From the NCBI GenBank assembly GCA_016870155.1, contig VGCE01000008.1, positions 1-64,000 on the forward strand: DNA of 64,000 bases. Reading direction: 5' to 3'. The notes under the pieces are model-generated. The model was not told where the DNA came from, searched no databases, and saw only the letters and a list, made by a program, of their open reading frames with translations. This document shows positions 1-64,000 of the stretch, one piece after another. This DNA is from Actinomycetota bacterium (GTDB taxonomy: Bacteria > Actinomycetota > Thermoleophilia > Miltoncostaeales > Miltoncostaeaceae). The number at the start of each line of letters is the position of its first letter. The first letter of the stretch is position 1. A program made the translations under genes and the position numbers.

Positions 1-166
1 TGGCCGAGGTGGCGCTCGCCTCCATCAGGAAGTCCGGCAGGCGATCGCCGGGCTTGGCGTGCGCGCCCGTTGCCCCGATGAGCAGCCCTGCGGCCACGGT
101 GAGCGAGGCGAGGAGCCCCGCGATGCGTGAGCGGGGCCTGGGGGCGTGACTGGGAGGCGGTGTCAT
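1..166 (-). CDS. N-terminus of a secreted protein (cut by window edge)
   Basis: A minus-strand frame opens at the ATG read from 166 and stays open to the window start, giving 55 residues. After a basic stretch (residues 10-15) comes a hydrophobic core (about 16-34) and an Ala-rich cleavage-like site near GAHA (34-37), so this looks like a Sec signal peptide. The mature part begins KPGDRLPDFLMEAS. The rest lies outside the window, so no function can be given. Confidence 0.6.
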   Translation of the reverse strand, partial: MTPPPSHAPRPRSRIAGLLASLTVAAGLLIGATGAHAKPGDRLPDFLMEASATSA

Positions 167-270
167 GACTCCACCATACAGGGACACCCCGGCCCATGTG
201 CCTGCGGGAAAGGGCAGCATCGGCGCCCTATGGCGACCGGCCGTGCGGTGCCCTACCCTGAGGGCTCCAC

Positions 271-342
271 GGCGACCTGGCGAAGTGGGAACGCATCGGT
301 CTGCAAAACCGACATGAACCGGTTCGATTCCGGTGGTCGCCT
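271..342 (+). tRNA. tRNA-Cys (GCA)
   Basis: A full cloverleaf can be drawn: acceptor GGCGACC with GGTCGCC (335-341), a GCG/CGC D stem, an anticodon stem TCGGT/ACCGA around loop CTGCAAA, and a T arm CCGG-TTCGATT-CCGG. The anticodon is GCA and the discriminator base is T, as usual for tRNA-Cys. CCA is not encoded. TACCCT at 254-259 is a possible -10 element. The 3' end points into the decayed gene that follows. Confidence 0.93.
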
Positions 343-345
343 CTG

Positions 346-1551
346 TACTTCACCGACACCGTGTTGCTCGCCTTGCCGGTGGCCTTGGGCGTGAGCGGCG
401 ACACGGTGGCCGCGCCCTTGGGGAACGGCTCCGGCACGGTCACTGAGATGGTGCGGGTGGTGCCGGGGCGTACGCTGACCTTCCACAGCTGCGCCACGGT
501 GCCCCTGCGCGAGATGCTGACGCGCGACTGATCCGCTGCCGATCGGCTGGCCCGTGAGGTGACCGAGAGCTTCTTGCCGCGGGTGGCCGACGTGTCGCGG
601 TAGCCGCTGACCATGCTGGCCGTGGGCGCGGGGATCGGCGCGCCACCGGGCATGGCGAGCACGCCGACGTTGCCAGTGGCGCCGTCGGTGAACCAGAGGT
701 TCCCGTCGGGCCGATCGCGACGCTGTTGGTCCCTGCGTTGCCGCGCTTCGCCACGACCGTGTCGGACGTCAGGGTGCCCGCCGGGCTGATGCGCAGGATG
801 CCGTTCGGCGCGCTGGTCCAGGCGTTGCCGTCCTGGGCGGAGAGGATCGTGCAATCGAGTATGCAACCGGTCCCCGGCAGCGAAGCCACGGTGGTCATCA
901 CGCCCGTGAGCTGAATGGCCACCACCGAGCTCGCGCTACCCGGGCCCATGGGATCCTGCGGCGGCACGGTGGCCCACATCACGCCGGTGGGGCCGATGGT
1001 GAGCGCCCGGGCGCCCACGCTCCAGCCGGGCTTCGCGCCCGAGGGCAGCGGCAGCGGGAAGAACTGCATGGCGCCGGCGGTGGTCATGCGGCCGATCACG
1101 CCCGCCCCCCTACTAAAGGGCGGCAAACCAGATCGCTCCGTCCGGCCCGATGGCCGGGGCCACTCCGACGCTGGTGGTGAGCGCGCCCGACGTGAGGGGG
1201 TATGACGTGAACGCGCTCCCCGTGGTGGAGCAAATCTTGGCCGTGGCCGCCGTCATACACGGGTCGTTGCTCGCGCCCGCCGTGACGTTGCCGCCGTCCG
1301 GCGGGAGCGGATAGGCCGAGTAGGTGCCACCATCGCACGCAGGCCGCCGCCGGGGGAGGCGACGTTCCCGTACGAGTACCCGATGTTCCCGTCCGACCCG
1401 CCGGCGATGCTGCCCATGGCCTGGCCTGGCCGGGTCCGGGCGGGTACTCCACCGATGATCCGGAGTCGGGGTTGGCGGCGGAGCTGGCGGTGGTGGCCGC
1501 GCCGAGTGCGGCGATGACGGCGCCGGCGGCGATGAGGGCCCGGGTGCGCAT
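346..1551 (-). pseudogene. frameshifted secreted beta-propeller protein, virginiamycin B lyase-like
   Basis: The reading starts at the ATG at 1551 with a clear signal peptide (MRTRALIAAGAVIAALGAAT). Coding similarity then jumps between frames at least four times: near 1445, 1335, 1115 and 700. Joined in order, the pieces give repeats such as IGPDGAIWF, IGPTGVMWA, SAQDGNAW and DGNLWFTDGATGNVGVL, the repeat style of Vgb/NHL streptogramin-lyase-like propellers. A C-terminal Ig-like region (GKKLSVTSR to NTVSVKYR) follows. The 3' end runs straight into tRNA-Cys with no stop of its own. Neighbouring genes are intact, so this is probably real decay; a local assembly error is the alternative. Confidence 0.7.
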
Positions 1552-1586
1552 GAGGGGATCCTGTGGGCGAATGCAACTCGGGAAAG

Positions 1587-2375
1587 TCAGCAGGCGGGCT
1601 GGTCGGCACCCGCGAGCAGCCAGCAGGCCACCGCCGCTGCGGCAGCCACGTTGAGGGAGTCCACGCCGGAGGCCATGGGGATGGTCACGCGGGCGTCGGC
1701 CGCCGCGAGCATCTGCTCGCTCAGCCCGGGGCCCTCCGTGCCCAGCGCTAGGGCGACGCAGGCGCCGGACCTATCGGCGAGTGCATCGGGCAGCGGCTGC
1801 GCATCGGCTTCCGGCGTGAGGGCCAGCAGGGCGAATCCGTGCGCGCGCAGGTCTGCCACCGGGTTGGCGGTGATGGCCCAGGGGTGCACCAGGGCGGCGC
1901 CCATGGAGGTGCGCAGCGCCCTGCGGCCGAAGGGGTCGGCCGACCCGGGCCCGATGAGCGTGGCGTCCACGCCCAGCGCGGTGGCGCTGCGGATGATGGT
2001 GCCCACGTTCGAGGGGTTCATCACGCCCTCGAGCACAAGCACGCGATGGGCGGCGGGCAGCACGGCGCCCGGGGCGGGGTCGGGCGGGCGATCGAATGCG
2101 CCAAGCATCTCGCGCATGGCGCCGAAGCCCGTGAGCCGCTGGATCTCCTCGGGGTCGAGCGTGAGCACGGGCACGTCGGGCGATGGCAGGGCGCCGCCGT
2201 ACTCGGTGCTCACCAGCAGCGCCTGCAGGTGATGGCCGGCGTGCAGGCAGCGCTGCACCACCCGCGCGCCCTCGGCCAGCAGCAGGCCTCCCCGGCCGTC
2301 GGGCGGTGGCCGCCGCACGCGGCGCTCCTGGCCGCGCAGGCCCGCGAACTTCTGGCGCAGGGCGTCGTCGTGCAT
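1587..2375 (-). CDS. TrmH/SpoU-family RNA 2'-O-methyltransferase
   Basis: The product has 262 residues and starts at an ATG. The C-terminal half carries the SpoU knot motifs in order: NPSNVGTIIRSATALG (motif 1), ALGTEGPGLS (motif 2) and IPMASGVDSLNVAAAAAV (motif 3). These form the SAM-binding trefoil knot and the dimer interface. The N-terminal part resembles the substrate-binding domain of 23S rRNA-type family members (TsnR/RlmB-like). It should methylate a ribose 2'-OH in rRNA or tRNA; the exact nucleotide cannot be told from sequence. The gene is divergent from heliorhodopsin, with 30 bp between the starts. Confidence 0.9.
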   Translation of the reverse strand: MHDDALRQKFAGLRGQERRVRRPPPDGRGGLLLAEGARVVQRCLHAGHHLQALLVSTEYGGALPSPDVPVLTLDPEEIQRLTGFGAMREMLGAFDRPPDPAPGAVLPAAHRVLVLEGVMNPSNVGTIIRSATALGVDATLIGPGSADPFGRRALRTSMGAALVHPWAITANPVADLRAHGFALLALTPEADAQPLPDALADRSGACVALALGTEGPGLSEQMLAAADARVTIPMASGVDSLNVAAAAAVACWLLAGADQPAC

Positions 2376-2393
2376 ACCGGCACCTTATGGCGG

Positions 2394-2399
2394 TAAGGT
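2394..2399 (+). promoter_or_regulatory. -10 element for heliorhodopsin (leaderless)
   Basis: TAAGGT lies six bases before the ATG at 2406. There is no Shine-Dalgarno sequence in between, so transcription would begin at or next to the start codon. The same TANNNT placement occurs before many genes in this window. No good -35 is visible. Confidence 0.4.
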
Positions 2400-2405
2400 C
2401 ATGGC

Positions 2406-3182
2406 ATGTCGGCGCACGCGATGACTCCCGAGCGGGCGGCGCCCAACCTGCGCAAGTGGAACGTCGCGCTGGCCATCCTGCATGCGGCGCAGGGCGTGGC
2501 GATCCTGCTGCTGTCCAACGGGTTCTCGCTGGGCATCACGATCCCTTACATGACGGGCCCGCCGGGCAGCCCCATCCTGGGCGGCGACCCGGTGTGGCAG
2601 GTGCCCATCGCCACGTTCGTGGCCATCTTCCTGTTCCTCGCGGCACTCGACCACCTGCTGTGCGCGCTGCCCGGCATCGACCGCTGGTACATCGCCAACC
2701 TCGGGCGGGGCACCAATCCGCTGCGCTGGTGGGAGTACTCGGTCAGCGCGTCGCTGATGATCGTGCTTATCGCCCTGGTGAGCGGCATCGACCAGTCCAC
2801 CGCGCTCATCGCGCTGTTCGGCGCCAACGTCGGGATGATCCTCTTCGGCCTGGCCATGGAGCAGCGCAACCCCGCGGGCACCGAGAAGGTGGACTGGCGT
2901 CCATTCGCATACGGGTGCATCACCGGGGCATTCCCGTGGATCGCCATCGGCCTGGTGCTGGTGCGCGCGCAGATCGACGTCGGCGTGCCCGCCGCCATCT
3001 GGGCCATCTACATCTCGCTGTTCGTGCTGTTCTTCACCTTCGCGCTCAACATGTGGCTGCACTACGCGCGCAAGGGGCGGTGGGCCAACATCGTCTCGTA
3101 CGAGAAGACCTACCTGGTGCTCTCGCTTGTGGCGAAGTCACTACTCGCGTGGCAGATCTTCGCCTCGGCCCTGGCCGGATGA
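2406..3182 (+). CDS. heliorhodopsin
   Basis: The 258-residue, seven-helix protein matches the heliorhodopsin family along its length from what I recall of the type protein 48C12. The helix C region reads RWWEYSVSASLMIVLIA, with Glu110 at the counterion position. Helix D has ALFGANVGMILFG. Helix G has LVLSLVAKSLLAWQIF, with Lys244 as the retinal Schiff-base lysine. Heliorhodopsins are inverted relative to other rhodopsins, have slow photocycles and no known ion pumping; a sensory or regulatory role is suspected. The stop overlaps the next gene's ATG (ATGA), so the two are probably co-translated. No carotenoid cleavage or retinal synthesis gene is in the window. Confidence 0.95.
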   Translation: MSAHAMTPERAAPNLRKWNVALAILHAAQGVAILLLSNGFSLGITIPYMTGPPGSPILGGDPVWQVPIATFVAIFLFLAALDHLLCALPGIDRWYIANLGRGTNPLRWWEYSVSASLMIVLIALVSGIDQSTALIALFGANVGMILFGLAMEQRNPAGTEKVDWRPFAYGCITGAFPWIAIGLVLVRAQIDVGVPAAIWAIYISLFVLFFTFALNMWLHYARKGRWANIVSYEKTYLVLSLVAKSLLAWQIFASALAG

Positions 3183-3517
3183 TCGGCTGGCTCATCGCGA
3201 GCAAGGCCGACCCCGAGGCCTACCGCATGCCGGTGATCGTCGCAGCGCTGTTCGTGGTGATCCCCGCGGCGATGGTGCCGGTGATGGGCTTCGGGGCCAT
3301 CGTCACCGGTTCGCACGGAGCGGGCTGGGCGATGATCGCCGGATTCTTCGCGTCCCTGGGCGCCATCGGCGCCGCGGCAATCGTGGCGGCAATCCCGGCC
3401 GCGGCCACCCGCACGCGCCCGCCGGTGCCCGCCCTGCTGGTTGCGGGCGGCACCACCCTGGCGCTGATCGCGGGCATCCTGCTGGTCCCGGTGCTCATGG
3501 CCGCGATGGCGAACTGA
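3179..3517 (+). CDS. small three-helix membrane protein coupled to heliorhodopsin
   Basis: The 112-residue frame begins at an ATG that overlaps the heliorhodopsin stop. After MIGWLIASKADPEAYRM come three hydrophobic segments (about 18-42, 47-73 and 84-110), rich in Ala and Gly, with a short basic loop ATRTRPPVP. I recognise no family. Tight coupling to heliorhodopsin suggests equal expression and possibly a partner or transducer in the membrane. This is inference from position only. Confidence 0.75.
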   Translation: MIGWLIASKADPEAYRMPVIVAALFVVIPAAMVPVMGFGAIVTGSHGAGWAMIAGFFASLGAIGAAAIVAAIPAAATRTRPPVPALLVAGGTTLALIAGILLVPVLMAAMAN

Positions 3518-3524
3518 CCGCCCG

Positions 3525-3597
3525 AACCCCGGTGTCAGGCACTTAACCCAGGGTCACAGATCACGCACGACTCGGTTAAGTGCCTGACACCGGGGTT
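3525..3597. repeat. 24-bp perfect inverted repeat, REP-like hairpin
   Basis: The arms at 3525-3548 and 3574-3597 are perfect reverse complements around a 25-nt spacer. The core is GTGTCAGGCACTT. Similar GTGTCAGGCAC palindromes recur as REP-type or transposon-end repeats in environmental bacteria, as I recall. It lies between two plus-strand units, so it could also act as a transcription stop, but no U-run follows. No transposase is nearby. Confidence 0.75.
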
Positions 3598-3653
3598 GGG
3601 GGCGTCTGTCACCCTCCGTGTTTCGGCACGTTGCCCCGGGGGTGGGGCATGGC

Positions 3654-3659
3654 TAGCAT
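3654..3659 (+). promoter_or_regulatory. candidate -10 element upstream of korAB
   Basis: TAGCAT inside GGCTAGCATT resembles the CTAGCAT hexamers placed before thrS, argS and the 44719 gene. Here it would give a leader of about 105 nt before the chosen TTG start. It is a candidate only. Confidence 0.25.
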
Positions 3660-3771
3660 TCCCGCGGCAAGCGGACCGTCACGTCCCCGGTGTCCCGAAT
3701 CTTCCCAGGGGCCTGTCGATTCGCCGCCTGGGCCACGCGCGTCCCGGGTGCAATTTCTCCATGGAGGCACG

Positions 3772-5493
3772 TTGTCCGCACGGAATTCCGTCGTAGTCCG
3801 CCTTGCAGGTGAGTCCGGCGAGGGCGTCATCTCCTGCGGGGACATCCTCACGCAGGCCGCCGCGCGCGGTGGGTACTACACCCAGACGTTCCGCACCTTC
3901 CCCGCCGAGATCAAGGGCGGCCCGTGCATGTACCAGTTCCGCCTGAGCGACGAGCCCATCTGGAGCCACGGCAAGGACGTGGACCTGCTCGTGTGCTTCA
4001 ACCAGGAGGCCTGGGACCTCAACTGGGACTCCCTGGGCCCCGAGGGCGTGATCCTCTACGACTCGATCGAGGTGACGATCCCCGACGAGTACATCGAGCG
4101 CGCCCGCCCCGTGCGCATGGATGAGCTGGCCAAGGAGATCGGCGGTTCCACCCGCGCCAAGAACATGGTGGCCGCGGGGGCCATCGCCGCCGTCATCGCC
4201 TTCGACACCACTCCCATCGAGGAGTTGGTGCTGCGCCGCTACGCCCACAAGGAGGGCGTCGCCGACGCCAACATCGCCGCCCTTCACGCCGGCGCCATTG
4301 AGGCGCACGACCTCAAGGGGCGCTACCCGCTGGTGCCGCCGGTGGAGGTCGAGGAAGACCGCATGCTCATCTCGGGCAACCAGGCCATCGCCGTGGGTGC
4401 CGTGGCCGCGGGGGTCAAGTACTTCGCCGGCTACCCCATCACGCCGGCCTCGGACATCCTCGAGTGGCTGTCGGTGCGCCTTCCCCAGGTGGGCGGCCTC
4501 ACCATCCAGTGCGAGGACGAGATCGCCTCGCTGGCGTCGGTGGTGGGTGCGTCGTACACCGGCGCGAAGGCCATGACGGCCACCTCGGGCCCCGGCATCT
4601 CGCTCATGAACGAGCTCATCGGCTACGCCGGCACGGCGGAGATCCCCGTGGTGATCGTGGACGCCCAGCGCGGGGGCCCATCCACCGGCCTTCCCACCAA
4701 GACCGAGCAGAGCGACCTCAACCAGGCGCTCTACGGCAGCCACGGCGAGGCTCCCCGCGTGGTGATGGCGCCGGTGTCGGTGGAGGACTGCTTCTACTCC
4801 ATCGTCGACGCCTTCAACTACGCCGAGGAGTTCCAGGTGCCGGTGCTGCTGCTCACCGACCAGGGCCTGGCCACCCGCCTCGAGGTGATCCACCGCCCCG
4901 ACCCGGAGAAGCTCAACATCGTCTGTCGCACGACCTCAGCCGGCATCGCCCGCGAGGACTACAAGCGCTACGAGTACACCGACAGCGGCGTGTCGCCCAT
5001 GGGGCTGCCCGGCGAGCCCGAGGGCATGTACGTGGCCACGGGCATCGAGCACGACGAGTACGGCCACCCGGGCTACACCCCGGAGATCCACCTCGGCATG
5101 CAGACCAAGCGCCTCGGCAAGCTCGAGCCCATCCGCGAGACCTCGCGCGTGGCCACCCACGGCGAGGCCCAGCCGGCCGACATCGCGTTCATCGGATTCG
5201 GATCCACCTTCGGCCCGGTGCGCGAGGCGGTTGACCGCCTTGCCGAGCAGGGCCTGTCGGTGGGCGCCTTCTACCCGCGCGTGCTCGGGCCGTTTCCGGC
5301 CAGCCGCGCGGAGGAGTTCGTCGCCAACGCAAAGCGCATCATCGTCCCCGAGGTGAACTACACCGGGCAGCTCGCCCGCCTGATCAAGGCCGAGACCACC
5401 ATCAACGAGCTGGAGAGCGTCGCGAAGTGCGACGGACTTCCGTTCACCGCAGAGGCCATCATCGACCTGGCAGCCCAGGAGGTAGCCGCATGA
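3772..5493 (+). CDS. korA: 2-oxoacid:ferredoxin oxidoreductase, fused gamma-alpha subunit (KorA)
   Basis: The chosen TTG start has GGAGG at 3763-3767 and gives 573 residues; the frame is open further upstream but looks non-coding. Residues 1 to about 190 are the gamma domain (GESGEGVISCGDIL, FPAEIKGGPCMYQ). The rest is the alpha subunit (YFAGYPITPASDILEWL, TSGPGISLMNE, RGGPSTGLPTKTEQSDL). With KorB it should oxidise 2-oxoglutarate or a related 2-oxoacid with CoA, reducing ferredoxin. The fused form is common in actinobacteria, where it can replace 2-oxoglutarate dehydrogenase. Its stop overlaps the korB ATG. Confidence 0.92.
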   Translation: MSARNSVVVRLAGESGEGVISCGDILTQAAARGGYYTQTFRTFPAEIKGGPCMYQFRLSDEPIWSHGKDVDLLVCFNQEAWDLNWDSLGPEGVILYDSIEVTIPDEYIERARPVRMDELAKEIGGSTRAKNMVAAGAIAAVIAFDTTPIEELVLRRYAHKEGVADANIAALHAGAIEAHDLKGRYPLVPPVEVEEDRMLISGNQAIAVGAVAAGVKYFAGYPITPASDILEWLSVRLPQVGGLTIQCEDEIASLASVVGASYTGAKAMTATSGPGISLMNELIGYAGTAEIPVVIVDAQRGGPSTGLPTKTEQSDLNQALYGSHGEAPRVVMAPVSVEDCFYSIVDAFNYAEEFQVPVLLLTDQGLATRLEVIHRPDPEKLNIVCRTTSAGIAREDYKRYEYTDSGVSPMGLPGEPEGMYVATGIEHDEYGHPGYTPEIHLGMQTKRLGKLEPIRETSRVATHGEAQPADIAFIGFGSTFGPVREAVDRLAEQGLSVGAFYPRVLGPFPASRAEEFVANAKRIIVPEVNYTGQLARLIKAETTINELESVAKCDGLPFTAEAIIDLAAQEVAA

Positions 5494-6353
5494 GCACCCG
5501 GAAGCCCAACGACTACAAGTCGGAGCTCAAGCCCATCTGGTGCCCCGGGTGCGGCGACTTCGGCGTGCTGGCCTCGCTCTACCGATCCATGGCCGACATG
5601 GACCTCGACCCGAGCAGGACGGTGATCGTGTCGGGCATCGGCTGCTCCAGCCGCCTGCCGCACTTCGCCAGCACCTACGGCATCCACACGCTGCACGGCC
5701 GTCCGCTGCCGGTGGCCATGGGCGTCAAGCTGGCCAACCCCGACCTCACAGTGATCGCCGTGGGCGGTGACGGCGACGGCTTCGCCATCGGCGCCGGGCA
5801 CTTCCCGCACGCGTCGCGCCGCAACATCGACGTCACCTACCTGGTGATGGACAACGAGATCTACGGCCTCACCAAGGGCCAGGCCTCGCCCACGTCGCTG
5901 TTCGAGCAGAAGGCACCGTCCACGCCGTTCGGCAACCCCGAGGACCCGCTCAACCCGCTGGCCCTGGCCATCGCGGCCGGTGCCTCGTTCGTGGCCCGCG
6001 GCGCGTCGTTCAACACCAAGGCGCTCACCGAGCTCATCACCCAGGCGGTGGAGCACAAGGGCTTCTCGTACATCGACGCCATGTCGCCGTGCACCACGTT
6101 CAACAACACGCAGGAGTCGTGGAAGGACGCCGTCACCGACGTCGCCCCCGACCACGACCCCACCGACCGCGTGAAGGCCTTCGACCTGGCCCTTCGCGGC
6201 GGTTTCTCGCTGGGCATCCTGTACCGCCAAGAGCGCACCACGCAGACCGAGCGCTACCGGGCGATCCTCGAGCAGGCCAAGCCGAGCGACGTCAACGTGA
6301 TGCTCGACGGCTTCAACGCCCGCAAGGGCGCGGCCATCGGCAAGCCCGCCTAG
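5490..6353 (+). CDS. korB: 2-oxoacid:ferredoxin oxidoreductase beta subunit (KorB)
   Basis: The 287-residue protein begins at the ATG overlapping the korA stop. It carries the thiamine-diphosphate site typical of the beta subunit: [12 protein letters not shown] at the N-terminus, [13 protein letters not shown] as the GDG motif and [12 protein letters not shown] as the NxxYG metal-binding part. No ferredoxin domain is fused, so a separate ferredoxin must accept the electrons. The last four bases overlap convergently with the purE stop. Confidence 0.93.
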
Positions 6354-6856
6354 GGGGTACCGGCCTCCCCGCGCACGCGGGCGTCGGCGTCCAGCGCCGT
6401 CTGCTTCATCTCCTCGGTGCGCTGTGCCACGCGCTCGGCCAGCTCGGGGTCGCCCAGGGCCAGGATTCGCGCGGCCAGCAGGCCGGCGTTGGTGGCGTTG
6501 TCCACGGCAACCGTGGCCACGGGAACCCCGCGCGGCATCTGCACGATCGACAGCAGGCTGTCCATTCCCGAGAGCGCCGAGGTGCGCACCGGCACGCCGA
6601 TCACCGGCAGGATGCTCACCGACGCCAGCATGCCCGGCAGGTGCGCGGCGCCACCGGCCCCCGCGATGATCACCTTGATGCCGCGCTGCGCGGCATCCTT
6701 GCCGTACTCGATCATCTCCTCGGGTGTGCGGTGCGCGCTGGTCACGCGCACCTCGTGGGGAATGCCCAGTTCGCCCAGCACGTCCAGGGCGGACTGCATC
6801 ACGGGCAGGTCGCTGTCCGACCCCATCACCACGCCCACGGTGGGCTGCTCGCTCAC
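6350..6856 (-). CDS. purE: N5-carboxyaminoimidazole ribonucleotide mutase (PurE)
   Basis: The 168-residue protein converts N5-CAIR to CAIR in purine synthesis. Family motifs are intact: [25 protein letters not shown] with the catalytic His, and [14 protein letters not shown]. It starts at a GTG that overlaps the purK stop (GTGA), so purK and purE form one unit with purK first. The order and coupling fit the use of both halves of the two-step ATP-dependent route. Confidence 0.95.
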
Positions 6857-7995
6857 AGCCGCACCATCGAGGCGGCGAGGCGCGCGGTCTCCAAGGCGTC
6901 CTCGGGGCTTGATCCCAGGGCAGTCACGTGCCCCATCTTACGGCGCACGCGCACCTCGGCCTTGCCGTAGAGATGCACGTGCGCGCCGCCCACGGCCGCG
7001 GCCTCGGCGATGTCGGGGTCGCTGGGCCCGTCGCGTTCGCCAAGGAGGTTCACCAGCGCCGCCCCGGGCGCGATGAGCTCGGTGGGGCCGAGCGGCAGGC
7101 CGAGGATGCCCCGCAGGTGGTTCTCGAACTGCGAGGTGACGCAGCCCTCGATGGTGTGATGGCCCGAGTTGTGGGGACGGGGCGCCAGCTCGTTGATGAG
7201 TATCCGCTCGTCCTCGGTATGGAACATCTCCACGCCGGTCACGCCCGCGCCGCCCGCGGCCTCCGCCGCCGCGCGGGCCACGCGCTTGGCCTCGTGGCTC
7301 ACGCCGGGGTCCACGGGAGCGGGGCAGAGCAGCTCGCGCAGCACGTGGTCGAGCTGGCGGGTCTCCACCACGGGATACACCGCATCGCCGCCGCCGTGCC
7401 GGCGCGCCACCATCACCGCGAGCTCGCGCTGGAACCGCACGAACTCCTCCACCAGCACCCCGCCGCCGCGCTCGGCCAGGCCGGGGTAGGCCGCCAGCGC
7501 GTCGCCCAAGTCCGCGCAGAGCGCGTTGCCGTAGCCGTCGTAGCCCAGGTGACGTGACTTCAGCATGAGCGGCCAGCCCAGGTCACGACCGATGGCCTCG
7601 AGGTCGTCGGCCGCGTCGGGCACCGCGAATGCCGGCACCGGCAGCCCCTCGTCCGCCAGTCGCTGCTTCTGCAGCGCCTTGTCCTGCACCACGCGCATCC
7701 GGGCGGGGTGGGGGCGCACGGGCGTGCCGGAATCCTCCACGGCCATCAGGAACTCGGCATCCACGAACTCGTTCTCGAGCGTGAGCACGCCGACCTCGCG
7801 CCCGATGCGCATGAGCGCCTCGGGGTCCTTCCAGTCGCCCCCCACCACGCCGGCGGCCATGGGCGTGGCCGGCTCGCCGGGCTGGCCCAGCACCGCCACG
7901 CGAATTCCGAGCGGCCACGCCGCCAGCACGGTCATCTGCGCGAGCTGCCCGGCTCCGGCGATGCCGACGTCGTATGCGGGGGCGCCCTCGCTCAC
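6853..7995 (-). CDS. purK: N5-carboxyaminoimidazole ribonucleotide synthase (PurK)
   Basis: An ATP-grasp enzyme that carboxylates AIR to N5-CAIR using ATP and bicarbonate. The frame is open upstream to 8079, but the GTG at 7995 places the Rossmann-like start ([13 protein letters not shown]) at the usual distance and gives 380 residues, normal for PurK. Other motifs are [25 protein letters not shown] (ATP-binding) and [13 protein letters not shown]. Confidence 0.94.
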
Positions 7996-8066
7996 GCGCG
8001 GCACCGTACCAGCGGCCGTCCGGGGCCTCCGGTACTCATTCGGGCGTTCCCGACGCGAGGTGGCGC

Positions 8067-8225
8067 ATGGACCCGACAAAGCAGATCCAGATCTCGATGG
8101 TGGTGGTGGCCGTCCTCGGCGTGATCCTGGGCTTCGTGCTGGGCGGCTGGCTGTGGGCCCTGGTGGGCCTGGTGGCCGGATGGCTGCTCGGCGCCGCCCT
8201 CGGGGCCATCTGGGTGCGCCGCTAG
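8067..8225 (+). CDS. small one- or two-helix membrane protein
   Basis: The 52-residue frame has a good ribosome site (GAGGTGG) seven bases or so before the ATG. After MDPTKQIQIS the rest is almost wholly hydrophobic, with Gly spaced in a glycine-zipper manner, and ends in WVRR. I know no function. It is transcribed toward tRNA-Val. Confidence 0.6.
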   Translation: MDPTKQIQISMVVVAVLGVILGFVLGGWLWALVGLVAGWLLGAALGAIWVRR

Positions 8226-8267
8226 CCCCTGGGGCCCGCCGGGCCCCTGCTAACGTCCGGCGCCCGA

Positions 8268-8340
8268 GGGCGTTTAGCTCAGTTGGGAGAGCACCAGCTC
8301 GACAAGCTGGGGGTCACTGGTTCGAGCCCAGTAACGCCCA
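8268..8340 (+). tRNA. tRNA-Val (GAC), with C at position 33
   Basis: The acceptor GGGCGTT pairs with AACGCCC. The D stem is GCTC/GAGC, the anticodon stem CCAGC/GCTGG, and the T arm ACTGG-TTCGAGC-CCAGT. The loop is TCGACAA, so the anticodon is GAC (Val) and position 33 is C instead of the near-universal U. All stems pair perfectly. CCA is not encoded. The last 20 bases are repeated at 18329-18348. Confidence 0.88.
8321..8340 (+). repeat. attachment-site-like repeat, copy 1 (3' end of tRNA-Val)
   Basis: The T-loop to discriminator segment (starting TTCGAGCCCAG) recurs exactly at 18329-18348. Looser similarity continues through the terminator that follows each copy. tRNA 3' ends are the classic targets of tyrosine integrases, and an integrase remnant lies beside the other copy. 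Confidence 0.65.
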
Positions 8341-8349
8341 TCCTCGGGG

Positions 8350-8376
8350 AAAGGTCCGCTTATGCGGGCCTTTCTT
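8350..8376 (+). terminator. rho-independent terminator after tRNA-Val
   Basis: AAAGGTCCGC (8350-8359) pairs with GCGGGCCTTT (8364-8373) around a TTAT loop, with one G-U pair, followed by CTTC. A near copy follows the second attachment-like repeat. Confidence 0.75.
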
Positions 8377-8441
8377 CGTTTGGCACCTCCCTCGATTTGG
8401 GCCCCACCCCGACTGACCAACTGCGTGGTTTCGGCGCCTGC

Positions 8442-8477
8442 GGAGTGGGTGATGGGTACGGAGTGGGTGATGGGTAC
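8442..8477 (+). repeat. 18-bp tandem duplication before the deaminase gene
   Basis: GGAGTGGGTGATGGGTAC occurs twice head to tail and ends ten bases before the ATG at 8487. It could be a slippage product or could contain a duplicated regulator or ribosome site (GGAG). Nothing more can be said. Confidence 0.7.
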
Positions 8478-8486
8478 TGTCCAGCC

Positions 8487-9845
8487 ATGAACTCCTCCAC
8501 TCGCCGCCAGTTCCTCCAGTACGCCGTCGGTTCGACGGCAGCGGTGATCCTCAGCCCCTACCTGGACCGCTTGTCGGCTGCCGCGCCGCGCGGGCGCGTG
8601 TCCGATGCCGAGGCCGCTGCCCGACGCGTGCTCGAGATGGCGCGTCGCTCGGTGTACTTCGGCAGTCGCGGGGTCGGGGGCCTGATCATGGACAACCGCA
8701 CCGGAAGGGTCATCGCCGAGGGAAGGAACACCCGCTACCGGAGGGTCAACGCCTCCGTTGCCTCGATCGCCGACGAGGTCCTCACATGGGACTACACCGC
8801 CCATGGTGAGACGGGCCTGACCAAGTGGTACTTCGCCAATCGCAGGCGACTGCGCCTGCCGCCTCCGGCCGGGCTGACCATCGTCACCACCCTCGACCCC
8901 TGCGCCATGTGCACCGGGTCGATCCTGACGGCGGGCTTCAGCGTGGCCACCGTGGCCCTCGACCCGACCGGCGGCATGAACCTCGGCGGGGATAACGCCT
9001 ACGTGACGCTCCCCGCCGGCTTGCGCGCGGAGGCGCAGGGACGATCAGGCCTGTACGCGATCGACGGCCAGCGGGCGTATGTGGGCCCGGCGGGCATTCC
9101 GCTGCGGCAGACGAGCGTGTCCGGCGCGACCGGTGATGCATGCTCGTCGATCTTCTTCAACGCCCCGTCCCGCGACCTCAACCCGTGGGATGACATCCCG
9201 GTGTCGCGCCTCGTGGACCCGCGCTCGCTTCCGGCGCGCAGTCCCGCCCTTCGTGCCATGCGCCGGGCCTGGCCGCACGCGTTCGCGCTGCGGCTGGCCA
9301 ACCCGCGCGAACCCACGCCAGAGCTCCACCGGTTCCTGACGCGCCTCAGCAGGCAGACCCCGGGCTCGCGAAACGCCGTGGCGTTCATCGACCCCTTCGG
9401 GAACCTGCTCGCGGCGTCTGCGGACACGCCCACGGTGAGCCCGATCGCGACCGCGTTCATGAACACGACGGAGTCGTACGCACGAACGCGATACGCCCTC
9501 TTCAACGACCCGGACACCCACCAGGGCGCGCGGCGTTCGCTGACCGAGCCGAGCCACGGCATCTTCGTGTGGCTCCACGCCCCGTCGCCCGGCCTCGCCA
9601 CCACCATCAAGGACCTTGGCGCCTACGGGTCGTCGGTAGGGGGTCGCACTCCCGGGTCGTTCCAGCACTTCGAGTTGCCGCGCGAGGGATCCATCACCCA
9701 GCTGCGCGACCAGATCTCCCACCTGCCCCCGTACTACACCCAGAAGGTCGACATACAGCCCGTGCAGGTCGGCACCCGGTCGGCGATGGCCGCCGCGCAC
9801 GACACCCGGGACGACGAGCGCACGCCCTACCCCGCGTACCCCTAG
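8487..9845 (+). CDS. Tat-exported deaminase-fold protein
   Basis: The 452-residue product begins MNSSTRRQFLQYAVG, a twin-arginine signal followed by a hydrophobic stretch to about residue 32. Residues 40-150 have the cytidine/tRNA-adenosine deaminase zinc signature: HGE (His106, Glu108) and PCAMC (Cys139, Cys142), with the expected spacing. About 300 further residues match nothing I recognise. Most such deaminases act in the cytoplasm on nucleotides or tRNA, so export is odd. It follows tRNA-Val and is the first gene of the island-like region. Confidence 0.72.
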   Translation: MNSSTRRQFLQYAVGSTAAVILSPYLDRLSAAAPRGRVSDAEAAARRVLEMARRSVYFGSRGVGGLIMDNRTGRVIAEGRNTRYRRVNASVASIADEVLTWDYTAHGETGLTKWYFANRRRLRLPPPAGLTIVTTLDPCAMCTGSILTAGFSVATVALDPTGGMNLGGDNAYVTLPAGLRAEAQGRSGLYAIDGQRAYVGPAGIPLRQTSVSGATGDACSSIFFNAPSRDLNPWDDIPVSRLVDPRSLPARSPALRAMRRAWPHAFALRLANPREPTPELHRFLTRLSRQTPGSRNAVAFIDPFGNLLAASADTPTVSPIATAFMNTTESYARTRYALFNDPDTHQGARRSLTEPSHGIFVWLHAPSPGLATTIKDLGAYGSSVGGRTPGSFQHFELPREGSITQLRDQISHLPPYYTQKVDIQPVQVGTRSAMAAAHDTRDDERTPYPAYP

Positions 9846-9854
9846 TACTCGTCG

Positions 9855-9929
9855 GGTGCGACCCTCACCCCCGTGATCTGGGCCAATACCACCTGCCCCA
9901 GCGGCATCGTGACCAACACCGGCTGCTGA
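9855..9929 (+). pseudogene. C-terminal remnant of a pentapeptide-repeat protein
   Basis: Twenty-four codons and a stop read GATLTPVIWANTTCPSGIV and end in TNTGC. This matches the C-terminal signature (TCP.G.VTNTGC) of the pentapeptide proteins at 9958 and 55756. No start or repeat region is left. It sits between the deaminase stop and the next pentapeptide gene. Confidence 0.7.
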
Positions 9930-9957
9930 CTGGCTGACCCACACCCAAGGACTCGCG

Positions 9958-10551
9958 ATGCCTCTTCGCACCACCGCCATCCTCATCACCGCCGCCGCTG
10001 CCACGTCAGTCGCCCTGCTCGCAGGATGCGGAGGCAGCGCGTCTGAGGCGACCACGTCCACGGCGACGTCCACGACCGCCGTACGCAAGGCGGCGCCGCG
10101 GGCGGCGAGCAGGCCGGCGTGCCTCCCGAGCTGCGCGAACGCAGACCTCCGCGGCGTGACCCTGTCACTTTCTAGCCTCGCCAGGCTCGACTTCTCAGGG
10201 GCGGATCTCAGCGACGCAAGACTCACCCCTGCGTTCCTCCGCGATACGAATTTCACGGGCGCCAACCTCTCCCGCGCGCTTGTGGTTGACGGGCAGTTCC
10301 AGATGGTGAACTTCGAAGGCGCGAACCTCACGGGCGCGACCTTCGGGGGGATGCTCGGTCTCGGCGTGAACTTCACCGACGCGAACCTCACCGACGCGAT
10401 GTTCATCCGCGTGCTGGCCGGTAAGGTGAATTTCACCGGCGCGAACCTCACTGGCGCGCGCTTACGGGATACGACCTTCACCAGTTCGACCTTTTCCAAC
10501 ACCACCTGTCCCGACGGCAGCGTTACCAATACCGGCTGCTGGCCGCGGTGA
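9958..10551 (+). CDS. pentapeptide-repeat lipoprotein
   Basis: The 197-residue protein has a lipoprotein signal with lipobox LLAGC (Cys24) and a Thr/Ala-rich linker. From about residue 60 it has A(N/D)L-type pentapeptide repeats (DFSGADLSDARL, NFTGANLSRAL, NFTDANLTDAMF), which form a right-handed quadrilateral beta-helix. The tail is NTTCPDGSVTNTGC. A changed base at the usual stop adds WPR. It should be anchored to the outer face of the membrane. It is nearly identical in its linker to the truncated copy at 55756. Confidence 0.85.
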   Translation: MPLRTTAILITAAAATSVALLAGCGGSASEATTSTATSTTAVRKAAPRAASRPACLPSCANADLRGVTLSLSSLARLDFSGADLSDARLTPAFLRDTNFTGANLSRALVVDGQFQMVNFEGANLTGATFGGMLGLGVNFTDANLTDAMFIRVLAGKVNFTGANLTGARLRDTTFTSSTFSNTTCPDGSVTNTGCWPR

Positions 10552-10569
10552 CCCCCCAAGGAGCCTCCC

Positions 10570-11412
10570 ATGCGCCGCCTTCCCATCATCCTCACTGCCG
10601 CCGCCCTGGCGCTGCCCGCGGCCGCCGCAGCGTCGCCCGTCACGATCGGCACCGGTTCGAGGACCTGCGTCCTCAAGCCGAGTGCCGACTGCAGCAAGGT
10701 CACGTCCACGGCGCGCGTGGTGTTCTCGGGCAACCTCAAGGGCGCGAACTTCGCCGGGGCCACCCTGCGAAACGCCAACTTCCGGGGCGCGAACATCCGG
10801 GGGTCGAACTTCCGCCGGGCGCGGCTCGCCAACGTGAACCTGTCCAACGCAAACCTGACGGGCGCCAACTTCAGCGGGGTCAACCTCACCTCCACGCGGC
10901 TGAGGGGCAACCTCACGCGCGCCAACCTGTCGGGGGCGAACCTGGCCGGGGTCGACCTCACCAGCACCTCGCTCGACGGCGCCAACCTCGCGCGCGCCAA
11001 CCTCACGGGCACGCAGCTCACCGGTGCGGTCGCGTCGGGCGCGAACTTCTCGGGCGCCACCATGACCAACGCGATCATGGCCGGGGCCGTCGCGTACGGG
11101 GCCAACCTCACCGGGGCCAACCTCTCGGGTGCGAGCCTCACGTCCACCTGCATGAATGCCGCCAACCTGACCGGCGTGAACGCGCAGGGGGCGAACCTGT
11201 CGTTCGCGCTGCTCGGCGGGCCCATCCCCGCCACCCGGACCGGCGGCGACTACAACTCCGCCTGCGCCGCCGTCGCGACCACGTACACCGCGGGAGCCAA
11301 CCTGACGAACGCCAACCTCGTCGGGGCCAACCTGGCCGGCGCGATCGTGGTGGGCGTTGTCTGGACCGGCGCCACCTGCCCCAACGGCACCGTCACCAGC
11401 AGCGGGTGCTAG
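10570..11412 (+). CDS. secreted pentapeptide-repeat protein
   Basis: The start has AAGGAG six bases upstream. The 280-residue product has a Sec signal peptide (to about AAAAS, residue 20) and about 35 pentapeptide units (GANFAGATL, ANLTGANFS, GANLVGANLAG). A break at 217-240 contains two Cys. It ends in ATCPNGTVTSSGC, the signature shared with its neighbours. There is no lipobox, so it is probably secreted. The last 20 bp overlap convergently with mysD. Confidence 0.87.
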   Translation: MRRLPIILTAAALALPAAAAASPVTIGTGSRTCVLKPSADCSKVTSTARVVFSGNLKGANFAGATLRNANFRGANIRGSNFRRARLANVNLSNANLTGANFSGVNLTSTRLRGNLTRANLSGANLAGVDLTSTSLDGANLARANLTGTQLTGAVASGANFSGATMTNAIMAGAVAYGANLTGANLSGASLTSTCMNAANLTGVNAQGANLSFALLGGPIPATRTGGDYNSACAAVATTYTAGANLTNANLVGANLAGAIVVGVVWTGATCPNGTVTSSGC

Positions 11413-12460
11413 GTGGCTGAGAGGTAAAGCCCGAGCGCCATGCGGAGCCTCGACGCGCGTCGTCCAGCATCTGCGCGAACAACGTCTCAAGGGGGATTCC
11501 TGCGGCGGCCGCCATGGTGACGATCACGCTCGCCGGTGCGAATGAGCAGTAGGGCGATGACTCGAGGAACCACGGCACGCCCGCCGGGTCGACCCGGAAG
11601 TCGAAGAGCGAGTAGTGACGCGCCCCGAGCGCAGCATGGCAGCGGATCGCGGCATCCCGTACCGGCGCCGTGATCGGGTCGTCCGGGTCGACGATCCACG
11701 CGCGCGAGGAGTGCTTGGCCACCAGGTGGATCTCGCCGTCCGCGTCGCGGGCGATCTTGTCCGCGTGGGTCCTGATGGGCGCCGCCGGGTCGAGCGAATA
11801 CTCCTCGAGGGGGAGGCACACCAGCTCGCCACGACGCACGATGCATCCCGCCCGCACCTCGCGACCCAGCGGGATGAAATCCTCGACCAGCACCTCATCG
11901 GCATGTGCGAACGCCTCGTCCAGCGCGTCGGCGAGATCGGCATCCCGGAGGACCACGCCGACACCCAGTGAGTTGTCGGCGTCGACGGGCTTCACCACGA
12001 GCGGTGGCGACAGCGACGGCCGCTCGCCCGCGCGCAGCACCTGGCCATCGGGCACCCGAACCCCGGCGGCAGACACGACGGCCTTGGCCCGCGCCTTGTG
12101 CACCGCCAGCGCCATGGCGTCGGGCGTCTGGCCGACATAGGGAATGCCCAGTGCATCGATGAGCGACCGGTAGTGCGTCATCCCGGGGACGCAGAACATC
12201 TGGGGTACCACGACGTCGGGCTCGAACTGCAGGAGGCGCGCGATCGCCTCGGGCAGGGGAAGAGGCTGCGCGCTGTCGAGGGCCGCCCTGCTCAGGTCAT
12301 CCGGAAACCGCCAGCGGCCGTCCGGGGCTACATGGGCGATGCGGAACTCGTAGCGCACCGGATCGGCGGTAGCGGCGATGCAGTCCAGGGCGTAGCGGCG
12401 GGAGAGATCCTCGAGGAAGTCGCTCACCGGGGAGCCGGTGAGGTGCACGACGCGCACCAC
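11393..12460 (-). CDS. mysD: MysD-type D-Ala-D-Ala-ligase-like enzyme of mycosporine synthesis
   Basis: The 355-residue ATP-grasp protein starts at GTG, two bases after the mysC stop. The ATP-grasp parts are VVKPVDADNSLGVGVV (about 155-170), EDFIPLGREVRAG (193-205) and FLESSPYCSF near the end. In cyanobacterial MAA pathways MysD couples a second amino acid to mycosporine-glycine to give imino-MAAs such as shinorine or porphyra-334. The cluster position makes that role far more likely than cell-wall D-Ala-D-Ala synthesis. The amino acid used cannot be read from the sequence. Confidence 0.9.
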   Translation of the reverse strand: MVRVVHLTGSPVSDFLEDLSRRYALDCIAATADPVRYEFRIAHVAPDGRWRFPDDLSRAALDSAQPLPLPEAIARLLQFEPDVVVPQMFCVPGMTHYRSLIDALGIPYVGQTPDAMALAVHKARAKAVVSAAGVRVPDGQVLRAGERPSLSPPLVVKPVDADNSLGVGVVLRDADLADALDEAFAHADEVLVEDFIPLGREVRAGCIVRRGELVCLPLEEYSLDPAAPIRTHADKIARDADGEIHLVAKHSSRAWIVDPDDPITAPVRDAAIRCHAALGARHYSLFDFRVDPAGVPWFLESSPYCSFAPASVIVTMAAAAGIPLETLFAQMLDDARRGSAWRSGFTSQPPSTRCW

Positions 12461-12462
12461 GA

Positions 12463-13791
12463 TCAATCTCCGGCCGGCTCGACGAGCTTGCCGATGTTGA
12501 AGTCGATCCGCACCCATGCCGCCCGCCGCCGCAGGTTCCCGATGAGCAGCGCCGGGAGGTGCAGGGCATGGGCCATGAGGAACGGCAGGGGGTCCGAGGG
12601 GTCGAGGATGGCATCGGTGCCGCGCAGCACGATGCTCAGGCGCTCCCGGGCGTCGCGCGGCGCCGACACCAGCCGCCAGAGCTCGTGGTAGAGCCAGTAG
12701 GTGGGCCGGCTGCCGGGCCTGGGGCGGATCACCGGCACGCCATCCTCGAGGTACGCGCGGGCAAGGTCGGGGTGGTCGTGGAACAGCGTGATGGCCGAGT
12801 GGGTGCGGGGGTTGCATTCGATCGCGTAGAGCGCGCCGTCGTCGGCCTCGATGAAGTCGAACGACACCTGCCCTGTCAGGTCGAGGGGGAGGCAGAAGCG
12901 GGTGACCCAGTCCTCGATCCTGGGCTTGTCGACCATGGCGTAGTTCAACTGGAAGGGTGACGACTCGCAGCAGCAGTAGACCTGCACGCGTCCGCCACGA
13001 ACCGTGCTGTGGGTGCAGTACTCGGTGCCCGGGATGAACTCCTGCAGCACCCATGGGTTCTCTTCGCTGATGGGCTTCTGCAGCGCGAACCTGTGGGTTT
13101 CCTCCGGCGTCGGCCGCGGGAGGGGGGTCAGGTCGAGTCGTTCCACCGGGTCGTACGCGATGCTCTTGAGGATGTACGGGCGCGCGGATCGCGAGAAGTC
13201 GAAGGCGAGCACCTCATCGGCCGACGTCACCCGATGCGTGTCGGGCACCGACAGGCCGGCCGCCGCCGCCATGGCCGCGAATTGGTGCTTGTCGTCGAGG
13301 CCCGCCAGCAGGCCGGGGTCTGCGTGGATCACCTCGCAGTGGGGGGACAGGATCTCCTTCGCCTGAGCGTCGAAGTAGCTCGCGACCGGGCTGCACACCG
13401 GCACGTAGACATCGACGTCCTCCGCGCGCACGATATCGAGCAGGGCCTGGGCATATCCGCTGTCGGTGGGATCCGGCACCACATGGAACGCATCGACGGC
13501 ACGTGAGAACCGGTGCCCCGTGAAGCGATACCGGGCCGTCTCGACGAGCACCACCCGGTGGCCTGCATCGTGGAACGAGCGGGCCAGCTGCAGCGCCTTG
13601 GTCATCTTCCCGCCGCTGACCATGACCGTGCGCCTCGGACCGGGGCGCGGCGGCGCGGATGCCCTGCGGGCACCCCGCAGCGCGGCTGTGGCCGTGAGCG
13701 CGAGGTTGACCGGCACCATGGCCGCCATCAGGCCGAGCGCCCCGAGGGTGCGGGCGCCGCCACCGGACCCGCCCGGGCGCCGGTGACTCAT
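12463..13791 (-). CDS. mysC: MysC-type ATP-grasp ligase (mycosporine-glycine synthase)
   Basis: The 442-residue protein matches cyanobacterial MysC along its length as I recall that family. It has an N-terminal membrane-like helix (15-40), then MVSGGKMTKALQLARSFH (57-74), VYVPVCSPVASYFDA, YILKSIAYDPV, QEFIPGTEYCTHSTVR and AIECNPRTHSAITLF, with ATP/Mg ligands Glu325 and Asn327. It ends RIDFNIGKLVE. MysC joins glycine to 4-deoxygadusol. The ATG at 13791 overlaps the dioxygenase stop (ATGA). Confidence 0.95.
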   Translation of the reverse strand: MSHRRPGGSGGGARTLGALGLMAAMVPVNLALTATAALRGARRASAPPRPGPRRTVMVSGGKMTKALQLARSFHDAGHRVVLVETARYRFTGHRFSRAVDAFHVVPDPTDSGYAQALLDIVRAEDVDVYVPVCSPVASYFDAQAKEILSPHCEVIHADPGLLAGLDDKHQFAAMAAAAGLSVPDTHRVTSADEVLAFDFSRSARPYILKSIAYDPVERLDLTPLPRPTPEETHRFALQKPISEENPWVLQEFIPGTEYCTHSTVRGGRVQVYCCCESSPFQLNYAMVDKPRIEDWVTRFCLPLDLTGQVSFDFIEADDGALYAIECNPRTHSAITLFHDHPDLARAYLEDGVPVIRPRPGSRPTYWLYHELWRLVSAPRDARERLSIVLRGTDAILDPSDPLPFLMAHALHLPALLIGNLRRRAAWVRIDFNIGKLVEPAGD

Positions 13792-14609
13792 GCCCCGTTG
13801 CCGGGGCGGGCGATCACCAGGCCCCGGTGCAGGGTGCGGATGCCGTCCACCCCCGAGTGGTCCGCCTTGTGCAGCACGCACCGGTTGTCCCACATGATGA
13901 CGTCACCCGGCGACCACGCATGCCGGTAGATGTTGTCCTCGGCCGTGCAGTGCAGGTAGAGCGATTCAATGCTCGCCCGGGCGTCCGCGTCGGCCATGCC
14001 GCTCACGGTCGCGCATCGCTGGGGGGTCGATATGTAGATCGTGGTGCGACCCGACACCGGATGCCGCTGGAAGACCCGGTGGTCCGCGCGTGACTCGTCG
14101 CCGGCGCCGAGGTCCACGCCGGTCGCCACATGGGTGGCGCTGCGTCCATCGAGCGTGGCCTTGAGGTGATCAGGCAGGGTGTCGAAGGCCCGGTACTGAT
14201 TGGTGAAGAGCGTCTCCCCGCCGCGCTCCGGTAGCACCACCGCGCGCAGCGCCGTGTAGGTAGGCGGTTGCCGCACGTAGCTGGTGTCGGTATGGAACGA
14301 ACTGCGCGGGGGTTCCGTCCGGCCTTCGTTGCTCACCACGTTGAGGTCGGGATGCCCCTGCACGGGGGTCTCCCCCCGGGTGAAGGTGAGGGTCCCGAAG
14401 CGCGCGAGGAACCTCACGAAGCCCGCGTCGTCGATGTCCTGGCCCGTGAAGATGACGACCCCATGATCGGCGAGCACCTCCACGAGGAAGTCCACGGCCC
14501 CGGGCGGCAGGTCGTCGAGGTCGAGGCCGCTCACCGTGGCGCCGACAGGCGGGTGGGGCGTCACGTCGATGTCATCCCGCCAGGCCGTCGATGGGTTCGT
14601 GGTGGCCAT
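13788..14609 (-). CDS. TauD/TfdA-family Fe(II)/2-oxoglutarate dioxygenase within the MAA operon
   Basis: The 273-residue enzyme has the facial triad of TauD proteins: FHTDTSY (His106, Asp108) and the distal DNRCVLHKA (His247), plus Arg262 (TLHRGLV), likely to bind 2-oxoglutarate. It lies between mysB and mysC, four bases from the first and overlapping the second, so it is made with the pathway. The known MAA dioxygenase MysH is PhyH-like; this one belongs to another subfamily. It probably tailors a mycosporine by hydroxylation, N-dealkylation or decarboxylation. Its substrate is unknown. Confidence 0.88.
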   Translation of the reverse strand: MATTNPSTAWRDDIDVTPHPPVGATVSGLDLDDLPPGAVDFLVEVLADHGVVIFTGQDIDDAGFVRFLARFGTLTFTRGETPVQGHPDLNVVSNEGRTEPPRSSFHTDTSYVRQPPTYTALRAVVLPERGGETLFTNQYRAFDTLPDHLKATLDGRSATHVATGVDLGAGDESRADHRVFQRHPVSGRTTIYISTPQRCATVSGMADADARASIESLYLHCTAEDNIYRHAWSPGDVIMWDNRCVLHKADHSGVDGIRTLHRGLVIARPGNGA

Positions 14610-14612
14610 GCC

Positions 14613-15446
14613 TCAGCCCGCGTCCGTCAGGCGCACGATCGTCACGCCGTCGCGCAGGGGGACCAGCACCTGATCCACCCGGGGGTCATCGGCCACCATC
14701 CGGTTGAACTCCCTGATCGCATCACCGGCATCGGACGACCTCCCGGTCACGTACGCGTGCCCCTGCAGGAGCGTGTTGTCCACGCACATCACCCCATGCG
14801 GGGCCAGCAGGCCACCGTCGATCACGGCCTCGAAGTAGTCGGCATACCCAGCCTTGTCGGCATCGAGGAAAATGAAGTCGAACGGCGCGCCCTCGGCGGC
14901 GAGCCGGCGCAGGGTGTCGGCGGCCGCGCCGACCTCCACCACGATCTTCCCGCCATGCGGGGACCCCGCGAATGCCTGCCGGGCCAGATGCGCGGCGTCC
15001 GCGTTGATCTCGCAGGCGACCACGACGCCGTCCTCGGGCAGGGCCTCCGCCATCGCCAGCGCGGAGTACCCGGTGAACATCCCGACCTCGAGGACCCGCC
15101 GCGAGCGCGTTATGGCGACGAGCATCTTGAGGAATTGGCCCTCGACATGGCCGGACAGCATCTCGGCCTCGAGCGCGCCCGCGGCTGAGGCCCGACCGGC
15201 GGACCAGTCGGTGGCGGCGGTGTGGTGCGCGAGGCTCTTCAGGGCTGGCGACTCCGGCGTGGTGCATTCGGCCGCGTAGGGCTCGAGCCCCGCAGCCAGT
15301 TCACCGGCGTCGAGCAGCGCGGACATCAGCGATTGGTCGGTCACGGCCGACCAGTGATCGTCTCCGGCGATGCCCCGCAGCGACGCGGCGAGGATTCCCA
15401 CCGGCGTCACGGGGCGCAGCGCCCTCGCCCCCGGGTCAACGGCCAC
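14613..15446 (-). CDS. mysB: MysB O-methyltransferase (4-deoxygadusol formation)
   Basis: The 277-residue protein starts at GTG nine bases after the mysA stop. Motifs include LEPYAAECTTPESPALKSL, EAEMLSGHVEGQFLKM, LEVGMFTGYSALAMAEALP (SAM site), FDFIFLDADKAGYADYF and CVDNTLLQGHAYV. The order and wording match cyanobacterial MysB, which O-methylates the cyclase product to give 4-deoxygadusol. The O-MT fold is of the metal-dependent COMT type. Confidence 0.94.
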   Translation of the reverse strand: MAVDPGARALRPVTPVGILAASLRGIAGDDHWSAVTDQSLMSALLDAGELAAGLEPYAAECTTPESPALKSLAHHTAATDWSAGRASAAGALEAEMLSGHVEGQFLKMLVAITRSRRVLEVGMFTGYSALAMAEALPEDGVVVACEINADAAHLARQAFAGSPHGGKIVVEVGAAADTLRRLAAEGAPFDFIFLDADKAGYADYFEAVIDGGLLAPHGVMCVDNTLLQGHAYVTGRSSDAGDAIREFNRMVADDPRVDQVLVPLRDGVTIVRLTDAG

Positions 15447-15455
15447 CGCGCATCC

Positions 15456-16679
15456 TCAGCGCCAGCCAAGGGTGCTGGCGGGCACGTACATGTCGCACCC
15501 GTCCCCGCCGAGGGGATACCCGGCGCACAGCTCGCGGTGCACCGCAAGGGCACCGAGCAGCTCCTCCATGCTGAGGTCACTCACGAACCGGCACGTGCCG
15601 ATGGGGTCGGGCATCGCGGCCCGCAGCAGTCCCCCGCGCGTCTTGATGATGGAGGCCGTGGCCTCCTCGAGCAGGTCCGGGGTCATGTACGGGCTGTCGA
15701 GTGCCAGTCCCACGCTCGACATAAGCGCCAGGATGCGATCGCGATCCTGCGCGGAGATGTAGCCACGCTCCCCAGCGATCGTCGCAGACAGCGCCATGTC
15801 GATCGTGACGGCATGCCCGTGGAAGAGCGGGGGATCCGGCGCGAGCTCGAGGGTCGGGCTCCAGGTGTGGCCGAAGGCGATCACGCGATCGAGGTCGCGC
15901 TCATGGAGGTTCGGCACCTCGAGTTCCAGCATCACCCGGATCGCCTCGTAGGTCACCTCATGGCCGACCGCGAGCAGCTCCGGCGTGCCATCGGTGTACC
16001 CGAAGCGCGTTTGCACGAGGGCCTCGCCATGCTCCTCCAGGCGTACGAACAGGGCCTCGTCGGCCACGACGGCGATCTTCACCAGCTCTGCGAAGCCGTT
16101 TCGCACCTGGTCGATCGGGAGCGTCTTGAGGAACGAGAAGTCGAGGATGACGTCCTTCGACGCGTGGTAGGCGCCGAGGCGGTTCTTGGCCTTGCGGTGG
16201 TTCACCGCCACCTTGATCGACACGCTGGCGTCGACCAGGCCGATGAGCGTGGTCGGCACCCGGATGTAGTCGGTGGACCGCCGGTAGGCGGCGCAGGCGA
16301 AGCCGGCGATGTCCGTGGTCAGCCCTCCGCCGACGACGAGCACCTGCTCGGTGCGTAGGAGCCCGAACTGATCGAACTCATCGACCACGGCCTCGAGCGT
16401 GGTCATCGCCTTGCCGGGCTCGGCGACATCGAGGGTGAACACCGTGAGGTCGATGCCGTGGTGTGCGAAGTACGCGGCGATCTGCGGCCCGTAGAGCTCG
16501 TGGACCGCGTCATCGATCACCAGCAGGCAGCGCCCGAACTCCCGGTACGCCGAGGCGATCTCGTCGTTGGCGACCTCGAAGGCGCCGTCGACGTATCGGA
16601 GGCGGTAGTCGATTCGCTCGACCGCCGAAACGTGGAAGGCGCGCGGTTCCGCGCGAAATGATCCGATGACTTCGCTCAT
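15456..16679 (-). CDS. mysA: sedoheptulose-7-phosphate cyclase, desmethyl-4-deoxygadusol synthase type (MysA)
   Basis: The 407-residue member of the dehydroquinate synthase superfamily has [20 protein letters not shown] (NAD site), [45 protein letters not shown] and FHGHAVTID. Probable zinc ligands are Glu198, His271 and His287. [19 protein letters not shown] separates it from AroB and places it with the sugar-phosphate cyclases of MAA clusters. The closely related 2-epi-5-epi-valiolone synthase is an alternative, but mysB next door favours DDGS. The ATG overlaps the HAD-gene stop. Confidence 0.94.
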
Positions 16680-17359
16680 GCCGGTGCCCTCCCGTTGTTG
16701 CGGGCGCCCGCCTCGTGCAGCACGCCCGTATTGATCCGCTCCACCACGATGGCGCCTCCGAAGTCGTGATCCTGTGTATTTGCGTTCGGGAACGCGATGC
16801 AGGCGAGGCCCGCTGCCGAGGCGGCCATGACGCCCCCCACGTTGTCCTCGACGGCCACGCACGAGGGCGCGCCCTCGCCGAGAGCCGTGAGGGCGTGCAG
16901 GTAGGCATCGGGCGCGGGCTTGGGGCTGTCAACCTGCGACGAGTCGACCACCACGTCGAAGTCATCCCGACCCAGCTGGGGCGCGAGCGCGTCGAGGACC
17001 GCCGCGACGTTCCCGGGCGAGGTCGTCGTGACCAGCGCCACGGCGATGCCCGATCGCCTCGCCTCGTCGATGGTCTCCGCAACGCCCGGCCGGGGCGTCA
17101 GCTCGCTCGCCCCGAGCAGTTCGTGGAAACGGATGGTCTTGGTCGCGTGCACTGCGGGCGCGTCGACGGTGACGCCGCGCTCCCTGGCGTATGCGGCGAC
17201 CCTCCCGGTCCCCCCGCTGCTCACGAGGAGCGCCCGGTAGCAATCATGGTCCCACTGCCAGTCGAGACCGTGTTCGGCAAAGGCATCGTTGAAGGCGTGT
17301 CGCTGCAGTTCAGACGCGTCCATGACGGTGCCGATAGATCCGAAGAGGATCGCGCGCAC
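16676..17359 (-). CDS. HAD-like phosphatase-family protein without the motif I aspartates
   Basis: The GTG start has an ideal ribosome site (AGGAGG, six bases before) and gives 227 residues. It is first in the mys operon. The HAD fold is clear: VALVTTTS (motif II), [11 protein letters not shown] (motif III Lys) and [14 protein letters not shown] (motif IV). Motif I, normally DxDGT, reads FGSIGTVMD, so both Asp, including the nucleophile (position 7), are missing. It is thus not an ordinary HAD phosphatase. It could be a regulatory or scaffolding relative, or an unusual subfamily. Confidence 0.85.
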
Positions 17360-17511
17360 GTTGACCTCCTGAAGAGATGGAGAGTGAAGACTGATCATTC
17401 TCCCCCCGCACCGCAATGGGGATCCGTAGATGTTGTTACGTCACTCGGCCGGCGCGTGGTCATGCAGGTGCGCCGCTACGATCACGTCGACTGCCCCCCG
17501 CACATCTGAGG

Positions 17512-17601
17512 GGCGCGAATCTCGGCCGGGCCAACCTCACGGGCGCTATCTTCTCAGGCACCATGTGACCCAATGGCACGGTCACGAATAGCGGCTGCTG
17601 A
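17512..17601 (+). pseudogene. C-terminal remnant of a pentapeptide-repeat protein
   Basis: The frame reads GANLGRANLTGAIFSGTM, then TGA where the family has the first Cys codon of TCP, then PNGTVTNSGC and a stop. It therefore carries a nonsense change as well as a lost N-terminus. Together with the remnant at 9855 it brackets the pentapeptide genes and the mys operon. Confidence 0.75.
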
Positions 17602-18313
17602 TCGACTGATACCGATCCGCGCCATCATCACGTCCGACCTCCACGGGAACCTGCCGTCCGATGATGTGCTGCCCGCCGGTGACCTGCTCGTGATCTGCGG
17701 CGATATCTGCCCGGACGGGCCCCGGCGTCCGGCAGACCCGCACCTGCAGGCCGAGTGGCTCAATGGCCCTTTCCGCGAATGGCTCACCGCACAGAGCGCG
17801 AGGTACTCCGGTGTCGCCGGGATCGCCGGCAACCACGACTTCGGCTTTGAGCGCGGCCTCCAGCCCCGGGACCTGCCCTGGGTCTATTTGGAGGATTCAG
17901 GCGAGGAGATTGCAGGACTTCGCGTCTGGGGCTCACCGTGGGTCACGCTGCCCGGGTGGGCGTTCCATCGCCGAGACGAGGATATCGCCCGCGCCCTTGT
18001 GCACGCTCCGGCTGGAGAGGTGGACCTGCTCATCACCCATGGCCCACCCCGTGGGATACTCGACTTGTCGTACCGGGGGAAGCCCCGTGGGTCGATGTCC
18101 ACCATCGCCGAGACCGCGCGCATAGCACCGGTCGTCCATGCCTTCGGGCACATCCACGAGCAGTACGGAACCCGCTCGGTCGACTGCACACTATTCGTGA
18201 ATGCGAGCTACTGCGACTACCGATACCGTCCGTTGCAGGCACCGATGGTGATCGACATCGACCGCTCCACCAGGACTGCCCAGGTCATCGCGCGCGGCCG
18301 GCGATCGGAATGA
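17573..18313 (+). CDS. calcineurin-like metallophosphoesterase
   Basis: Up to 246 residues. Metal-site motifs are present in order: ITSDLHGN, VICGDICPDG, GIAGNHDF, LLITHGPP and AFGHIHEQYG. The only ATG near the fold start (17573) lies inside the pentapeptide remnant, so the native start may have been lost and replaced by recombination. The 5' region is uncertain. It probably hydrolyses a phosphodiester or phosphomonoester; the substrate is unknown. Confidence 0.8.
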   Translation: MARSRIAAADRLIPIRAIITSDLHGNLPSDDVLPAGDLLVICGDICPDGPRRPADPHLQAEWLNGPFREWLTAQSARYSGVAGIAGNHDFGFERGLQPRDLPWVYLEDSGEEIAGLRVWGSPWVTLPGWAFHRRDEDIARALVHAPAGEVDLLITHGPPRGILDLSYRGKPRGSMSTIAETARIAPVVHAFGHIHEQYGTRSVDCTLFVNASYCDYRYRPLQAPMVIDIDRSTRTAQVIARGRRSE

Positions 18314-18328
18314 CGGCCCGGGTTCCAT

Positions 18329-18348
18329 TTCGAGCCCAGTAACGCCCA
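18329..18348 (+). repeat. attachment-site-like repeat, copy 2
   Basis: This is identical to the last 20 bases of tRNA-Val (8321-8340). The rest of the tRNA is absent, so it is not a tRNA gene. An integrase remnant begins about 35 bp to the right, as expected near an att site. Confidence 0.7.
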
Positions 18349-18358
18349 CTCGGAGCGG

Positions 18359-18382
18359 AAAGGCCCGCTTGAGCGGGCCTTT
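18359..18382 (+). terminator. terminator-like hairpin, near copy of that after tRNA-Val
   Basis: AAAGGCCCGC and GCGGGCCTTT pair perfectly around TTGA. The tRNA-Val terminator differs only in one stem base and the loop, so the tRNA end and its terminator appear to have been duplicated together. Confidence 0.65.
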
Positions 18383-18696
18383 CCTGTTCCCATCGGGCTG
18401 CGAGCACTTGGGAAGGCATCACCGAGGCATCACCAGCAATGCGCTCCATGAGCCAAGCGGGCTTCTCCAGGAGGACATGCGAGTAGACGTCAAGGGTAAC
18501 GGAGGCCTTGCTGTGGCCCGCCTTTCAGGCCACCACGTGCGGGGGGCCAGCCGGCCATCATGCGCAGGCTGATCCACCTGTGGCGCAGCTGGTGCGACGA
18601 GTAGTGGGGGACCTCAGCGACCTTGCACGCACGCGACATCACGCTCATCGCCCGGGCCGAGACCTCCATGAGGGTGGTCATGAAGGGCGGCGTCAT
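18383..18696 (-). pseudogene. tyrosine recombinase (phage-type integrase), C-terminal remnant
   Basis: In one frame the minus strand reads SSHQLRHRWISLRMMAGWPP, with the HxLRH catalytic box. After an extra base in a run of six C it continues in the next frame as PHVVA, stop, KAGHSKASVTLDVYSHVLLE. That gives the GH box and the nucleophile Tyr region. The frameshift and the in-frame TGA show it is dead. The N-terminal and core-binding domains are missing. Confidence 0.8.
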
Positions 18697-18721
18697 CTAC
18701 AAGAGCGCGCTGGCCGGGTAG
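18659..18721 (+). pseudogene. tail of an amidohydrolase-like gene
   Basis: A short frame ending in TAG reads MRVVMKGGVIYKSALAG. The VMKGGVIYK ending is typical of amidohydrolase/imidazolonepropionase-type enzymes. Nothing of the catalytic domain is left, and the upstream bases belong to the integrase fragment on the other strand. Confidence 0.4.
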
Positions 18722-18993
18722 TACGCCCCGGCCGGTGGGTCAGCGGTACGCCATCAACCAGGTTGAGAAGGACGGCATTCGCGAGTGGCTCGTGAGCGTC
18801 GGCGGCGGCCCCTTTGGCCTCATCACGACCATGCCCGGTGGTGCGGCATCGGGTGGCGTGCCCGTGACGGTGTCGTCTGACGGCCGTCCCACCAGTACCA
18901 CCGTCACGCTGTCTGCAGCCGACTCGCAGGCAGAGGGCCGATCCAGATGCCAGTTGTTGCTAACCTATTGGCCCCCGTCCTCGGAGACCCTCG

Positions 18994-20652
18994 TTGAACC
19001 GTCCACGTCAAGCCCTCTCGGCCCTTGCGCTTGCCGCCGCGGCCGCCGCCGTGGTGTCCGCCCCGGCGTCCGCCGCCATCTGGTCGCCGGTCGGCACCGG
19101 CATGAGCGGGCCGGTCTACGACATCGCCACCGATGCGTCGTCCAACGTGTACGCAGGCGGGGAGTTCACCACCGCCGGCGGAACCGCCGCCAACAACATC
19201 GCCCAGTGGACGGGGTCCGCGTGGTCCGGGCTGTCGAGCGGCACGAGCGGACCCGTGACTTCCGTGCTGGTGTCGCCGGGCGGGCAGCGGTACGTGGGTG
19301 GCTTCTTCGCGACGGCGTCGTTCAACGCGGTGTCCAACATCGCGCAATGGAACGGCCTCTCGTTCCAGCCGCTCACCCAGGGCGTGAACGGCTCCGTGAG
19401 GGCCATGGCAGCGAACGCCTCTACCTTCTACGCGGGTGGCGACTTCACCGTGGCCAGCGGCACGGCCACGAACAACATCGGTCGCTGGCAGGCCACGGGA
19501 TGGTCGTTCCTCGGCGTCAATGCGGCGCTCAACGGCCGCGTGGAGAAGATGGCCTTCGCGCCGAACGGCGACCTCTACGTGGGTGGCCAGTTCACGTCCG
19601 CCAACGGCGTTGCCGGAACCGCGCGCATCGCGCGGTGGAACGGCACGCAGTGGCAGTCCGTGGGCGGCGGCATCGACCTGAACATCGGCGCCACGGCCCA
19701 GGCCTCCTTCGTGGAGGACATGGTGTTTGACGCCCAGGGAAACCTGTACGTGGGCGGGTTCTTCACGGGGGTCGGGGGCGTCGCCACCCCGTCGGTCGCC
19801 ATGTGGAACGGCGTGCGCTGGAGCGCCGTCGGCAGCCCCGCTGCCTTTAACAGCACCATCGTGCGCGCCCTGGGCTTCGACTCCACCGGCGCCCTGTACG
19901 CCGGCGGCAACTTCAACCAGATCGGCACCACGTTCGCCGCCAATATCGCCCGGTGGGATGGCTCGGCCTGGGTGCAGGTGGGCAGCGGCATGAATGACGA
20001 CGTCTTCGCGTTGCACACCGATGCCCGGGGTAACCTATGGGCCGGCGGTGAGTTCACCGAGGCCGACGGGGTGAGGGCAAACAGCATCGCCGTGCTCCCG
20101 GCCCCGCCCGCCCCGGGCGTGACGCCCCCGACCCCGGCAACCCTGGCAACCCCCGCGCCGTGCGCGAAGACCTTCTACCAGCAGGCCACGCGCAGGTGGA
20201 AGAACGCCAAGGCGCCCAACGGTCGCGCGGCGGTGAAGGTGACGTCGCGCATCCGCATCTACCAGGACGTCCTTGCCGCCTGCCGCACCGACCTCACGTT
20301 CATCTTCCGCGATGCCCGCACGAAGGCGCGCCTGGCGCAGCTTCGCGGATCGACCCTGGGCTATCGCAAGCTCACCGGGCAGGACTTCTCGGCACCGGTC
20401 GTCTCGTGGCCCACCACTCGCGAGATGCGGTTCACGGGCGGCGACACCACGGGCCAAAACCGCCGGAATGCCCGCCTGGTGCTGGTGAGCTACCTCAGGA
20501 GAAAGCGCAGCATGCCCGCGCAGCGGAACGTGGAGCTGGTGATCGTGCGCCAGGTTCCGCGTGACGCGTCCCAGGCCGTGTCTGCCGCCAATCCCCTCTT
20601 CGCACAGCTCAACGCTTTCGGCACCCGGGTCGGGTGGGCGCAGACCAGCTGA
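18994..20652 (+). CDS. secreted beta-propeller protein with a conserved C-terminal domain
   Basis: A TTG start with GGAGA a few bases upstream gives 552 residues. The signal peptide ends near APASA-A (28). Residues 30 to about 365 contain repeats of the form YAGGEFTTAGG, NNIAQWTGSAW, GNLYVGGFF and NIARWDGSAW, a Rax2/delta-60-type propeller. After a Pro/Ala linker, residues 390-552 form a domain (CAKTFYQQ to VGWAQTS) found again, without gaps, at the end of the protease at 24869. The role of that domain is unknown. Confidence 0.85.
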   Translation: MNRPRQALSALALAAAAAAVVSAPASAAIWSPVGTGMSGPVYDIATDASSNVYAGGEFTTAGGTAANNIAQWTGSAWSGLSSGTSGPVTSVLVSPGGQRYVGGFFATASFNAVSNIAQWNGLSFQPLTQGVNGSVRAMAANASTFYAGGDFTVASGTATNNIGRWQATGWSFLGVNAALNGRVEKMAFAPNGDLYVGGQFTSANGVAGTARIARWNGTQWQSVGGGIDLNIGATAQASFVEDMVFDAQGNLYVGGFFTGVGGVATPSVAMWNGVRWSAVGSPAAFNSTIVRALGFDSTGALYAGGNFNQIGTTFAANIARWDGSAWVQVGSGMNDDVFALHTDARGNLWAGGEFTEADGVRANSIAVLPAPPAPGVTPPTPATLATPAPCAKTFYQQATRRWKNAKAPNGRAAVKVTSRIRIYQDVLAACRTDLTFIFRDARTKARLAQLRGSTLGYRKLTGQDFSAPVVSWPTTREMRFTGGDTTGQNRRNARLVLVSYLRRKRSMPAQRNVELVIVRQVPRDASQAVSAANPLFAQLNAFGTRVGWAQTS

Positions 20653-20658
20653 GCGACG

Positions 20659-20784
20659 CTACGGCGCGATGGTGATGTAGACGGTCATCGCGATGAACAC
20701 GATGAACACCACCGCCCACTCCCAGAACACCAGCCCGCGCCTGCCTGGTCCGGGGCCGTCACCGGGCTGGTCGTCGTCGGCCAC
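20659..20784 (-). CDS. small single-helix membrane protein
   Basis: The 41-codon frame starts at GTG three bases after the stop of the gene at 20788. It has an acidic, Gly/Pro-rich N-terminus (VADDDQPGDGPGPGRRG) and one hydrophobic segment (VFWEWAVVFIVFIAMTVYI). Translational reinitiation from the upstream gene is likely. Function is unknown. Confidence 0.45.
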   Translation of the reverse strand: MADDDQPGDGPGPGRRGLVFWEWAVVFIVFIAMTVYITIAP

Positions 20785-20787
20785 CCT

Positions 20788-21147
20788 CTACTTCATCCAG
20801 ATGATCTGGAACCCGGCACTCGTGCCCGTGCCCGTCTTGTAAAAGTCGCGGCCGATCATGTTGGGGTAGCCCTTCACGCGGTAGCCGCTGGGCACGGTGC
20901 CATTGGCCACGTATGCCTTCGCAAAGGCGCGCACCTTCGCGCACGGCAGTGGGGTCTGGCCGCGCTTGTTGAACGAGTTGAGCTCGTAGGCGCCCTTCTT
21001 GGGCAGCCCGAGCTTTGGCTTTGCCGGGTTCACCTGGAGGTCGCCGCAGTCGAGCGACCTGCCCTGGTCGCTTCCACCCGCGAGGGCCGCGGCCGGGAGA
21101 GCGGTGAGCGCGACGACGGCGGCGGCGATTGCGATGGTGGTCCTCAT
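20788..21147 (-). CDS. small secreted protein of unknown function
   Basis: The ATG at 21147 has GGAGG a few bases upstream, which favours it over the longer open frame. The product has 119 residues with a signal peptide (IAIAAAVVALTALPAAALA). The mature part has two Cys (LDCGDL, LPCAKV) and the stretch VKGYPNMIGRDFYKTGTG. I recognise no family. Confidence 0.7.
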   Translation of the reverse strand: MRTTIAIAAAVVALTALPAAALAGGSDQGRSLDCGDLQVNPAKPKLGLPKKGAYELNSFNKRGQTPLPCAKVRAFAKAYVANGTVPSGYRVKGYPNMIGRDFYKTGTGTSAGFQIIWMK

Positions 21148-21227
21148 GAGATCTCCTCCGGGGTTCGTCGCGCTGGCTGCGTGGCGAGCCAGTGCGCAGA
21201 TTGTAGCGGCGGCGTAACATGCGGTGC

Positions 21228-21635
21228 ATGGCGGTCGCGCCCCCGTGGGAGATCGTGAAGGAGCCACCCGAGGCCGTCACCTGGGGGCTGGTGCCGCTGG
21301 AGGACGACGACGGCGCGATGCGGCCGATCATGCTCTTGTGCTGGGTGCTGGACGACGCGGGCGGCGCCCTGGTGCAGCCGGTGATCCGCGGCGAGGACGA
21401 CCCCCTGCCATGGGGGCTTTGCACCCGCATGGCCGATCCCCCGCCCGGTGGGCGGCCCGAGGACGGCATCGCCGCCTACCGCGACCTGGTGCTGCCCATG
21501 GTCATCGCCGTCGAGGCGCTGATGGCGCGCGGGCTCTCGCCGGGCGAGGTGGCCGGCAGGGGGGGTGAGGCCTCGTCAATGGCCGCCATGGTGCATGAGG
21601 CCCGCCGGGGCATGCGCGATCTGCCCACGGGCTAG
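21228..21635 (+). CDS. hypothetical protein
   Basis: TAACAT at 21215-21220 is a -10-like hexamer seven bases before this ATG, which suggests a leaderless transcript and favours it over the ATG at 21219. The 135-residue product is acidic and soluble, with no signal or membrane segment (EIVKEPPEAVTWGLVPLEDD, LPWGLCTRMADPPPGG). I recognise no family. The next gene begins within a few bases. Confidence 0.65.
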   Translation: MAVAPPWEIVKEPPEAVTWGLVPLEDDDGAMRPIMLLCWVLDDAGGALVQPVIRGEDDPLPWGLCTRMADPPPGGRPEDGIAAYRDLVLPMVIAVEALMARGLSPGEVAGRGGEASSMAAMVHEARRGMRDLPTG

Positions 21636-21645
21636 CGTGCAGGGC

Positions 21646-22503
21646 GTGCGCGTGGGCAGGGCGATCGGGCTGGGCGTGGTGGCCGCCGGGGTGGTGGGGG
21701 CCGCGGTGCTGGCCAAGACCATGCGCGATGTCCAGGGCCAGGCCGCCGGCGACATCGACTCGTTCCTCGAGCTGCCGCTGGACGAGCGCGCGCGCAGGCC
21801 GGTCGTGGCCGTGATGGGCGCCAGCATCGTGCGCGGGCGGGCCAGCGTGGACTTCGTGCGCATGCTGCGCCAGCAGCACCTCGAGCTGGCCTTCGTGAAT
21901 GGCGGGGTGAACAGTCGGGTGGCCTGGGAGATGCTGCAGGACATGGACCGCGTGATGGCCTGCGATCCCGCCTGGGCGGTGATCCTCGTGGGCACCAACG
22001 ACGTGCAGGCCACGCTGTCGGACGAGAACCGCGAGACGGTCCGCCGGTCGAAGGGGCTGCCGCAGGCGCCGTCGGCCGAGTGGTTCGGTGAGTGCCTGCA
22101 GGCGGTGATCGAGCGCCTGCAGGGCGCGGGCACCATCGTGGGCGTGTGCTCGCTGCCGCCGCTGGGCCAGGACCTCGGCGCCCCGCCCAACGACGCCGTG
22201 CGCGGCTTCAACGAGGTCATCCGCGACGTCACCGACGCCACCGGGGCGTCGTATCTGCCCGTGCACGAGCGCATGGCCGCGGTGATCGTGGGCAGCGGCA
22301 GGGAGGAGGGGCCGGCGTGGACCGGATCGTGGCGCCCGGGGCTGGAGTCGCTCGTGGAGCACTTCACGCTCGGGCGCTCGTACGACGACATCGCCCAGCG
22401 GGCCGGCTACCTGATGTCGCCCGACGGCGTGCACCTCGACACCGCTGGCGCGCGCATCGTGGCCAACGCCGTGAGTGAGTTCCTCGCCGGCAATACTGCG
22501 TAA
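21646..22503 (+). CDS. SGNH/GDSL-family hydrolase
   Basis: About 285 residues from a GTG; another in-frame GTG lies at 21637. An N-terminal membrane anchor (GLGVVAAGVVGAAVLA) is followed by SGNH blocks: VMGASIVRGR (Ser), NGGVNSR (Gly), VILVGTNDV (Asn) and MSPDGVHLDTAG (Asp/His). It is probably a membrane-anchored esterase or lipase; the substrate is unknown. Confidence 0.82.
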   Translation: MRVGRAIGLGVVAAGVVGAAVLAKTMRDVQGQAAGDIDSFLELPLDERARRPVVAVMGASIVRGRASVDFVRMLRQQHLELAFVNGGVNSRVAWEMLQDMDRVMACDPAWAVILVGTNDVQATLSDENRETVRRSKGLPQAPSAEWFGECLQAVIERLQGAGTIVGVCSLPPLGQDLGAPPNDAVRGFNEVIRDVTDATGASYLPVHERMAAVIVGSGREEGPAWTGSWRPGLESLVEHFTLGRSYDDIAQRAGYLMSPDGVHLDTAGARIVANAVSEFLAGNTA

Positions 22504-22630
22504 GGACTAATGAGATCGCATCGCGTCTTGAACGCGGCCGTCCTGCGACACTGCTCCCCATCTGACGATCGCGACGGGTAACCGCCGGTCGATGCGTACT
22601 CGGCCGGGTGGGTGCCCCAAGGAGCCTGAG

Positions 22631-23704
22631 ATGGCCGAGACCATGCGTGCTGCGGTGTTCCGCGGGAAAGAGGACATCCACATCGAGGAGGTCGCACGGC
22701 CCGCGTGCGGGCCGACCGACGCGATCGTGCGGGTGACCACCACCACCATCTGCGGAACCGACTCGCACATCTGGCGCGAGGAGTACCCCGTCGCCAATGG
22801 GCGGATCGTCGGCCATGAGCCGGTGGGAGTGATCGACGAACTGGGCGAGGCCGTGCAGGGGTACGAGATCGGCGACAGGGTGGTTGTGGGTGCCATCACG
22901 CCGTGCGGTGCCTGTTACTACTGCCAGCACGGCGACTTCTCGCAGTGCGCCGGCTACGACGACACCTGGGGCCTGATCGGCGGCTGGCGCCTGGGCAACT
23001 CCGCGGACGGCGTGCAGGCGGATTACTTCCGCGTGCCGTACGCGCAGGCCAACCTGGCCAAGATCCCGGACGGCGTGAGCGACGAGGAGGTCATGTTCGT
23101 GACCGACATCGCGTCCACCGGCATCTCTGCCGCCGAGACCGCCAACGTTCGCATCGGCGACTCGGTGGTGGTGTACGCGCAGGGGCCCATCGGCCTGTGC
23201 GCCACGGCCGGTGCGCGCCTCATGGGCGCGAGCCTCATCATCGGGGTCGATTCCAACCCGACACGCCTCGAGATGGCCAAGACGATGGGCGCTGACGTGG
23301 TGATCGACTACACGCAGGAGGACCCGGTCGCGCGCGTGAAGGAGCTGACGGAGGGCCGGGGCACCGACGTGGCCATCGAGGCCCTGGGAATACAGGAGAC
23401 CTTCGAGAACTGCATGAAGTCCGTGCGCCCGGCGGGCGTGGTGTCGTCGCTTGGGGTGTACGGCGACAAGGTCACGATTCCGCTCGACGCCTTCGTGTAC
23501 GGCATCGGCGACGTGGACATCCGCACCACTCTGTGCCCCGGCGGCAAGGAGCGCATGCGGGCCCTGATGTCGCTGGTGTCGGCGGGGCGGCTCGACCTGC
23601 AGCAGTTGGTCACCCATCACTTCACCCTCGACCAGATCGAGGAGGCCTACCCGCTCTTCTCAAACCAGGAGGACGGCGTGCTGAAGGTGGCGATCACCAC
23701 GTGA
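22631..23704 (+). CDS. zinc-dependent alcohol dehydrogenase
   Basis: The 357-residue MDR-family enzyme has AAGGAG before its ATG. Catalytic zinc motifs are TICGTDSHIW and GHEPVGV. The structural zinc loop is intact (CGACYYCQHGDFSQC). The cofactor fold reads VVVYAQGPIGLCATAGARLMG. It should oxidise a secondary or primary alcohol with NAD(P); its isopropanol/secondary-alcohol-dehydrogenase look is a guess from overall wording. Confidence 0.88.
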   Translation: MAETMRAAVFRGKEDIHIEEVARPACGPTDAIVRVTTTTICGTDSHIWREEYPVANGRIVGHEPVGVIDELGEAVQGYEIGDRVVVGAITPCGACYYCQHGDFSQCAGYDDTWGLIGGWRLGNSADGVQADYFRVPYAQANLAKIPDGVSDEEVMFVTDIASTGISAAETANVRIGDSVVVYAQGPIGLCATAGARLMGASLIIGVDSNPTRLEMAKTMGADVVIDYTQEDPVARVKELTEGRGTDVAIEALGIQETFENCMKSVRPAGVVSSLGVYGDKVTIPLDAFVYGIGDVDIRTTLCPGGKERMRALMSLVSAGRLDLQQLVTHHFTLDQIEEAYPLFSNQEDGVLKVAITT

Positions 23705-23713
23705 GGGAGCGCC

Positions 23714-23974
23714 ATGCCCACGTATGACCTCGAATGCCACGGGTGCGGCTTGCGGTTCGAGGTCTTCCGGCAGGGCTTCCTGCGCGACGAGGACCTGGCC
23801 TGCGCGGCGTGCGGCGCCACCGACGTCGGCCAGCGCTACACGGGGTTCGTCACCTCGCGGCCGCCACGTGATCGCACGGAGCCCAGCGTGCGCGGGTTCG
23901 GACACGCCTGCTCGTCAGGATGTGGCTGCGCCCGCGCGCGCGCGGCCCCTGACGGCACGATCGTCCCGCCCTGA
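23714..23974 (+). CDS. FmdB-type zinc-ribbon protein
   Basis: An 86-residue protein beginning MPTYDLECHGCGLRFEV, with two CxxC pairs (CHGC, CAAC), the FmdB/putative regulatory zinc-ribbon signature. The tail has extra Cys (CSSGCGCARARA). Its role is unknown; it starts nine bases after the dehydrogenase gene and is probably co-transcribed. Confidence 0.82.
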   Translation: MPTYDLECHGCGLRFEVFRQGFLRDEDLACAACGATDVGQRYTGFVTSRPPRDRTEPSVRGFGHACSSGCGCARARAAPDGTIVPP

Positions 23975-23976
23975 CC

Positions 23977-24780
23977 CTAGGCGGGCTTGCGGGCGATGGC
24001 GTAGAGCTTGGTGAAGTCGTAGGTCCAGCCGCGCGGGCCGGACACCTCGCGCATGCGGCGCTCCACCTCGGCCAGGTAGGCCTCGGCCTCGTCCTCGGGC
24101 ATGTCGCCGATCAGGTGGCTGGCCACCACGCGCATGCGCTGCGTGTAAGCCTCCACCGAGGTGTGGCGCACGCGGCGCTCCATCCAGATGTCGTCCACCG
24201 TAAGGCCCGCCTGCACCAGGTAGTCCTCCATCTCGGGGATATCCCGCTGCACGGCGTCGAAGGCCCCGAGCCACACGTAGTTGGGCGGCTCCATGTTGGC
24301 GAGGATGTCCCGGTAGGCCTGCTCGCCGCCGCGCCCCGAGCACAGGATGGCCAGCACGCCACCCGGCTTCATCTTCGCGGCAATCGCCTCGGCCGCCGCC
24401 CACTTGCGGGGGAACCAGTGGTAGGCCATGGCGCACACCACCAGGTCGAAGGAGCCGTCGGGCACCGGCATGTTCTCCACGTCGCCCTGCGCCAGGGCCA
24501 CCTCCACGCCCTCGATGCCGCCGAGCTTCGCCTCGAACTGCTCGAGCATGCCCTCCGATGGGTCAACCCCCGTGATGCGTGCCGGACGGAAGCGGTCGAC
24601 GATCGCCTGGGTGGTCCAGCCGGTGCCGCAGCCGACGTCCAGCACGTCGTCGTAGTGCCCGGGCGGGATCGACATCACCAGGCGCTGGCCGCCCTCGATG
24701 TTGAACCGTACGGCGTCCTCGTAGTCGGATGCCGTCTCGGTGAATCCATTGGCCACGAGAGTGCGGTCGTCGTCGATCAT
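23977..24780 (-). CDS. class I SAM-dependent methyltransferase
   Basis: The ATG at 24780 has GGAG five bases upstream and gives 267 residues. The SAM-binding motif is DVLDVGCGTGWTTQAI, followed by ITGVDPSEGMLEQF, QGDVENMPVPDGSFD and VVCAMAYHWFP. This is the UbiE/Methyltransf_11 style acting on small molecules or lipids. The substrate is unknown. Confidence 0.85.
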   Translation of the reverse strand: MIDDDRTLVANGFTETASDYEDAVRFNIEGGQRLVMSIPPGHYDDVLDVGCGTGWTTQAIVDRFRPARITGVDPSEGMLEQFEAKLGGIEGVEVALAQGDVENMPVPDGSFDLVVCAMAYHWFPRKWAAAEAIAAKMKPGGVLAILCSGRGGEQAYRDILANMEPPNYVWLGAFDAVQRDIPEMEDYLVQAGLTVDDIWMERRVRHTSVEAYTQRMRVVASHLIGDMPEDEAEAYLAEVERRMREVSGPRGWTYDFTKLYAIARKPA

Positions 24781-24868
24781 GCGGGGCTCCATTCGTGCAG
24801 TCGAGGGTCGTGCGGCCACGGGGACCTGGGAAGTCTACGGGGCGCGATGCGGCTGGTACGTTCGCTCG

Positions 24869-26491
24869 GTGCGCCGGCTCATCCTTATCGCCACGGTGCT
24901 CGGGCTCGTCGCCATAGGGGTCCCGGGCGCGTGGGCCTCGGCGGAGGGCCCGGACGTCAGCACCCGCATCGTCGGCTCGCCGGCCGACGCGGTGCAGTCG
25001 GAGTGGCAGTTCGTCTCACTGGTCTCGCCGAGCGGCGGCCTATGCGCCGGGTCGGTGGTGGCGCCGCGATGGATCCTCACGGCGGCCCACTGCACCTTCG
25101 ACTCCCCCGGCAACCCCATCTCGTCGTTCGCGCTGTACCCGAGCGCCTACGCCCGGGCTGCGCTGCCGCCAGCCCAGGCCCCCGATGCCGTTCGCGTCTA
25201 CCCCTCGTACGTGCCCAACGCCTTCCCCTGGGACTTCGCGCTGATGCGGCTTCCCACGGCCACCGCGACTCCGGGCGTGGCGATTCCGGCGCCCAGCGAC
25301 GATGCCGCCATCACCCTCGCCCGGGCCGCGACGCCGACGGGGGCGCGCAACGGACGCATCGCGGGCTGGGGCAGCACGGGCGCCGCCGGGTCGGGCCCGT
25401 ACCCGCCGATCCTCCAGACGATCCCGGGAGGCGTGCCGATCCTGGTCGACAGCCAGTGCAACCCCCCCGAATTCCAGGCGGCGTCAATGGTGTGCGCTGG
25501 CGGATTCCCCACGAGCGGGACATCCGACGACACCTGCCGTGGCGATTCCGGCGGCCCGCTCGCCGCCGACATCAACGGGCGCCGGCTGCTCATCGGCCTC
25601 ACGAGCTTCGGCCCCGTGCCGTGCGGCAACTCGTCGATCCCGGGCGTCTACTCGAAGGTGCAGGCCGTGCGCGACTGGATCTGCGACACCGTGACCTCCC
25701 CGACGGCCATCACGGCCACGGCGGACGGCACGAGCGTGGACGTCGCCTGGTCGCCCGATGCCACCACGTGTCCGTGGCGCGACCCATCGGTGTCGGTGAG
25801 CGCCAGCCCGGGGGGTGCCAGCACCACGGTGGCCCTGTCGTCGGGTAGCGCGCGCCTCACGGGCCTCGCTGCCGGCACCGCTTATTCCATCAGCGCGCAG
25901 GTGGTGTCATCGGCGGGGGCCACGCCACCCGCGGCCATCGCGAGCGTGTCCACTGCCGCACCGGCGCCCACACCTGCGCCGGCACCCACCACTGCGCCGT
26001 GTTCCAAGACCTTCTACCAGCAGGACGCCCGCACGGCGCGCAACGCGGACGCTCCGGACGGCACCTCCGCCGTCCGGGTGGTCTCGCGCCTGCGCATCTA
26101 CGAGGATGCCGCGTCATGGTGCCGGGTGAGCCTCACCTTCATGTTCCGCGACACGCGCAACCAGAAGCGCCTGTCGCAGCTGCCGGGCTCTGCGCTGGGC
26201 CACCGCAAGCTCACCGGAAAGGACTTCAGTGCCCCGGTGGTCTCGTGGCCCACCATGAAGGAGTTCCGCTTCGAGGGCTCCGACTCCACCGGGCTCGGCA
26301 GGAAGGACGCTCGCCTCGTGCTGGTGTCGTACCTCGAGCGCATCAAGGGCATGCCCGCGCAGTCGAACGTGGAGCTGATGGTGGTGCGGCGCATCCCCAC
26401 CAATGCAGCGACGGCCGAGAGTGCCACCAACCCGCTGTTCGCGCAGAAGAACTCCTTCGGAACGGTGGTCGGGTGGGCAACGGTGTCGTGA
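24869..26491 (+). CDS. secreted trypsin-like serine protease with a shared C-terminal domain
   Basis: The GTG start lies just after a TACGTT -10-like hexamer and gives 540 residues with a signal peptide to about residue 25. The S1 triad is complete: TAAHC (His74), WDFALMRL (Asp122) and GDSGGPL (Ser227). Then follow a fibronectin-III-like region, an Ala/Pro/Thr linker and, from residue 378 to the end, the same 163-residue domain as in the protein at 18994 (CSKTFYQQ to VGWATVS). The protease probably works outside the cell or on its surface. Confidence 0.9.
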   Translation: MRRLILIATVLGLVAIGVPGAWASAEGPDVSTRIVGSPADAVQSEWQFVSLVSPSGGLCAGSVVAPRWILTAAHCTFDSPGNPISSFALYPSAYARAALPPAQAPDAVRVYPSYVPNAFPWDFALMRLPTATATPGVAIPAPSDDAAITLARAATPTGARNGRIAGWGSTGAAGSGPYPPILQTIPGGVPILVDSQCNPPEFQAASMVCAGGFPTSGTSDDTCRGDSGGPLAADINGRRLLIGLTSFGPVPCGNSSIPGVYSKVQAVRDWICDTVTSPTAITATADGTSVDVAWSPDATTCPWRDPSVSVSASPGGASTTVALSSGSARLTGLAAGTAYSISAQVVSSAGATPPAAIASVSTAAPAPTPAPAPTTAPCSKTFYQQDARTARNADAPDGTSAVRVVSRLRIYEDAASWCRVSLTFMFRDTRNQKRLSQLPGSALGHRKLTGKDFSAPVVSWPTMKEFRFEGSDSTGLGRKDARLVLVSYLERIKGMPAQSNVELMVVRRIPTNAATAESATNPLFAQKNSFGTVVGWATVS

Positions 26492-27606
26492 TGCACGCGG
26501 TGCGGATAGCGGCACGCCTGGCGCCCGGCCTCAGCGTCTGCGCACGCATGCTGATCGGGGGTGGGCTGGCCATGGCCGCCATGGCCGTCATGTTCCCCGC
26601 TCTAGCGGCTGCGGCACCAACCACGGCACAGCTTGCGGGTCAGCGCATCACCTGGCCGGTGGACGGCACGACGGTGAGCCCGTCCATGCGGGCGGCCATC
26701 GCCCGTGGCGAGGTGGGCAGCGTCATCCTCTTCAGCCGCAATGCGCCCAACCGGACGGTGCTGGGCAGGCTCACGCGCCAGCTGCAGGCGATTCCGCGCC
26801 CGGCCGGCCTGGACGCGCCGCTGCTCGTCACCGTCGACCAGGAGGGCGGGCTGGTGAAGCGCATGGCGTGGGCGCCCCCCACCATGAGCGCAGCGCGCAT
26901 GGGCGCGCGGCTCGACCCCGCGGGCATCCGGGCCGAGGGCGCGGCAACGGGCCGGGTCATGCTGCGGTCGGGCATGAACGCCAATCTGGCCCCGGTGTGC
27001 GACGTGGCCCGGCGGGGCGGCGACCTCTTCCGCGACGGACGGGCGTTCGGCACCACGCCCGCCGCCGTCGCCGCCGACTGCACGGCGTTCGCGCAGGGAC
27101 TCACCGACGCCGGCGCCGTGGCCACGGCCAAGCACTTCCCGGGCTTCGGGCGCGCGCGGGTGAACACCGACGATGCCGCCGTGCGGGTGACCACCCCGCG
27201 CGCCACGCTCGAGCAGGAGATGGAGCCATTCCGTGCGGTGATCGCCACGGGCATTCCGATGATCATGGTGTCGTCCATTATCTTCACAGCCCTGGCCCCG
27301 CGGCCCGCCCTTCTCGAGGCGTCGGTGGTGCGCGGGCTCCTGCGCGACGGCCTCGGCTTCCGCGGGGTCACGATCACCGACGCCATTGACACCCCTGCGC
27401 TGCGGCCGTACGGCGGCACGGCCGGGGCGTCGGCGGGATCGGCTGCGGCGGGCATGGACCTGGTGATCATCGCCACGTCCGAGGCCGAGGCCACGAAGGG
27501 CATGCGCGCGGTGTCGGCGGCTATCGCATCGGGGCGCATCCCCCGTGCCGAAGCGGAGGCATCGCTGCAGCGGGTGCTGGCGCTGCGCCGCTCGCTCGGG
27601 CGCTAG
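26491..27606 (+). CDS. glycoside hydrolase family 3 protein, NagZ-like
   Basis: The 371-residue product begins at the ATG that shares a base with the protease stop. It has a signal peptide (to about FPALAAAA) and GH3 motifs VTVDQEGGLVKR, NANLAPVCDV, KHFPGFGRARVNTDDA and GVTITDAIDT, with the nucleophile Asp. The NagZ Asp-x-His catalytic pair after KHFPG is not present (TDDA), so its acid/base mechanism would differ from NagZ. A role in sugar or peptidoglycan breakdown is likely. Confidence 0.85.
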   Translation: MHAVRIAARLAPGLSVCARMLIGGGLAMAAMAVMFPALAAAAPTTAQLAGQRITWPVDGTTVSPSMRAAIARGEVGSVILFSRNAPNRTVLGRLTRQLQAIPRPAGLDAPLLVTVDQEGGLVKRMAWAPPTMSAARMGARLDPAGIRAEGAATGRVMLRSGMNANLAPVCDVARRGGDLFRDGRAFGTTPAAVAADCTAFAQGLTDAGAVATAKHFPGFGRARVNTDDAAVRVTTPRATLEQEMEPFRAVIATGIPMIMVSSIIFTALAPRPALLEASVVRGLLRDGLGFRGVTITDAIDTPALRPYGGTAGASAGSAAAGMDLVIIATSEAEATKGMRAVSAAIASGRIPRAEAEASLQRVLALRRSLGR

Positions 27607-27634
27607 CCAGGGGCGCCGCGTATGCCGATCGGCG

Positions 27635-28888
27635 CTAGCCCAGCGCGTCGCGCACGGGAATCGGCGGGCGCTCGAGCCAGGCATGCAGCGCGAGCACCAC
27701 GGCCTGGCAGGTGAACGCCCGGGCGCCCATGCCGGTGCCGTCGATGGGGTCGTGGTACTCGCGGAACCCTTGGCCGTCGAGGCGCTGTTCGATGCGCGAC
27801 ACCAGCACCGCCGCCTCGGCATGGCGCCCGGCCAGCAGCAGCGCAGGGATGGCGAATGGCGGCGTGAAGGGCCACGACGGGCCGCGCCAGTACTGCGGGA
27901 TGACGCGGCCATCGCCACGCATGAACGCTGGGTCGTGCAGGCTGACCGACGGCACCGGGTGCGGCGGCCAGAAGCGGTCGCCGCGCAGCAGCCAGTCGTC
28001 CACCACGCGGGTGCGGATGTCCTCGGGCAGGTCGGGCAGGGCGGCGGGCGCAAGTCCCTGCCAGGCGCTTACCGGCACCGGCAGGCCGTCGGGCCCGGCG
28101 AGCCGGAAGATGCCTGCCTGGTCGTCCCACAGGTGATCCACGAGGGCGTGGGTGATCTCCCTCGCGCGCGCGCGGGCACCGGGCTCGCCCAGCGCGTGCA
28201 GGCCAAGGTGGCCAAGGGCGAGGCAGGTGTTCACCAGCGGGCAGGCGGCGGTGAAGCCGCCCCGCGCCCGGATTCGCCGGAACGAGAAGTCCTCCCGGCG
28301 GACGTCGTTCACGAGCGCGGCGAACCCGGGGGTGCCGTGCCGGCGCCATCCGAGCGCCTTGTCGAACACCGGGGATGCATCGCAGCCGGTCTCGTCGGGG
28401 AGGATCACCCACGCCAGCCCCGTGGCGTCAACGCGCTCGCGTTCGATCCATCCGTTGTAGGCGCGCACCACCTCGCGGCCCTGCGCGGCGAAGGCCGCAT
28501 CGCCGAGGCGGTCGGCGACCTCGGCCCAGGTCCATCCGAGGAACGGCGGCTGGATCGTGGCGGTGGCCATGTCCCTGCGGGATCGCACGTTGTAGAAGGC
28601 CAGCCGCGCCAGGCGCACGGGGGCATCCCAGAAGACGGTGTGGCCGATGAGCCCGTCGGGTTGCTGCACCGCGGCGAGCGAGCGCACCTCGTCCGCGGCC
28701 CTGGCGGGGTCCACCTCGTTCCAGGCGAGCGCGTGCATGAGGGAGTCCCAGAACCACTGGTACGGGTACTTCTCGCCTTCGGGGCAAGTGTAGGCGTAGT
28801 GCACGCCATTGCGCGCGATGCCCTGCCGCCAGTTGGCTGCGAGCAGCGCCTCGGCGGCGCGGCGCACGCGGATGCTCGCCCCGTTCAC
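27635..28888 (-). CDS. (alpha/alpha)6-barrel glycosidase, GH63/glucosylglycerate-hydrolase-like
   Basis: About 417 residues from the GTG at 28888; the frame is open to an ATG at 29047, which has GAGGG upstream and would add a low-complexity N-terminus. Family features are YPYQWFWDSLMHALAW, GWTWAEVADRLGD, VIPQYWRGPSWPF and GFREYHDPIDGTGMGARAF, as in GH63 and amylo-1,6-glucosidase-type enzymes. No signal peptide is seen from the GTG, so it is probably cytoplasmic and acts on an oligosaccharide or glycosylglycerate. Confidence 0.8.
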   Translation of the reverse strand: MNGASIRVRRAAEALLAANWRQGIARNGVHYAYTCPEGEKYPYQWFWDSLMHALAWNEVDPARAADEVRSLAAVQQPDGLIGHTVFWDAPVRLARLAFYNVRSRRDMATATIQPPFLGWTWAEVADRLGDAAFAAQGREVVRAYNGWIERERVDATGLAWVILPDETGCDASPVFDKALGWRRHGTPGFAALVNDVRREDFSFRRIRARGGFTAACPLVNTCLALGHLGLHALGEPGARARAREITHALVDHLWDDQAGIFRLAGPDGLPVPVSAWQGLAPAALPDLPEDIRTRVVDDWLLRGDRFWPPHPVPSVSLHDPAFMRGDGRVIPQYWRGPSWPFTPPFAIPALLLAGRHAEAAVLVSRIEQRLDGQGFREYHDPIDGTGMGARAFTCQAVVLALHAWLERPPIPVRDALG

Positions 28889-29118
28889 GAGGTAAGCATC
28901 GCAGGAAGCGGACGGCGGCGGACGGCGCGGGGAACCCCCCGATTCCCGCGCTGACCGAGACCCCCCGATCTCGGAGCGTCCGCCGCTCAGTACCGCCATG
29001 CGCGTCGGTCCCACGAGGAGACCGGGCACATGGGGTAAATGTGGCATGCCGCCCTCGCGAGCGCAAGCCTTATAGTGTCAGTCGCGCGGATTCTTTACCG
29101 GATGTTCGCAATTCGGCG

Positions 29119-29601
29119 TCAGCGCTCGCTGCGCTCGCGGCGAGCGCGCTCGCGTACCAGGTCGATGCGCAGCGCCACGGTGAGGGCATCCACCTTGGCC
29201 TCGCCGTCGAGGCGGTCGGCCACGTGCCAGGCCTCCTGCGAGAGGTACTCCAGGCGCTCCACGGCGTCGGACAACTGCGCGACGCGGTGGGCCTCCTTCT
29301 CGAGGTACGCGAGGATCTCCGCCTGCTCGGCCGGCAGCCATGAGGGCTGCTTGCCGGGCCACTCGGGGTTGCGCGCGATGAGCCACCAGAGGATCGCGAT
29401 GAGCGGCAACTTGAGCGCGACCACCACGAACAGCACGTAGGTGGTGCGAATCCATCCGTGGCCGGGGACGTCGGGCGTCCACACGATGAGCACGGTGCCG
29501 AACAGCGCGAGCACCAGCGCGCCCAATATCGCCGGGACCACCCGCCGTGTCACGGGGGCGGGTGACGAGCCGCAAAGAAGCCATCGCATGTCGCCGACCA
29601 T
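29119..29601 (-). CDS. two-helix membrane protein with a C-terminal helical tail
   Basis: The ATG at 29601 with GGTGG upstream gives 160 residues. Two hydrophobic segments (VVPAILGALVLALFGTVLIV and TYVLFVVVALKLPLIAILWWL) are followed by a charged, probably coiled helical tail (AEILAYLEKEAHRVAQL, RLEYLSQEAWHVADR) that ends in Arg-rich residues. I recognise no family. It is divergent from thrS. Confidence 0.7.
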   Translation of the reverse strand: MVGDMRWLLCGSSPAPVTRRVVPAILGALVLALFGTVLIVWTPDVPGHGWIRTTYVLFVVVALKLPLIAILWWLIARNPEWPGKQPSWLPAEQAEILAYLEKEAHRVAQLSDAVERLEYLSQEAWHVADRLDGEAKVDALTVALRIDLVRERARRERSER

Positions 29602-29658
29602 GTTCCACCCGTCTGCCCGGGCGCGCAAGAGGGGTCCGGCCCCCGGCACGGGCGTTGC

Positions 29659-29664
29659 TAGCAT
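29659..29664 (+). promoter_or_regulatory. -10 element for thrS
   Basis: TAGCAT in TTGCTAGCATCG, ten bases before the thrS ATG, with no ribosome site between. The same CTAGCAT followed by a CGCG-rich spacer stands before argS and the 44719 gene. Confidence 0.45.
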
Positions 29665-29674
29665 CGCGCGCCGC

Positions 29675-31579
29675 ATGCACGTCGTCCTTCCCGATGGAAA
29701 CCGGCTGGACCTGCCCGAAGGGGCAACCGGATACGACGCCGCCGCCGCTATCGGCCCGGGCCTCGCAAAGGCCGCGCTGGCAGTGCGGGTGGGCGACGAG
29801 ATCCGCGATCTCGCGGGCCCGCTTGCCAACGGCGAGCAGATCGCCATCGTCACGGGCAAGAGCGGCGATGATCACCTGTACGTCATGCGCCACTCGGCCG
29901 CGCACGTGATGGCCGAGGCCGTGATGAGCCTCTTCCCGGGCACGCGGTTCGGATTCGGGCCGCCCATCGCCGACGGCTTCTATTACGACTTCGAGCTCGA
30001 CGCGCCGATCACCGAGGACGACTTCCCGGCCATCGAGGCCGAGATCAACCGCATCGCCAAGAGCAAGTCGCCCTTCGAGCGCAGCGTCATGAGCATCCCC
30101 GACGCCAAGGCCTTCTTCGAGGAGCGCGCGCAGCCCTATAAGGTGGACCAGGTGGAGGAGCTCGGCCGCCAGGGCGAGGCCGACGTGTCGCTGTACCGCG
30201 AGCGCGACTTCACCGACCTCTGCCGCGGCCCGCATGTGCACGACACCGGGAAGATCGGGCACGTGAAGCTGCTCTCGGTGGCCGGTGCGTACTGGCGCGG
30301 CAGCGAGAAGAACCCCATGCTCACGCGGGTGTACGCCACGGCGTTCCCCACCAAGGCGGAGCTCGACGAGTACCTCGAGCGCCTCGAGGCCGCCCGGGCG
30401 CGTGACCACCGCCGCGTGGGCCGCGACCTCGGCATCTTCTACTTCGACGAGGCCGGCCCGGGGTTCCCGTTCTTCCTGCCCAAGGGCATGGTGGTGGTGA
30501 ACGAGATCCAGTCGGCGCTGCGCACCGAGCTCGACGGCATGGGCTACCAGGAGATCCGCACCCCCACGATGCTCTCGGATGAGCTCTGGAAGCAGAGCGG
30601 TCACTACGAGCACTACAAGGACAACATGTACTTCACGGAGGTGGATGAGCAGGGGTTCGCCGTGAAGCCCATGAACTGCCCGGGCGCCTGCCTGGTGTTC
30701 CGGTCCACGCGCCGCTCGTACCGCGATCTGCCGCTTCGCCTGGCGGAGTTCGGGCACGTGCACCGCCACGAGCTCTCCGGCGTGCTGCATGGCCTGTTCC
30801 GCGTGCGGGCGTTCACGCAGGACGACGCCCACGTGTTCTGCCGCATGGACCAGATCCAGTCGGAGGTGCGGTCGATCCTCGACCTCACGGAGCGCTTCTA
30901 CGCGCGGTTCGGGTTCGAGGACGTGTCGATGTTCCTCTCCACGCGCCCCGAGAAGGCCACGGGCACGCCCGAGATGTGGGACCAGGCCGAGGAGGCCCTG
31001 CGCCAGGCGCTGGGCGATCGCGAGTACGGCATCAAAGAGGGTGACGGCGCCTTCTACGGCCCGAAGATCGACATCCAGGTCACCGACACCATGGGGCGCT
31101 CGTGGCAGCTGGGCACGTGCCAGCTCGACTTCTACATGCCCGAGCGCTTCGGCCTCACCTACACCACGGCCGACGACACCGAGGAGCGCCCGGTCATCAT
31201 CCACCGGGCCATCACGGGGTCGCTCGAGCGCTTCTTGGGCATCCTGCTCGAGGACACCGGCGGCGACCTGCCCTTCTGGATCGCCCCGGAGCAGGCGCGG
31301 GTGATTCCCGTGAGCGACCGCCACGCGCCGTATGCCGACGAGGTGTGCGCCACACTCAGAGGATCGGGGCTGCGGGCCGACGTGGACGGCCGCGGAGAGA
31401 GCGTGGGCAAGCGCATCCGCGATGGCGAGCTGGCCAAGGTGCCGTACCTGCTCATCGTGGGCGACCGCGAGGTGGAGACCCGCACCGCGTCGGTGCGCGC
31501 GCGGCATGGCGACCTCGACGGCGACCTGCCGCTCATCGGCCTGGCCGACACCCTGCGCGCGGGGGTGCCCGCGCGGTGA
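29675..31579 (+). CDS. thrS: threonine-tRNA ligase
   Basis: The 634-residue class II synthetase has an N-terminal TGS domain (MHVVLPDGNRLDLPEGATGY), the editing domain (MRHSAAHVMAEA, CRGPHVHDTG) and the catalytic core (PMNCPGACLVFRS, LRLAEFGHVHRHE, VRAFTQDDAHVFC). The anticodon-binding domain is at the end. Core Zn ligands are the Cys of NCPG and downstream His. It is full length, charges tRNA-Thr and starts at the ATG next to a -10-like hexamer. Confidence 0.97.
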   Translation: MHVVLPDGNRLDLPEGATGYDAAAAIGPGLAKAALAVRVGDEIRDLAGPLANGEQIAIVTGKSGDDHLYVMRHSAAHVMAEAVMSLFPGTRFGFGPPIADGFYYDFELDAPITEDDFPAIEAEINRIAKSKSPFERSVMSIPDAKAFFEERAQPYKVDQVEELGRQGEADVSLYRERDFTDLCRGPHVHDTGKIGHVKLLSVAGAYWRGSEKNPMLTRVYATAFPTKAELDEYLERLEAARARDHRRVGRDLGIFYFDEAGPGFPFFLPKGMVVVNEIQSALRTELDGMGYQEIRTPTMLSDELWKQSGHYEHYKDNMYFTEVDEQGFAVKPMNCPGACLVFRSTRRSYRDLPLRLAEFGHVHRHELSGVLHGLFRVRAFTQDDAHVFCRMDQIQSEVRSILDLTERFYARFGFEDVSMFLSTRPEKATGTPEMWDQAEEALRQALGDREYGIKEGDGAFYGPKIDIQVTDTMGRSWQLGTCQLDFYMPERFGLTYTTADDTEERPVIIHRAITGSLERFLGILLEDTGGDLPFWIAPEQARVIPVSDRHAPYADEVCATLRGSGLRADVDGRGESVGKRIRDGELAKVPYLLIVGDREVETRTASVRARHGDLDGDLPLIGLADTLRAGVPAR

Positions 31580-31803
31580 CCATCGCCCCGCGTCGCATGT
31601 CCGCGGGGCTGTGCGATGGCTGCGCCTTCCAGCGACTGGTGCCCACCCGCCGGTCGGTATTCACCATGTGCGAGGAGCCACGCATGCCGCGCTACCCCGC
31701 CGTGCCCGTGATGCGCTGCCCGGCGTTCATGGCCCGCCCGAGTGGGGAGCAGCCGGCTAGCGGGGAAGGCCCAGGGCCAGCGCCAGCAGCGCCGACTCCC
31801 TGA
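31576..31803 (+). CDS. small cysteine-rich protein downstream of thrS
   Basis: The 75-residue frame starts at a GTG overlapping the thrS stop. Its body (LCDGCAFQRLV, FTMCEEPRMPRYP, VMRCPAF) has four Cys in a CxxC...C...C pattern suited to a metal site. I recall similar short proteins in actinobacterial genomes, without a known role. The Pro/Ala tail overlaps convergently with the next gene by 47 bp. Confidence 0.65.
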   Translation: MTIAPRRMSAGLCDGCAFQRLVPTRRSVFTMCEEPRMPRYPAVPVMRCPAFMARPSGEQPASGEGPGPAPAAPTP

Positions 31804-32272
31804 GGCTGAGGCGGGTGGCGCCGTGCCACCGCAGGCGGTAGCCGCCCGGCACCGCGCTCACATCGCCCGCCTCGTCCTGGCCGATCATCACGGCGGTGTC
31901 CGGCATGGTCGATGCCGGCAGCAGGCGGTGCAGCAGTGCTCCCAGCGCCGATCGCTCGCGGGTCCAGGCGCGCACGCCGCGGTCATCCACCAGTGCGGTG
32001 ACGCAGCGCGTGGGCGAGAGGCGCGAGCGGTACTCGACGTACCCTCGATGTCCGCCATCGGGTCCGATGATGTGTCGCCGGCTGCCGGCGTCGGCCGGAT
32101 GCGGCGCGCCGATGATCAGCTCGCCGGCACCGATGGTGGCCGCGCCCGGGCCGCCGGTGCGGAAGGCCGTGGCCAACTGGGCCCCGTCGGCCGTGCCCGC
32201 GCGCAGGTCGAGGTAGCCCGGGGAATCGGTGGAGCGCAGCACGGTGATCGTGTCGGGCGAGGGCCGGGGCAC
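31757..32272 (-). CDS. hypothetical protein
   Basis: The 171-residue frame starts at GTG. It is soluble, without signal or membrane segments. It has beta-rich stretches such as DGGHRGYVEYRSRL and CVTALVDDRGVRAWT and ends SLRESALLALALGLPR. No family is recognised; a tubby/scramblase-like barrel is only a loose impression. Confidence 0.6.
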   Translation of the reverse strand: MPRPSPDTITVLRSTDSPGYLDLRAGTADGAQLATAFRTGGPGAATIGAGELIIGAPHPADAGSRRHIIGPDGGHRGYVEYRSRLSPTRCVTALVDDRGVRAWTRERSALGALLHRLLPASTMPDTAVMIGQDEAGDVSAVPGGYRLRWHGATRLSLRESALLALALGLPR

Positions 32273-32312
32273 GGGTGAACTGTAGGGCCGAGGGCAGCGT
32301 TATCCTGCTCCC

Positions 32313-32669
32313 ATGCCCATCGGCGTGCGCAATGCGGTGATCATCCTTGGCCTCGCGGGGCTCGTGGTGTGGTGGGAGCGCGCCTTCACCTTTGCGCTGG
32401 CCACGGCGTCGCAGGTGCTCTCGGTGCTGTTCGTGATCGCCGTCCTCGCGGCGGGCGTTGCGTACTTCCGCCGCAACCCCCTCGCCTGGCTGGTGATGAA
32501 GCCGTGGCAGCGCGTGCTGGTGGTGGTCGCGGCGCTGGGCATCGCGTTCCTTCTTGTCGCCGGGTATCCGCTGCTGGCTGACCGCCTCACGCCATTCGGC
32601 TACATCGCGCTGATCGTGGCCCTGGGGCTGCTGATCTGGTGGATCGTCCGCGACAGCAGGCGGCTCTAG
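32313..32669 (+). CDS. three-helix membrane protein
   Basis: TATCCT at 32301-32306 stands six bases before the ATG, another leaderless layout. The 118-residue product has hydrophobic segments at about 7-20, 30-52 and 66-112 with short basic loops (YFRRNP, RDSRRL at the end). No family is recognised. Confidence 0.7.
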   Translation: MPIGVRNAVIILGLAGLVVWWERAFTFALATASQVLSVLFVIAVLAAGVAYFRRNPLAWLVMKPWQRVLVVVAALGIAFLLVAGYPLLADRLTPFGYIALIVALGLLIWWIVRDSRRL

Positions 32670-32749
32670 CCGCGGCATCCGTGCGCTGCTGATTCGCATG
32701 CGGCGCTGATTCGTGACGCCCCGCGCGCCCCCCGTGCGTGAGGCAGGCT

Positions 32750-32755
32750 TAGCGT
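32750..32755 (+). promoter_or_regulatory. -10 element for the TadE operon
   Basis: TAGCGT seven bases before the ATG at 32763, with no ribosome site between; the same pattern as before ccmE (63119-63124). Confidence 0.4.
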
Positions 32756-32762
32756 CGCGCCC

Positions 32763-33167
32763 ATGCATGGGAATGCGCCGAGCCGGATGCGCGAGGACGC
32801 GTCGTGCCGGCTGCCCGGGCACGTGGCGAGCCGCGCCCGCGCGGGGCAGGCGTCGGTGGAGCTGGTGGCGCTCGTGCCGCTCATCGCGCTGGCCGTGGCG
32901 GTGGTGGTGCAGGTGGGGCTGGCCGCGCATGCATGGGGCGCGGCGCGCGAGGCCGCGCGGGCGGGCGCACGCGCGCAATCGGTGCAGGCGCCCGCCGGTG
33001 CGGCGGCGCGGCGCATGCTGGGAAGCGATCTGGCGCGGGGTTCCCTCGTGCGCATGCGCGAGGACCGCTTCGGGCGTGAGCACGTGTCGGTGCGCGTGCG
33101 CGTGCCGATGATCGTGCCGTGGGTGCCCGCGCCCAGCGTGTCTGCCGATGCCGAGGTTCCGCAGTGA
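32763..33167 (+). CDS. TadE-like pseudopilin
   Basis: A 134-residue protein with a basic leader and the TadE signature: GQASVELVALVPLIALAVAV, a prepilin-like cleavage site (G-QAS-E) and one hydrophobic helix, then a small globular tail. TadE proteins are minor pilins of Flp/Tad pili. No tadA, tadB/C or flp gene lies in the window. First of three overlapping genes. Confidence 0.82.
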   Translation: MHGNAPSRMREDASCRLPGHVASRARAGQASVELVALVPLIALAVAVVVQVGLAAHAWGAAREAARAGARAQSVQAPAGAAARRMLGSDLARGSLVRMREDRFGREHVSVRVRVPMIVPWVPAPSVSADAEVPQ

Positions 33168-33484
33168 CGCGCCGCCCGGGCACGCGGCGCGCATCGTGCA
33201 CGGGCCGCGCGCCAGGCACCGGGTGCCAGGGGGGGCAGGCGGCGCTCGAGGTGGTGGCGCTGCTACCGCTGCTCGTGGCGCTGGCGCTTCTGGCGGTGCA
33301 GGTGGCGTCGGTGCTGGGCGCGGCCTCACAGGCGCAGGACCGCGCGCGAGCGAAGGCCATGCAGGCCGACGGGCCCCCTGGATCGCTGGTGGCGGTGGAG
33401 GGGTCGGCACGGCCGCCGGCCCTGACGGTCCTCGCCGCGCGCGGCGGCGCCATTCATGTGCGTGCTGCGGTGCGGGTGCCGTGA
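33164..33484 (+). CDS. second TadE-like pseudopilin
   Basis: The 106-residue protein starts at a GTG overlapping the previous stop. After a basic, Cys-containing leader comes GGQAALEVVALLPLLVALAL with Glu at the +5-like position of type IV pilin-like helices. A short Ala/Arg-rich tail follows. It probably partners the other two Tad-like proteins. Confidence 0.75.
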   Translation: MTRRPGTRRASCTGRAPGTGCQGGQAALEVVALLPLLVALALLAVQVASVLGAASQAQDRARAKAMQADGPPGSLVAVEGSARPPALTVLAARGGAIHVRAAVRVP

Positions 33485-34836
33485 TGCGCCGTCGTGCGCT
33501 CAGCGCTGGTCGCCACGCCGCGCGCGCAGGGCACGCCGGGGCGCATGCCGATCGCGCCGCGCGGCAGCGGGGTCAGGCGATGCCGGTGGTGCTCGCGCTG
33601 GCGGCCATCGGCGTGGCGGCCGTGCTCGGCCTGGCGGCGATGGGCGCCGTGCGGGTGGCGTCCGGCGGGGCCCGGCTGGCGGCCGACCTGGCCGCCCTGT
33701 CGGCGGGGCGCGCCCTCCTCGATGCCATCCCCGCGGCGCTGGTGGACCCATGGGACCTGCGCGGGCGGCTGCGTGACGCCGCGCGGCGCGCGGCCGCGCA
33801 GTCGGCTGACGGATCGGGGGCGCGCGTGGATGATCTGCGCCTGGTGGGGCAGGCACGCATTCCGATGGAGGTGGAGGTGCGCGTGCGCCGTCCGGGCCCG
33901 CTCGGCACGTCTATCACCGCCACCGCGCGCGCCGGGGTGGCCGCGGTGGCGGGCATGCCGCGTGACGGCCCGGTGGGCTGGGCCACCGGGGGCGGCTACA
34001 GCGGACCGTTGGTGTATCGCGATGGCAAGCCCATGTGTCCCGCCGTGGCGGCGGCGTTCGACCAGATGGACCGCGCCATCCGCGCCGCGGGCATGGACCT
34101 GGTGGTCACAAGCGCATTCCGGTCGGACGCCGAGCAGGCCGTGTTGTTCGCGCGGCATCCCGACCCGAAGTGGGTGGCGCCGCCGGGGCGCAGCCGGCAT
34201 CGCAACTCCACCGAGCTCGACCTCGTGGTGAGCGGGGGCGTGCACGCCTGGCTGGTGCGCAACGCCGGCGCCTTCGGGTTCATCCAGCGTTATTCCTGGG
34301 AGGAGTGGCATTGGGGCTACTTGCCCGGATGCGGCGGCGGGCAGCCCGGCGCCACGCTGCCCGCCAGCGCGCAGGCCGGCGGGCTGCAGTCGTGGGTGCC
34401 CGCGCGCTACCGCGACCTGGTGGTGCGGTCGGCCACGACCGCGGCGATCTCGCCCGCCCTGCTTGCCGCGGTGCTGAAGACCGAGAGCGACTTCGACCCC
34501 CGGGCGGTGAGCAGCGCTGGGGCTCAGGGCATCGCGCAGTTCATGCCCGCCACGGCGCGGGGCATGGGCGTGCGAGACCCCTTCGACCCGGCGCAGGCGA
34601 TACCGGGCTCAGCGCGGCTCATCGCCAGCGGCATCCGCGAGTTCGGGTCGGTGCCGCTGGCGCTGGCGGCCTACAACGCCGGGGGAGGGGCGGTGCGCCG
34701 CTACGGGGGAATCCCTCCCTACGCCGAGACCCAGGCGTACGTGGCGCGCGTGATGGCCCTGGCGGGACAGGGGGCGGCACTGGCCGGTGGTGGGTCAGGG
34801 GTCGTGCTGGTGCGCGCAGGCGAGCTCCTTGCGTGA
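33484..34836 (+). CDS. TadG-like protein fused to VanY carboxypeptidase and lytic transglycosylase domains
   Basis: 450 residues. Residues 28-75 are a pilin-like helix (RGQAMPVVLALAAIGVAAVLG) of TadG/Rv3660c-type proteins. Residues 180-282 are a peptidase M15B/VanY domain (VVTSAFRSDAEQAVLF, SRHRNSTELDL with His239 and Asp246, EEWHWGY with His276). Residues 312-425 are a soluble lytic transglycosylase domain (KTESDFDPRAVSSAGAQGIA with Glu334, LALAAYNAGGGAV). It would be held at the membrane and cut both the stem peptide and the glycan of peptidoglycan, perhaps to let the pilus through the wall. Confidence 0.88.
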   Translation: MRRRALSAGRHAARAGHAGAHADRAARQRGQAMPVVLALAAIGVAAVLGLAAMGAVRVASGGARLAADLAALSAGRALLDAIPAALVDPWDLRGRLRDAARRAAAQSADGSGARVDDLRLVGQARIPMEVEVRVRRPGPLGTSITATARAGVAAVAGMPRDGPVGWATGGGYSGPLVYRDGKPMCPAVAAAFDQMDRAIRAAGMDLVVTSAFRSDAEQAVLFARHPDPKWVAPPGRSRHRNSTELDLVVSGGVHAWLVRNAGAFGFIQRYSWEEWHWGYLPGCGGGQPGATLPASAQAGGLQSWVPARYRDLVVRSATTAAISPALLAAVLKTESDFDPRAVSSAGAQGIAQFMPATARGMGVRDPFDPAQAIPGSARLIASGIREFGSVPLALAAYNAGGGAVRRYGGIPPYAETQAYVARVMALAGQGAALAGGGSGVVLVRAGELLA

Positions 34837-34922
34837 CGCCCATGCGGCATCCGGCTCGCGAACGGCCCGTGCGCTCACTCCGGGCACGGCCCGTGCGATC
34901 GCTTGACGCCCCGGTGCGCTCA

Positions 34923-34928
34923 TATACT
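34923..34928 (+). promoter_or_regulatory. -10 element for uvrC
   Basis: TATACT lies seven bases before the ATG at 34936. TTGACG at 34903-34908 could be a -35, but the 14-bp spacing is short. No ribosome site is present, so a leaderless transcript is likely. Confidence 0.5.
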
Positions 34929-34935
34929 CGGGCGC

Positions 34936-36867
34936 ATGGGCACCGAGCCGCTCCGCGATCAGCTCGCCGCGCTGCCGGACGCGCCGGGCGTGTACCTGTT
35001 CCGCGACGCCGGGGACCGCGTGATGTACGTGGGCAAGGCGAAGTCGCTGCGCAAGCGGGTGTTCTCGTACTTCGAGGCGCCGGTGCGCGGCCAGGACGGC
35101 ACGGGTGAGGGACGCCCGGGTCCAAAGGCGGGCCTGCATCCGCGCATCTCGGAGATGGTCTCGCGCGCAGGGCGACTCGAGGCGCTGGTGGTGAACAGCG
35201 AGCAGGAGGCCCTGATCCTCGAGGGCAACCTCATCACCACCCATCGCCCGCCCTTCAACGTGAAGCTGCGCGACGACAAGAGCTACCCGTACATCGGCAT
35301 CAGCCTCGATGAGGCCTACCCGCGCGTGTACTTCACGCGCGAGCGGCACCGGCGGGACCGGGTGTACTTCGGCCCGTTCTCGAGCGCATCGAAGGTGCGC
35401 GAGACCCTCTCGCTCATCGGCAAGATCTTCCCCAGCCGCCCGTGCGAGGGCACCGAGCCCGGCCGGCCGTCGGGCATCCCATGCCTCGATTACCACATCA
35501 AGCGGTGCATGGCGCCGTGCGTCGACTACATCAGCCTGCAGGACTACCGGCACCTGATCGACCAGATCATCGCGTTCCTGTCGGGCCGCTACCGCGGTCT
35601 CGAGCAGGAGCTCGAGCAGCAGATGCGCGAGGCCGCGGAGGCCCAGCGGTTCGAGGACGCCGCGGTGTTCCGCAACCGGCTCAACGCCGTGCGCCACCTT
35701 ATGGAGCGCCAACTGATGAGCAGCGACTCGCTGGAGTCGCTCGACGTCCTGGGCGTGGCCGTGGATGACGACGGCGAGGCGGCCAACGTGCAGGTGCTGC
35801 AAGTGCGCGACGGCGTGCTGGGTGACCGGCAGTCGTTCTTCGTGGACGCCGCCGGATCGAGCGACCCGTCGACAGTGCTCGAGCAGTTCGTGATGGAGTA
35901 CTACGCGCTGGGCATGGCGATACCGCCGCTGGTGGTGGTGCCGTTCGGCATGCCGACGAATGGCATCGAGGCCGTGCTGGCGGAGCGCCGGCAGGCCGGG
36001 GTGGAGGTACGGGCATCGGAGCGCGGCGAGAAGCGCCGCATGCAGGAGCTGGCCGAGCGCAATGCGCGACTGGCCCTCGACCAGGACCGAGCTAGGGCGG
36101 CACGCACGCGCGAGCGGCGCACCGCCGCGCTCGGCGACCTGCAGAGGGCGCTGGGCCTGGACGCCCCGCCCATGCGCATCGAGTGCTTCGACATCTCCAA
36201 CCTCGGCGCCACCTACGCCGTCGCCTCGATGACCGTGCTGAGCGGCGGCGCGCCCGACCGCAAGCACTACCGGTCATTCACCATGCGCTACGAGGGCGGA
36301 CCCGACGACTTCGCCCGCATGGAGGAGGCCATCGGCCGCCGCATGGCGCGCCTGGCAGCGGGCGACCCCGATGCCAGCCTCGGGGCAGCGCCGTCGCTCG
36401 TGGTGATCGACGGCGGCAAGGGGCAGCTCGGCGCCGCGCAGCGCGCCATGCGCGAGGCCGGCATCGACGTGCCGATGATCGGCCTGGCCAAGCACCAGGA
36501 GGAGGTCTTCGTGCCGGGGCGGTCCGATCCGATCCTGCTGCCCGAGGACTCCGCGGGGCTCAAGCTGCTGCAGCAGGTGCGCGACGAGGCCCATCGGTTC
36601 GCCCTGCGCCACCATCGCGGGCGCCGCGGCAAGGGCATGACGGCCAGCGCCATGGACGCCCTGCCGGGAGTGGGCCCGGCCCGGCGCCGGGCGATACTGC
36701 GACACTTCGGGTCGCCGGAGCGCTTCCTCGCCGCCACGCGCGAGGAGATGGAGGCGGTGCCCGGCCTGCCGCCGAAGGTGGCACGCGACATCTACGAGCA
36801 CCTCAACAAGACGGGCGGTCCCGACCAGGTCGAGACCCTCGCCGGATCGGGCAACGGATGGAGTTGA
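34936..36867 (+). CDS. uvrC: excinuclease ABC subunit C
   Basis: The 643-residue protein makes the two cuts around damaged DNA after UvrAB. It has the GIY-YIG domain (APGVYLFRDAGDRVMYVGKA), a UVR domain (about 205-240, with RFEDAAVFRNRLNAV), the RNase H-like C-terminal nuclease (IECFDISNLGATYAVASM, LVVIDGGKGQLGAA) and a helix-hairpin-helix pair (LPGVGPARRRAILRHFG). It is full length. It heads the uvrC-rapZ-yvcK unit common in Gram-positive bacteria. Confidence 0.96.
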   Translation: MGTEPLRDQLAALPDAPGVYLFRDAGDRVMYVGKAKSLRKRVFSYFEAPVRGQDGTGEGRPGPKAGLHPRISEMVSRAGRLEALVVNSEQEALILEGNLITTHRPPFNVKLRDDKSYPYIGISLDEAYPRVYFTRERHRRDRVYFGPFSSASKVRETLSLIGKIFPSRPCEGTEPGRPSGIPCLDYHIKRCMAPCVDYISLQDYRHLIDQIIAFLSGRYRGLEQELEQQMREAAEAQRFEDAAVFRNRLNAVRHLMERQLMSSDSLESLDVLGVAVDDDGEAANVQVLQVRDGVLGDRQSFFVDAAGSSDPSTVLEQFVMEYYALGMAIPPLVVVPFGMPTNGIEAVLAERRQAGVEVRASERGEKRRMQELAERNARLALDQDRARAARTRERRTAALGDLQRALGLDAPPMRIECFDISNLGATYAVASMTVLSGGAPDRKHYRSFTMRYEGGPDDFARMEEAIGRRMARLAAGDPDASLGAAPSLVVIDGGKGQLGAAQRAMREAGIDVPMIGLAKHQEEVFVPGRSDPILLPEDSAGLKLLQQVRDEAHRFALRHHRGRRGKGMTASAMDALPGVGPARRRAILRHFGSPERFLAATREEMEAVPGLPPKVARDIYEHLNKTGGPDQVETLAGSGNGWS

Positions 36868-37730
36868 CGATCATCACCGGCCTTTCGGGGGCCGGCAAGT
36901 CGGGGGCGATGGGCGCATTCGAGGATGCCGACTTCTTCTGCATCGACAACCTGCCGCCGCAGTTGCTGCCGTCGCTCGTGGACCTCTTCCGCCTGGAGGG
37001 CAGCAGCCTGGAGCGCGCCGCCCTGGTGTTCGACGTGCGCGGTGGCGCCTGGTTCGACGAGCTCGCGCACGAGCTCGACCGCATCGCGCAGATCCCCGAC
37101 ATCCACATGCAGATGCTGTTCCTCGAGGCCTCGGATGAGGTGTTGCTGGCCCGGTTCCGCGAGACGCGCCGGCGCCACCCGCTGGCCGCGGGCGGCGAGG
37201 TGCTGCGCGGCATCGAGAAGGAGCGCGCCCTGCTGCAGGACCTTCGCGACCGCGCCGACGTGGTGATCGACACCAGCGCGATGAACCCCTGGGAGCTCCG
37301 GGACGCCGTGGCGCAGGAGATGGCGCCGTCGCACCGCCCGCGCATGCGCGTCACGTTCGCGTCGTTCGGTTTCAAGCACGGCGTGCCGCGTGAGGCCGAC
37401 CTGATGTTCGACGTGAGGTTCCTGCGCAACCCGCACTACGTGGCCGACCTCACGACGCTCACGGGGCAGGACGCCGCGGTGGCCGACTACGTGGCGGACG
37501 ACCGCGACTACGCGGGGTTCACAGATCGCCTGTTCGCGCTGCTCGACTACGTGCTTCCGCTCTACGAGGCCGAGGGCAAGCGGCACCTGGTGGTGGCCAT
37601 CGGCTGCACGGGCGGCCGGCACCGCAGCGTCACCGTGGCCGAGGCACTGGCCGCCCGGTACGCGCAGTCGCTGGACGCCACCGTGGCCCATCGCGACTCC
37701 GGTCGCCCGGCCGAGGTGAGGTCGGCGTGA
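36858..37730 (+). CDS. rapZ: RapZ-family nucleotide-binding protein
   Basis: The 290-residue protein overlaps uvrC by ten bases. It has a P-loop (IITGLSGAGKSGAMGAFED), YFCIDNLP-type switch (FFCIDNLPPQLLPSL), GFKHGVPREADLMFDVRFL and the C-terminal IGCTGGRHRSVTVAEALA. RapZ controls glmS through small RNAs in enterobacteria; in actinobacteria the YvcJ-like homologue has an unclear, nucleotide-dependent role. Confidence 0.95.
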   Translation: MELTIITGLSGAGKSGAMGAFEDADFFCIDNLPPQLLPSLVDLFRLEGSSLERAALVFDVRGGAWFDELAHELDRIAQIPDIHMQMLFLEASDEVLLARFRETRRRHPLAAGGEVLRGIEKERALLQDLRDRADVVIDTSAMNPWELRDAVAQEMAPSHRPRMRVTFASFGFKHGVPREADLMFDVRFLRNPHYVADLTTLTGQDAAVADYVADDRDYAGFTDRLFALLDYVLPLYEAEGKRHLVVAIGCTGGRHRSVTVAEALAARYAQSLDATVAHRDSGRPAEVRSA

Positions 37731-38707
37731 ACACCCCGCACGTGGCGGCCCTCGGTGGCGGCACCGGGCTGTCGTCGCTGCTTCGCGGCCTCAAGCGGCG
37801 CGACCTGAACGTCTCGGCCATCGTGGGCGTGGCCGATGACGGCGGGTCGTCCGGCCGCCTGCGGCGTGAGCTCGGCATGCTGCCGCCGGGCGATATCCGC
37901 AACGTGCTCGTGGCCCTGGCTGATGATGAGTCGCTCATGGGCCGCCTCTTCCAGCACCGGTTCGCCGACGGCGACCTCTCGGGCCACCCGTTCGGCAACC
38001 TCATCCTCGCGGCCCTCACCGAGGTGACCGGGTCATTCGACGAGGCCGTGCGCGAGGCATCGCGCGTGCTCAAGGTAAATGGCCGGGTCATCCCCGGAGC
38101 GCTCGAGCACGTGCGCCTGTGGGCCGAGCGCGAGGATGGCTCGGAGGCCTGCGGCGAGACCCTCATCGCGTCGGGCGTGGGCGCCTGCCGCCGGGTGTGG
38201 CTCGACCCCGAGCCCGCCGCACACCCCGACGCCCTCGCCGCCATCTCAGATGCCGACCTGATCCTGCTCGGCCCCGGCTCTGTGTTCACCAGCGTGCTGC
38301 CGCACCTCGCGGTGGGGGACATCGCCGAGGCCGTGGCCCAGTCGCGCGGGCTGCGCGCCTACGTGTGCAACATCATGACCCAGCCCGGCGAGACCGACGG
38401 CATGGACGCCCTTGCCCACCTCGACCGCGTGCTCGAGATGGCGCCCGACGCCGTGGACGTGGTGGTGGTGCACGCCGGCGCGCTCGAGCCCGCCGCGCTG
38501 ACGCAGTATGCCGCCCAGGGGCAGGAGCCCGTGTTGGTGGACGTGCCCGCGCTGGAGTCTCGGGGGGTGCGGGTGGTGGCCGCCGACATCGCCGAGGACG
38601 ACCACGCCGTGCGCCACTCGCCCGAGGCCCTGGCCGACGTGCTCATGCCCCTTGCGCGGGAAGGCGCCGACCGCCGCGCCGCGTCGGGTTCCGCGCACCC
38701 CGCGTGA
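37727..38707 (+). CDS. yvcK: gluconeogenesis factor YvcK/GlmR (CofD-like)
   Basis: The 326-residue protein starts at a GTG overlapping the rapZ stop. Motifs are VAALGGGTGLSSLLRGLK, VGVADDGGSSGRLRRELG, PGDIRNVLVALA, FGNLILAALTE and LLGPGSVFTSVLPHL. YvcK binds UDP-GlcNAc and links central carbon flow to cell-wall synthesis. The usual third neighbour, whiA, does not follow here. Confidence 0.94.
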   Translation: MNTPHVAALGGGTGLSSLLRGLKRRDLNVSAIVGVADDGGSSGRLRRELGMLPPGDIRNVLVALADDESLMGRLFQHRFADGDLSGHPFGNLILAALTEVTGSFDEAVREASRVLKVNGRVIPGALEHVRLWAEREDGSEACGETLIASGVGACRRVWLDPEPAAHPDALAAISDADLILLGPGSVFTSVLPHLAVGDIAEAVAQSRGLRAYVCNIMTQPGETDGMDALAHLDRVLEMAPDAVDVVVVHAGALEPAALTQYAAQGQEPVLVDVPALESRGVRVVAADIAEDDHAVRHSPEALADVLMPLAREGADRRAASGSAHPA

Positions 38708-38785
38708 CTATTGCGACTGCGTAAACCGCCCGCTCGTAGCGAGTAAATAAGCCCCATTGCACGTTGCGGGGAGGGTATGTAGCAC

Positions 38786-38815
38786 TTGTGACGAAAAGTG
38801 GGACGCCCGTAGAGT
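38786..38815 (+). promoter_or_regulatory. candidate promoter for the DUF1097-like gene
   Basis: TTGTGA (38786-38791) and TAGAGT (38810-38815) are 18 bp apart, which would give a leader of about 90 nt ending in AAGGAG before the ATG at 38911. It is weak evidence. The leader has no structure I can assign. Confidence 0.3.
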
Positions 38816-38910
38816 GCCGTCAGCACGACGGCATTGCTGCGTGCAACCGCGAAGCCCACCTCATCTCATCCGGGTTAGCGGGGATCCCTGTCCTATCCAA
38901 AGGAGCTCAA

Positions 38911-39564
38911 ATGGGTGCTCGCGCCAAGGCGATTTTTCCGCTCGCGCTTGTCATCGGAGTTCTGTCATTCCTGTGGACTGAGTTCTCGCTGAACTTCACG
39001 TTCCACTGGGTCACCGTCGCCGGCACTGACGCGCCGGGCGCCGTGGGTGTGCCGCAGAACTTCCACTTCATCCTCCCCACCGCATTCATCACGTGGGGCC
39101 TGTTCTTCGCTGCTGGTGGCGACAACGCCGCCTTCGGCAAGATCTTCCTCGCTGCCGTGTTCGGTAGCGTCGCTGCTCTTATCACCATTCCGCTGGCCTA
39201 CAAGACGGCTGCTTTCCCTGACTTCTGGGGTATTGCCCTCTGGGTCGGCGTCTTCGCGTTCATCCTCGTGATGGTCCTGATCGCCGGTGACTGGTACTAC
39301 GTCGCCGGAACATTCCCGTGCTTCGCAGCGGTCTTCCTCTGGTGGGTTGCCACCGGTATGGATGGCTGGGCGCCGGTGGGTGCTGACGCCCCCGCCGCTG
39401 AGGGTGCTGCCACGGGGGGTCTCGGTGCTTTCGGTGGTCTTATCTCGACCCCGTGGGCCTGGGTGTGGTTCGACTCGTTCGTGACCCTCGTGATCGGTGT
39501 CATTCTCGGCATCGTCTCGGGCAAGCTGGCGGCCGTCCTCACCCCGAAGCCCAAGGAGGCCTAG
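38911..39564 (+). CDS. multi-pass membrane protein, DUF1097-like
   Basis: The 217-residue product has a strong ribosome site (AAAGGAG). It has about six hydrophobic segments, with FITWGLFFAAGGDNAAFGK recalling DUF1097 proteins, and a charged C-terminus (PKPKEA). Codons ending in T (GCT, GGT, GTT, CTT) are commoner than in neighbouring genes, which may mean strong expression or transfer. Function is unknown. A strong hairpin follows. Confidence 0.7.
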   Translation: MGARAKAIFPLALVIGVLSFLWTEFSLNFTFHWVTVAGTDAPGAVGVPQNFHFILPTAFITWGLFFAAGGDNAAFGKIFLAAVFGSVAALITIPLAYKTAAFPDFWGIALWVGVFAFILVMVLIAGDWYYVAGTFPCFAAVFLWWVATGMDGWAPVGADAPAAEGAATGGLGAFGGLISTPWAWVWFDSFVTLVIGVILGIVSGKLAAVLTPKPKEA

Positions 39565-41243
<1,679 letters not shown>

Positions 41244-41244
<1 letters not shown>

Positions 41245-42452
41245 TGGCGTCCCTGGTCCAGGTGGATTCCCCGGGCCAGTCGTGGGCCCAGGAGCGCGTG
41301 CTGGTGCGGGCCGACCTCAACGCGCCCCTCGAGGGCGCCGCGGGCGGCCCGCAGCGCGTGGCCGATGACGCCCGCATCAGGGCCTCGGTGGCCACCCTGC
41401 GCCACCTGCTCGATGGTGGCGCCGCCGTGGCGGTGTGCTCGCACCTCGGGCGCCCCAAGGGCCAGCGCGTGGCAGAGCTCTCGCTCGCGCCGTGCGCCGC
41501 ACGGCTCTCGGAGTTGCTCGGCCAGCCCGTGGAGCTGCTGGACGACTGCATGGGCACGCAGGTCGAGGCCCGCATCCGCGGCCTGGCCCCCGGCGAGATC
41601 GTGATGCTCGAGAACCTGCGATTCCACCCGGAGGAGGAGGCCAACGACGGGGTGTTCGCCGACCGCCTGGCTGCCGGCTTCACCAAGTACGTGGACGATG
41701 CCTTCGGCGCGGCGCACCGCGCGCACGCATCCACCGAGGCCGTGGCACGCCGGCTCGACCCCTGCGCCGGCCTTCTGCTGGCGCGCGAGGTGCAGGTGCT
41801 CGGCGGGCTGCTCGATAGCCCCGATGTGCCGTTCGTCGCCGTGCTCGGCGGGTCGAAGGTGAGCGACAAGCTTCCGCTCATCGAGAACCTGCTCGACCGG
41901 GCCGATCGCATCCTCATCGGCGGGGCCATGTGCTTCACGTTCCTCAAGGCGCTGGGCGACCCCGTGGGCACCTCGCTGCACGAGGACGAGCATGCCCAGG
42001 CGCTGGCCCTGCGACTGCTCGACCGCGCCGGCAAGGTGAACTGCACGCTGCAGCTGCCCACCGACATCCTCGTGGCCGACCGCTTCGACGCCGGCGCCGA
42101 GCTGCAGGTGGTGCCGAGCGATGAGATCCCCGATGGCTGGATGGGCGTGGACATCGGCCCGCGCACGGCCGAGGCCTACCGCGAGGTGATCATGGGCGCC
42201 GGCACCGTGTTCTGGAATGGGCCCATGGGCGCGTTCGAGATCTCGCCCTTCGCCGAGGGCACCCGTGCCGTGGCCGAGGCCATGGCGGCATCGCCCGCCG
42301 CCACGGTGGCCGGCGGGGGCGACTCCGGCGCGGCGCTTGGCGACATGGGGCTGGCCGACCAGCTCACGTGGGTATCCACGGGTGGCGGTGCGGCCCTGGA
42401 GCTGATGGAGGGGCGCATGCTTCCGGGCGTCGCGACCCTGCCGACGGCATGA
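41244..42452 (+). CDS. pgk: phosphoglycerate kinase
   Basis: The 402-residue enzyme shares one base with the gap stop (TAATG). Substrate motifs are VLVRADLNAPLEG, CSHLGRPKGQR and LENLRFHPEEEAND. The nucleotide side has VLGGSKVSDKLPLIENLL, GTVFWNGPMGAFEI and TVAGGGDSGAAL. It is full length. It makes ATP from 1,3-bisphosphoglycerate. Confidence 0.97.
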
Positions 42453-43201
42453 GCACCGGCCGCCGCCCGCTGGTGGCGGGCAACTGGAAGATGCACAAGA
42501 CGGCCGCCGAGGCCCGCGACTTCTGCGCGGCGCTTGGCGGCATGGTCGATGCCGCGGCGTCGGTGGACGTGGCGGTGTGCCCGCCCTTCACCGCCCTGCA
42601 GGCATCTGCCGATGCGCTGGCCGGCACGCCCATCGCCGTGTACGCGCAGAACGTGCACGAGGCCGAGTCAGGCGCATCCACCGGCGAGATCTCGGCCGGC
42701 ATGCTCATCGACGCCGGCGCCGACGGCGCGCTGGTGGGCCACTCCGAGCGCCGCGCGGCGGGGGACACAGATGCCCAGGTGGCCGCCCGGGTGCGGGTTG
42801 GCATCGACGCCGGGCTGCTGGTGGTCATGTGCTGCGGGGAGTCCATTGACATCCGGCGGGCGGGTGAGACCGAGGCGTGGGTCACCCGCCAGGTGCGCGA
42901 GGGGCTCGCACAGGCGACGGCGGCCGACATCGACCGGCTGGTCATCGCGTACGAGCCCATCTGGGCCATCGGCACGGGGGAGACCGCCACGCCCGAGCAG
43001 GCGCAGGAGGCCTGCGCCATCGTGCGCGCCGTGGCGGCCGAGGTGGTGGACGGCGAGCGCCTGCGCGTGCTCTACGGCGGCAGCGTGAACCCGGGCAACG
43101 CCGCCGAGCTCATGGCTTGCCCCGATGTGGACGGTGCCCTGGTGGGCGGCGCGAGCCTCGATCCGGAATCGTTCCTGGCCATCGTGGCCGCCGCCGCATG
43201 A
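42449..43201 (+). CDS. tpiA: triosephosphate isomerase
   Basis: 250 residues, overlapping pgk by ATGA. Active-site parts are all present: VAGNWKMHKT (Asn/Lys), ALVGHSERRA (His), AYEPIWAIGTG (Glu) and LYGGSVNPGNAAEL, then GGASLDPESF. It is a normal-length TIM barrel. Confidence 0.97.
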   Translation: MSTGRRPLVAGNWKMHKTAAEARDFCAALGGMVDAAASVDVAVCPPFTALQASADALAGTPIAVYAQNVHEAESGASTGEISAGMLIDAGADGALVGHSERRAAGDTDAQVAARVRVGIDAGLLVVMCCGESIDIRRAGETEAWVTRQVREGLAQATAADIDRLVIAYEPIWAIGTGETATPEQAQEACAIVRAVAAEVVDGERLRVLYGGSVNPGNAAELMACPDVDGALVGGASLDPESFLAIVAAAA

Positions 43202-44706
43202 GCGGACCCCTCGTGCTGGTGGTGATCGACGGCTTCGGCGTGGCGCCGCCGGGACCCGGCAACGCCGTCACCCTTGCGCGCACTCCTGCGCTCGATGCGC
43301 TGGCCGCCGAGGGGTCGGCCACCCTGCTGCAGGCGAGCGGCCTACCCGTGGGCCTGCCCGAGGGGCAGATGGGCAACAGCGAGGTGGGGCACCTCAACCT
43401 GGGCGCCGGCCGGCGCGTGCCGCAGATGCTCGTGCGCATCGACGAGGCCGTGGCGGCCCCGGGCGGACTGGCGCAGGTGCCCGCCATCGCGGCGGCCCTG
43501 GCCAACGGGCGCGGGTCGACCCTGCACCTGGTGGGATTGGTGGGCGACGGCGGGGTGCACGCCAGCCAGCGCCACCTCATCGCCCTGCTCGACGCCGCCC
43601 GCGCCGAGGGGGTGGATCGCGTGGTGGTGCACGCCATCACCGACGGCCGCGACTCGCGCCCCGACTCGGCGCTGCCGGCGATACGCGACCTCGAGGGCAG
43701 TGGCGCCCGGGTGGGCACCGTGGTGGGCCGGTACTGGGCCATGGACCGCGACCATCGGTGGGACCGCACCCAGCGCGCATACGACGCCATGGTTGCGGGT
43801 CGGGGCGAGGCCGCAGCCACGGCATCCGACGCCGTGCAGCGCTCGTACGAGTCAGGCGTGACCGACGAGTTCATCGAGCCGTGGGTGATCGGCGACCCGG
43901 CGGATGGGCGCATCAGGCCAGGTGATCAGGTGATCGTGTGGAACTTCCGCCCCGACCGCGCCCGGCAGATCACCCAGGCGCTGGGCGACCCGGCATTCGA
44001 CGGCTTCGACCGAGGTGCGGAGCCCCCGATGCCCGCCATCAGCACCATGACGCGCCTTCGTCGTGAGTGGGACTACCCGGTGGCGTTCGAGGCCGAGGAT
44101 GTGCGCCAGGGCCTCGCGGAGTCGGTAAGCGACGCCGGCCGCAGCCAGTTGCATGTGGCCGAGACCGAGAAGTACGCGCACGTGACCTACTTCTTCAACG
44201 GGGGCCGCGAGGATCCGTTCGACGGCGAGGACCGCCTGCTCGTGCAGAGCCCGCAGCACGTGGCCACCTACGACGAGGCCCCCGAGATGAGCGCCATGGG
44301 AATCCGCGACGCCGTGGTGGGCGCGCTGGGCGAGGGCGGGCGTGACTTCATCGTCGTCAACTTCGCCAACGCCGACATGGTGGGCCACACGGGCGTGGTG
44401 CCCGCGGCGGTGCGCGGCATCGAGGCCGTGGACCGCTGCATGGCCGACATCCGCCCGGCGGTGGCAGCGGCGGGCGGCCTGCTCATCGTCACGGCCGACC
44501 ACGGCAACTCCGAGGTGATGATTGAGCCGGATGGCACGGCCAACACCGCGCACACCACCAACCCCGTGCCGCTGTGGATCGACCGCCCGGGCCTGCCGCT
44601 GCGCGAAGGCCGCCTGGGCGACGTGGCGCCCACCGCCTGCGCGCTGTTGGGGTGGGATGCCCCTCCTGCTATGACCGGTGACGTCCTTCTCGACCCGGCC
44701 GACTAG
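43198..44706 (+). CDS. gpmI: 2,3-bisphosphoglycerate-independent phosphoglycerate mutase
   Basis: The 502-residue metalloenzyme overlaps tpiA by ATGA. Motifs are LVVIDGFGVAP, GQMGNSEVGHLNLGAGR with the nucleophile Ser, HAITDGRDS, YWAMDRDHRWDRT, and the metal-binding NFANADMVGHTG and VTADHGNSE. It converts 3- to 2-phosphoglycerate. Eno and pyk are not next to it. Confidence 0.96.
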   Translation: MSGPLVLVVIDGFGVAPPGPGNAVTLARTPALDALAAEGSATLLQASGLPVGLPEGQMGNSEVGHLNLGAGRRVPQMLVRIDEAVAAPGGLAQVPAIAAALANGRGSTLHLVGLVGDGGVHASQRHLIALLDAARAEGVDRVVVHAITDGRDSRPDSALPAIRDLEGSGARVGTVVGRYWAMDRDHRWDRTQRAYDAMVAGRGEAAATASDAVQRSYESGVTDEFIEPWVIGDPADGRIRPGDQVIVWNFRPDRARQITQALGDPAFDGFDRGAEPPMPAISTMTRLRREWDYPVAFEAEDVRQGLAESVSDAGRSQLHVAETEKYAHVTYFFNGGREDPFDGEDRLLVQSPQHVATYDEAPEMSAMGIRDAVVGALGEGGRDFIVVNFANADMVGHTGVVPAAVRGIEAVDRCMADIRPAVAAAGGLLIVTADHGNSEVMIEPDGTANTAHTTNPVPLWIDRPGLPLREGRLGDVAPTACALLGWDAPPAMTGDVLLDPAD

Positions 44707-44709
44707 CAT
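44704..44709 (+). promoter_or_regulatory. -10 element before the DUF2510 gene
   Basis: TAGCAT lies nine bases before the ATG at 44719 and overlaps the gpmI stop (TAG). No ribosome site is seen. Confidence 0.4.
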
Positions 44710-44718
44710 CCCGCGCCG

Positions 44719-45123
44719 ATGAGCACCCGTCCCCAGGAATGGCTTCCCGATCCCTCCGGCCGTCACGAGCTGCGCTGGTGGGATGGAACGCGGTGGACCG
44801 AGCACGTGAGCGACGCGGGCGAGACATCCACCGACCCCGGGGGCATGCAGCGCCAGCCGCCCCCGCCCCCGCGCGGGTCGGAGCCCGGCGCGCCGCGCGA
44901 GCGATCGGGCCGTGCCACGGCGTCGCTGGTGCTGGGCATCGTCGGGGTGCTGGTGTTTCCGGTGGTGTGCTCCACCCTTGCCATCATCTTCGGTGCCCTG
45001 GCGCTGCGCGACATCGGCAATCGCACGGACATCGCCGGGCGCAAGATGGCGTGGTGGGGCCTGGGCCTGGGCATCGCAGGGCTGATCATCGGCATCGTCC
45101 TCATCGCCTACCGCTTCGCATAG
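44719..45123 (+). CDS. DUF2510/DUF4190 membrane protein
   Basis: 134 residues. The N-terminus is a DUF2510 motif (EWLPDPSGRHELRWWDGTRWT), a short domain common in actinobacteria. A Pro-rich linker leads to two hydrophobic helices of DUF4190 type (ASLVLGIVGVLVFPVVCSTL, GIAGLIIGIVLIA). Its function is unknown. Confidence 0.82.
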   Translation: MSTRPQEWLPDPSGRHELRWWDGTRWTEHVSDAGETSTDPGGMQRQPPPPPRGSEPGAPRERSGRATASLVLGIVGVLVFPVVCSTLAIIFGALALRDIGNRTDIAGRKMAWWGLGLGIAGLIIGIVLIAYRFA

Positions 45124-45150
45124 ATCGGCGCGGTATCGGGGGGCATCAGC

Positions 45151-45579
45151 GTGAAGGACGGCTCGCCCGACGGCTACCGGGCGCTGGCCGCGCTCACGCG
45201 CGCGGAGCACCCCGACCACGCCCTGGCCGTGCTCGTCAAGCTGCGCGCGTCGCGCATCAACAACTGCCGCTTCTGCGAGGACGCCCACACGGCGGGCGCG
45301 CTCGAGGCCGGCGTGTCGGACGACCGCATCGCGGCCACCGCCGACTGGCAGGCGTCTGACCTGTTCGACGGCCGCGAGGGCGCCGCCCTGGCCCTCACAG
45401 ACCTGCTCACCCGCAGCGGCGACCTCGCCCGGGCCGAGGACCCCTCGATGGCTCCGGCGTGGGATGCTGCCGCCGGGGCCTTTCCCGGGGACGACCTTCT
45501 GCAGCTGGTGTTCACCATCGCCGGCATCAACGCCTGGAACCGCATGATGATCTCGGAGGCCGTGATCTCCGAGGGCTAA
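45151..45579 (+). CDS. carboxymuconolactone decarboxylase/AhpD-like protein
   Basis: The 142-residue GTG-start protein has the AhpD-like redox motif in INNCRFCEDAHTAGA (CxxC...H) within an all-helical fold (ALAVLVKLRASRINN, NAWNRMMISEAV). Such proteins act as peroxidase partners or alkyl hydroperoxide reductants. A decarboxylase role is less likely given the CxxC. Confidence 0.82.
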   Translation: MKDGSPDGYRALAALTRAEHPDHALAVLVKLRASRINNCRFCEDAHTAGALEAGVSDDRIAATADWQASDLFDGREGAALALTDLLTRSGDLARAEDPSMAPAWDAAAGAFPGDDLLQLVFTIAGINAWNRMMISEAVISEG

Positions 45580-45583
45580 GGCG

Positions 45584-45817
45584 CTAGCCCACGCGGATGA
45601 GCGACGTGATGACGTCGCGCCGCTGCTCCATCGAGAGCACCTCGTGCCCGGCGTCGTGGCACCAGGCGGGCAGGTCGAGGAATACCATTGGGTCGTCGGC
45701 CAGAACCTCAAGCACCTGGCCACGGGCCATGGCCGCGATCGTGTCCCGGGTCATAGTCACGGGCACCGGGCACCAGGTGCCGAGGGCGTCCACCGACCTG
45801 TCGTGGGGTGTGCTCAC
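45584..45817 (-). CDS. TusA-like sulfur carrier protein
   Basis: The 77-residue protein starts at GTG. It has the SirA/TusA core LGTWCPVPVTMTRDTIA with the persulfide-carrying Cys16 and then GQVLEVLADDP. TusA relays sulfur from a cysteine desulfurase to tRNA or other acceptors. It starts five bases after the NifS-like gene, so the two are probably one operon. Confidence 0.87.
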   Translation of the reverse strand: MSTPHDRSVDALGTWCPVPVTMTRDTIAAMARGQVLEVLADDPMVFLDLPAWCHDAGHEVLSMEQRRDVITSLIRVG

Positions 45818-45821
45818 CTGC

Positions 45822-47048
45822 TCATCCCGGCGCCATCCCGCGAAGGGACTCCACCGCGGCCGCGTAGGCGGCGATGGCCTTTGCCACCTCGGCGTCGGTG
45901 GTGCCGGGCCCGGCGGTCACCAGAACGGCCGAGCGCGCGAGCTGGTCATTCAGTCCCATGGCCTCGAGCACCGGCGATGCCTTGCCCGCGCCGAAGGTGC
46001 ATGCCGACCCGGGAGACACCGCCACCCCCCGCGCGGCCATGGCGAGCGCCACGGCCTCGCCCTCCACGCCCTCGGCTGACACCTGCACATGGCCTGGAAG
46101 CCGCTCACCCACGTGTGGGCCGTTCAGCCGGGTTCCCGGAACCGCGAGCATGCCGTCGGCCAAGGTGGCGGCATGGCGGCGCATGGTGGCCACCCGCGCA
46201 TCGCGACCCGCGCGTGCCTCGCGCGCGGCCACCCCGAGCGCGGCGATGCCGGGCACGTCATGGGCGCCACCGCGCTTGCCGCCCTCCTCGAGGCCGCCCT
46301 CGACCAGGGGATGAAGTCGCGTGCCCGCGCGCACCAGCAGCGCGCCCGTCCACGGCGGCGCCCCCAGCGTGCGGCCGCCGATCACCACCAGGTCGGCGCC
46401 GAGGCCGTCATCGAGGGGTATCAGCCCGGCGGTCTCCTCGGCGTCCAGAACGATCACGGCATCCGGGCACGCAGCGCGCACCGCCGCCGCGAGCGCCGCG
46501 GCCTCCTGGAGCGTTCCCACCTCGGCCTGTCCATGGGTGATCACCACGACATCTGCAGGGGCGCCGGCCCTCATATCCCCTGTGGTGGCCCGTATCGAAC
46601 TTCCTTTGCCTTCGTCGTTCGCGCCACCTCCGGCGCTCGATGTGACCGTCGTCGCGAGGTCCACCGTGGAGACGCGCCCGGTGGAGTCGACCGGGCTCAG
46701 GCGCATCTCGCCGGTGCGCCGCGTGAGTGTGCGCGCCACGGCGAGCGTGGATATGTGGGCGAGGGGGTCGGCGACGATCACCGGCGCCTCGACGCCGCCC
46801 GCGGCCAGCGACCCCTTGATCGCGAGGTTGCGCGCCTCGGTGGGGCCGGCGGTGAAGATCACGCACTCCGCGGACCAGGCGGTGAGCGCCGCCACCTGCT
46901 CGCGCGCCGCCGCGATGGCGTCGGCGGGGCCCCGCGCGGCCTCGTGCAGGGCCATGGGGCTACCCACGTGCGCGGTCCAGCGGTCCATCTCGGCGCGCAC
47001 CGCATCGGAGAGCGGCCATGCGGACGCGTGGTCGAGGTAGCCCGTCAT
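45822..47048 (-). CDS. NifS/IscS-like aminotransferase-fold protein lacking the PLP lysine
   Basis: 408 residues. The cysteine desulfurase layout is clear: GYLDHASAWPL at the start, FTAGPTEARNLAIKGS, THGQAEVGTLQ, VLDAEETAGLIPLD and the active-Cys loop GVAVSPGSACTFGAGKASPV (Cys350). The PLP-lysine segment, normally SAHK.YGPKG.GAL, reads GGRTLGAPPWTGALL, so His-Lys is Arg226-Thr227. It cannot form the usual Schiff base. It overlaps the phosphoesterase stop upstream by ATGA. Confidence 0.85.
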   Translation of the reverse strand: MTGYLDHASAWPLSDAVRAEMDRWTAHVGSPMALHEAARGPADAIAAAREQVAALTAWSAECVIFTAGPTEARNLAIKGSLAAGGVEAPVIVADPLAHISTLAVARTLTRRTGEMRLSPVDSTGRVSTVDLATTVTSSAGGGANDEGKGSSIRATTGDMRAGAPADVVVITHGQAEVGTLQEAAALAAAVRAACPDAVIVLDAEETAGLIPLDDGLGADLVVIGGRTLGAPPWTGALLVRAGTRLHPLVEGGLEEGGKRGGAHDVPGIAALGVAAREARAGRDARVATMRRHAATLADGMLAVPGTRLNGPHVGERLPGHVQVSAEGVEGEAVALAMAARGVAVSPGSACTFGAGKASPVLEAMGLNDQLARSAVLVTAGPGTTDAEVAKAIAAYAAAVESLRGMAPG

Positions 47049-47782
47049 CGTCCCTCCGCCAGCCGGGCGCCGAGATCGGTCGGCAGCCCCGCCACCTGGA
47101 TCGCGTTCTGCGCGCCCGGGACGTCGTAGGGGGTGCGCCTGAACCTGAGGGTGAGGGCATCCATGTCGAGGATCGCCCACGAGGCCCGCGGGTCGAGGTC
47201 GCGCGGCTGGCCCACCGATCCGGGGTTGATGATCCAGCGGCCGGTCTCGATCGAGAGGGTCTCCTCGCCGCGCACCAGCCCGCCGTCCAGCCTTTCGTCA
47301 TCCCCGAGCCGCCACGCGCCCGCCAAGTGCGTGTGCCCGATGAGCATGATGCGGGCGGGGTGGGCGTCGAGTGCCGCGCGCACCTGCTCGCCGGTGATCA
47401 CGTACTCCCAGATGGGGTCGCGCGGGCTCGCGTGGAACAGCGCCACCTCGCCCTCGGGGTCCTCGGGCGCGAGGGCAGCGAGGCGGTCGAGCGAGTTGCG
47501 GTCGAGCCGCCCGCGCGTCCAGTCGATGGCCGCGCGGGCGTGCGCCGTGAACTGGTCGGCGCGCACGCGTCCGGCCGCCGCCAGGTCGTGGTTGCCGGCG
47601 ATGCAGCGCTCGGACTCGGTCACGCACACGCGAAGGCACTCCGCGGGATGTGCTCCGTAGCCCACCATGTCGCCGAGGCACCAGATGCGCGTGACGGCGG
47701 CCTGGCGGATGGCGCGGCGGACGGCCTCGAGCGCGTGGCGGTTGCCGTGGACGTCGCTGATGATGGCGATGCAGTCGCTCAC
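47045..47782 (-). CDS. metallophosphoesterase, YfcE/MJ0936-like
   Basis: The 245-residue GTG-start protein has the full set of metal motifs: IAIISDVHGNRHAL, CLGDMVGYGAHP, IAGNHDLAA, LFHASPRD and LIGHTHLAGAW, then INPGSVGQPRD. It probably hydrolyses phosphodiesters. It is divergent from rlmH, with 19 bp between the starts. Confidence 0.88.
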   Translation of the reverse strand: MSDCIAIISDVHGNRHALEAVRRAIRQAAVTRIWCLGDMVGYGAHPAECLRVCVTESERCIAGNHDLAAAGRVRADQFTAHARAAIDWTRGRLDRNSLDRLAALAPEDPEGEVALFHASPRDPIWEYVITGEQVRAALDAHPARIMLIGHTHLAGAWRLGDDERLDGGLVRGEETLSIETGRWIINPGSVGQPRDLDPRASWAILDMDALTLRFRRTPYDVPGAQNAIQVAGLPTDLGARLAEGR

Positions 47783-47801
47783 CGCGGCCTACAGTATCGG
47801 C

Positions 47802-48284
47802 GTGAGCCGCCTCATCCAGTTCGTGGTCGTCGGGCGCCTGCGCCCGCCGCTCGCCGATGCCGGGGCCGAGTTCGAGAAGCGCATCGCCCGCATGGCCGAC
47901 CTCCAGGTGCACGAGGTGGCCGCCGAGCCCGTGCAGCATGGCGACGATCAGGTGTTCAGGCGCGAGGGCGACCGCATGCGCGCGAAGGTGGCGCAGGGCG
48001 CGCACGTGGTGGCCATGGACTCCCGCGGCACGGCCCCGGCGAGCAGCGAGGCGCTGGCTTCCTGGATGGGGCGCCGCCTCGAGGACGCCCGGCCCACGTG
48101 CTTCTTCATCGGCGGGGCCATCGGGCTCGACCCCTCGCTCGCCGCCGATGCCGACGAGGTGATGTCGCTGGGCCCGCTCACCCTGCCGCACCAGCTGGCG
48201 CGCGTGGTGCTGGCCGAGCAGGTGTACCGGTCGCTCGCCGACCTCGCGGGGCATCCCTACCCCCGCGCAGGCGGCGCTCGCTAG
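47802..48284 (+). CDS. rlmH: 23S rRNA (pseudouridine-1915-N3)-methyltransferase
   Basis: The 160-residue SPOUT methyltransferase has IQFVVVGRLRPPLADAGAEF, MDSRGTAPASSEALA, FFIGGAIGLDPS (SAM knot) and LTLPHQLARVVLAEQVYRS before the terminal GHPYPR. It modifies helix 69 of 23S rRNA at the subunit interface. The GTG start follows TACAGT (47790-47795) by six bases. Confidence 0.94.
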   Translation: MSRLIQFVVVGRLRPPLADAGAEFEKRIARMADLQVHEVAAEPVQHGDDQVFRREGDRMRAKVAQGAHVVAMDSRGTAPASSEALASWMGRRLEDARPTCFFIGGAIGLDPSLAADADEVMSLGPLTLPHQLARVVLAEQVYRSLADLAGHPYPRAGGAR

Positions 48285-48287
48285 CAT
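48282..48287 (+). promoter_or_regulatory. -10 element for argS
   Basis: TAGCAT eight bases before the argS GTG, overlapping the rlmH stop. The spacer CGCGCGCC is shared with that of thrS. Confidence 0.45.
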
Positions 48288-48295
48288 CGCGCGCC

Positions 48296-49957
48296 GTGCC
48301 TTCGGAGAGTCCCATCACGCCGCTCGCCCTTGCCCTCGCGCGCGAGGCATCGGAGGTCGCGGGGGGAGCCGACGCGGTCGCCATGCTCGAGCCACCCGCC
48401 AACGCGGAGTTCGGCGACCTTGCCACCAACGTGGCGATGACCCTCGCGAAGCAGGCCAGGCGCAACCCACGCGAGATCGCTGACGAGCTGGCGGGGCGTA
48501 TCACCTCGGCCGACGGGCTGGCCGGGTACGTCCAGTCGGCCGAGGTCGCGGGGCCGGGATTCATCAACCTCACTCTCAGCCCCGCGTGGTTCGCCGACGC
48601 GGCCCGGGCCATCGCCGAGGCCGGGGATGACTACGGCCGCGGCCAGGCCGAGCCGCGCGAGCGAATCCTCATCGAGTTCGTGTCGTGCAACCCCACGGGT
48701 CCGCCGCACGTGGGCCACGCCCGCCAGGCGGCCTACGGCGACGGCGTGGCGAGGATCCTCGAGTATGCCGGCCACCAGGTGACGCGCGAGTTCTACGTGA
48801 ACGACTGGGGCCGCCAGATGGAGTTGTTCGGGGCATCCGTTGCCGCGCGCTACGGCCAGCTGATGGGCCTCTCCGCCGAGGTTCCGGAGGATGGCTACCA
48901 GGGCGAGTACGTCACGGCCATCGCCGAGAAGCTGCGTGACGAGGTGGGCGACCAGTACCGCGAGCGCGTGGATCCGCCCGACGTCGAGGTGCTGGCGCTC
49001 TTCGCGTTGCGCGGCAAAGAGCTGATGCTCGCCACCATCACCGAGGAGATCGCGCGCTTCCGCGTGCGATTCGACGATTTTCTCTGCGAGACCACCCTGC
49101 ATGAGGGCGGCGCCGTGGAGCGGGGCCTCGAGGCGCTCATCGAATCGGGCGACGCCTACGAGCACGACGGTGCGCTGTGGTTCCGCACCACCGCATACGG
49201 AGACGAGAAGGATCGCGTGCTGCGCCGCTCGGATGGATCGACCACCTATCTGGCCGCCGACGTGGCGTACCATCTCGACAAGGCCGGGCGTGGCGACGAC
49301 CGCCTGCTCGACGTGCTGGGCGCCGACCACCACGGCTACATCGCGCGCCTCCGTGCCGTGATCGAAGCCGGTGGCCACGACCCGGACATGCTCGAGGTGC
49401 CCATCGTGCAGTTGGTGTCGCTCACCGAGGGCGGCGAGGCGAAGAAGATGAGCAAGCGCGCGGGCACCCTGGTGACGCTCGGCGAGCTCATCGACGACAT
49501 CGGCGTGGACGCCGCCCGGTTCTTCCTGGTGCAGCGCAGCCACGAGACGGCCTTCGACCTCGACCTCGACGTGGCCCGCGCCGAGGGCAACGAGAACCCG
49601 GTCTATTACGTGCAATACGCCCACGCGCGCATCGCGGGAATCCTGGCCCAGCAGCCCGAGGCCCCGGCCGACGCCGGCCCGCCCGCCGAGCTCGGCCCGG
49701 TCGAGCGCGCCCTGCTGCTGCAGTTGGCGCTCTGGCCCGAGGTGGTGCGCGAGGCCGAGCGCCGTCGGTCGCCCCATCGCGTGGCTGCGTACCTCATGGA
49801 CCTCGCCCGCGACTTCCACGGCTTCTACCACCGCTGCCGGGTGGTGGGGGAGGCCCCCGAGGTGGTGGCCTTCCGCCTGGACCTGCTTCGCGCAACCCGG
49901 TCGGTCATCGCCGCGGGACTCGACCTCATCGGCGTGGAGGCCCCCGACCGCATGTAG
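48296..49957 (+). CDS. argS: arginine-tRNA ligase
   Basis: The 553-residue class I synthetase has the N-terminal Add1 domain (LEPPANAEFGDLATNVAM), the HIGH-type box in NPTGPPHVGHARQAAYGD, FYVNDWGRQME, the LGADHHGYI region and KMSKRAGTLVTL (KMSK present). The DALR anticodon domain is C-terminal (YYVQYAHARIAGIL, YLMDLARDFHGFYHRCRV). Length is normal. Confidence 0.97.
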   Translation: MPSESPITPLALALAREASEVAGGADAVAMLEPPANAEFGDLATNVAMTLAKQARRNPREIADELAGRITSADGLAGYVQSAEVAGPGFINLTLSPAWFADAARAIAEAGDDYGRGQAEPRERILIEFVSCNPTGPPHVGHARQAAYGDGVARILEYAGHQVTREFYVNDWGRQMELFGASVAARYGQLMGLSAEVPEDGYQGEYVTAIAEKLRDEVGDQYRERVDPPDVEVLALFALRGKELMLATITEEIARFRVRFDDFLCETTLHEGGAVERGLEALIESGDAYEHDGALWFRTTAYGDEKDRVLRRSDGSTTYLAADVAYHLDKAGRGDDRLLDVLGADHHGYIARLRAVIEAGGHDPDMLEVPIVQLVSLTEGGEAKKMSKRAGTLVTLGELIDDIGVDAARFFLVQRSHETAFDLDLDVARAEGNENPVYYVQYAHARIAGILAQQPEAPADAGPPAELGPVERALLLQLALWPEVVREAERRRSPHRVAAYLMDLARDFHGFYHRCRVVGEAPEVVAFRLDLLRATRSVIAAGLDLIGVEAPDRM

Positions 49958-49982
49958 TCGCGGTGCGCGGGCGGCGGGATGG

Positions 49983-51692
49983 TCAGCGCACGATGATTGT
50001 CGCGGTGCCCGACACGGGGCGCCCACCCGGCGCCGTCACCGTGATGGGAATGCGGAACGTGCCCGCACGGGATGCCCGCACGCCCGAGGAGGTCGCCGTG
50101 ACGCCGCGGGGCACCCTGCCGATGCGCACGCGTGATCCGGTGGGCGCCTGCAGCCCGGCGGCGGTCACCAGGCGGGCGGGGGAGATGAGTGCCTTCCGGC
50201 GTGCCGCCAGCGGGCGCGCCGCCACGCGCGGCGCGGCGCCGGTCACCGCGGGCTGCGGGGCGGCCGTCGCGGCCGGAGGGGCCACCGGCGCGGGCACCGG
50301 GGGCACGGCAGTGCTCACGCCGGTGCCCGACAGCGCGATGCCATCGGGTGCGGCGGGGGCGTCGGATGCGATGGCGAGCGACGTCGTGCGGGCACCGGCG
50401 GCCTGTGGTGCGAACCGCACGGTGATGGTGCACGTCGATGCCGCGGGGATCGCGCCCGACGAGCAGGTGCTGGCCGTCACCTGAAATGACGCATCACCGG
50501 ACGACACGGTGCTGATGAGCGCCGGGCCGCCGCCGGTGCTCGTGAGGGTGAGGGTGCGCGTGGCGGTGTCACCAACCGCGACCTCGCCAAAGGCGAGGCC
50601 GCCGGTGTCGGCCGTGAACGCCGCGCCCGTGTCGGTGGTGGCCGGGGTGTTCTCTGCGAAGTACTCGTAGTTGTCCGAGTTGTCGATGGCCTGCGCCGGG
50701 TCGGTGGCCGCCAGGTTGGCCGCGCCGGCCTGGCCGTAGACGTGGTCGTAGGTGCCGGCGACGGCGTTGAAGTGGGCGATCTCGTGGATGAGCGTGCCGG
50801 CACGGGAGTCGGTGCCGGTGGTGGTGGTGGTCCAGAACTGGTTGCACAGGTACACGCGGTACGGCTGGTTGCGGTGGACGTAGGCATAAACTCCCGTGCC
50901 GCCGCAGTCGTCGATCGTGGCGCAGGTGAACTCCAAGGACGTCCCGGAGGTCACCGCGCGGATGCGCGCGATGTTGGCCGCCACGGTGGACCAGCGCGCG
51001 CGATCGAACGTGCCGAACCATGTGGTGTAGCGCTGTCCGGCCCGGTTGGTGGTGAAGTAGGCCTGCATCTCGGCCGCGTAGGCGTCGGCGGCGGGCACCG
51101 CCGCCGACGCCTGCGTCTCCTGCCCCGTGGTGCAGTTCGCGTAGGTGATGGCCCGCGGGGTGAGCGGGCCGCCCGCGATGCGCGTGGACGGCGGCGTGTT
51201 CGCGCCGCGCGCGGCGACGGTGAGGAGGATGGGCTGCGATGGGCCGCTCATCCCCGGGGCGTCGAACTGCACCGCGTAAGTGCCCGATCGCGTGAACGCC
51301 CAGGCCGTGCCGAGGTCAACCGTCCACGTGCGGGTGGATCCGGCCTCCACGGTCACGAGGTCGGCTGCCGACGGGTCGTCGACGCGCTTGGCAAGCATGC
51401 CCGTGTAGGGCACGGCGGCGCCGTCGAGGGTCACGCGGAACAGGGGCCCCATCACGCCGCGGGCGGGTGTGTCCCAGGCGGGCACCGAGATGTCGTCAGC
51501 CGTGGGATTGCGGATGCTCACCCGAACGCTCACGGGCGCATCCGGCGCCACCACCAGGGCATCGGCTGCAAGTGATGCCTGCAGGGCGTCGGCCGAGCCC
51601 ACGGCCGTTCCGGTGGCCGGCGGGACGAGCACAACTGCGAATGCGACGGTCACGGCGGCCACGCGCAGCCATGTGGCGAGGGGCTTCAACAC
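49983..51692 (-). CDS. secreted M35-type (deuterolysin-like) metalloprotease
   Basis: 569 residues with a signal peptide (to about residue 30). An Ig-like N-terminal domain (40-160) precedes the catalytic domain, whose TLIHEIAHFNAVAGTYDHVYG gives HExxH (His303, Glu304, His307) and the aspzincin Asp316. An ASH/choice-of-anchor-D domain (GLAFGEVAVGDTATRTLTL), a Pro/Ala linker and another Ig-like end domain follow. M35 peptidases cut on the amino side of Lys or are broadly proteolytic. It is probably extracellular. Confidence 0.87.
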   Translation of the reverse strand: MLKPLATWLRVAAVTVAFAVVLVPPATGTAVGSADALQASLAADALVVAPDAPVSVRVSIRNPTADDISVPAWDTPARGVMGPLFRVTLDGAAVPYTGMLAKRVDDPSAADLVTVEAGSTRTWTVDLGTAWAFTRSGTYAVQFDAPGMSGPSQPILLTVAARGANTPPSTRIAGGPLTPRAITYANCTTGQETQASAAVPAADAYAAEMQAYFTTNRAGQRYTTWFGTFDRARWSTVAANIARIRAVTSGTSLEFTCATIDDCGGTGVYAYVHRNQPYRVYLCNQFWTTTTTGTDSRAGTLIHEIAHFNAVAGTYDHVYGQAGAANLAATDPAQAIDNSDNYEYFAENTPATTDTGAAFTADTGGLAFGEVAVGDTATRTLTLTSTGGGPALISTVSSGDASFQVTASTCSSGAIPAASTCTITVRFAPQAAGARTTSLAIASDAPAAPDGIALSGTGVSTAVPPVPAPVAPPAATAAPQPAVTGAAPRVAARPLAARRKALISPARLVTAAGLQAPTGSRVRIGRVPRGVTATSSGVRASRAGTFRIPITVTAPGGRPVSGTATIIVR

Positions 51693-51733
51693 GCGAGGCA
51701 GTCTACGGCCGTGCGCTACCCTCCAAGCGACCC

Positions 51734-51806
51734 GCGGGTGTAGCTCAGTTGGTAGAGCATCAGCTTCCCAAGCTGAGGGTCGCCGGTTCGAGCCCGGTCG
51801 CCCGCT
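51734..51806 (+). tRNA. tRNA-Gly (CCC)
   Basis: Acceptor GCGGGTG with CGCCCGC, D stem GCTC/GAGC, anticodon stem TCAGC/GCTGA with loop TTCCCAA (anticodon CCC, U33 present) and T arm GCCGG-TTCGAGC-CCGGT. The discriminator is T. CCA is not encoded. A pentapeptide-gene remnant follows 17 bp after its 3' end. Confidence 0.93.
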
Positions 51807-51823
51807 TCTCGGATTGACTCCCG

Positions 51824-51921
51824 ATGCGCCTTCGCACCACGACCACCACCGTTGTCGCCGCCGCCCCGATCAACCAGAGGTCTACGACCTGTGTTCCCAG
51901 GTGACCAGCACCGGCTGCTGA
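51824..51921 (+). pseudogene. internally deleted pentapeptide-repeat lipoprotein
   Basis: The 5' part (MRLRTTTTTVVAAAP) resembles the first codons of the lipoprotein at 9958, and the end (QVTSTGC, stop) resembles its tail. All repeats and the lipobox are gone and the two ends are in different frames. The bases after the stop also match those after the 9958-family genes. Confidence 0.65.
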
Positions 51922-51933
51922 CCGCCTGACCCC

Positions 51934-52854
51934 GTGGACCGTCCCGACCTCGAGAGGCGCCGCGCCGAGAAGCGCGCACGCACCCGCCGCCGCAGGCGCA
52001 CGTGGGCAGTTGCCGCGGTAGCGCTGGTGGCCGTGGGGGGCGTGACCGCCACGGCCCTCGTGGTGACCTCCGCAGACGGCCCCGGCGACGCGCCGGCACC
52101 CACGGCCAGCGCGCCTCCGGCCTACCGGCAGCCCACCACGGCGTCGCCGGCGCCCGAGCCGGAGCCCGCGACGACTGCCGTCGCCGCCGAGTCGCCCCAG
52201 CGCATACGCCCGCCGGTGCCCGGGCCCGCACGGGTGATCACCGAGGGCCCCGCCAGTGCGGGGCGCAAGGTGGCCCTGACGATCGACGACGGCACATGCC
52301 CCAGCTGCGTGGACCGCATCCTCGATGTGCTGGAGGCCACCGGGGGCAAGGCGACGCTGTTCCCCAACGGCGTGTACGGCAGCAGCTGGGAACCTCAGGC
52401 GAAGCGCATCAGGGCGCTCGTCCAGAAGGGCCAGGTGACGCTCGGCAACCACACCTACAGCCACGGGGTGTCCACGCAGATCGGGGCCGCGGCATTCGGC
52501 GCCGACCTGCAGCGCAACGAGGAGTGGATCCAGAAGACCTTCCGGCTGACGGGTCGGCCGTGGTTCCGTCCGCCCTACGGCGACCACAATGCGGCGATCG
52601 ACGCTGCGGCCGGCCAGCGCGGCTACCGCAAGGTGATCATGTGGTCGGGCACCGTGGCCGACTCGCAGCCGCGCAGCGACGGGTACATCCTCGACGCCAT
52701 CGACTACTGGGCACGTCCGGGGGCCATCATCCTCATGCACGCCAACTATCCCGCCACCGCGCGCGTGCTGCCCAGGATCTTCCGCGCGCTCGAGAAGCGA
52801 CGCCTCGAGCCGGTGACCCTGGCCGAGCTCCTGGGCGGCACGGGCTCCTCCTGA
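51934..52854 (+). CDS. membrane-anchored polysaccharide deacetylase (NodB/CE4)
   Basis: The 306-residue GTG-start protein has a very basic N-terminus (ERRRAEKRARTRRRRR), one membrane helix (TWAVAAVALVAVGGVTATAL) and a Pro/Ala stalk. The NodB domain follows: ALTIDDGTCPSC (Asp-Asp), GNHTYSHG (metal His pair), RPPYGDHN and IILMHANY. It probably deacetylates peptidoglycan or another amino-sugar polymer outside the membrane. Confidence 0.9.
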   Translation: MDRPDLERRRAEKRARTRRRRRTWAVAAVALVAVGGVTATALVVTSADGPGDAPAPTASAPPAYRQPTTASPAPEPEPATTAVAAESPQRIRPPVPGPARVITEGPASAGRKVALTIDDGTCPSCVDRILDVLEATGGKATLFPNGVYGSSWEPQAKRIRALVQKGQVTLGNHTYSHGVSTQIGAAAFGADLQRNEEWIQKTFRLTGRPWFRPPYGDHNAAIDAAAGQRGYRKVIMWSGTVADSQPRSDGYILDAIDYWARPGAIILMHANYPATARVLPRIFRALEKRRLEPVTLAELLGGTGSS

Positions 52855-52922
52855 CGCCGCAGGTGGTGGCCGCTCGCCCGACCCGCGGCGATGCAGGCCC
52901 GAAAAGGTGTAGTTTGAGCAAC

Positions 52923-53510
52923 ATGGTTCCCCCCCGAATCCCGGCTGTGACGCTGTTCCGTACCGTCGTCCTCGCGTTCGTGGTCGTCCTTGCCGCGTGC
53001 CTGGGCGCAGCGTCCCCGGCCAGCGCGGGAGCGACCGATGACAATCGCTGGCGCCTGTTCGTGAAGATCTCGAACGACATGGACAACGTGACGGTGCCCG
53101 GGTACCCCCAGGTGACCCCGCCCGCACCGGTGCCCACGCCGGTGCCCGGCCCGAATCCGCCCAGCCCTGCACCCACGCCGACGCCGCCGGGTGCCGTGGC
53201 ACTGACCGGGCTCGGCGTCTCGCGCGCATCGTTCACGACCTCCCAGGGCACGTTCGTGCGGTACCGCCTCAACGCGAGCGCCAACGTGCGCCTGACCTTC
53301 TACAACCGTGCGGCGCCCAAGCGGGTCTACACCTATGCCATTCGTGCCGGGCGTCCCGGGGCTGATGCCGGTCAGAACCGCGTGTTCATCAACGGGCGCG
53401 TGAGGGGCCGCGCGGTGCGATCCGGCAGGTGGGTGATGCGCGTCTCGGCCGTGCGGAACGGCGTGGACACGCCGCCGGCTACGCGACGGCTCACCCTGCG
53501 GGCTCGATGA
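52923..53510 (+). CDS. secreted protein of unknown function
   Basis: 195 residues with a signal peptide (to about SPASAGA), a proline-rich spacer (PPAPVPTPVPGPNPPSPAP) and a C-terminal beta-rich domain (LGVSRASFTTSQGTFVRYRL, VRLTFYNRA, RSGRWVMRVSAVRNG) like the Ig-type tails of actinobacterial secreted proteins. No enzyme motif is visible. Its stop overlaps the next gene's ATG. Confidence 0.75.
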   Translation: MVPPRIPAVTLFRTVVLAFVVVLAACLGAASPASAGATDDNRWRLFVKISNDMDNVTVPGYPQVTPPAPVPTPVPGPNPPSPAPTPTPPGAVALTGLGVSRASFTTSQGTFVRYRLNASANVRLTFYNRAAPKRVYTYAIRAGRPGADAGQNRVFINGRVRGRAVRSGRWVMRVSAVRNGVDTPPATRRLTLRAR

Positions 53511-54589
53511 TCGCCCGATCCCGGCAGCGGCGCGGGTGGCTCGTGGCCCTTGCGATCGCGGTGATCGTCGGCTCCACGGCTTCGGTGGCCGCGGCCTGCA
53601 CCAGGATCCTCTGGAACGACAATTCCGTCGCGGTGCTCGCGAGCCGCAGCATGGACTGGTGGGGATCGTCGCAGCCCAAGTTGCACGTGGTGCCGCGGGG
53701 CGTGCGCAAGTCCGGCGCCATGTTCGGAACCCAGACGGTGGTCAGCGGGAACCCCGCCAGGTGGACGTCCCGCTACGGCAGCGTGGTGGTGGGCAACTAT
53801 GACGCCGCCGTGTCGGATGGCATGAACGAGAAGGGCCTCGCCGCGCATGGGCTCTGGCTCTACGCCCAGGACTATGGCCCGCGCGACATGTCGCGCCAGG
53901 GCCTCCAAGTGGGCATGTACGTGCAGTACGTGCTGGACAACGCCGCCACCGTCGATCAGGCCATCGCCCTCCTTCCCCGCATTCAGCCCGTGCAGGTGGT
54001 GATGGACGGCCACACCATCCGGCTGTCGCTCAGCGTGGAGGACCGCTCGGGCGACTCGGCGGTGATCGAGTACCTCAACGGGGTGCCGGTCATCCACCAC
54101 GGCCGTCAGTACCGGGTGACCACGAACACCGTGCTCGACGATGCCCTGGCGCTGCTCGCGCCCTACGACTTCTCGAACGCCACCCGCAACCTGACGATCC
54201 CCGGCAACACCAACTCGCGCGATCGTTTCGTGAGGGCGTCGTTTTACAGCGCCTTCCTCAGCAAGGTCACTCCGCGCAGCCGCCTGGAGGCGCAGGCCGC
54301 GTTGATGTCGGTGGCGCGGAATGTGTCGGACCCCATCGGCGCACCGGGTGACGAGGTGGGGGAGACCGATGAGACCGACTTCCGCACCGTGGCCGACCTC
54401 ACCCACGGCGTCTACCTGTTTGAGCTTTCGCGGGGCCTCGCCACGCTGCGCACGGACCTTCGCCGCCTGGACTTCCGCCGCGGCACCGGGGTGCGCACGG
54501 TGAACCCCAACAACCCCCGCCTGCAGGGCGACATCACGCGGCTCTACCGCGCCGGGGGGGCTCCCGCGCCGGGGGTGGTCGGGGGGTGA
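53507..54589 (+). CDS. secreted Ntn-hydrolase of the choloylglycine hydrolase/penicillin V acylase family
   Basis: 360 residues. A signal peptide ends at VAAA, which exposes the N-terminal nucleophile Cys of ACTRILW. Family motifs follow: SRSMDWW, SGNPARWTSRYGSVVVGNYD, DGMNEKGLAAHGLWL and VTTNTVLDDA. Such enzymes cut amide bonds in bile salts, penicillin V or N-acyl homoserine lactones. In this setting acyl-amide or signal hydrolysis is more likely than bile salts. Confidence 0.85.
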   Translation: MIARSRQRRGWLVALAIAVIVGSTASVAAACTRILWNDNSVAVLASRSMDWWGSSQPKLHVVPRGVRKSGAMFGTQTVVSGNPARWTSRYGSVVVGNYDAAVSDGMNEKGLAAHGLWLYAQDYGPRDMSRQGLQVGMYVQYVLDNAATVDQAIALLPRIQPVQVVMDGHTIRLSLSVEDRSGDSAVIEYLNGVPVIHHGRQYRVTTNTVLDDALALLAPYDFSNATRNLTIPGNTNSRDRFVRASFYSAFLSKVTPRSRLEAQAALMSVARNVSDPIGAPGDEVGETDETDFRTVADLTHGVYLFELSRGLATLRTDLRRLDFRRGTGVRTVNPNNPRLQGDITRLYRAGGAPAPGVVGG

Positions 54590-55557
54590 GGCGCGCCGGG
54601 GCCGCCCTCGTCGGGCCCGCCCTGGCCGGGGGCGGCGTGGTGGCCGTGCTGCTCGCCGTGGCCGGGTTCGGCGGGTGCGGCGATGCGCCGCCGCAGTCGG
54701 CCATCAGCTTCACCAGGTACGAGGGCAACGGCCGTGGGCACGTGTTCACGATGGCCCCCGACGGATCGGACGTGCGCCGGGTCACCAGTGCCCCCGGGGT
54801 GCAGGCCCACAGCACGATCTCGCCCGATGGCACGCGCGTGGCCTATTCGCAGGTGAACCGCGCGGGCTCGTCGATCGCGGTGGTCGACCGGGCCGGCGGG
54901 CCACCCACAGTCCTGAACCGCGGGAAGCAGTGGAGCCTGGTGCCGAGCTGGTCTCCTGACGGCGCACGGATTGCGTTCACCAGCGACGCCGATGGCAACT
55001 ATGAGATCTACACCATGGCGTCTGACGGCACGGACGTGCGCCAGCTCACCTTCACGAAGCCGCCGATCCAGCACGTGGGGCCCAAGTACTCGCCTGACGG
55101 TTCCCAGTTGCTCTACGCCACCGACAAGGACGAGGCGGACCCGGCGAACCAGCAGGACATCTGGGTGATGCCCTCCTCGGGCGGTCCCGGCACGCGGCTC
55201 ACACGGGGCATCAACGACCGGGAGAGCAGGGGGTGGTCACCCGATGGCACGCGCATCGTCACCCAGACCGTGAAGAACGGCGTGGGGCAACTCGTGGTGC
55301 TGAACGCCGACGGCTCGGGCCTGCGGCAGATCACGGACTTCCCCGCGGGCACACCGCGATTCGCCCCCGGGGGGATCTTCCCGGTCATGAGCGGGGCGGT
55401 CACGCCTGCCTGGTCGCCCGCAGGTGACTGGATCGCCTTCGCCTCGAACCATGAGGGGCAGTACGAGGTCTACCGCATTCGCCCGGATGGCACCGGCATC
55501 GCCCGCATCACGAACTCGCCCGAGCCCGAGCTCTCGGTTGGCTGGGGGCCCGACTAG
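54586..55557 (+). CDS. TolB-like beta-propeller lipoprotein
   Basis: The GTG overlaps the previous stop. The 323-residue product has a hydrophobic leader ending at a weak lipobox (FGGC). Repeats follow: FTMAPDGSDVRRVTS, HSTISPDGTRVAYSQ, VPSWSPDGARIAFTSDADG and YSPDGSQLLYATD. These are PD40/TolB propeller blades. It is probably surface-bound; partner unknown. Confidence 0.85.
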   Translation: MRRAGAALVGPALAGGGVVAVLLAVAGFGGCGDAPPQSAISFTRYEGNGRGHVFTMAPDGSDVRRVTSAPGVQAHSTISPDGTRVAYSQVNRAGSSIAVVDRAGGPPTVLNRGKQWSLVPSWSPDGARIAFTSDADGNYEIYTMASDGTDVRQLTFTKPPIQHVGPKYSPDGSQLLYATDKDEADPANQQDIWVMPSSGGPGTRLTRGINDRESRGWSPDGTRIVTQTVKNGVGQLVVLNADGSGLRQITDFPAGTPRFAPGGIFPVMSGAVTPAWSPAGDWIAFASNHEGQYEVYRIRPDGTGIARITNSPEPELSVGWGPD

Positions 55558-55572
55558 GCCGCCCGCGGGCAG

Positions 55573-55755
55573 TCAGTCGACGAAGACGAACACCTGGCGG
55601 TAGCGGCCGTCCTCGAGGCGGGTGGTGCGCACCTCGCCCTCGGCGCCGATGTATGCGCCGCTGCCCCCGGTGATCACCCGCACCTGCTCCTTCTCGGCGG
55701 GCAGCGCGATGACCGCGCGGGGGTAGAACGACGCCCCTGTTGCGGTGATCGTGCC
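55573..55755 (-). pseudogene. 3' part of an allene-oxide-cyclase-barrel-like gene
   Basis: The minus strand reads GTITATGASFYPRAVIAL, ITGGSGAYIGAEGEVRTT and ends RQVFVFVD, stop. The TGGTGAY.GA.G pattern is typical of small actinobacterial AOC/dirigent-like barrel proteins. No start or signal peptide is left; the frame meets the truncated pentapeptide gene head to head at about 55755. Confidence 0.6.
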
Positions 55756-56037
55756 GTGCTCGCAGGGTGCGGGGGGAGTTCGCCCGAAGCGACTACGCCC
55801 ACAGCGACGTCCACGACCGCCGCGCGCAAGGCGGCGACGGGGAATCGGCCAGCGTGCTACCCGAACTGCGCGAACGCGAACCTCGCCGGCGCCGACCTCA
55901 CCAACGCTGACATCATCGGGGTAGACCTCACCGGCGCGGACCTCACCGGCGCGATCCTGACCGGGGCGAACTTCACCGGCGCGATCTTCTCCAACATCAC
56001 CTGCCCGGGCCGCAACGTCACCAACACCGGCTGCTGA
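55756..56037 (+). pseudogene. 5'-truncated pentapeptide-repeat lipoprotein
   Basis: The frame starts at a GTG inside the lipobox (LAGCGGSSPEATTP), so the n- and h-regions of the signal are gone. The linker and NRPACYPNCANANLAGADL, the repeats (LTGADLTGAILTGANFTGAIF) and the tail ITCPGRNVTNTGC match the protein at 9958. Only 93 residues remain. Export is unlikely. It could still be translated, but looks like a recombination product. Confidence 0.7.
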
Positions 56038-56076
56038 CCGGCTGAGCCACGGGCGACGCCGGCGACCGTACCGGGA

Positions 56077-57228
56077 TCAGCGCGGCGCGGGGATGCCCAC
56101 GACGAGCGCCTTCACCACTCCCTCGCCAAGCCGGGCCGTGAGGCGTGCACCGACCCTGGACGACACCAGCACGCTCGCGCTCCCGCGCCCGGCCTTCTGG
56201 CCGTAGAGCTTGCGCACCTTCGACACCGGGTCACCCGGCTTGAGGCCCTTGGACGTGAGCCACTGCTGTCCGGTGAGCACGGCAGCGCGCACCCGTGACT
56301 CCGGGCCGCAGGGGTCGGCGCCGGATACGGGGGCGAAGGTCATCACTGCGCCGAGGCTCGCCCAGGTGACGCGGCAGTTGCCGTAGGCGGCGCGCTTCGC
56401 GCTGGTGCCGTAGGCCTTCTCGGCGGCAGCGAGCGTGCCGGTGCGCCCGGCAAGCGTGCCCATGCGCACCGCGCCCTTGCGGGTGACCAGCACCGACAGC
56501 GGGCCGGAGGGCGCGCCGGACGCCACCGAGCGCAGGGTGGTGGTCTGGGGCTCGAGCCCGTTGTGGCGCAGCATCGACGCGTAGAGGGCGAGGACCTTCT
56601 CGGTGTACCCGCCCCCCGTGGCCCAGTTGCCGTTGCCCATGGCGTCCCAGGTGGGCGCCTTGCCGTAGGGACGAACCATGGCGAAGCGCAGGTCGGTGAG
56701 CGGCCGCGCCACCTTCAGGGGGTCGGCGGCCGGGTCGGCATAGGCCCACAGGTGCTGGATCTGGGCGCGCACGCCTTCTTCGGGGGTCTTGAAGATGTTG
56801 CCGCGATCGCAGGTATCGCACGCGCCGAGCCCCGAGAAGTTGTTGTCGGTGGGCTTCACCATTGATCTCTCGTAGCGGAACCAGCCGGTCTCGAGGATCG
56901 ACTGCGCGAAGGCGATGTCGCCGCGCACGTTCTGCGCGTTGCCTTCGTCCACGAAGATGCGCGCGAGGTCGGCGATGGGGATCGTGATGGCCGGGGTGAT
57001 CTTCTGCTTCGCGAACCACGAGGCGATCTGGTCGCCGGTGAGGCGCGACTGTCCCATGACGGGGGTTACCGAGGCGACCGGGGTGGTGCCACCGGTCGTG
57101 CCCGTGGCGGGAGCGGTGGCAGTGCCGCCCGGCGGCAAGGGCGCCTGCGGCTGCGGTTCGGACTGCGCGACGAGGCCCGCCGGGATGGCAAGCGACAGGG
57201 CCGCGGCGATGAGCACGGGGAATCGCAC
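56077..57228 (-). CDS. secreted glucosaminidase-family cell-wall hydrolase
   Basis: The 383-residue GTG-start protein has a signal peptide and a Pro/Thr linker. A domain with FAQSILETGWFRYE (catalytic Glu), NNFSGLGACD, FKTPEEGVRAQIQHLWAYAD and WDAMGNGNWATGGGYTEKVL follows, typical of mannosyl-glycoprotein endo-beta-N-acetylglucosaminidase (GH73-like) proteins. A C-terminal domain (about 240-383) is of unknown type. It probably cuts peptidoglycan glycan strands. Confidence 0.85.
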   Translation of the reverse strand: MRFPVLIAAALSLAIPAGLVAQSEPQPQAPLPPGGTATAPATGTTGGTTPVASVTPVMGQSRLTGDQIASWFAKQKITPAITIPIADLARIFVDEGNAQNVRGDIAFAQSILETGWFRYERSMVKPTDNNFSGLGACDTCDRGNIFKTPEEGVRAQIQHLWAYADPAADPLKVARPLTDLRFAMVRPYGKAPTWDAMGNGNWATGGGYTEKVLALYASMLRHNGLEPQTTTLRSVASGAPSGPLSVLVTRKGAVRMGTLAGRTGTLAAAEKAYGTSAKRAAYGNCRVTWASLGAVMTFAPVSGADPCGPESRVRAAVLTGQQWLTSKGLKPGDPVSKVRKLYGQKAGRGSASVLVSSRVGARLTARLGEGVVKALVVGIPAPR

Positions 57229-57315
57229 GGGGGACGATCCTAGGCCACGCCGGCCCGGGACCCCGCATGACCCGTTGCGGCCATTACACGACCCTTACGC
57301 GGGTAGCCTGCCCGT

Positions 57316-57972
57316 GTGCAGGAGATTTCCCTTGCCACAGGAGCGCACATGCGCATCACGCGGCCCGGTTCGGGGACGGTGGTGATGTGCGTCAACGGCG
57401 GCGGTGCCAGCCCCCGCCCGGGTAACTGGAGCCCCACCATTGAATGGCTGGTCGATCGCCTGGCGCCCCGGTACCCTGATGCCGCCTTCGCCGAGGTCCG
57501 CTACCGGGTGCGCTCCTGGAAGATGCTGCCCTCGTGCATCGCCGACGGCGCTGCGGCGCTCGCGGCCGTGCCCGATGCCGACCGCGTGGTGATGCTCGGG
57601 TTCTCGATGGGCGGGGCGGTGAGCATCGCGTGCGCCGCGGACGATCGCGTGAGCGACCTCATTGCGCTGGCCCCCTGGATTCCCGAGGAACTCGTCCTCT
57701 CGCAACTGGCGGGTGACCGTGTGACGATCCTGCACGGAAGCATCGATGGTGTCATCCCGGGCATTCCGGGCGTGCGGCCCGCGCACTCGCTGCGCGCCGC
57801 CGACCGCCTGCGCGCCGCCGGGGCGCAGGTGCAGTACCGGAGAATCCCCGGCGCGGTGCACGGAGTCGCGATGCGCCGCAACGGCCGCCTGGTGCCGCTG
57901 CCCCGCGCCGGCGCCTGGCTGCGCGACGTGGAGCAGGCCATGGACCAGGCCGGCCTCTCCGGCGGCCCGTAG
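57316..57972 (+). CDS. alpha/beta hydrolase
   Basis: 218 residues from a GTG preceded by TAGCCT (57304-57309). The nucleophile elbow is MLGFSMGGAVSIAC. DRVTILHGSIDGVIP holds the acid and IPGAVHGVAMRR the catalytic His. An oxyanion-type VNGGGASP is near the N-terminus. Substrate unknown; a dienelactone- or esterase-like role is possible. Confidence 0.82.
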   Translation: MQEISLATGAHMRITRPGSGTVVMCVNGGGASPRPGNWSPTIEWLVDRLAPRYPDAAFAEVRYRVRSWKMLPSCIADGAAALAAVPDADRVVMLGFSMGGAVSIACAADDRVSDLIALAPWIPEELVLSQLAGDRVTILHGSIDGVIPGIPGVRPAHSLRAADRLRAAGAQVQYRRIPGAVHGVAMRRNGRLVPLPRAGAWLRDVEQAMDQAGLSGGP

Positions 57973-58002
57973 CCCTCGCGCGTAGGTACGAGCCAGGACC
58001 CC

Positions 58003-58300
58003 GTGGCGGTGGTGACCGCCCCCGCAGGTGCGTTCGGCAATATTGACGTGAAGGGCATGACCGCGCACCTGGCGCCGGACGTGGAGGCCCACATCACCAA
58101 TGCATCCGGCGGGCGTGGCGCCATCGTGGGCCGCGACGCCCTGCTGGCGCGCATCGGCGCGGTGGACTACGCCGGCGCCGGCTTCACCCGGGTCGTGATC
58201 GACGCCGCCGCCACCCGTGACGGGCAGGCCCTCGTGATGGTGGAGGCCCTCCCCGCCGAGAGCGACGACTTCTGGAAGGGCCCCGAGGCCGGGGCGTCAG
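58003..58300 (+). pseudogene. truncated SnoaL-like (NTF2-fold) gene
   Basis: The first hundred codons read DVKGMTAHLAPDVEAHITNA, GRDALLARIGAVDYAGA and RDGQALVMVEALPA, as in SnoaL-like polyketide cyclase/isomerase proteins. The last strands are missing. The frame then stays open antisense through the desaturase gene, which is not coding. It was probably cut at its 3' end when it met the desaturase. Confidence 0.45.
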
Positions 58301-59271
58301 CCACCTGCGTCGGTGATGGCCTGACCCCTGGCCTTGCGCAGTTCCTGGCGCTCATCGGTGGGGATCTTGACGTCCCACACCAGCCCCACACGCTCCATCC
58401 CGTAAATCAGTGCCCACGAGAGGTCGACCTGCTTCCAGTGCAGCCCGTGGCGGGCCGATCCGGGAAAGGCATGGTGGTTGTTGTGCCAGGCCTCGCCGAA
58501 CACCGGGATCGCCAGCGGCCAGAAGTTGCGGCTCTCGTCGTCGGTCTCGTAGTCGCGGCGGCCGTACATGTGGCAGATCGAGTTGACCGACCAGGTGAGG
58601 TGGTCGAACACGAACACCCTGAGCAGCCCGGCCCACACAAAGCACTGGAACGCCATCAACACCGAGCCCCCGCTCCAGGCGAGGCCCACGAGCGCGGGGA
58701 TGCCCAGCGACAGCCCCAGCCAGAGCAGGTAGAGCCGGTCGATGCTGCGGATGAGCGGGTCGGCGTAGAGGTCCTTGCCGTAGCGCTCGCCGCGCTCGAG
58801 TCCCTTGGTGGTGAGCAGCCATCCCACCTGCGCGTGCCACAGGCCCTTGACCACGCCCTTCCATCCGGGCTCGTACCCGTGGTGGGGCGAGTGCGGGTCG
58901 CCTTCCTTGTCGGACAGCGCGTGGTGCTTGCGGTGGTCGGTGACCCACTGGGTGACCGGGCCCTGGCAGGCCATGGACCCCGCGATGGCCCAGAAGGCGG
59001 TCATGAAACGCGTGGTCTTGAAGGCGCGGTGCGAGAACAGACGATGGAACCCGATGGTGATCCCCAGCCCGCAGAACACGTACATGAACGCGAAGGTGAT
59101 GAGGTCGACCGGGCCCACGGCCACGCCCCAGAGCAGCCCTGTTACCGACAGCAGCGCGAGCGGCGGCACCACGATGGCGATGAGCGTGATGATGCGAGCG
59201 GAGGTGAGGGGCTTCTCGCGGACCGTCGCGACGAGGGGTTGACGTGGCTTGGCGGGATTCGCGGTACTCAT
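58297..59271 (-). CDS. acyl-CoA/acyl-lipid desaturase
   Basis: The 324-residue membrane enzyme has the three His boxes of delta-9-type desaturases: GFHRLFSH, DHRKHHALSD and EAWHNNHHAFPG. Hydrophobic pairs span residues 27-75 and 180-225. It inserts a cis double bond in a fatty chain, and its product could feed the cyclopropane-type synthase encoded next to it. It is divergent from the FAD oxidoreductase gene. Confidence 0.92.
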   Translation of the reverse strand: MSTANPAKPRQPLVATVREKPLTSARIITLIAIVVPPLALLSVTGLLWGVAVGPVDLITFAFMYVFCGLGITIGFHRLFSHRAFKTTRFMTAFWAIAGSMACQGPVTQWVTDHRKHHALSDKEGDPHSPHHGYEPGWKGVVKGLWHAQVGWLLTTKGLERGERYGKDLYADPLIRSIDRLYLLWLGLSLGIPALVGLAWSGGSVLMAFQCFVWAGLLRVFVFDHLTWSVNSICHMYGRRDYETDDESRNFWPLAIPVFGEAWHNNHHAFPGSARHGLHWKQVDLSWALIYGMERVGLVWDVKIPTDERQELRKARGQAITDAGG

Positions 59272-59333
59272 TCGTGCCGCAGGCTAGCCGCAACGGCAGG
59301 CGCGCCGCCAGCGCATCGGTACGGTGGGGTCAC

Positions 59334-60578
59334 ATGGCCCGCATCGCGATCATTGGCAGCGGCATCGGGGGACTCGGCGCCGCCTGGCTGCTCGGCCGCG
59401 CCCACGAGGTGGAGGTGTTCGAGCGCGATTCGCGCATCGGCGGGCACACCCACACCACCCGCGTCATCGGCCCCGACGGCGAGCGCCTGGCGCTCGACTC
59501 CGGGTTCATCGTGCACAACGAGGTCACCTACCCGCTGTTCGTGCGCATGCTGCGCGAGCTCGGGGTGGCCACGCAGCCATCGCGTATGGGCTTCTCGGTC
59601 ACCTGCCGCTCATGTGGGATCGAGTTCTCGGGCGTGCGGCTATGGACCCAGCCCGAGGCCGTGCTGCGCCCGGCGTTCCTGCGCATGGTGCCCGACGCCA
59701 TCAGGTTCCAGCGCACCGGGGACCGGGCGCTGCTGCCCGAGTACGCAGGTCTTTCGCTGCGGGAGTTCGCGGCGGCCGAGGGCTACTCGCAGGCGTTCAC
59801 CGACCACTACCTGGTGCCGCTCACATCGGCCATCTGGTCGGCGGGGCTGGACGACGCGCAGCAGTTCCCGGCCTCCTACGCCGTGAGCTTCTGGCGCAAT
59901 CACGGCATCCTCGGGTTCCGGCGGCTCGAGTGGCGCACGATCGTGGGCGGCAGCGACACCTACGTGAGGGCCATCACCCGCGGCCTGCCGGGCCGCGTGC
60001 ACGTCGGCCTCGGCGTGGCGGAGGTGCGTCGCGACGCCGACGGCGTGGACATGCGCACCGACGATGGCAAGGTGCGGCGCTTCGACCACGTGGTGATGGC
60101 CGCGCACGCCGGGCAGTCGCTTGCGATGCTCGCCGACGCCACCGATGACGAGCGGGAGATCCTGTCGGCCTTCACCACCACCGAGAGCGCCGTGAGCCTG
60201 CATGCCGACGCCTCGCTGCTGCCCCGGCGTCGCCGTTCGCGCGCGGCGTGGAATCATCACGTGGATGATTGCCACGACCCGTACGCCGCGCCGGCCATGA
60301 CGTACTCGCTCAACCGCCTCGAGAACCTATCGTCGCGCACCGAGTGGTGCGTGTCGCTGAACCGCGACGACGAGGTGGACCCCTCGCGGCTGGTCATGCG
60401 CACCCGGTACGCCCACCCGGTGTATGACGTCCGGGCCCTCGACGCACAGGACCGCATGGATGAGATACAGGGCGTGCGCCGCACCTGGTTCAGCGGGGCG
60501 TGGATGGGCTACGGCTTCCACGAGGACGGCATGCAGGCGGCGGTGGACGTGGCGCACGGGCTGGGGGTGGAGTGGTGA
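59334..60578 (+). CDS. FAD-dependent oxidoreductase, amine-oxidase fold
   Basis: The 414-residue protein has a dinucleotide-binding start (IAIIGSGIGGLGAAWLLG), VEVFERDSRIGGHTHT and DSGFIVHNEVTYPLF. In many bacteria this family is encoded with DUF1365 and cyclopropane-synthase genes, as here, and is induced by light or singlet oxygen. A role in fatty-acid dehydrogenation or oxidation is likely. TACGGT (59320-59325) is eight bases before the ATG. Confidence 0.87.
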   Translation: MARIAIIGSGIGGLGAAWLLGRAHEVEVFERDSRIGGHTHTTRVIGPDGERLALDSGFIVHNEVTYPLFVRMLRELGVATQPSRMGFSVTCRSCGIEFSGVRLWTQPEAVLRPAFLRMVPDAIRFQRTGDRALLPEYAGLSLREFAAAEGYSQAFTDHYLVPLTSAIWSAGLDDAQQFPASYAVSFWRNHGILGFRRLEWRTIVGGSDTYVRAITRGLPGRVHVGLGVAEVRRDADGVDMRTDDGKVRRFDHVVMAAHAGQSLAMLADATDDEREILSAFTTTESAVSLHADASLLPRRRRSRAAWNHHVDDCHDPYAAPAMTYSLNRLENLSSRTEWCVSLNRDDEVDPSRLVMRTRYAHPVYDVRALDAQDRMDEIQGVRRTWFSGAWMGYGFHEDGMQAAVDVAHGLGVEW

Positions 60579-62641
60579 GGTCGGCTATCTACACGGGAAC
60601 CCTCACGCATGCACGGCGCACGCCCGCCGAGCACGTGTTCCGCTACCCGGTGTGCATGTACGCGATCGACGTGGACGAGGTGGTCCACCTCGACCGCAGC
60701 CTGCGGCTGTTCTCGTACAACCGCCCCGGCCTGCTGACCCTGCGCGACAGAGATCACCTGGGCGATCCCATGCGCCCCGTGGGCGAGAACGTGCGCGCCC
60801 ACCTGGCCGGCCGCGGCGTGGATGTGCAGGACGTGCGCATCACCATGCTCACCAACCTCCGCACCGCCGGCTACGTGTTCAACCCGGTCACGTACTTCTA
60901 CGTGCACGGACCCGACGGGAACCTGCGCTGCGTGCTGGCCGAGGTGAGCAACACCTTCGGCGAGCGGCTGCCGTATCTCCTCACCGACGCCGAGCGCATC
61001 GCGCCGCTTCGGGACGAGCACGCATTCCGCCACGACAAGCGCATGCATGTGTCGCCGTTCTTCCCGCTGGAGCAGGAGTACATCTTCCGCATGGGCGAGC
61101 CGGGCGAGACCCTGAACATCCGCATGGATGTCCTGCAGGGCGATGAGCGGCCGTTCTGGGCGCAGCTCACCGGCGTGCGCCACCCGTTCACCGACCGCGA
61201 GCTGGGCAGGGCGCTGCTGCGCTACCCGCTCATGTCACAGCAGGTCATCTCACTCATCCACCTCGAGGCACTCAAGCTGTGGAGGAAGCGCGTGCCGGTC
61301 CACCGGAAGCCGGGGTTCATGCCGTCGGAAGGGTCGATCGCCGCCGCGCCTGACCCGGCGGACGGCTCGCGTGACCGTGGGCTAAGGCCGATCCCCGATG
61401 CCAGGCCCTCGCCGTTCGCGCCCGTGGCGAAGGCGCTGGCGCTTCGCGGCATGCGCAACCCCTCGGGCGGATGGTTCGAGCTCGAGATGCCCGACGGCAC
61501 CGTGCACCGCATGGGATCGCCCGCGAATGGCCCGCGCTTCGCGAGGGTGACAGTCACCAGCAAGGACTTCTTCCGCAGGATCGCCCGTCGCGGCCGCGTG
61601 GGGTTCGGCGAGGCCTACCAGGCCGGCGATTGGCTGACCGACGACCTCCCGGCGTTCCTCGAGATGCTGGCGCTCACGGCAGAGGACGTCCGCCGCCGCC
61701 CGCCGGCATCCCTGGTGCCCGCGGCCATCGCCAAGCGCCCGCGGCTTCCCAACCCGGCCGACCTGGTGCGCGCCCGCCGCGACGTGCGGTACCACTACGA
61801 TCTCGGCAACGACCTCTACGAGGCTTTCCTCGACCCGTCGATGACCTACTCGTGCGCGTACTTCGAGCACGAGGGGCAGCCGCTCGAGGACGCCCAGCAG
61901 GCCAAGTACCGGCGCCTGTGCGAGAAGCTGCGCATCGGGCCCGAGCACCACGTGCTCGAGGTGGGCTGCGGGTGGGGCGGGTTCGCCATTCACGCCGCCC
62001 GCGAGCGCGGCTGCCGGGTGACCGGCATCACGCTGTCCACCGAGCAGGCGGCCGAGGCGCGGCGCAGGGTGGCGGAAGCGGGGCTCTCCGACCAGATCGG
62101 CATCGTCATCTGCGACTACCGCCAGATGCAGGGCGCCTACGACCGCATCGTGTCGATCGAGATGATCGAGGCCGTGGGGTACGACGGCCTCCCCGCCTAC
62201 TTCGCCAACCTCGATCGCCTGCTCGCACCCGAAGGGGTGATCGGCATCCAGGCCATCACGGTCCCCGACCAGCGGCTCGAGCGCTACCGGCGCGGCACCG
62301 ACTGGATCCGCGAGTACATCTTCCCGGGCGCCTTCTGCCCGCCGCTGGCGTCGATGGTGGACGCCATGCGCACGTCATCCGAACTGCAGGTGGAGGGCAT
62401 CGAGAACATCGGCATCCACTACGCCACCACGCTCAGGGTGTGGCGCGAGCGCTTCATGGCCAACGCCGACCGCGTGCGCGGCCTGGGCTTCTCGGATGAG
62501 TTCATCCGCACGTGGGAGTTCTACCTCGCCTTCTGCGAGGCGGGGTTCCGCACGCGGGCGCTCGGAGACCTGCAGATGGTGATCAGCCGCCCATACAACG
62601 AGGCGCTGCCCACCACGCCGGAGCCCCGACTCAGCCTCTAG
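60575..62641 (+). CDS. DUF1365 fused to cyclopropane-fatty-acyl-phospholipid synthase
   Basis: 688 residues from a GTG overlapping the FAD-gene stop. Residues 1-255 are DUF1365 ([62 protein letters not shown]). From about 300 a CFA synthase domain follows: [39 protein letters not shown] (SAM site), SIEMIEAVG and [13 protein letters not shown]. The two parts are usually separate genes. It should add a methylene or methyl group from SAM to an unsaturated acyl chain. Confidence 0.9.
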
Positions 62642-63048
62642 GCGCCCTGTTCGTCCCGTCCGTCGAAGTCGAGCGAGGCGGAGTTGATGCAGTAGCGCAT
62701 GCCGCCCGGGCCGGGGCCGTCGGGGAACACGTGGCCCAGGTGGGCGTCGCACGCGGCGCAGCGCACCTCGATGCGGCGCATGCCGAACGAGCGGTCCTCG
62801 TACTCGGTGATGGCGTCGGGCCGGATGGGGGTGACGTAGCTGGGCCAGCCGGTGCCCGAATCGAACTTGTGGGACGAGTCGAACAGCGGGGCCTCGCAGC
62901 AGATGCAGCGGTAGATGCCGTCGTCGTGGTGGTCCCAGTACACGCCGGTGAAGGCCGGCTCGGTGCCCGCCTCGCGGGTCACGTGGTACTGCATGTCCGT
63001 GAGCTTCCCGCGGTATTTCTCGTCGTCCGGCCCTGTCGAGCGTCCCAT
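62638..63048 (-). CDS. msrB: peptide-methionine (R)-S-oxide reductase
   Basis: The 136-residue enzyme has GGAGGAG before its ATG. It has structural Zn pairs (CICC, CAAC), [22 protein letters not shown] and the catalytic Cys in RYCINSASL. It repairs oxidised methionine. It converges with the lipid operon, with a four-base overlap. Confidence 0.95.
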
Positions 63049-63118
63049 GTTCTCCTCCGGCGGCCGTGGGGGCCGGTGGACCCGTATTCATAGGGGCAGT
63101 CGGCCCGCCGCCGGATGC

Positions 63119-63124
63119 TAGCGT
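63119..63124 (+). promoter_or_regulatory. -10 element for the ccm operon
   Basis: TAGCGT eight bases before the ccmE GTG, same layout as for the TadE operon; no ribosome site. Confidence 0.4.
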
Positions 63125-63132
63125 CGGCGGGT

Positions 63133-63591
63133 GTGAAATCTCGTTCCCGGTTCGCAATCGCCCTCACGCTCGCCGTCGGGCTCGGCGCGTGGCTCATCTG
63201 GACGAGCATTGGCGGCAGTCTCGAGACCTACACCAACCCATCCGGCCTGGTGAAGACCACCGACGCCACCACCTATCGCCTCAACGGCACGGTGGCCCCA
63301 GGCAGCCCGGCTGACGCCGCCGAGCGCGCGCAGACGGCCGAGGGCCTGAGGTTCACCGTGCGCGACAAGGACCGGCCGTCGGTGACCGTGCCGGTGGCCT
63401 ACCGCGGCAGCGTGCCCGACGCCTTCAAGGACGGCCGCGAGATCGTGGTGACCGGCCATATGGAGAACGGCGTGTTCCAGGCCGAGCGTGGCACGCTCAT
63501 CACACTGTGCCCGTCGAAGTTCATGGAGGAGCAGGCGGCAAAGGGCAAGACGATGCCCGACGGGATGCCGAAGGAGCCCGCAGGCACGTGA
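63133..63591 (+). CDS. ccmE: cytochrome c maturation protein CcmE, CxxxF variant
   Basis: 152 residues with one N-terminal membrane helix (FAIALTLAVGLGAWLIW), then the OB-fold: YRLNGTVAPGS, VPVAYRGSVPDAFKDGREIV and VTGHMENGVFQAERG. CcmE carries heme to apocytochrome through a His in HxxxY. Here the site reads LITLCPSKF (Cys126, Phe130), so both are changed; a CxxxY form is known in some anaerobes and archaea. It is first in an operon with ccmF. Confidence 0.88.
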   Translation: MKSRSRFAIALTLAVGLGAWLIWTSIGGSLETYTNPSGLVKTTDATTYRLNGTVAPGSPADAAERAQTAEGLRFTVRDKDRPSVTVPVAYRGSVPDAFKDGREIVVTGHMENGVFQAERGTLITLCPSKFMEEQAAKGKTMPDGMPKEPAGT

Positions 63592-64000
63592 CGCTCGTCG
63601 GTCGTGCAGCGCTCCTCCTGGCGTTCGCGTCCGCCCTCTACGCCGTGGGCGCCGCGCTCTGGTCGCGTCGCAAGGGCCGCCGCGAGTTGCTCGTATCTGC
63701 CGAGCGCGGCGTGTGGGCGGTGTTCGCCACCACCACGACCGCCGTGGTGGTGATGTGGATCCTCCTGCTCTCCAACCGCTTCGACGTGGCCGACGTGGCC
63801 GGCTACTCCAACCGCACGCTCGGCTGGCGCTACAAGATCACGGCGCTCTGGGGCAGCCAGGCGGGATCGCTGCTGCTGTGGATGTGGTTCCTGTCGATCG
63901 CCGCGGTGTTGGTGGTGATCACCAACCGCACGCGCAATCGCGCGCTGATGCCGGTGGTGGTGGCGGTGCTCATGGGCATCGCGGTGTTCTTCACCAGCGT
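63588..64000 (+). CDS. ccmF: cytochrome c heme lyase subunit CcmF (partial)
   Basis: The GTG overlaps the ccmE stop, and the frame is open to the window end (137 codons). Hydrophobic segments alternate, and YKITALWGSQAGSLLLWMWF matches the region of CcmF that leads into the WWD heme-handling domain. The rest lies outside the window. Confidence 0.87.
   Translation, partial: MTLVGRAALLLAFASALYAVGAALWSRRKGRRELLVSAERGVWAVFATTTTAVVVMWILLLSNRFDVADVAGYSNRTLGWRYKITALWGSQAGSLLLWMWFLSIAAVLVVITNRTRNRALMPVVVAVLMGIAVFFTS

Follow-up and report, generated by a model that had tools for sequence, protein, structure and literature searches.

A mycosporine-like amino acid operon from an actinobacterium encodes a HAD-like protein that has lost the catalytic aspartates of motif I

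The stretch of DNA analysed here, referred to below as the window, comprises 64,000 nucleotides of an Actinomycetota genome assembly (contig VGCE01000008.1). Six intact open reading frames run along its minus strand from position 17359 to position 11393 in the order HAD, mysA, mysB, tauD, mysC and mysD. The first (17359-16676, 227 aa, GTG start) encodes a HAD-like protein. It is followed by mysA (16679-15456, 407 aa), which encodes a sedoheptulose-7-phosphate cyclase of the desmethyl-4-deoxygadusol synthase type, by mysB (15446-14613, 277 aa, GTG start) for a class I O-methyltransferase, and by tauD (14609-13788, 273 aa) for a TauD/TfdA Fe(II)/2-oxoglutarate dioxygenase. Two ATP-grasp genes complete the set, namely mysC (13791-12463, 442 aa), whose product is a ligase of the mycosporine-glycine synthase type, and mysD (12466-11393), whose D-Ala-D-Ala-ligase-like product measures 357 aa when read from a TTG codon, with GTG codons at 12460 or 12457 as alternative starts. 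Neighboring genes either overlap by 4 nt (HAD/mysA, tauD/mysC and mysC/mysD) or are separated by 9 nt (mysA/mysB) and 3 nt (mysB/tauD). These coordinates agree with an initial annotation of the locus, which had placed six genes on one strand with overlaps or gaps of fewer than ten bases, a HAD gene ahead of mysA and a TauD gene between mysB and mysC.

All six proteins fall into the expected families in Pfam and NCBIfam. MysB matches Methyltransf_3 (168 bits), and its synteny is kept at homologous loci; MysC matches ATP-grasp_3 and NF005315 and is 57-72% identical to the MysC proteins of other actinobacterial mycosporine-like amino acid (MAA) loci; MysD matches Dala_Dala_lig_C. MysA aligns over nearly its full length (residues 2-398) with PDB chain 5tpr, which we take to be the MysA of Anabaena, at 551 bits, compared with 272 bits for the ValA-type cyclase 4p53, presumably the valiolone synthase ValA, and at most 130 bits for dehydroquinate synthases. 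With a score to 5tpr about twice that to 4p53, MysA passes the test against valiolone synthases, by comparison of scores rather than by a tree with reference valiolone synthases, and an aminocyclitol (valiolone) pathway was rejected on these scores. The genes for the O-methyltransferase, MysC and MysD adjoin mysA, as they do in a mysABCD cluster, and the assignment of mysA-D to MAA biosynthesis made in the initial annotation is upheld by the MysA scores together with the Pfam families. More divergent cyclases occur at other loci. Two MAA operons with the order A-HAD-B-C-D-T (L172 in genome G247 and L173 in genome G108) encode a cyclase 38% identical to MysA of the window, which in G247 scores 239 bits to 5tpr and 186 bits to 4p53; cyclases of approximately 35% identity are found in a Flammeovirgaceae MAG (L079) and a planctomycete (L104).

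The cyanobacterial mysABCD genes of the shinorine pathway encode MysA, MysB, MysC and MysD proteins that are homologous to, and collinear with, those of the window operon. A typical cyanobacterial cluster, however, lacks both HAD and TauD genes, and the window operon has both. The GATOR-GC paper of 2025 reported that MAA clusters in Actinomycetota, Pseudomonadota and Bacillota conserve two genes not described before, HAD and TauD/TfdA, and called the role of HAD in these clusters unvalidated (PMC11888242). The actinobacterial clusters of that study, including one from Pseudonocardia alni, contain the same gene set with a dehydroquinate-synthase-like MysA, an O-methyltransferase, an ATP-grasp enzyme, a D-Ala-ligase-like enzyme, HAD and TauD (PMC11888242), and the window likewise displays the co-location of HAD and TauD/TfdA with mysABC in an actinobacterium. 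Given that HAD and TauD are conserved in published MAA clusters, the window operon is a further example of a described architecture. Judged from its genes, it is a complete bacterial MAA operon with a layout previously known from actinobacteria, and the conservation of its order and gene set is far beyond chance. Apparently undescribed is the loss of the catalytic aspartates from a protein that the GATOR-GC study calls merely HAD (PMC11888242).

The HAD-like protein matches Pfam Hydrolase/HAD_2, and its nearest relatives in the PDB are the CbbY chains 4uat and 4uar. Its motif I reads FGSIGT, as opposed to FDVDGT in CbbY, the nearest characterized relative. An alignment of 88 such proteins was assembled from 80 named genome loci found in one profile scan, from loci found in whole-genome searches and from one plasmid. 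Across this alignment motif I is FGSI(S/G)T, versus FDxDGT in CbbY relatives, and we refer to these proteins as GSI HADs. Position 7 is glycine and position 8 serine in 88 of 88 sequences, and position 9 is isoleucine in 86 and leucine in the other two (the window protein has G7 and I9); D7 and D9 are present in 37 of 37 CbbY relatives. Both catalytic aspartates of motif I are missing from every one of the 88 GSI HADs, and the altered motif is nearly invariant across actinobacteria, cyanobacteria, proteobacteria, a planctomycete and a bacteroidete. K147, E171 and D172 of the phosphate and metal site and, in the cap, R53 and K74 are kept throughout (88/88). S16, Q19 and N173 are also switched relative to CbbY, with an invariance of S16 and Q19 that is partly circular because the peptide patterns of the profile scan (SELQRxAFN and AFxxHGLxW) covered both residues; motif I lay outside these patterns.

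An AlphaFold model of the HAD-like protein shows a confident HAD fold (pLDDT 94.2) that superimposes on CbbY 4uar with a TM score of 0.86. The xylulose-1,5-bisphosphate phosphatase CbbY (4uar, 4uat) has this fold in common with the HAD-like protein, 39-40% identity over the aligned part, and the same cap and motif III/IV residues, but its DxD of motif I is GSI here. Among the hallmarks of a catalytic phosphatase, the fold, the motif III lysine (K147) and the motif IV acids (E171 and D172) are therefore in place and the motif I DxD, source of the nucleophile and the general acid/base, is gone. In a quick tree of 138 HADs, a branch with SH-aLRT support of 99 separates all GSI proteins from the rest; by their sequences, the GSI HADs are one clade. 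The HAD-like protein is thus a predicted pseudo-phosphatase, and a label that is taken to mean an enzyme sits poorly with a sequence devoid of these two residues. A search of the accessible literature, which lacks most subscription papers, found no account of the missing aspartates. The loss of motif I sharpens the question left open by the GATOR-GC authors, namely what part HAD plays in MAA biosynthesis.

The GSI HAD travels closely with MAA genes. At 17 of the 80 named loci the gene order is HAD-A-B-T-C-D, as in the window, and at 38 further loci it is HAD-A-B-C-D-T; at least two mys genes are present at 58 of the 62 loci with enough flanking sequence, and TauD is also present at 55 of those 58, figures that tell what accompanies HAD and not the reverse because the loci were chosen by HAD. 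The initial annotation had proposed a neighborhood search for HAD and TauD beside mys genes in actinobacteria, and a search by MysC only, across 396 Actinomycetota genomes, finds six positive genomes (that of the window included), all six with a GSI HAD and five with TauD. The two genes which that annotation set apart as non-standard members are accordingly normal companions of actinobacterial MAA genes, in line with the published clusters (PMC11888242).

Among cyanobacteria, HAD occurs in one of the 41 MysC-positive genomes in a sample of 386; cyanobacterial MAA clusters mostly do without it, so HAD is unnecessary for the core chemistry there. Seven cyanobacterial loci do carry HAD (L064, L076, L080, L084, L090, L096 and L110). 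They form a single group in the tree, TauD adjoins HAD in five of them, and they contradict the statement that HAD and TauD are absent from Cyanobacteriota (PMC11888242). Four MAA clusters contain HAD with no close TauD nearby (L037, L048, L059 and one in genome G214). The presence of HAD in TauD-less clusters indicates that it does not serve TauD alone, and a role as partner of TauD only is unsupported on this ground.

The TauD protein of the window matches Pfam TauD at 187 bits, and its iron triad (H106, D108 and H247) and 2OG-binding R258 are invariant in all 26 aligned proteins. Its predicted structure (pLDDT 92.6) is closest in fold to AAD-1, RdpA and TauD, and from these features the enzyme looks active. 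Palythine formation is attributed to MysH, a PhyH-family enzyme of the phytanoyl-CoA dioxygenase type. The same kind of reaction is proposed for MysH as for TauD here, but the families differ (PhyH, PF05721, versus TauD), and the host genome has no match to PF05721. A MysH-type PhyH enzyme was also considered as a replacement where TauD is absent and was rejected: three genomes with TauD-less clusters have PhyH matches, but on contigs other than that of the cluster, and two cyanobacterial genomes with TauD-less clusters have none. A further counterpart is MysI, a TauD-type enzyme of cyanobacterial MAA clusters in Nostoc sp. UHCC 0926, which is accompanied by MysF and the NRPS-type MysE and is proposed to act on the glycine at C3 (PMC10510106). 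Compared by description only, MysI and the window protein share the TauD/TfdA superfamily, the MAA-cluster setting and a proposed trimming of glycine. Across 234 cyanobacteria, the HAD-linked cyanobacterial TauD finds its best TauD matches at 28-35% identity.

From these assignments we infer a pathway in which MysA would cyclize sedoheptulose 7-phosphate, methylation by MysB would give 4-deoxygadusol, and MysC would join glycine to it, forming mycosporine-glycine. MysD would attach a second amino acid to yield a disubstituted MAA, an imine of the shinorine or porphyra type. TauD would most likely introduce a hydroxyl group at the alpha carbon of the side-chain glycine, and collapse of the resulting hemiaminal would release glyoxylate and leave the free amine of a palythine-type sunscreen, in the manner suggested for MysH and MysI. 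The HAD-like protein would most likely act as a non-catalytic binder of a sugar-phosphate or acyl-phosphate, or of a partner enzyme, without hydrolysis; it is taken as such because the motif I aspartates are replaced, whereas K147, E171, D172, R53 and K74 have been retained. An unpublished abstract of 2018, as cited in PMC11888242, reportedly obtained shinorine, palythine and palythine-serine from a Rhodococcus fascians operon with HAD and TauD. Going by this second-hand account and by analogy, a palythine-type compound is the most likely product. The modified sunscreen foreseen in the initial annotation is plausible in this form; nothing favors the osmolyte that it offered as an alternative. 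Overall, homology and analogy make it reasonably probable that the operon yields a palythine-type MAA, with TauD trimming the glycine and the HAD-like protein serving as a non-catalytic, phosphate-ligand-binding partner of the pathway.

Two departures from this scheme deserve consideration. TauD could modify the MAA otherwise than by trimming the C1 glycine, either through a hydroxylation or desaturation that is kept in the product or by trimming the C3 residue, as proposed for the TauD-type MysI (PMC10510106). Regiochemistry is unreadable from sequence, but the products attributed to R. fascians in the unpublished abstract cited in PMC11888242 include palythine and palythine-serine, and we regard such a different modification as unlikely. 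Secondly, the loss of the aspartate nucleophile would be compatible with some other catalytic activity of the HAD-like protein. Its GSI pocket might have been recruited for a reaction that does not involve phosphoryl transfer, perhaps one that resolves the product hydroxylated by TauD or one that corrects a wrongly phosphorylated intermediate. Motif I is not just lost, since a nearly invariant GSI(S/G) stands in its place, and the switch of S16, Q19 and N173 (the first two partly a product of the search pattern) also fits a new activity. So does the pairing of adjacent HAD and TauD genes in two proteobacteria that lack a close MysC, a Polaromonas MAG (L141:9268-10741, G303) and an alphaproteobacterium (L207:8239-9653, G930); a MysC search finds no relative in the former and a 28% match at best in the latter, absences that are provisional because draft genomes can miss genes. 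Against a new activity, HAD is also found without TauD and, in Roseibium, alone. To our knowledge, no HAD enzyme of the CbbY branch works without its nucleophile. A neofunctionalized enzyme is thus a doubtful alternative to the non-catalytic binder favored here.

On a broader and more tentative view, the GSI HAD may be a conserved pseudo-phosphatase that, outside typical cyanobacteria, has become a dedicated component of MAA biosynthesis with no hydrolytic role, and which together with TauD would constitute a portable MAA-processing module carried by some proteobacteria without MAA synthesis genes. Orphan GSI HADs with no MAA genes nearby occur on the Roseobacter litoralis plasmid pROLI81 (L142:7992-8663), in two Roseibium genomes where HAD stands alone (L097 and L107) and at L208. 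The neighbors of the orphans in Roseibium, Polaromonas and the Roseobacter plasmid have no common theme; Trk potassium uptake, SOUL haem proteins, an SDR, a TRAP transporter and a Crp regulator are among the contexts seen.

Within the host genus, MysC is present in the genome of the window and in one other of 20 genomes, and the rest of the family yields a 32% match only. In the sister genome (G330) all six genes recur with their order unchanged, HAD-A-B-T-C-D, but at a different site, between argS and a photolyase-related gene. In the window, a pentapeptide-repeat protein gene on the plus strand (10570..11412) lies downstream, tail to tail with mysD and overlapping it by 20 nt, and a degenerate 3' remnant of a pentapeptide-repeat gene (17491..17609, plus strand; direct-repeat families D1, D2 and D4) lies upstream. 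MysD has approximately 15 more C-terminal residues than the sister MysD, and these read into the pentapeptide gene region. We infer that the operon was inserted into a pentapeptide-gene array, because such genes flank it on both sides, the tail is degenerate and mysD runs into its neighbor. A silent or decaying operon that makes no product in this host would accord with such an insertion, with the reading of the mysD end into the flanking gene region and with the presence of MysC in just one of the 19 other genus genomes. Its six frames are intact and tightly spaced, however, the active site of TauD is complete and the sister genome keeps the gene order at its different site, all of which make a silent operon quite improbable.

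Automatic annotation would make the HAD-like protein a working sugar phosphatase that supplies or repairs a phosphorylated intermediate, and the CbbY fold and family and the retained K147, E171 and D172 might suggest the same. This reading is very unlikely indeed and was rejected on motif I, for both aspartates are missing in 88 of 88 members, and CbbY was crystallized together with its substrate as the single D10N mutant, according to the titles of 4uat and 4uau. The automated label of HAD hydrolase consequently misleads for a gene with the GSI motif, whose product is most improbable as an ordinary HAD phosphatase.

Some smaller observations concern the surroundings of these genes. The tandem pentapeptide-repeat genes at 9958-11412 are intact, the degenerate tail (17491-17609) lies on the far side of the operon, and the stop codon of mysD is antisense to the neighboring pentapeptide gene. 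In the sister genome, the gene that follows the MAA operon (L140:8517-10493) is related to deoxyribodipyrimidine photolyase, which fits a UV-protection island. The HAD of another genome of the same phylum (G278) is identical to that of Rhodococcoides corynebacterioides.
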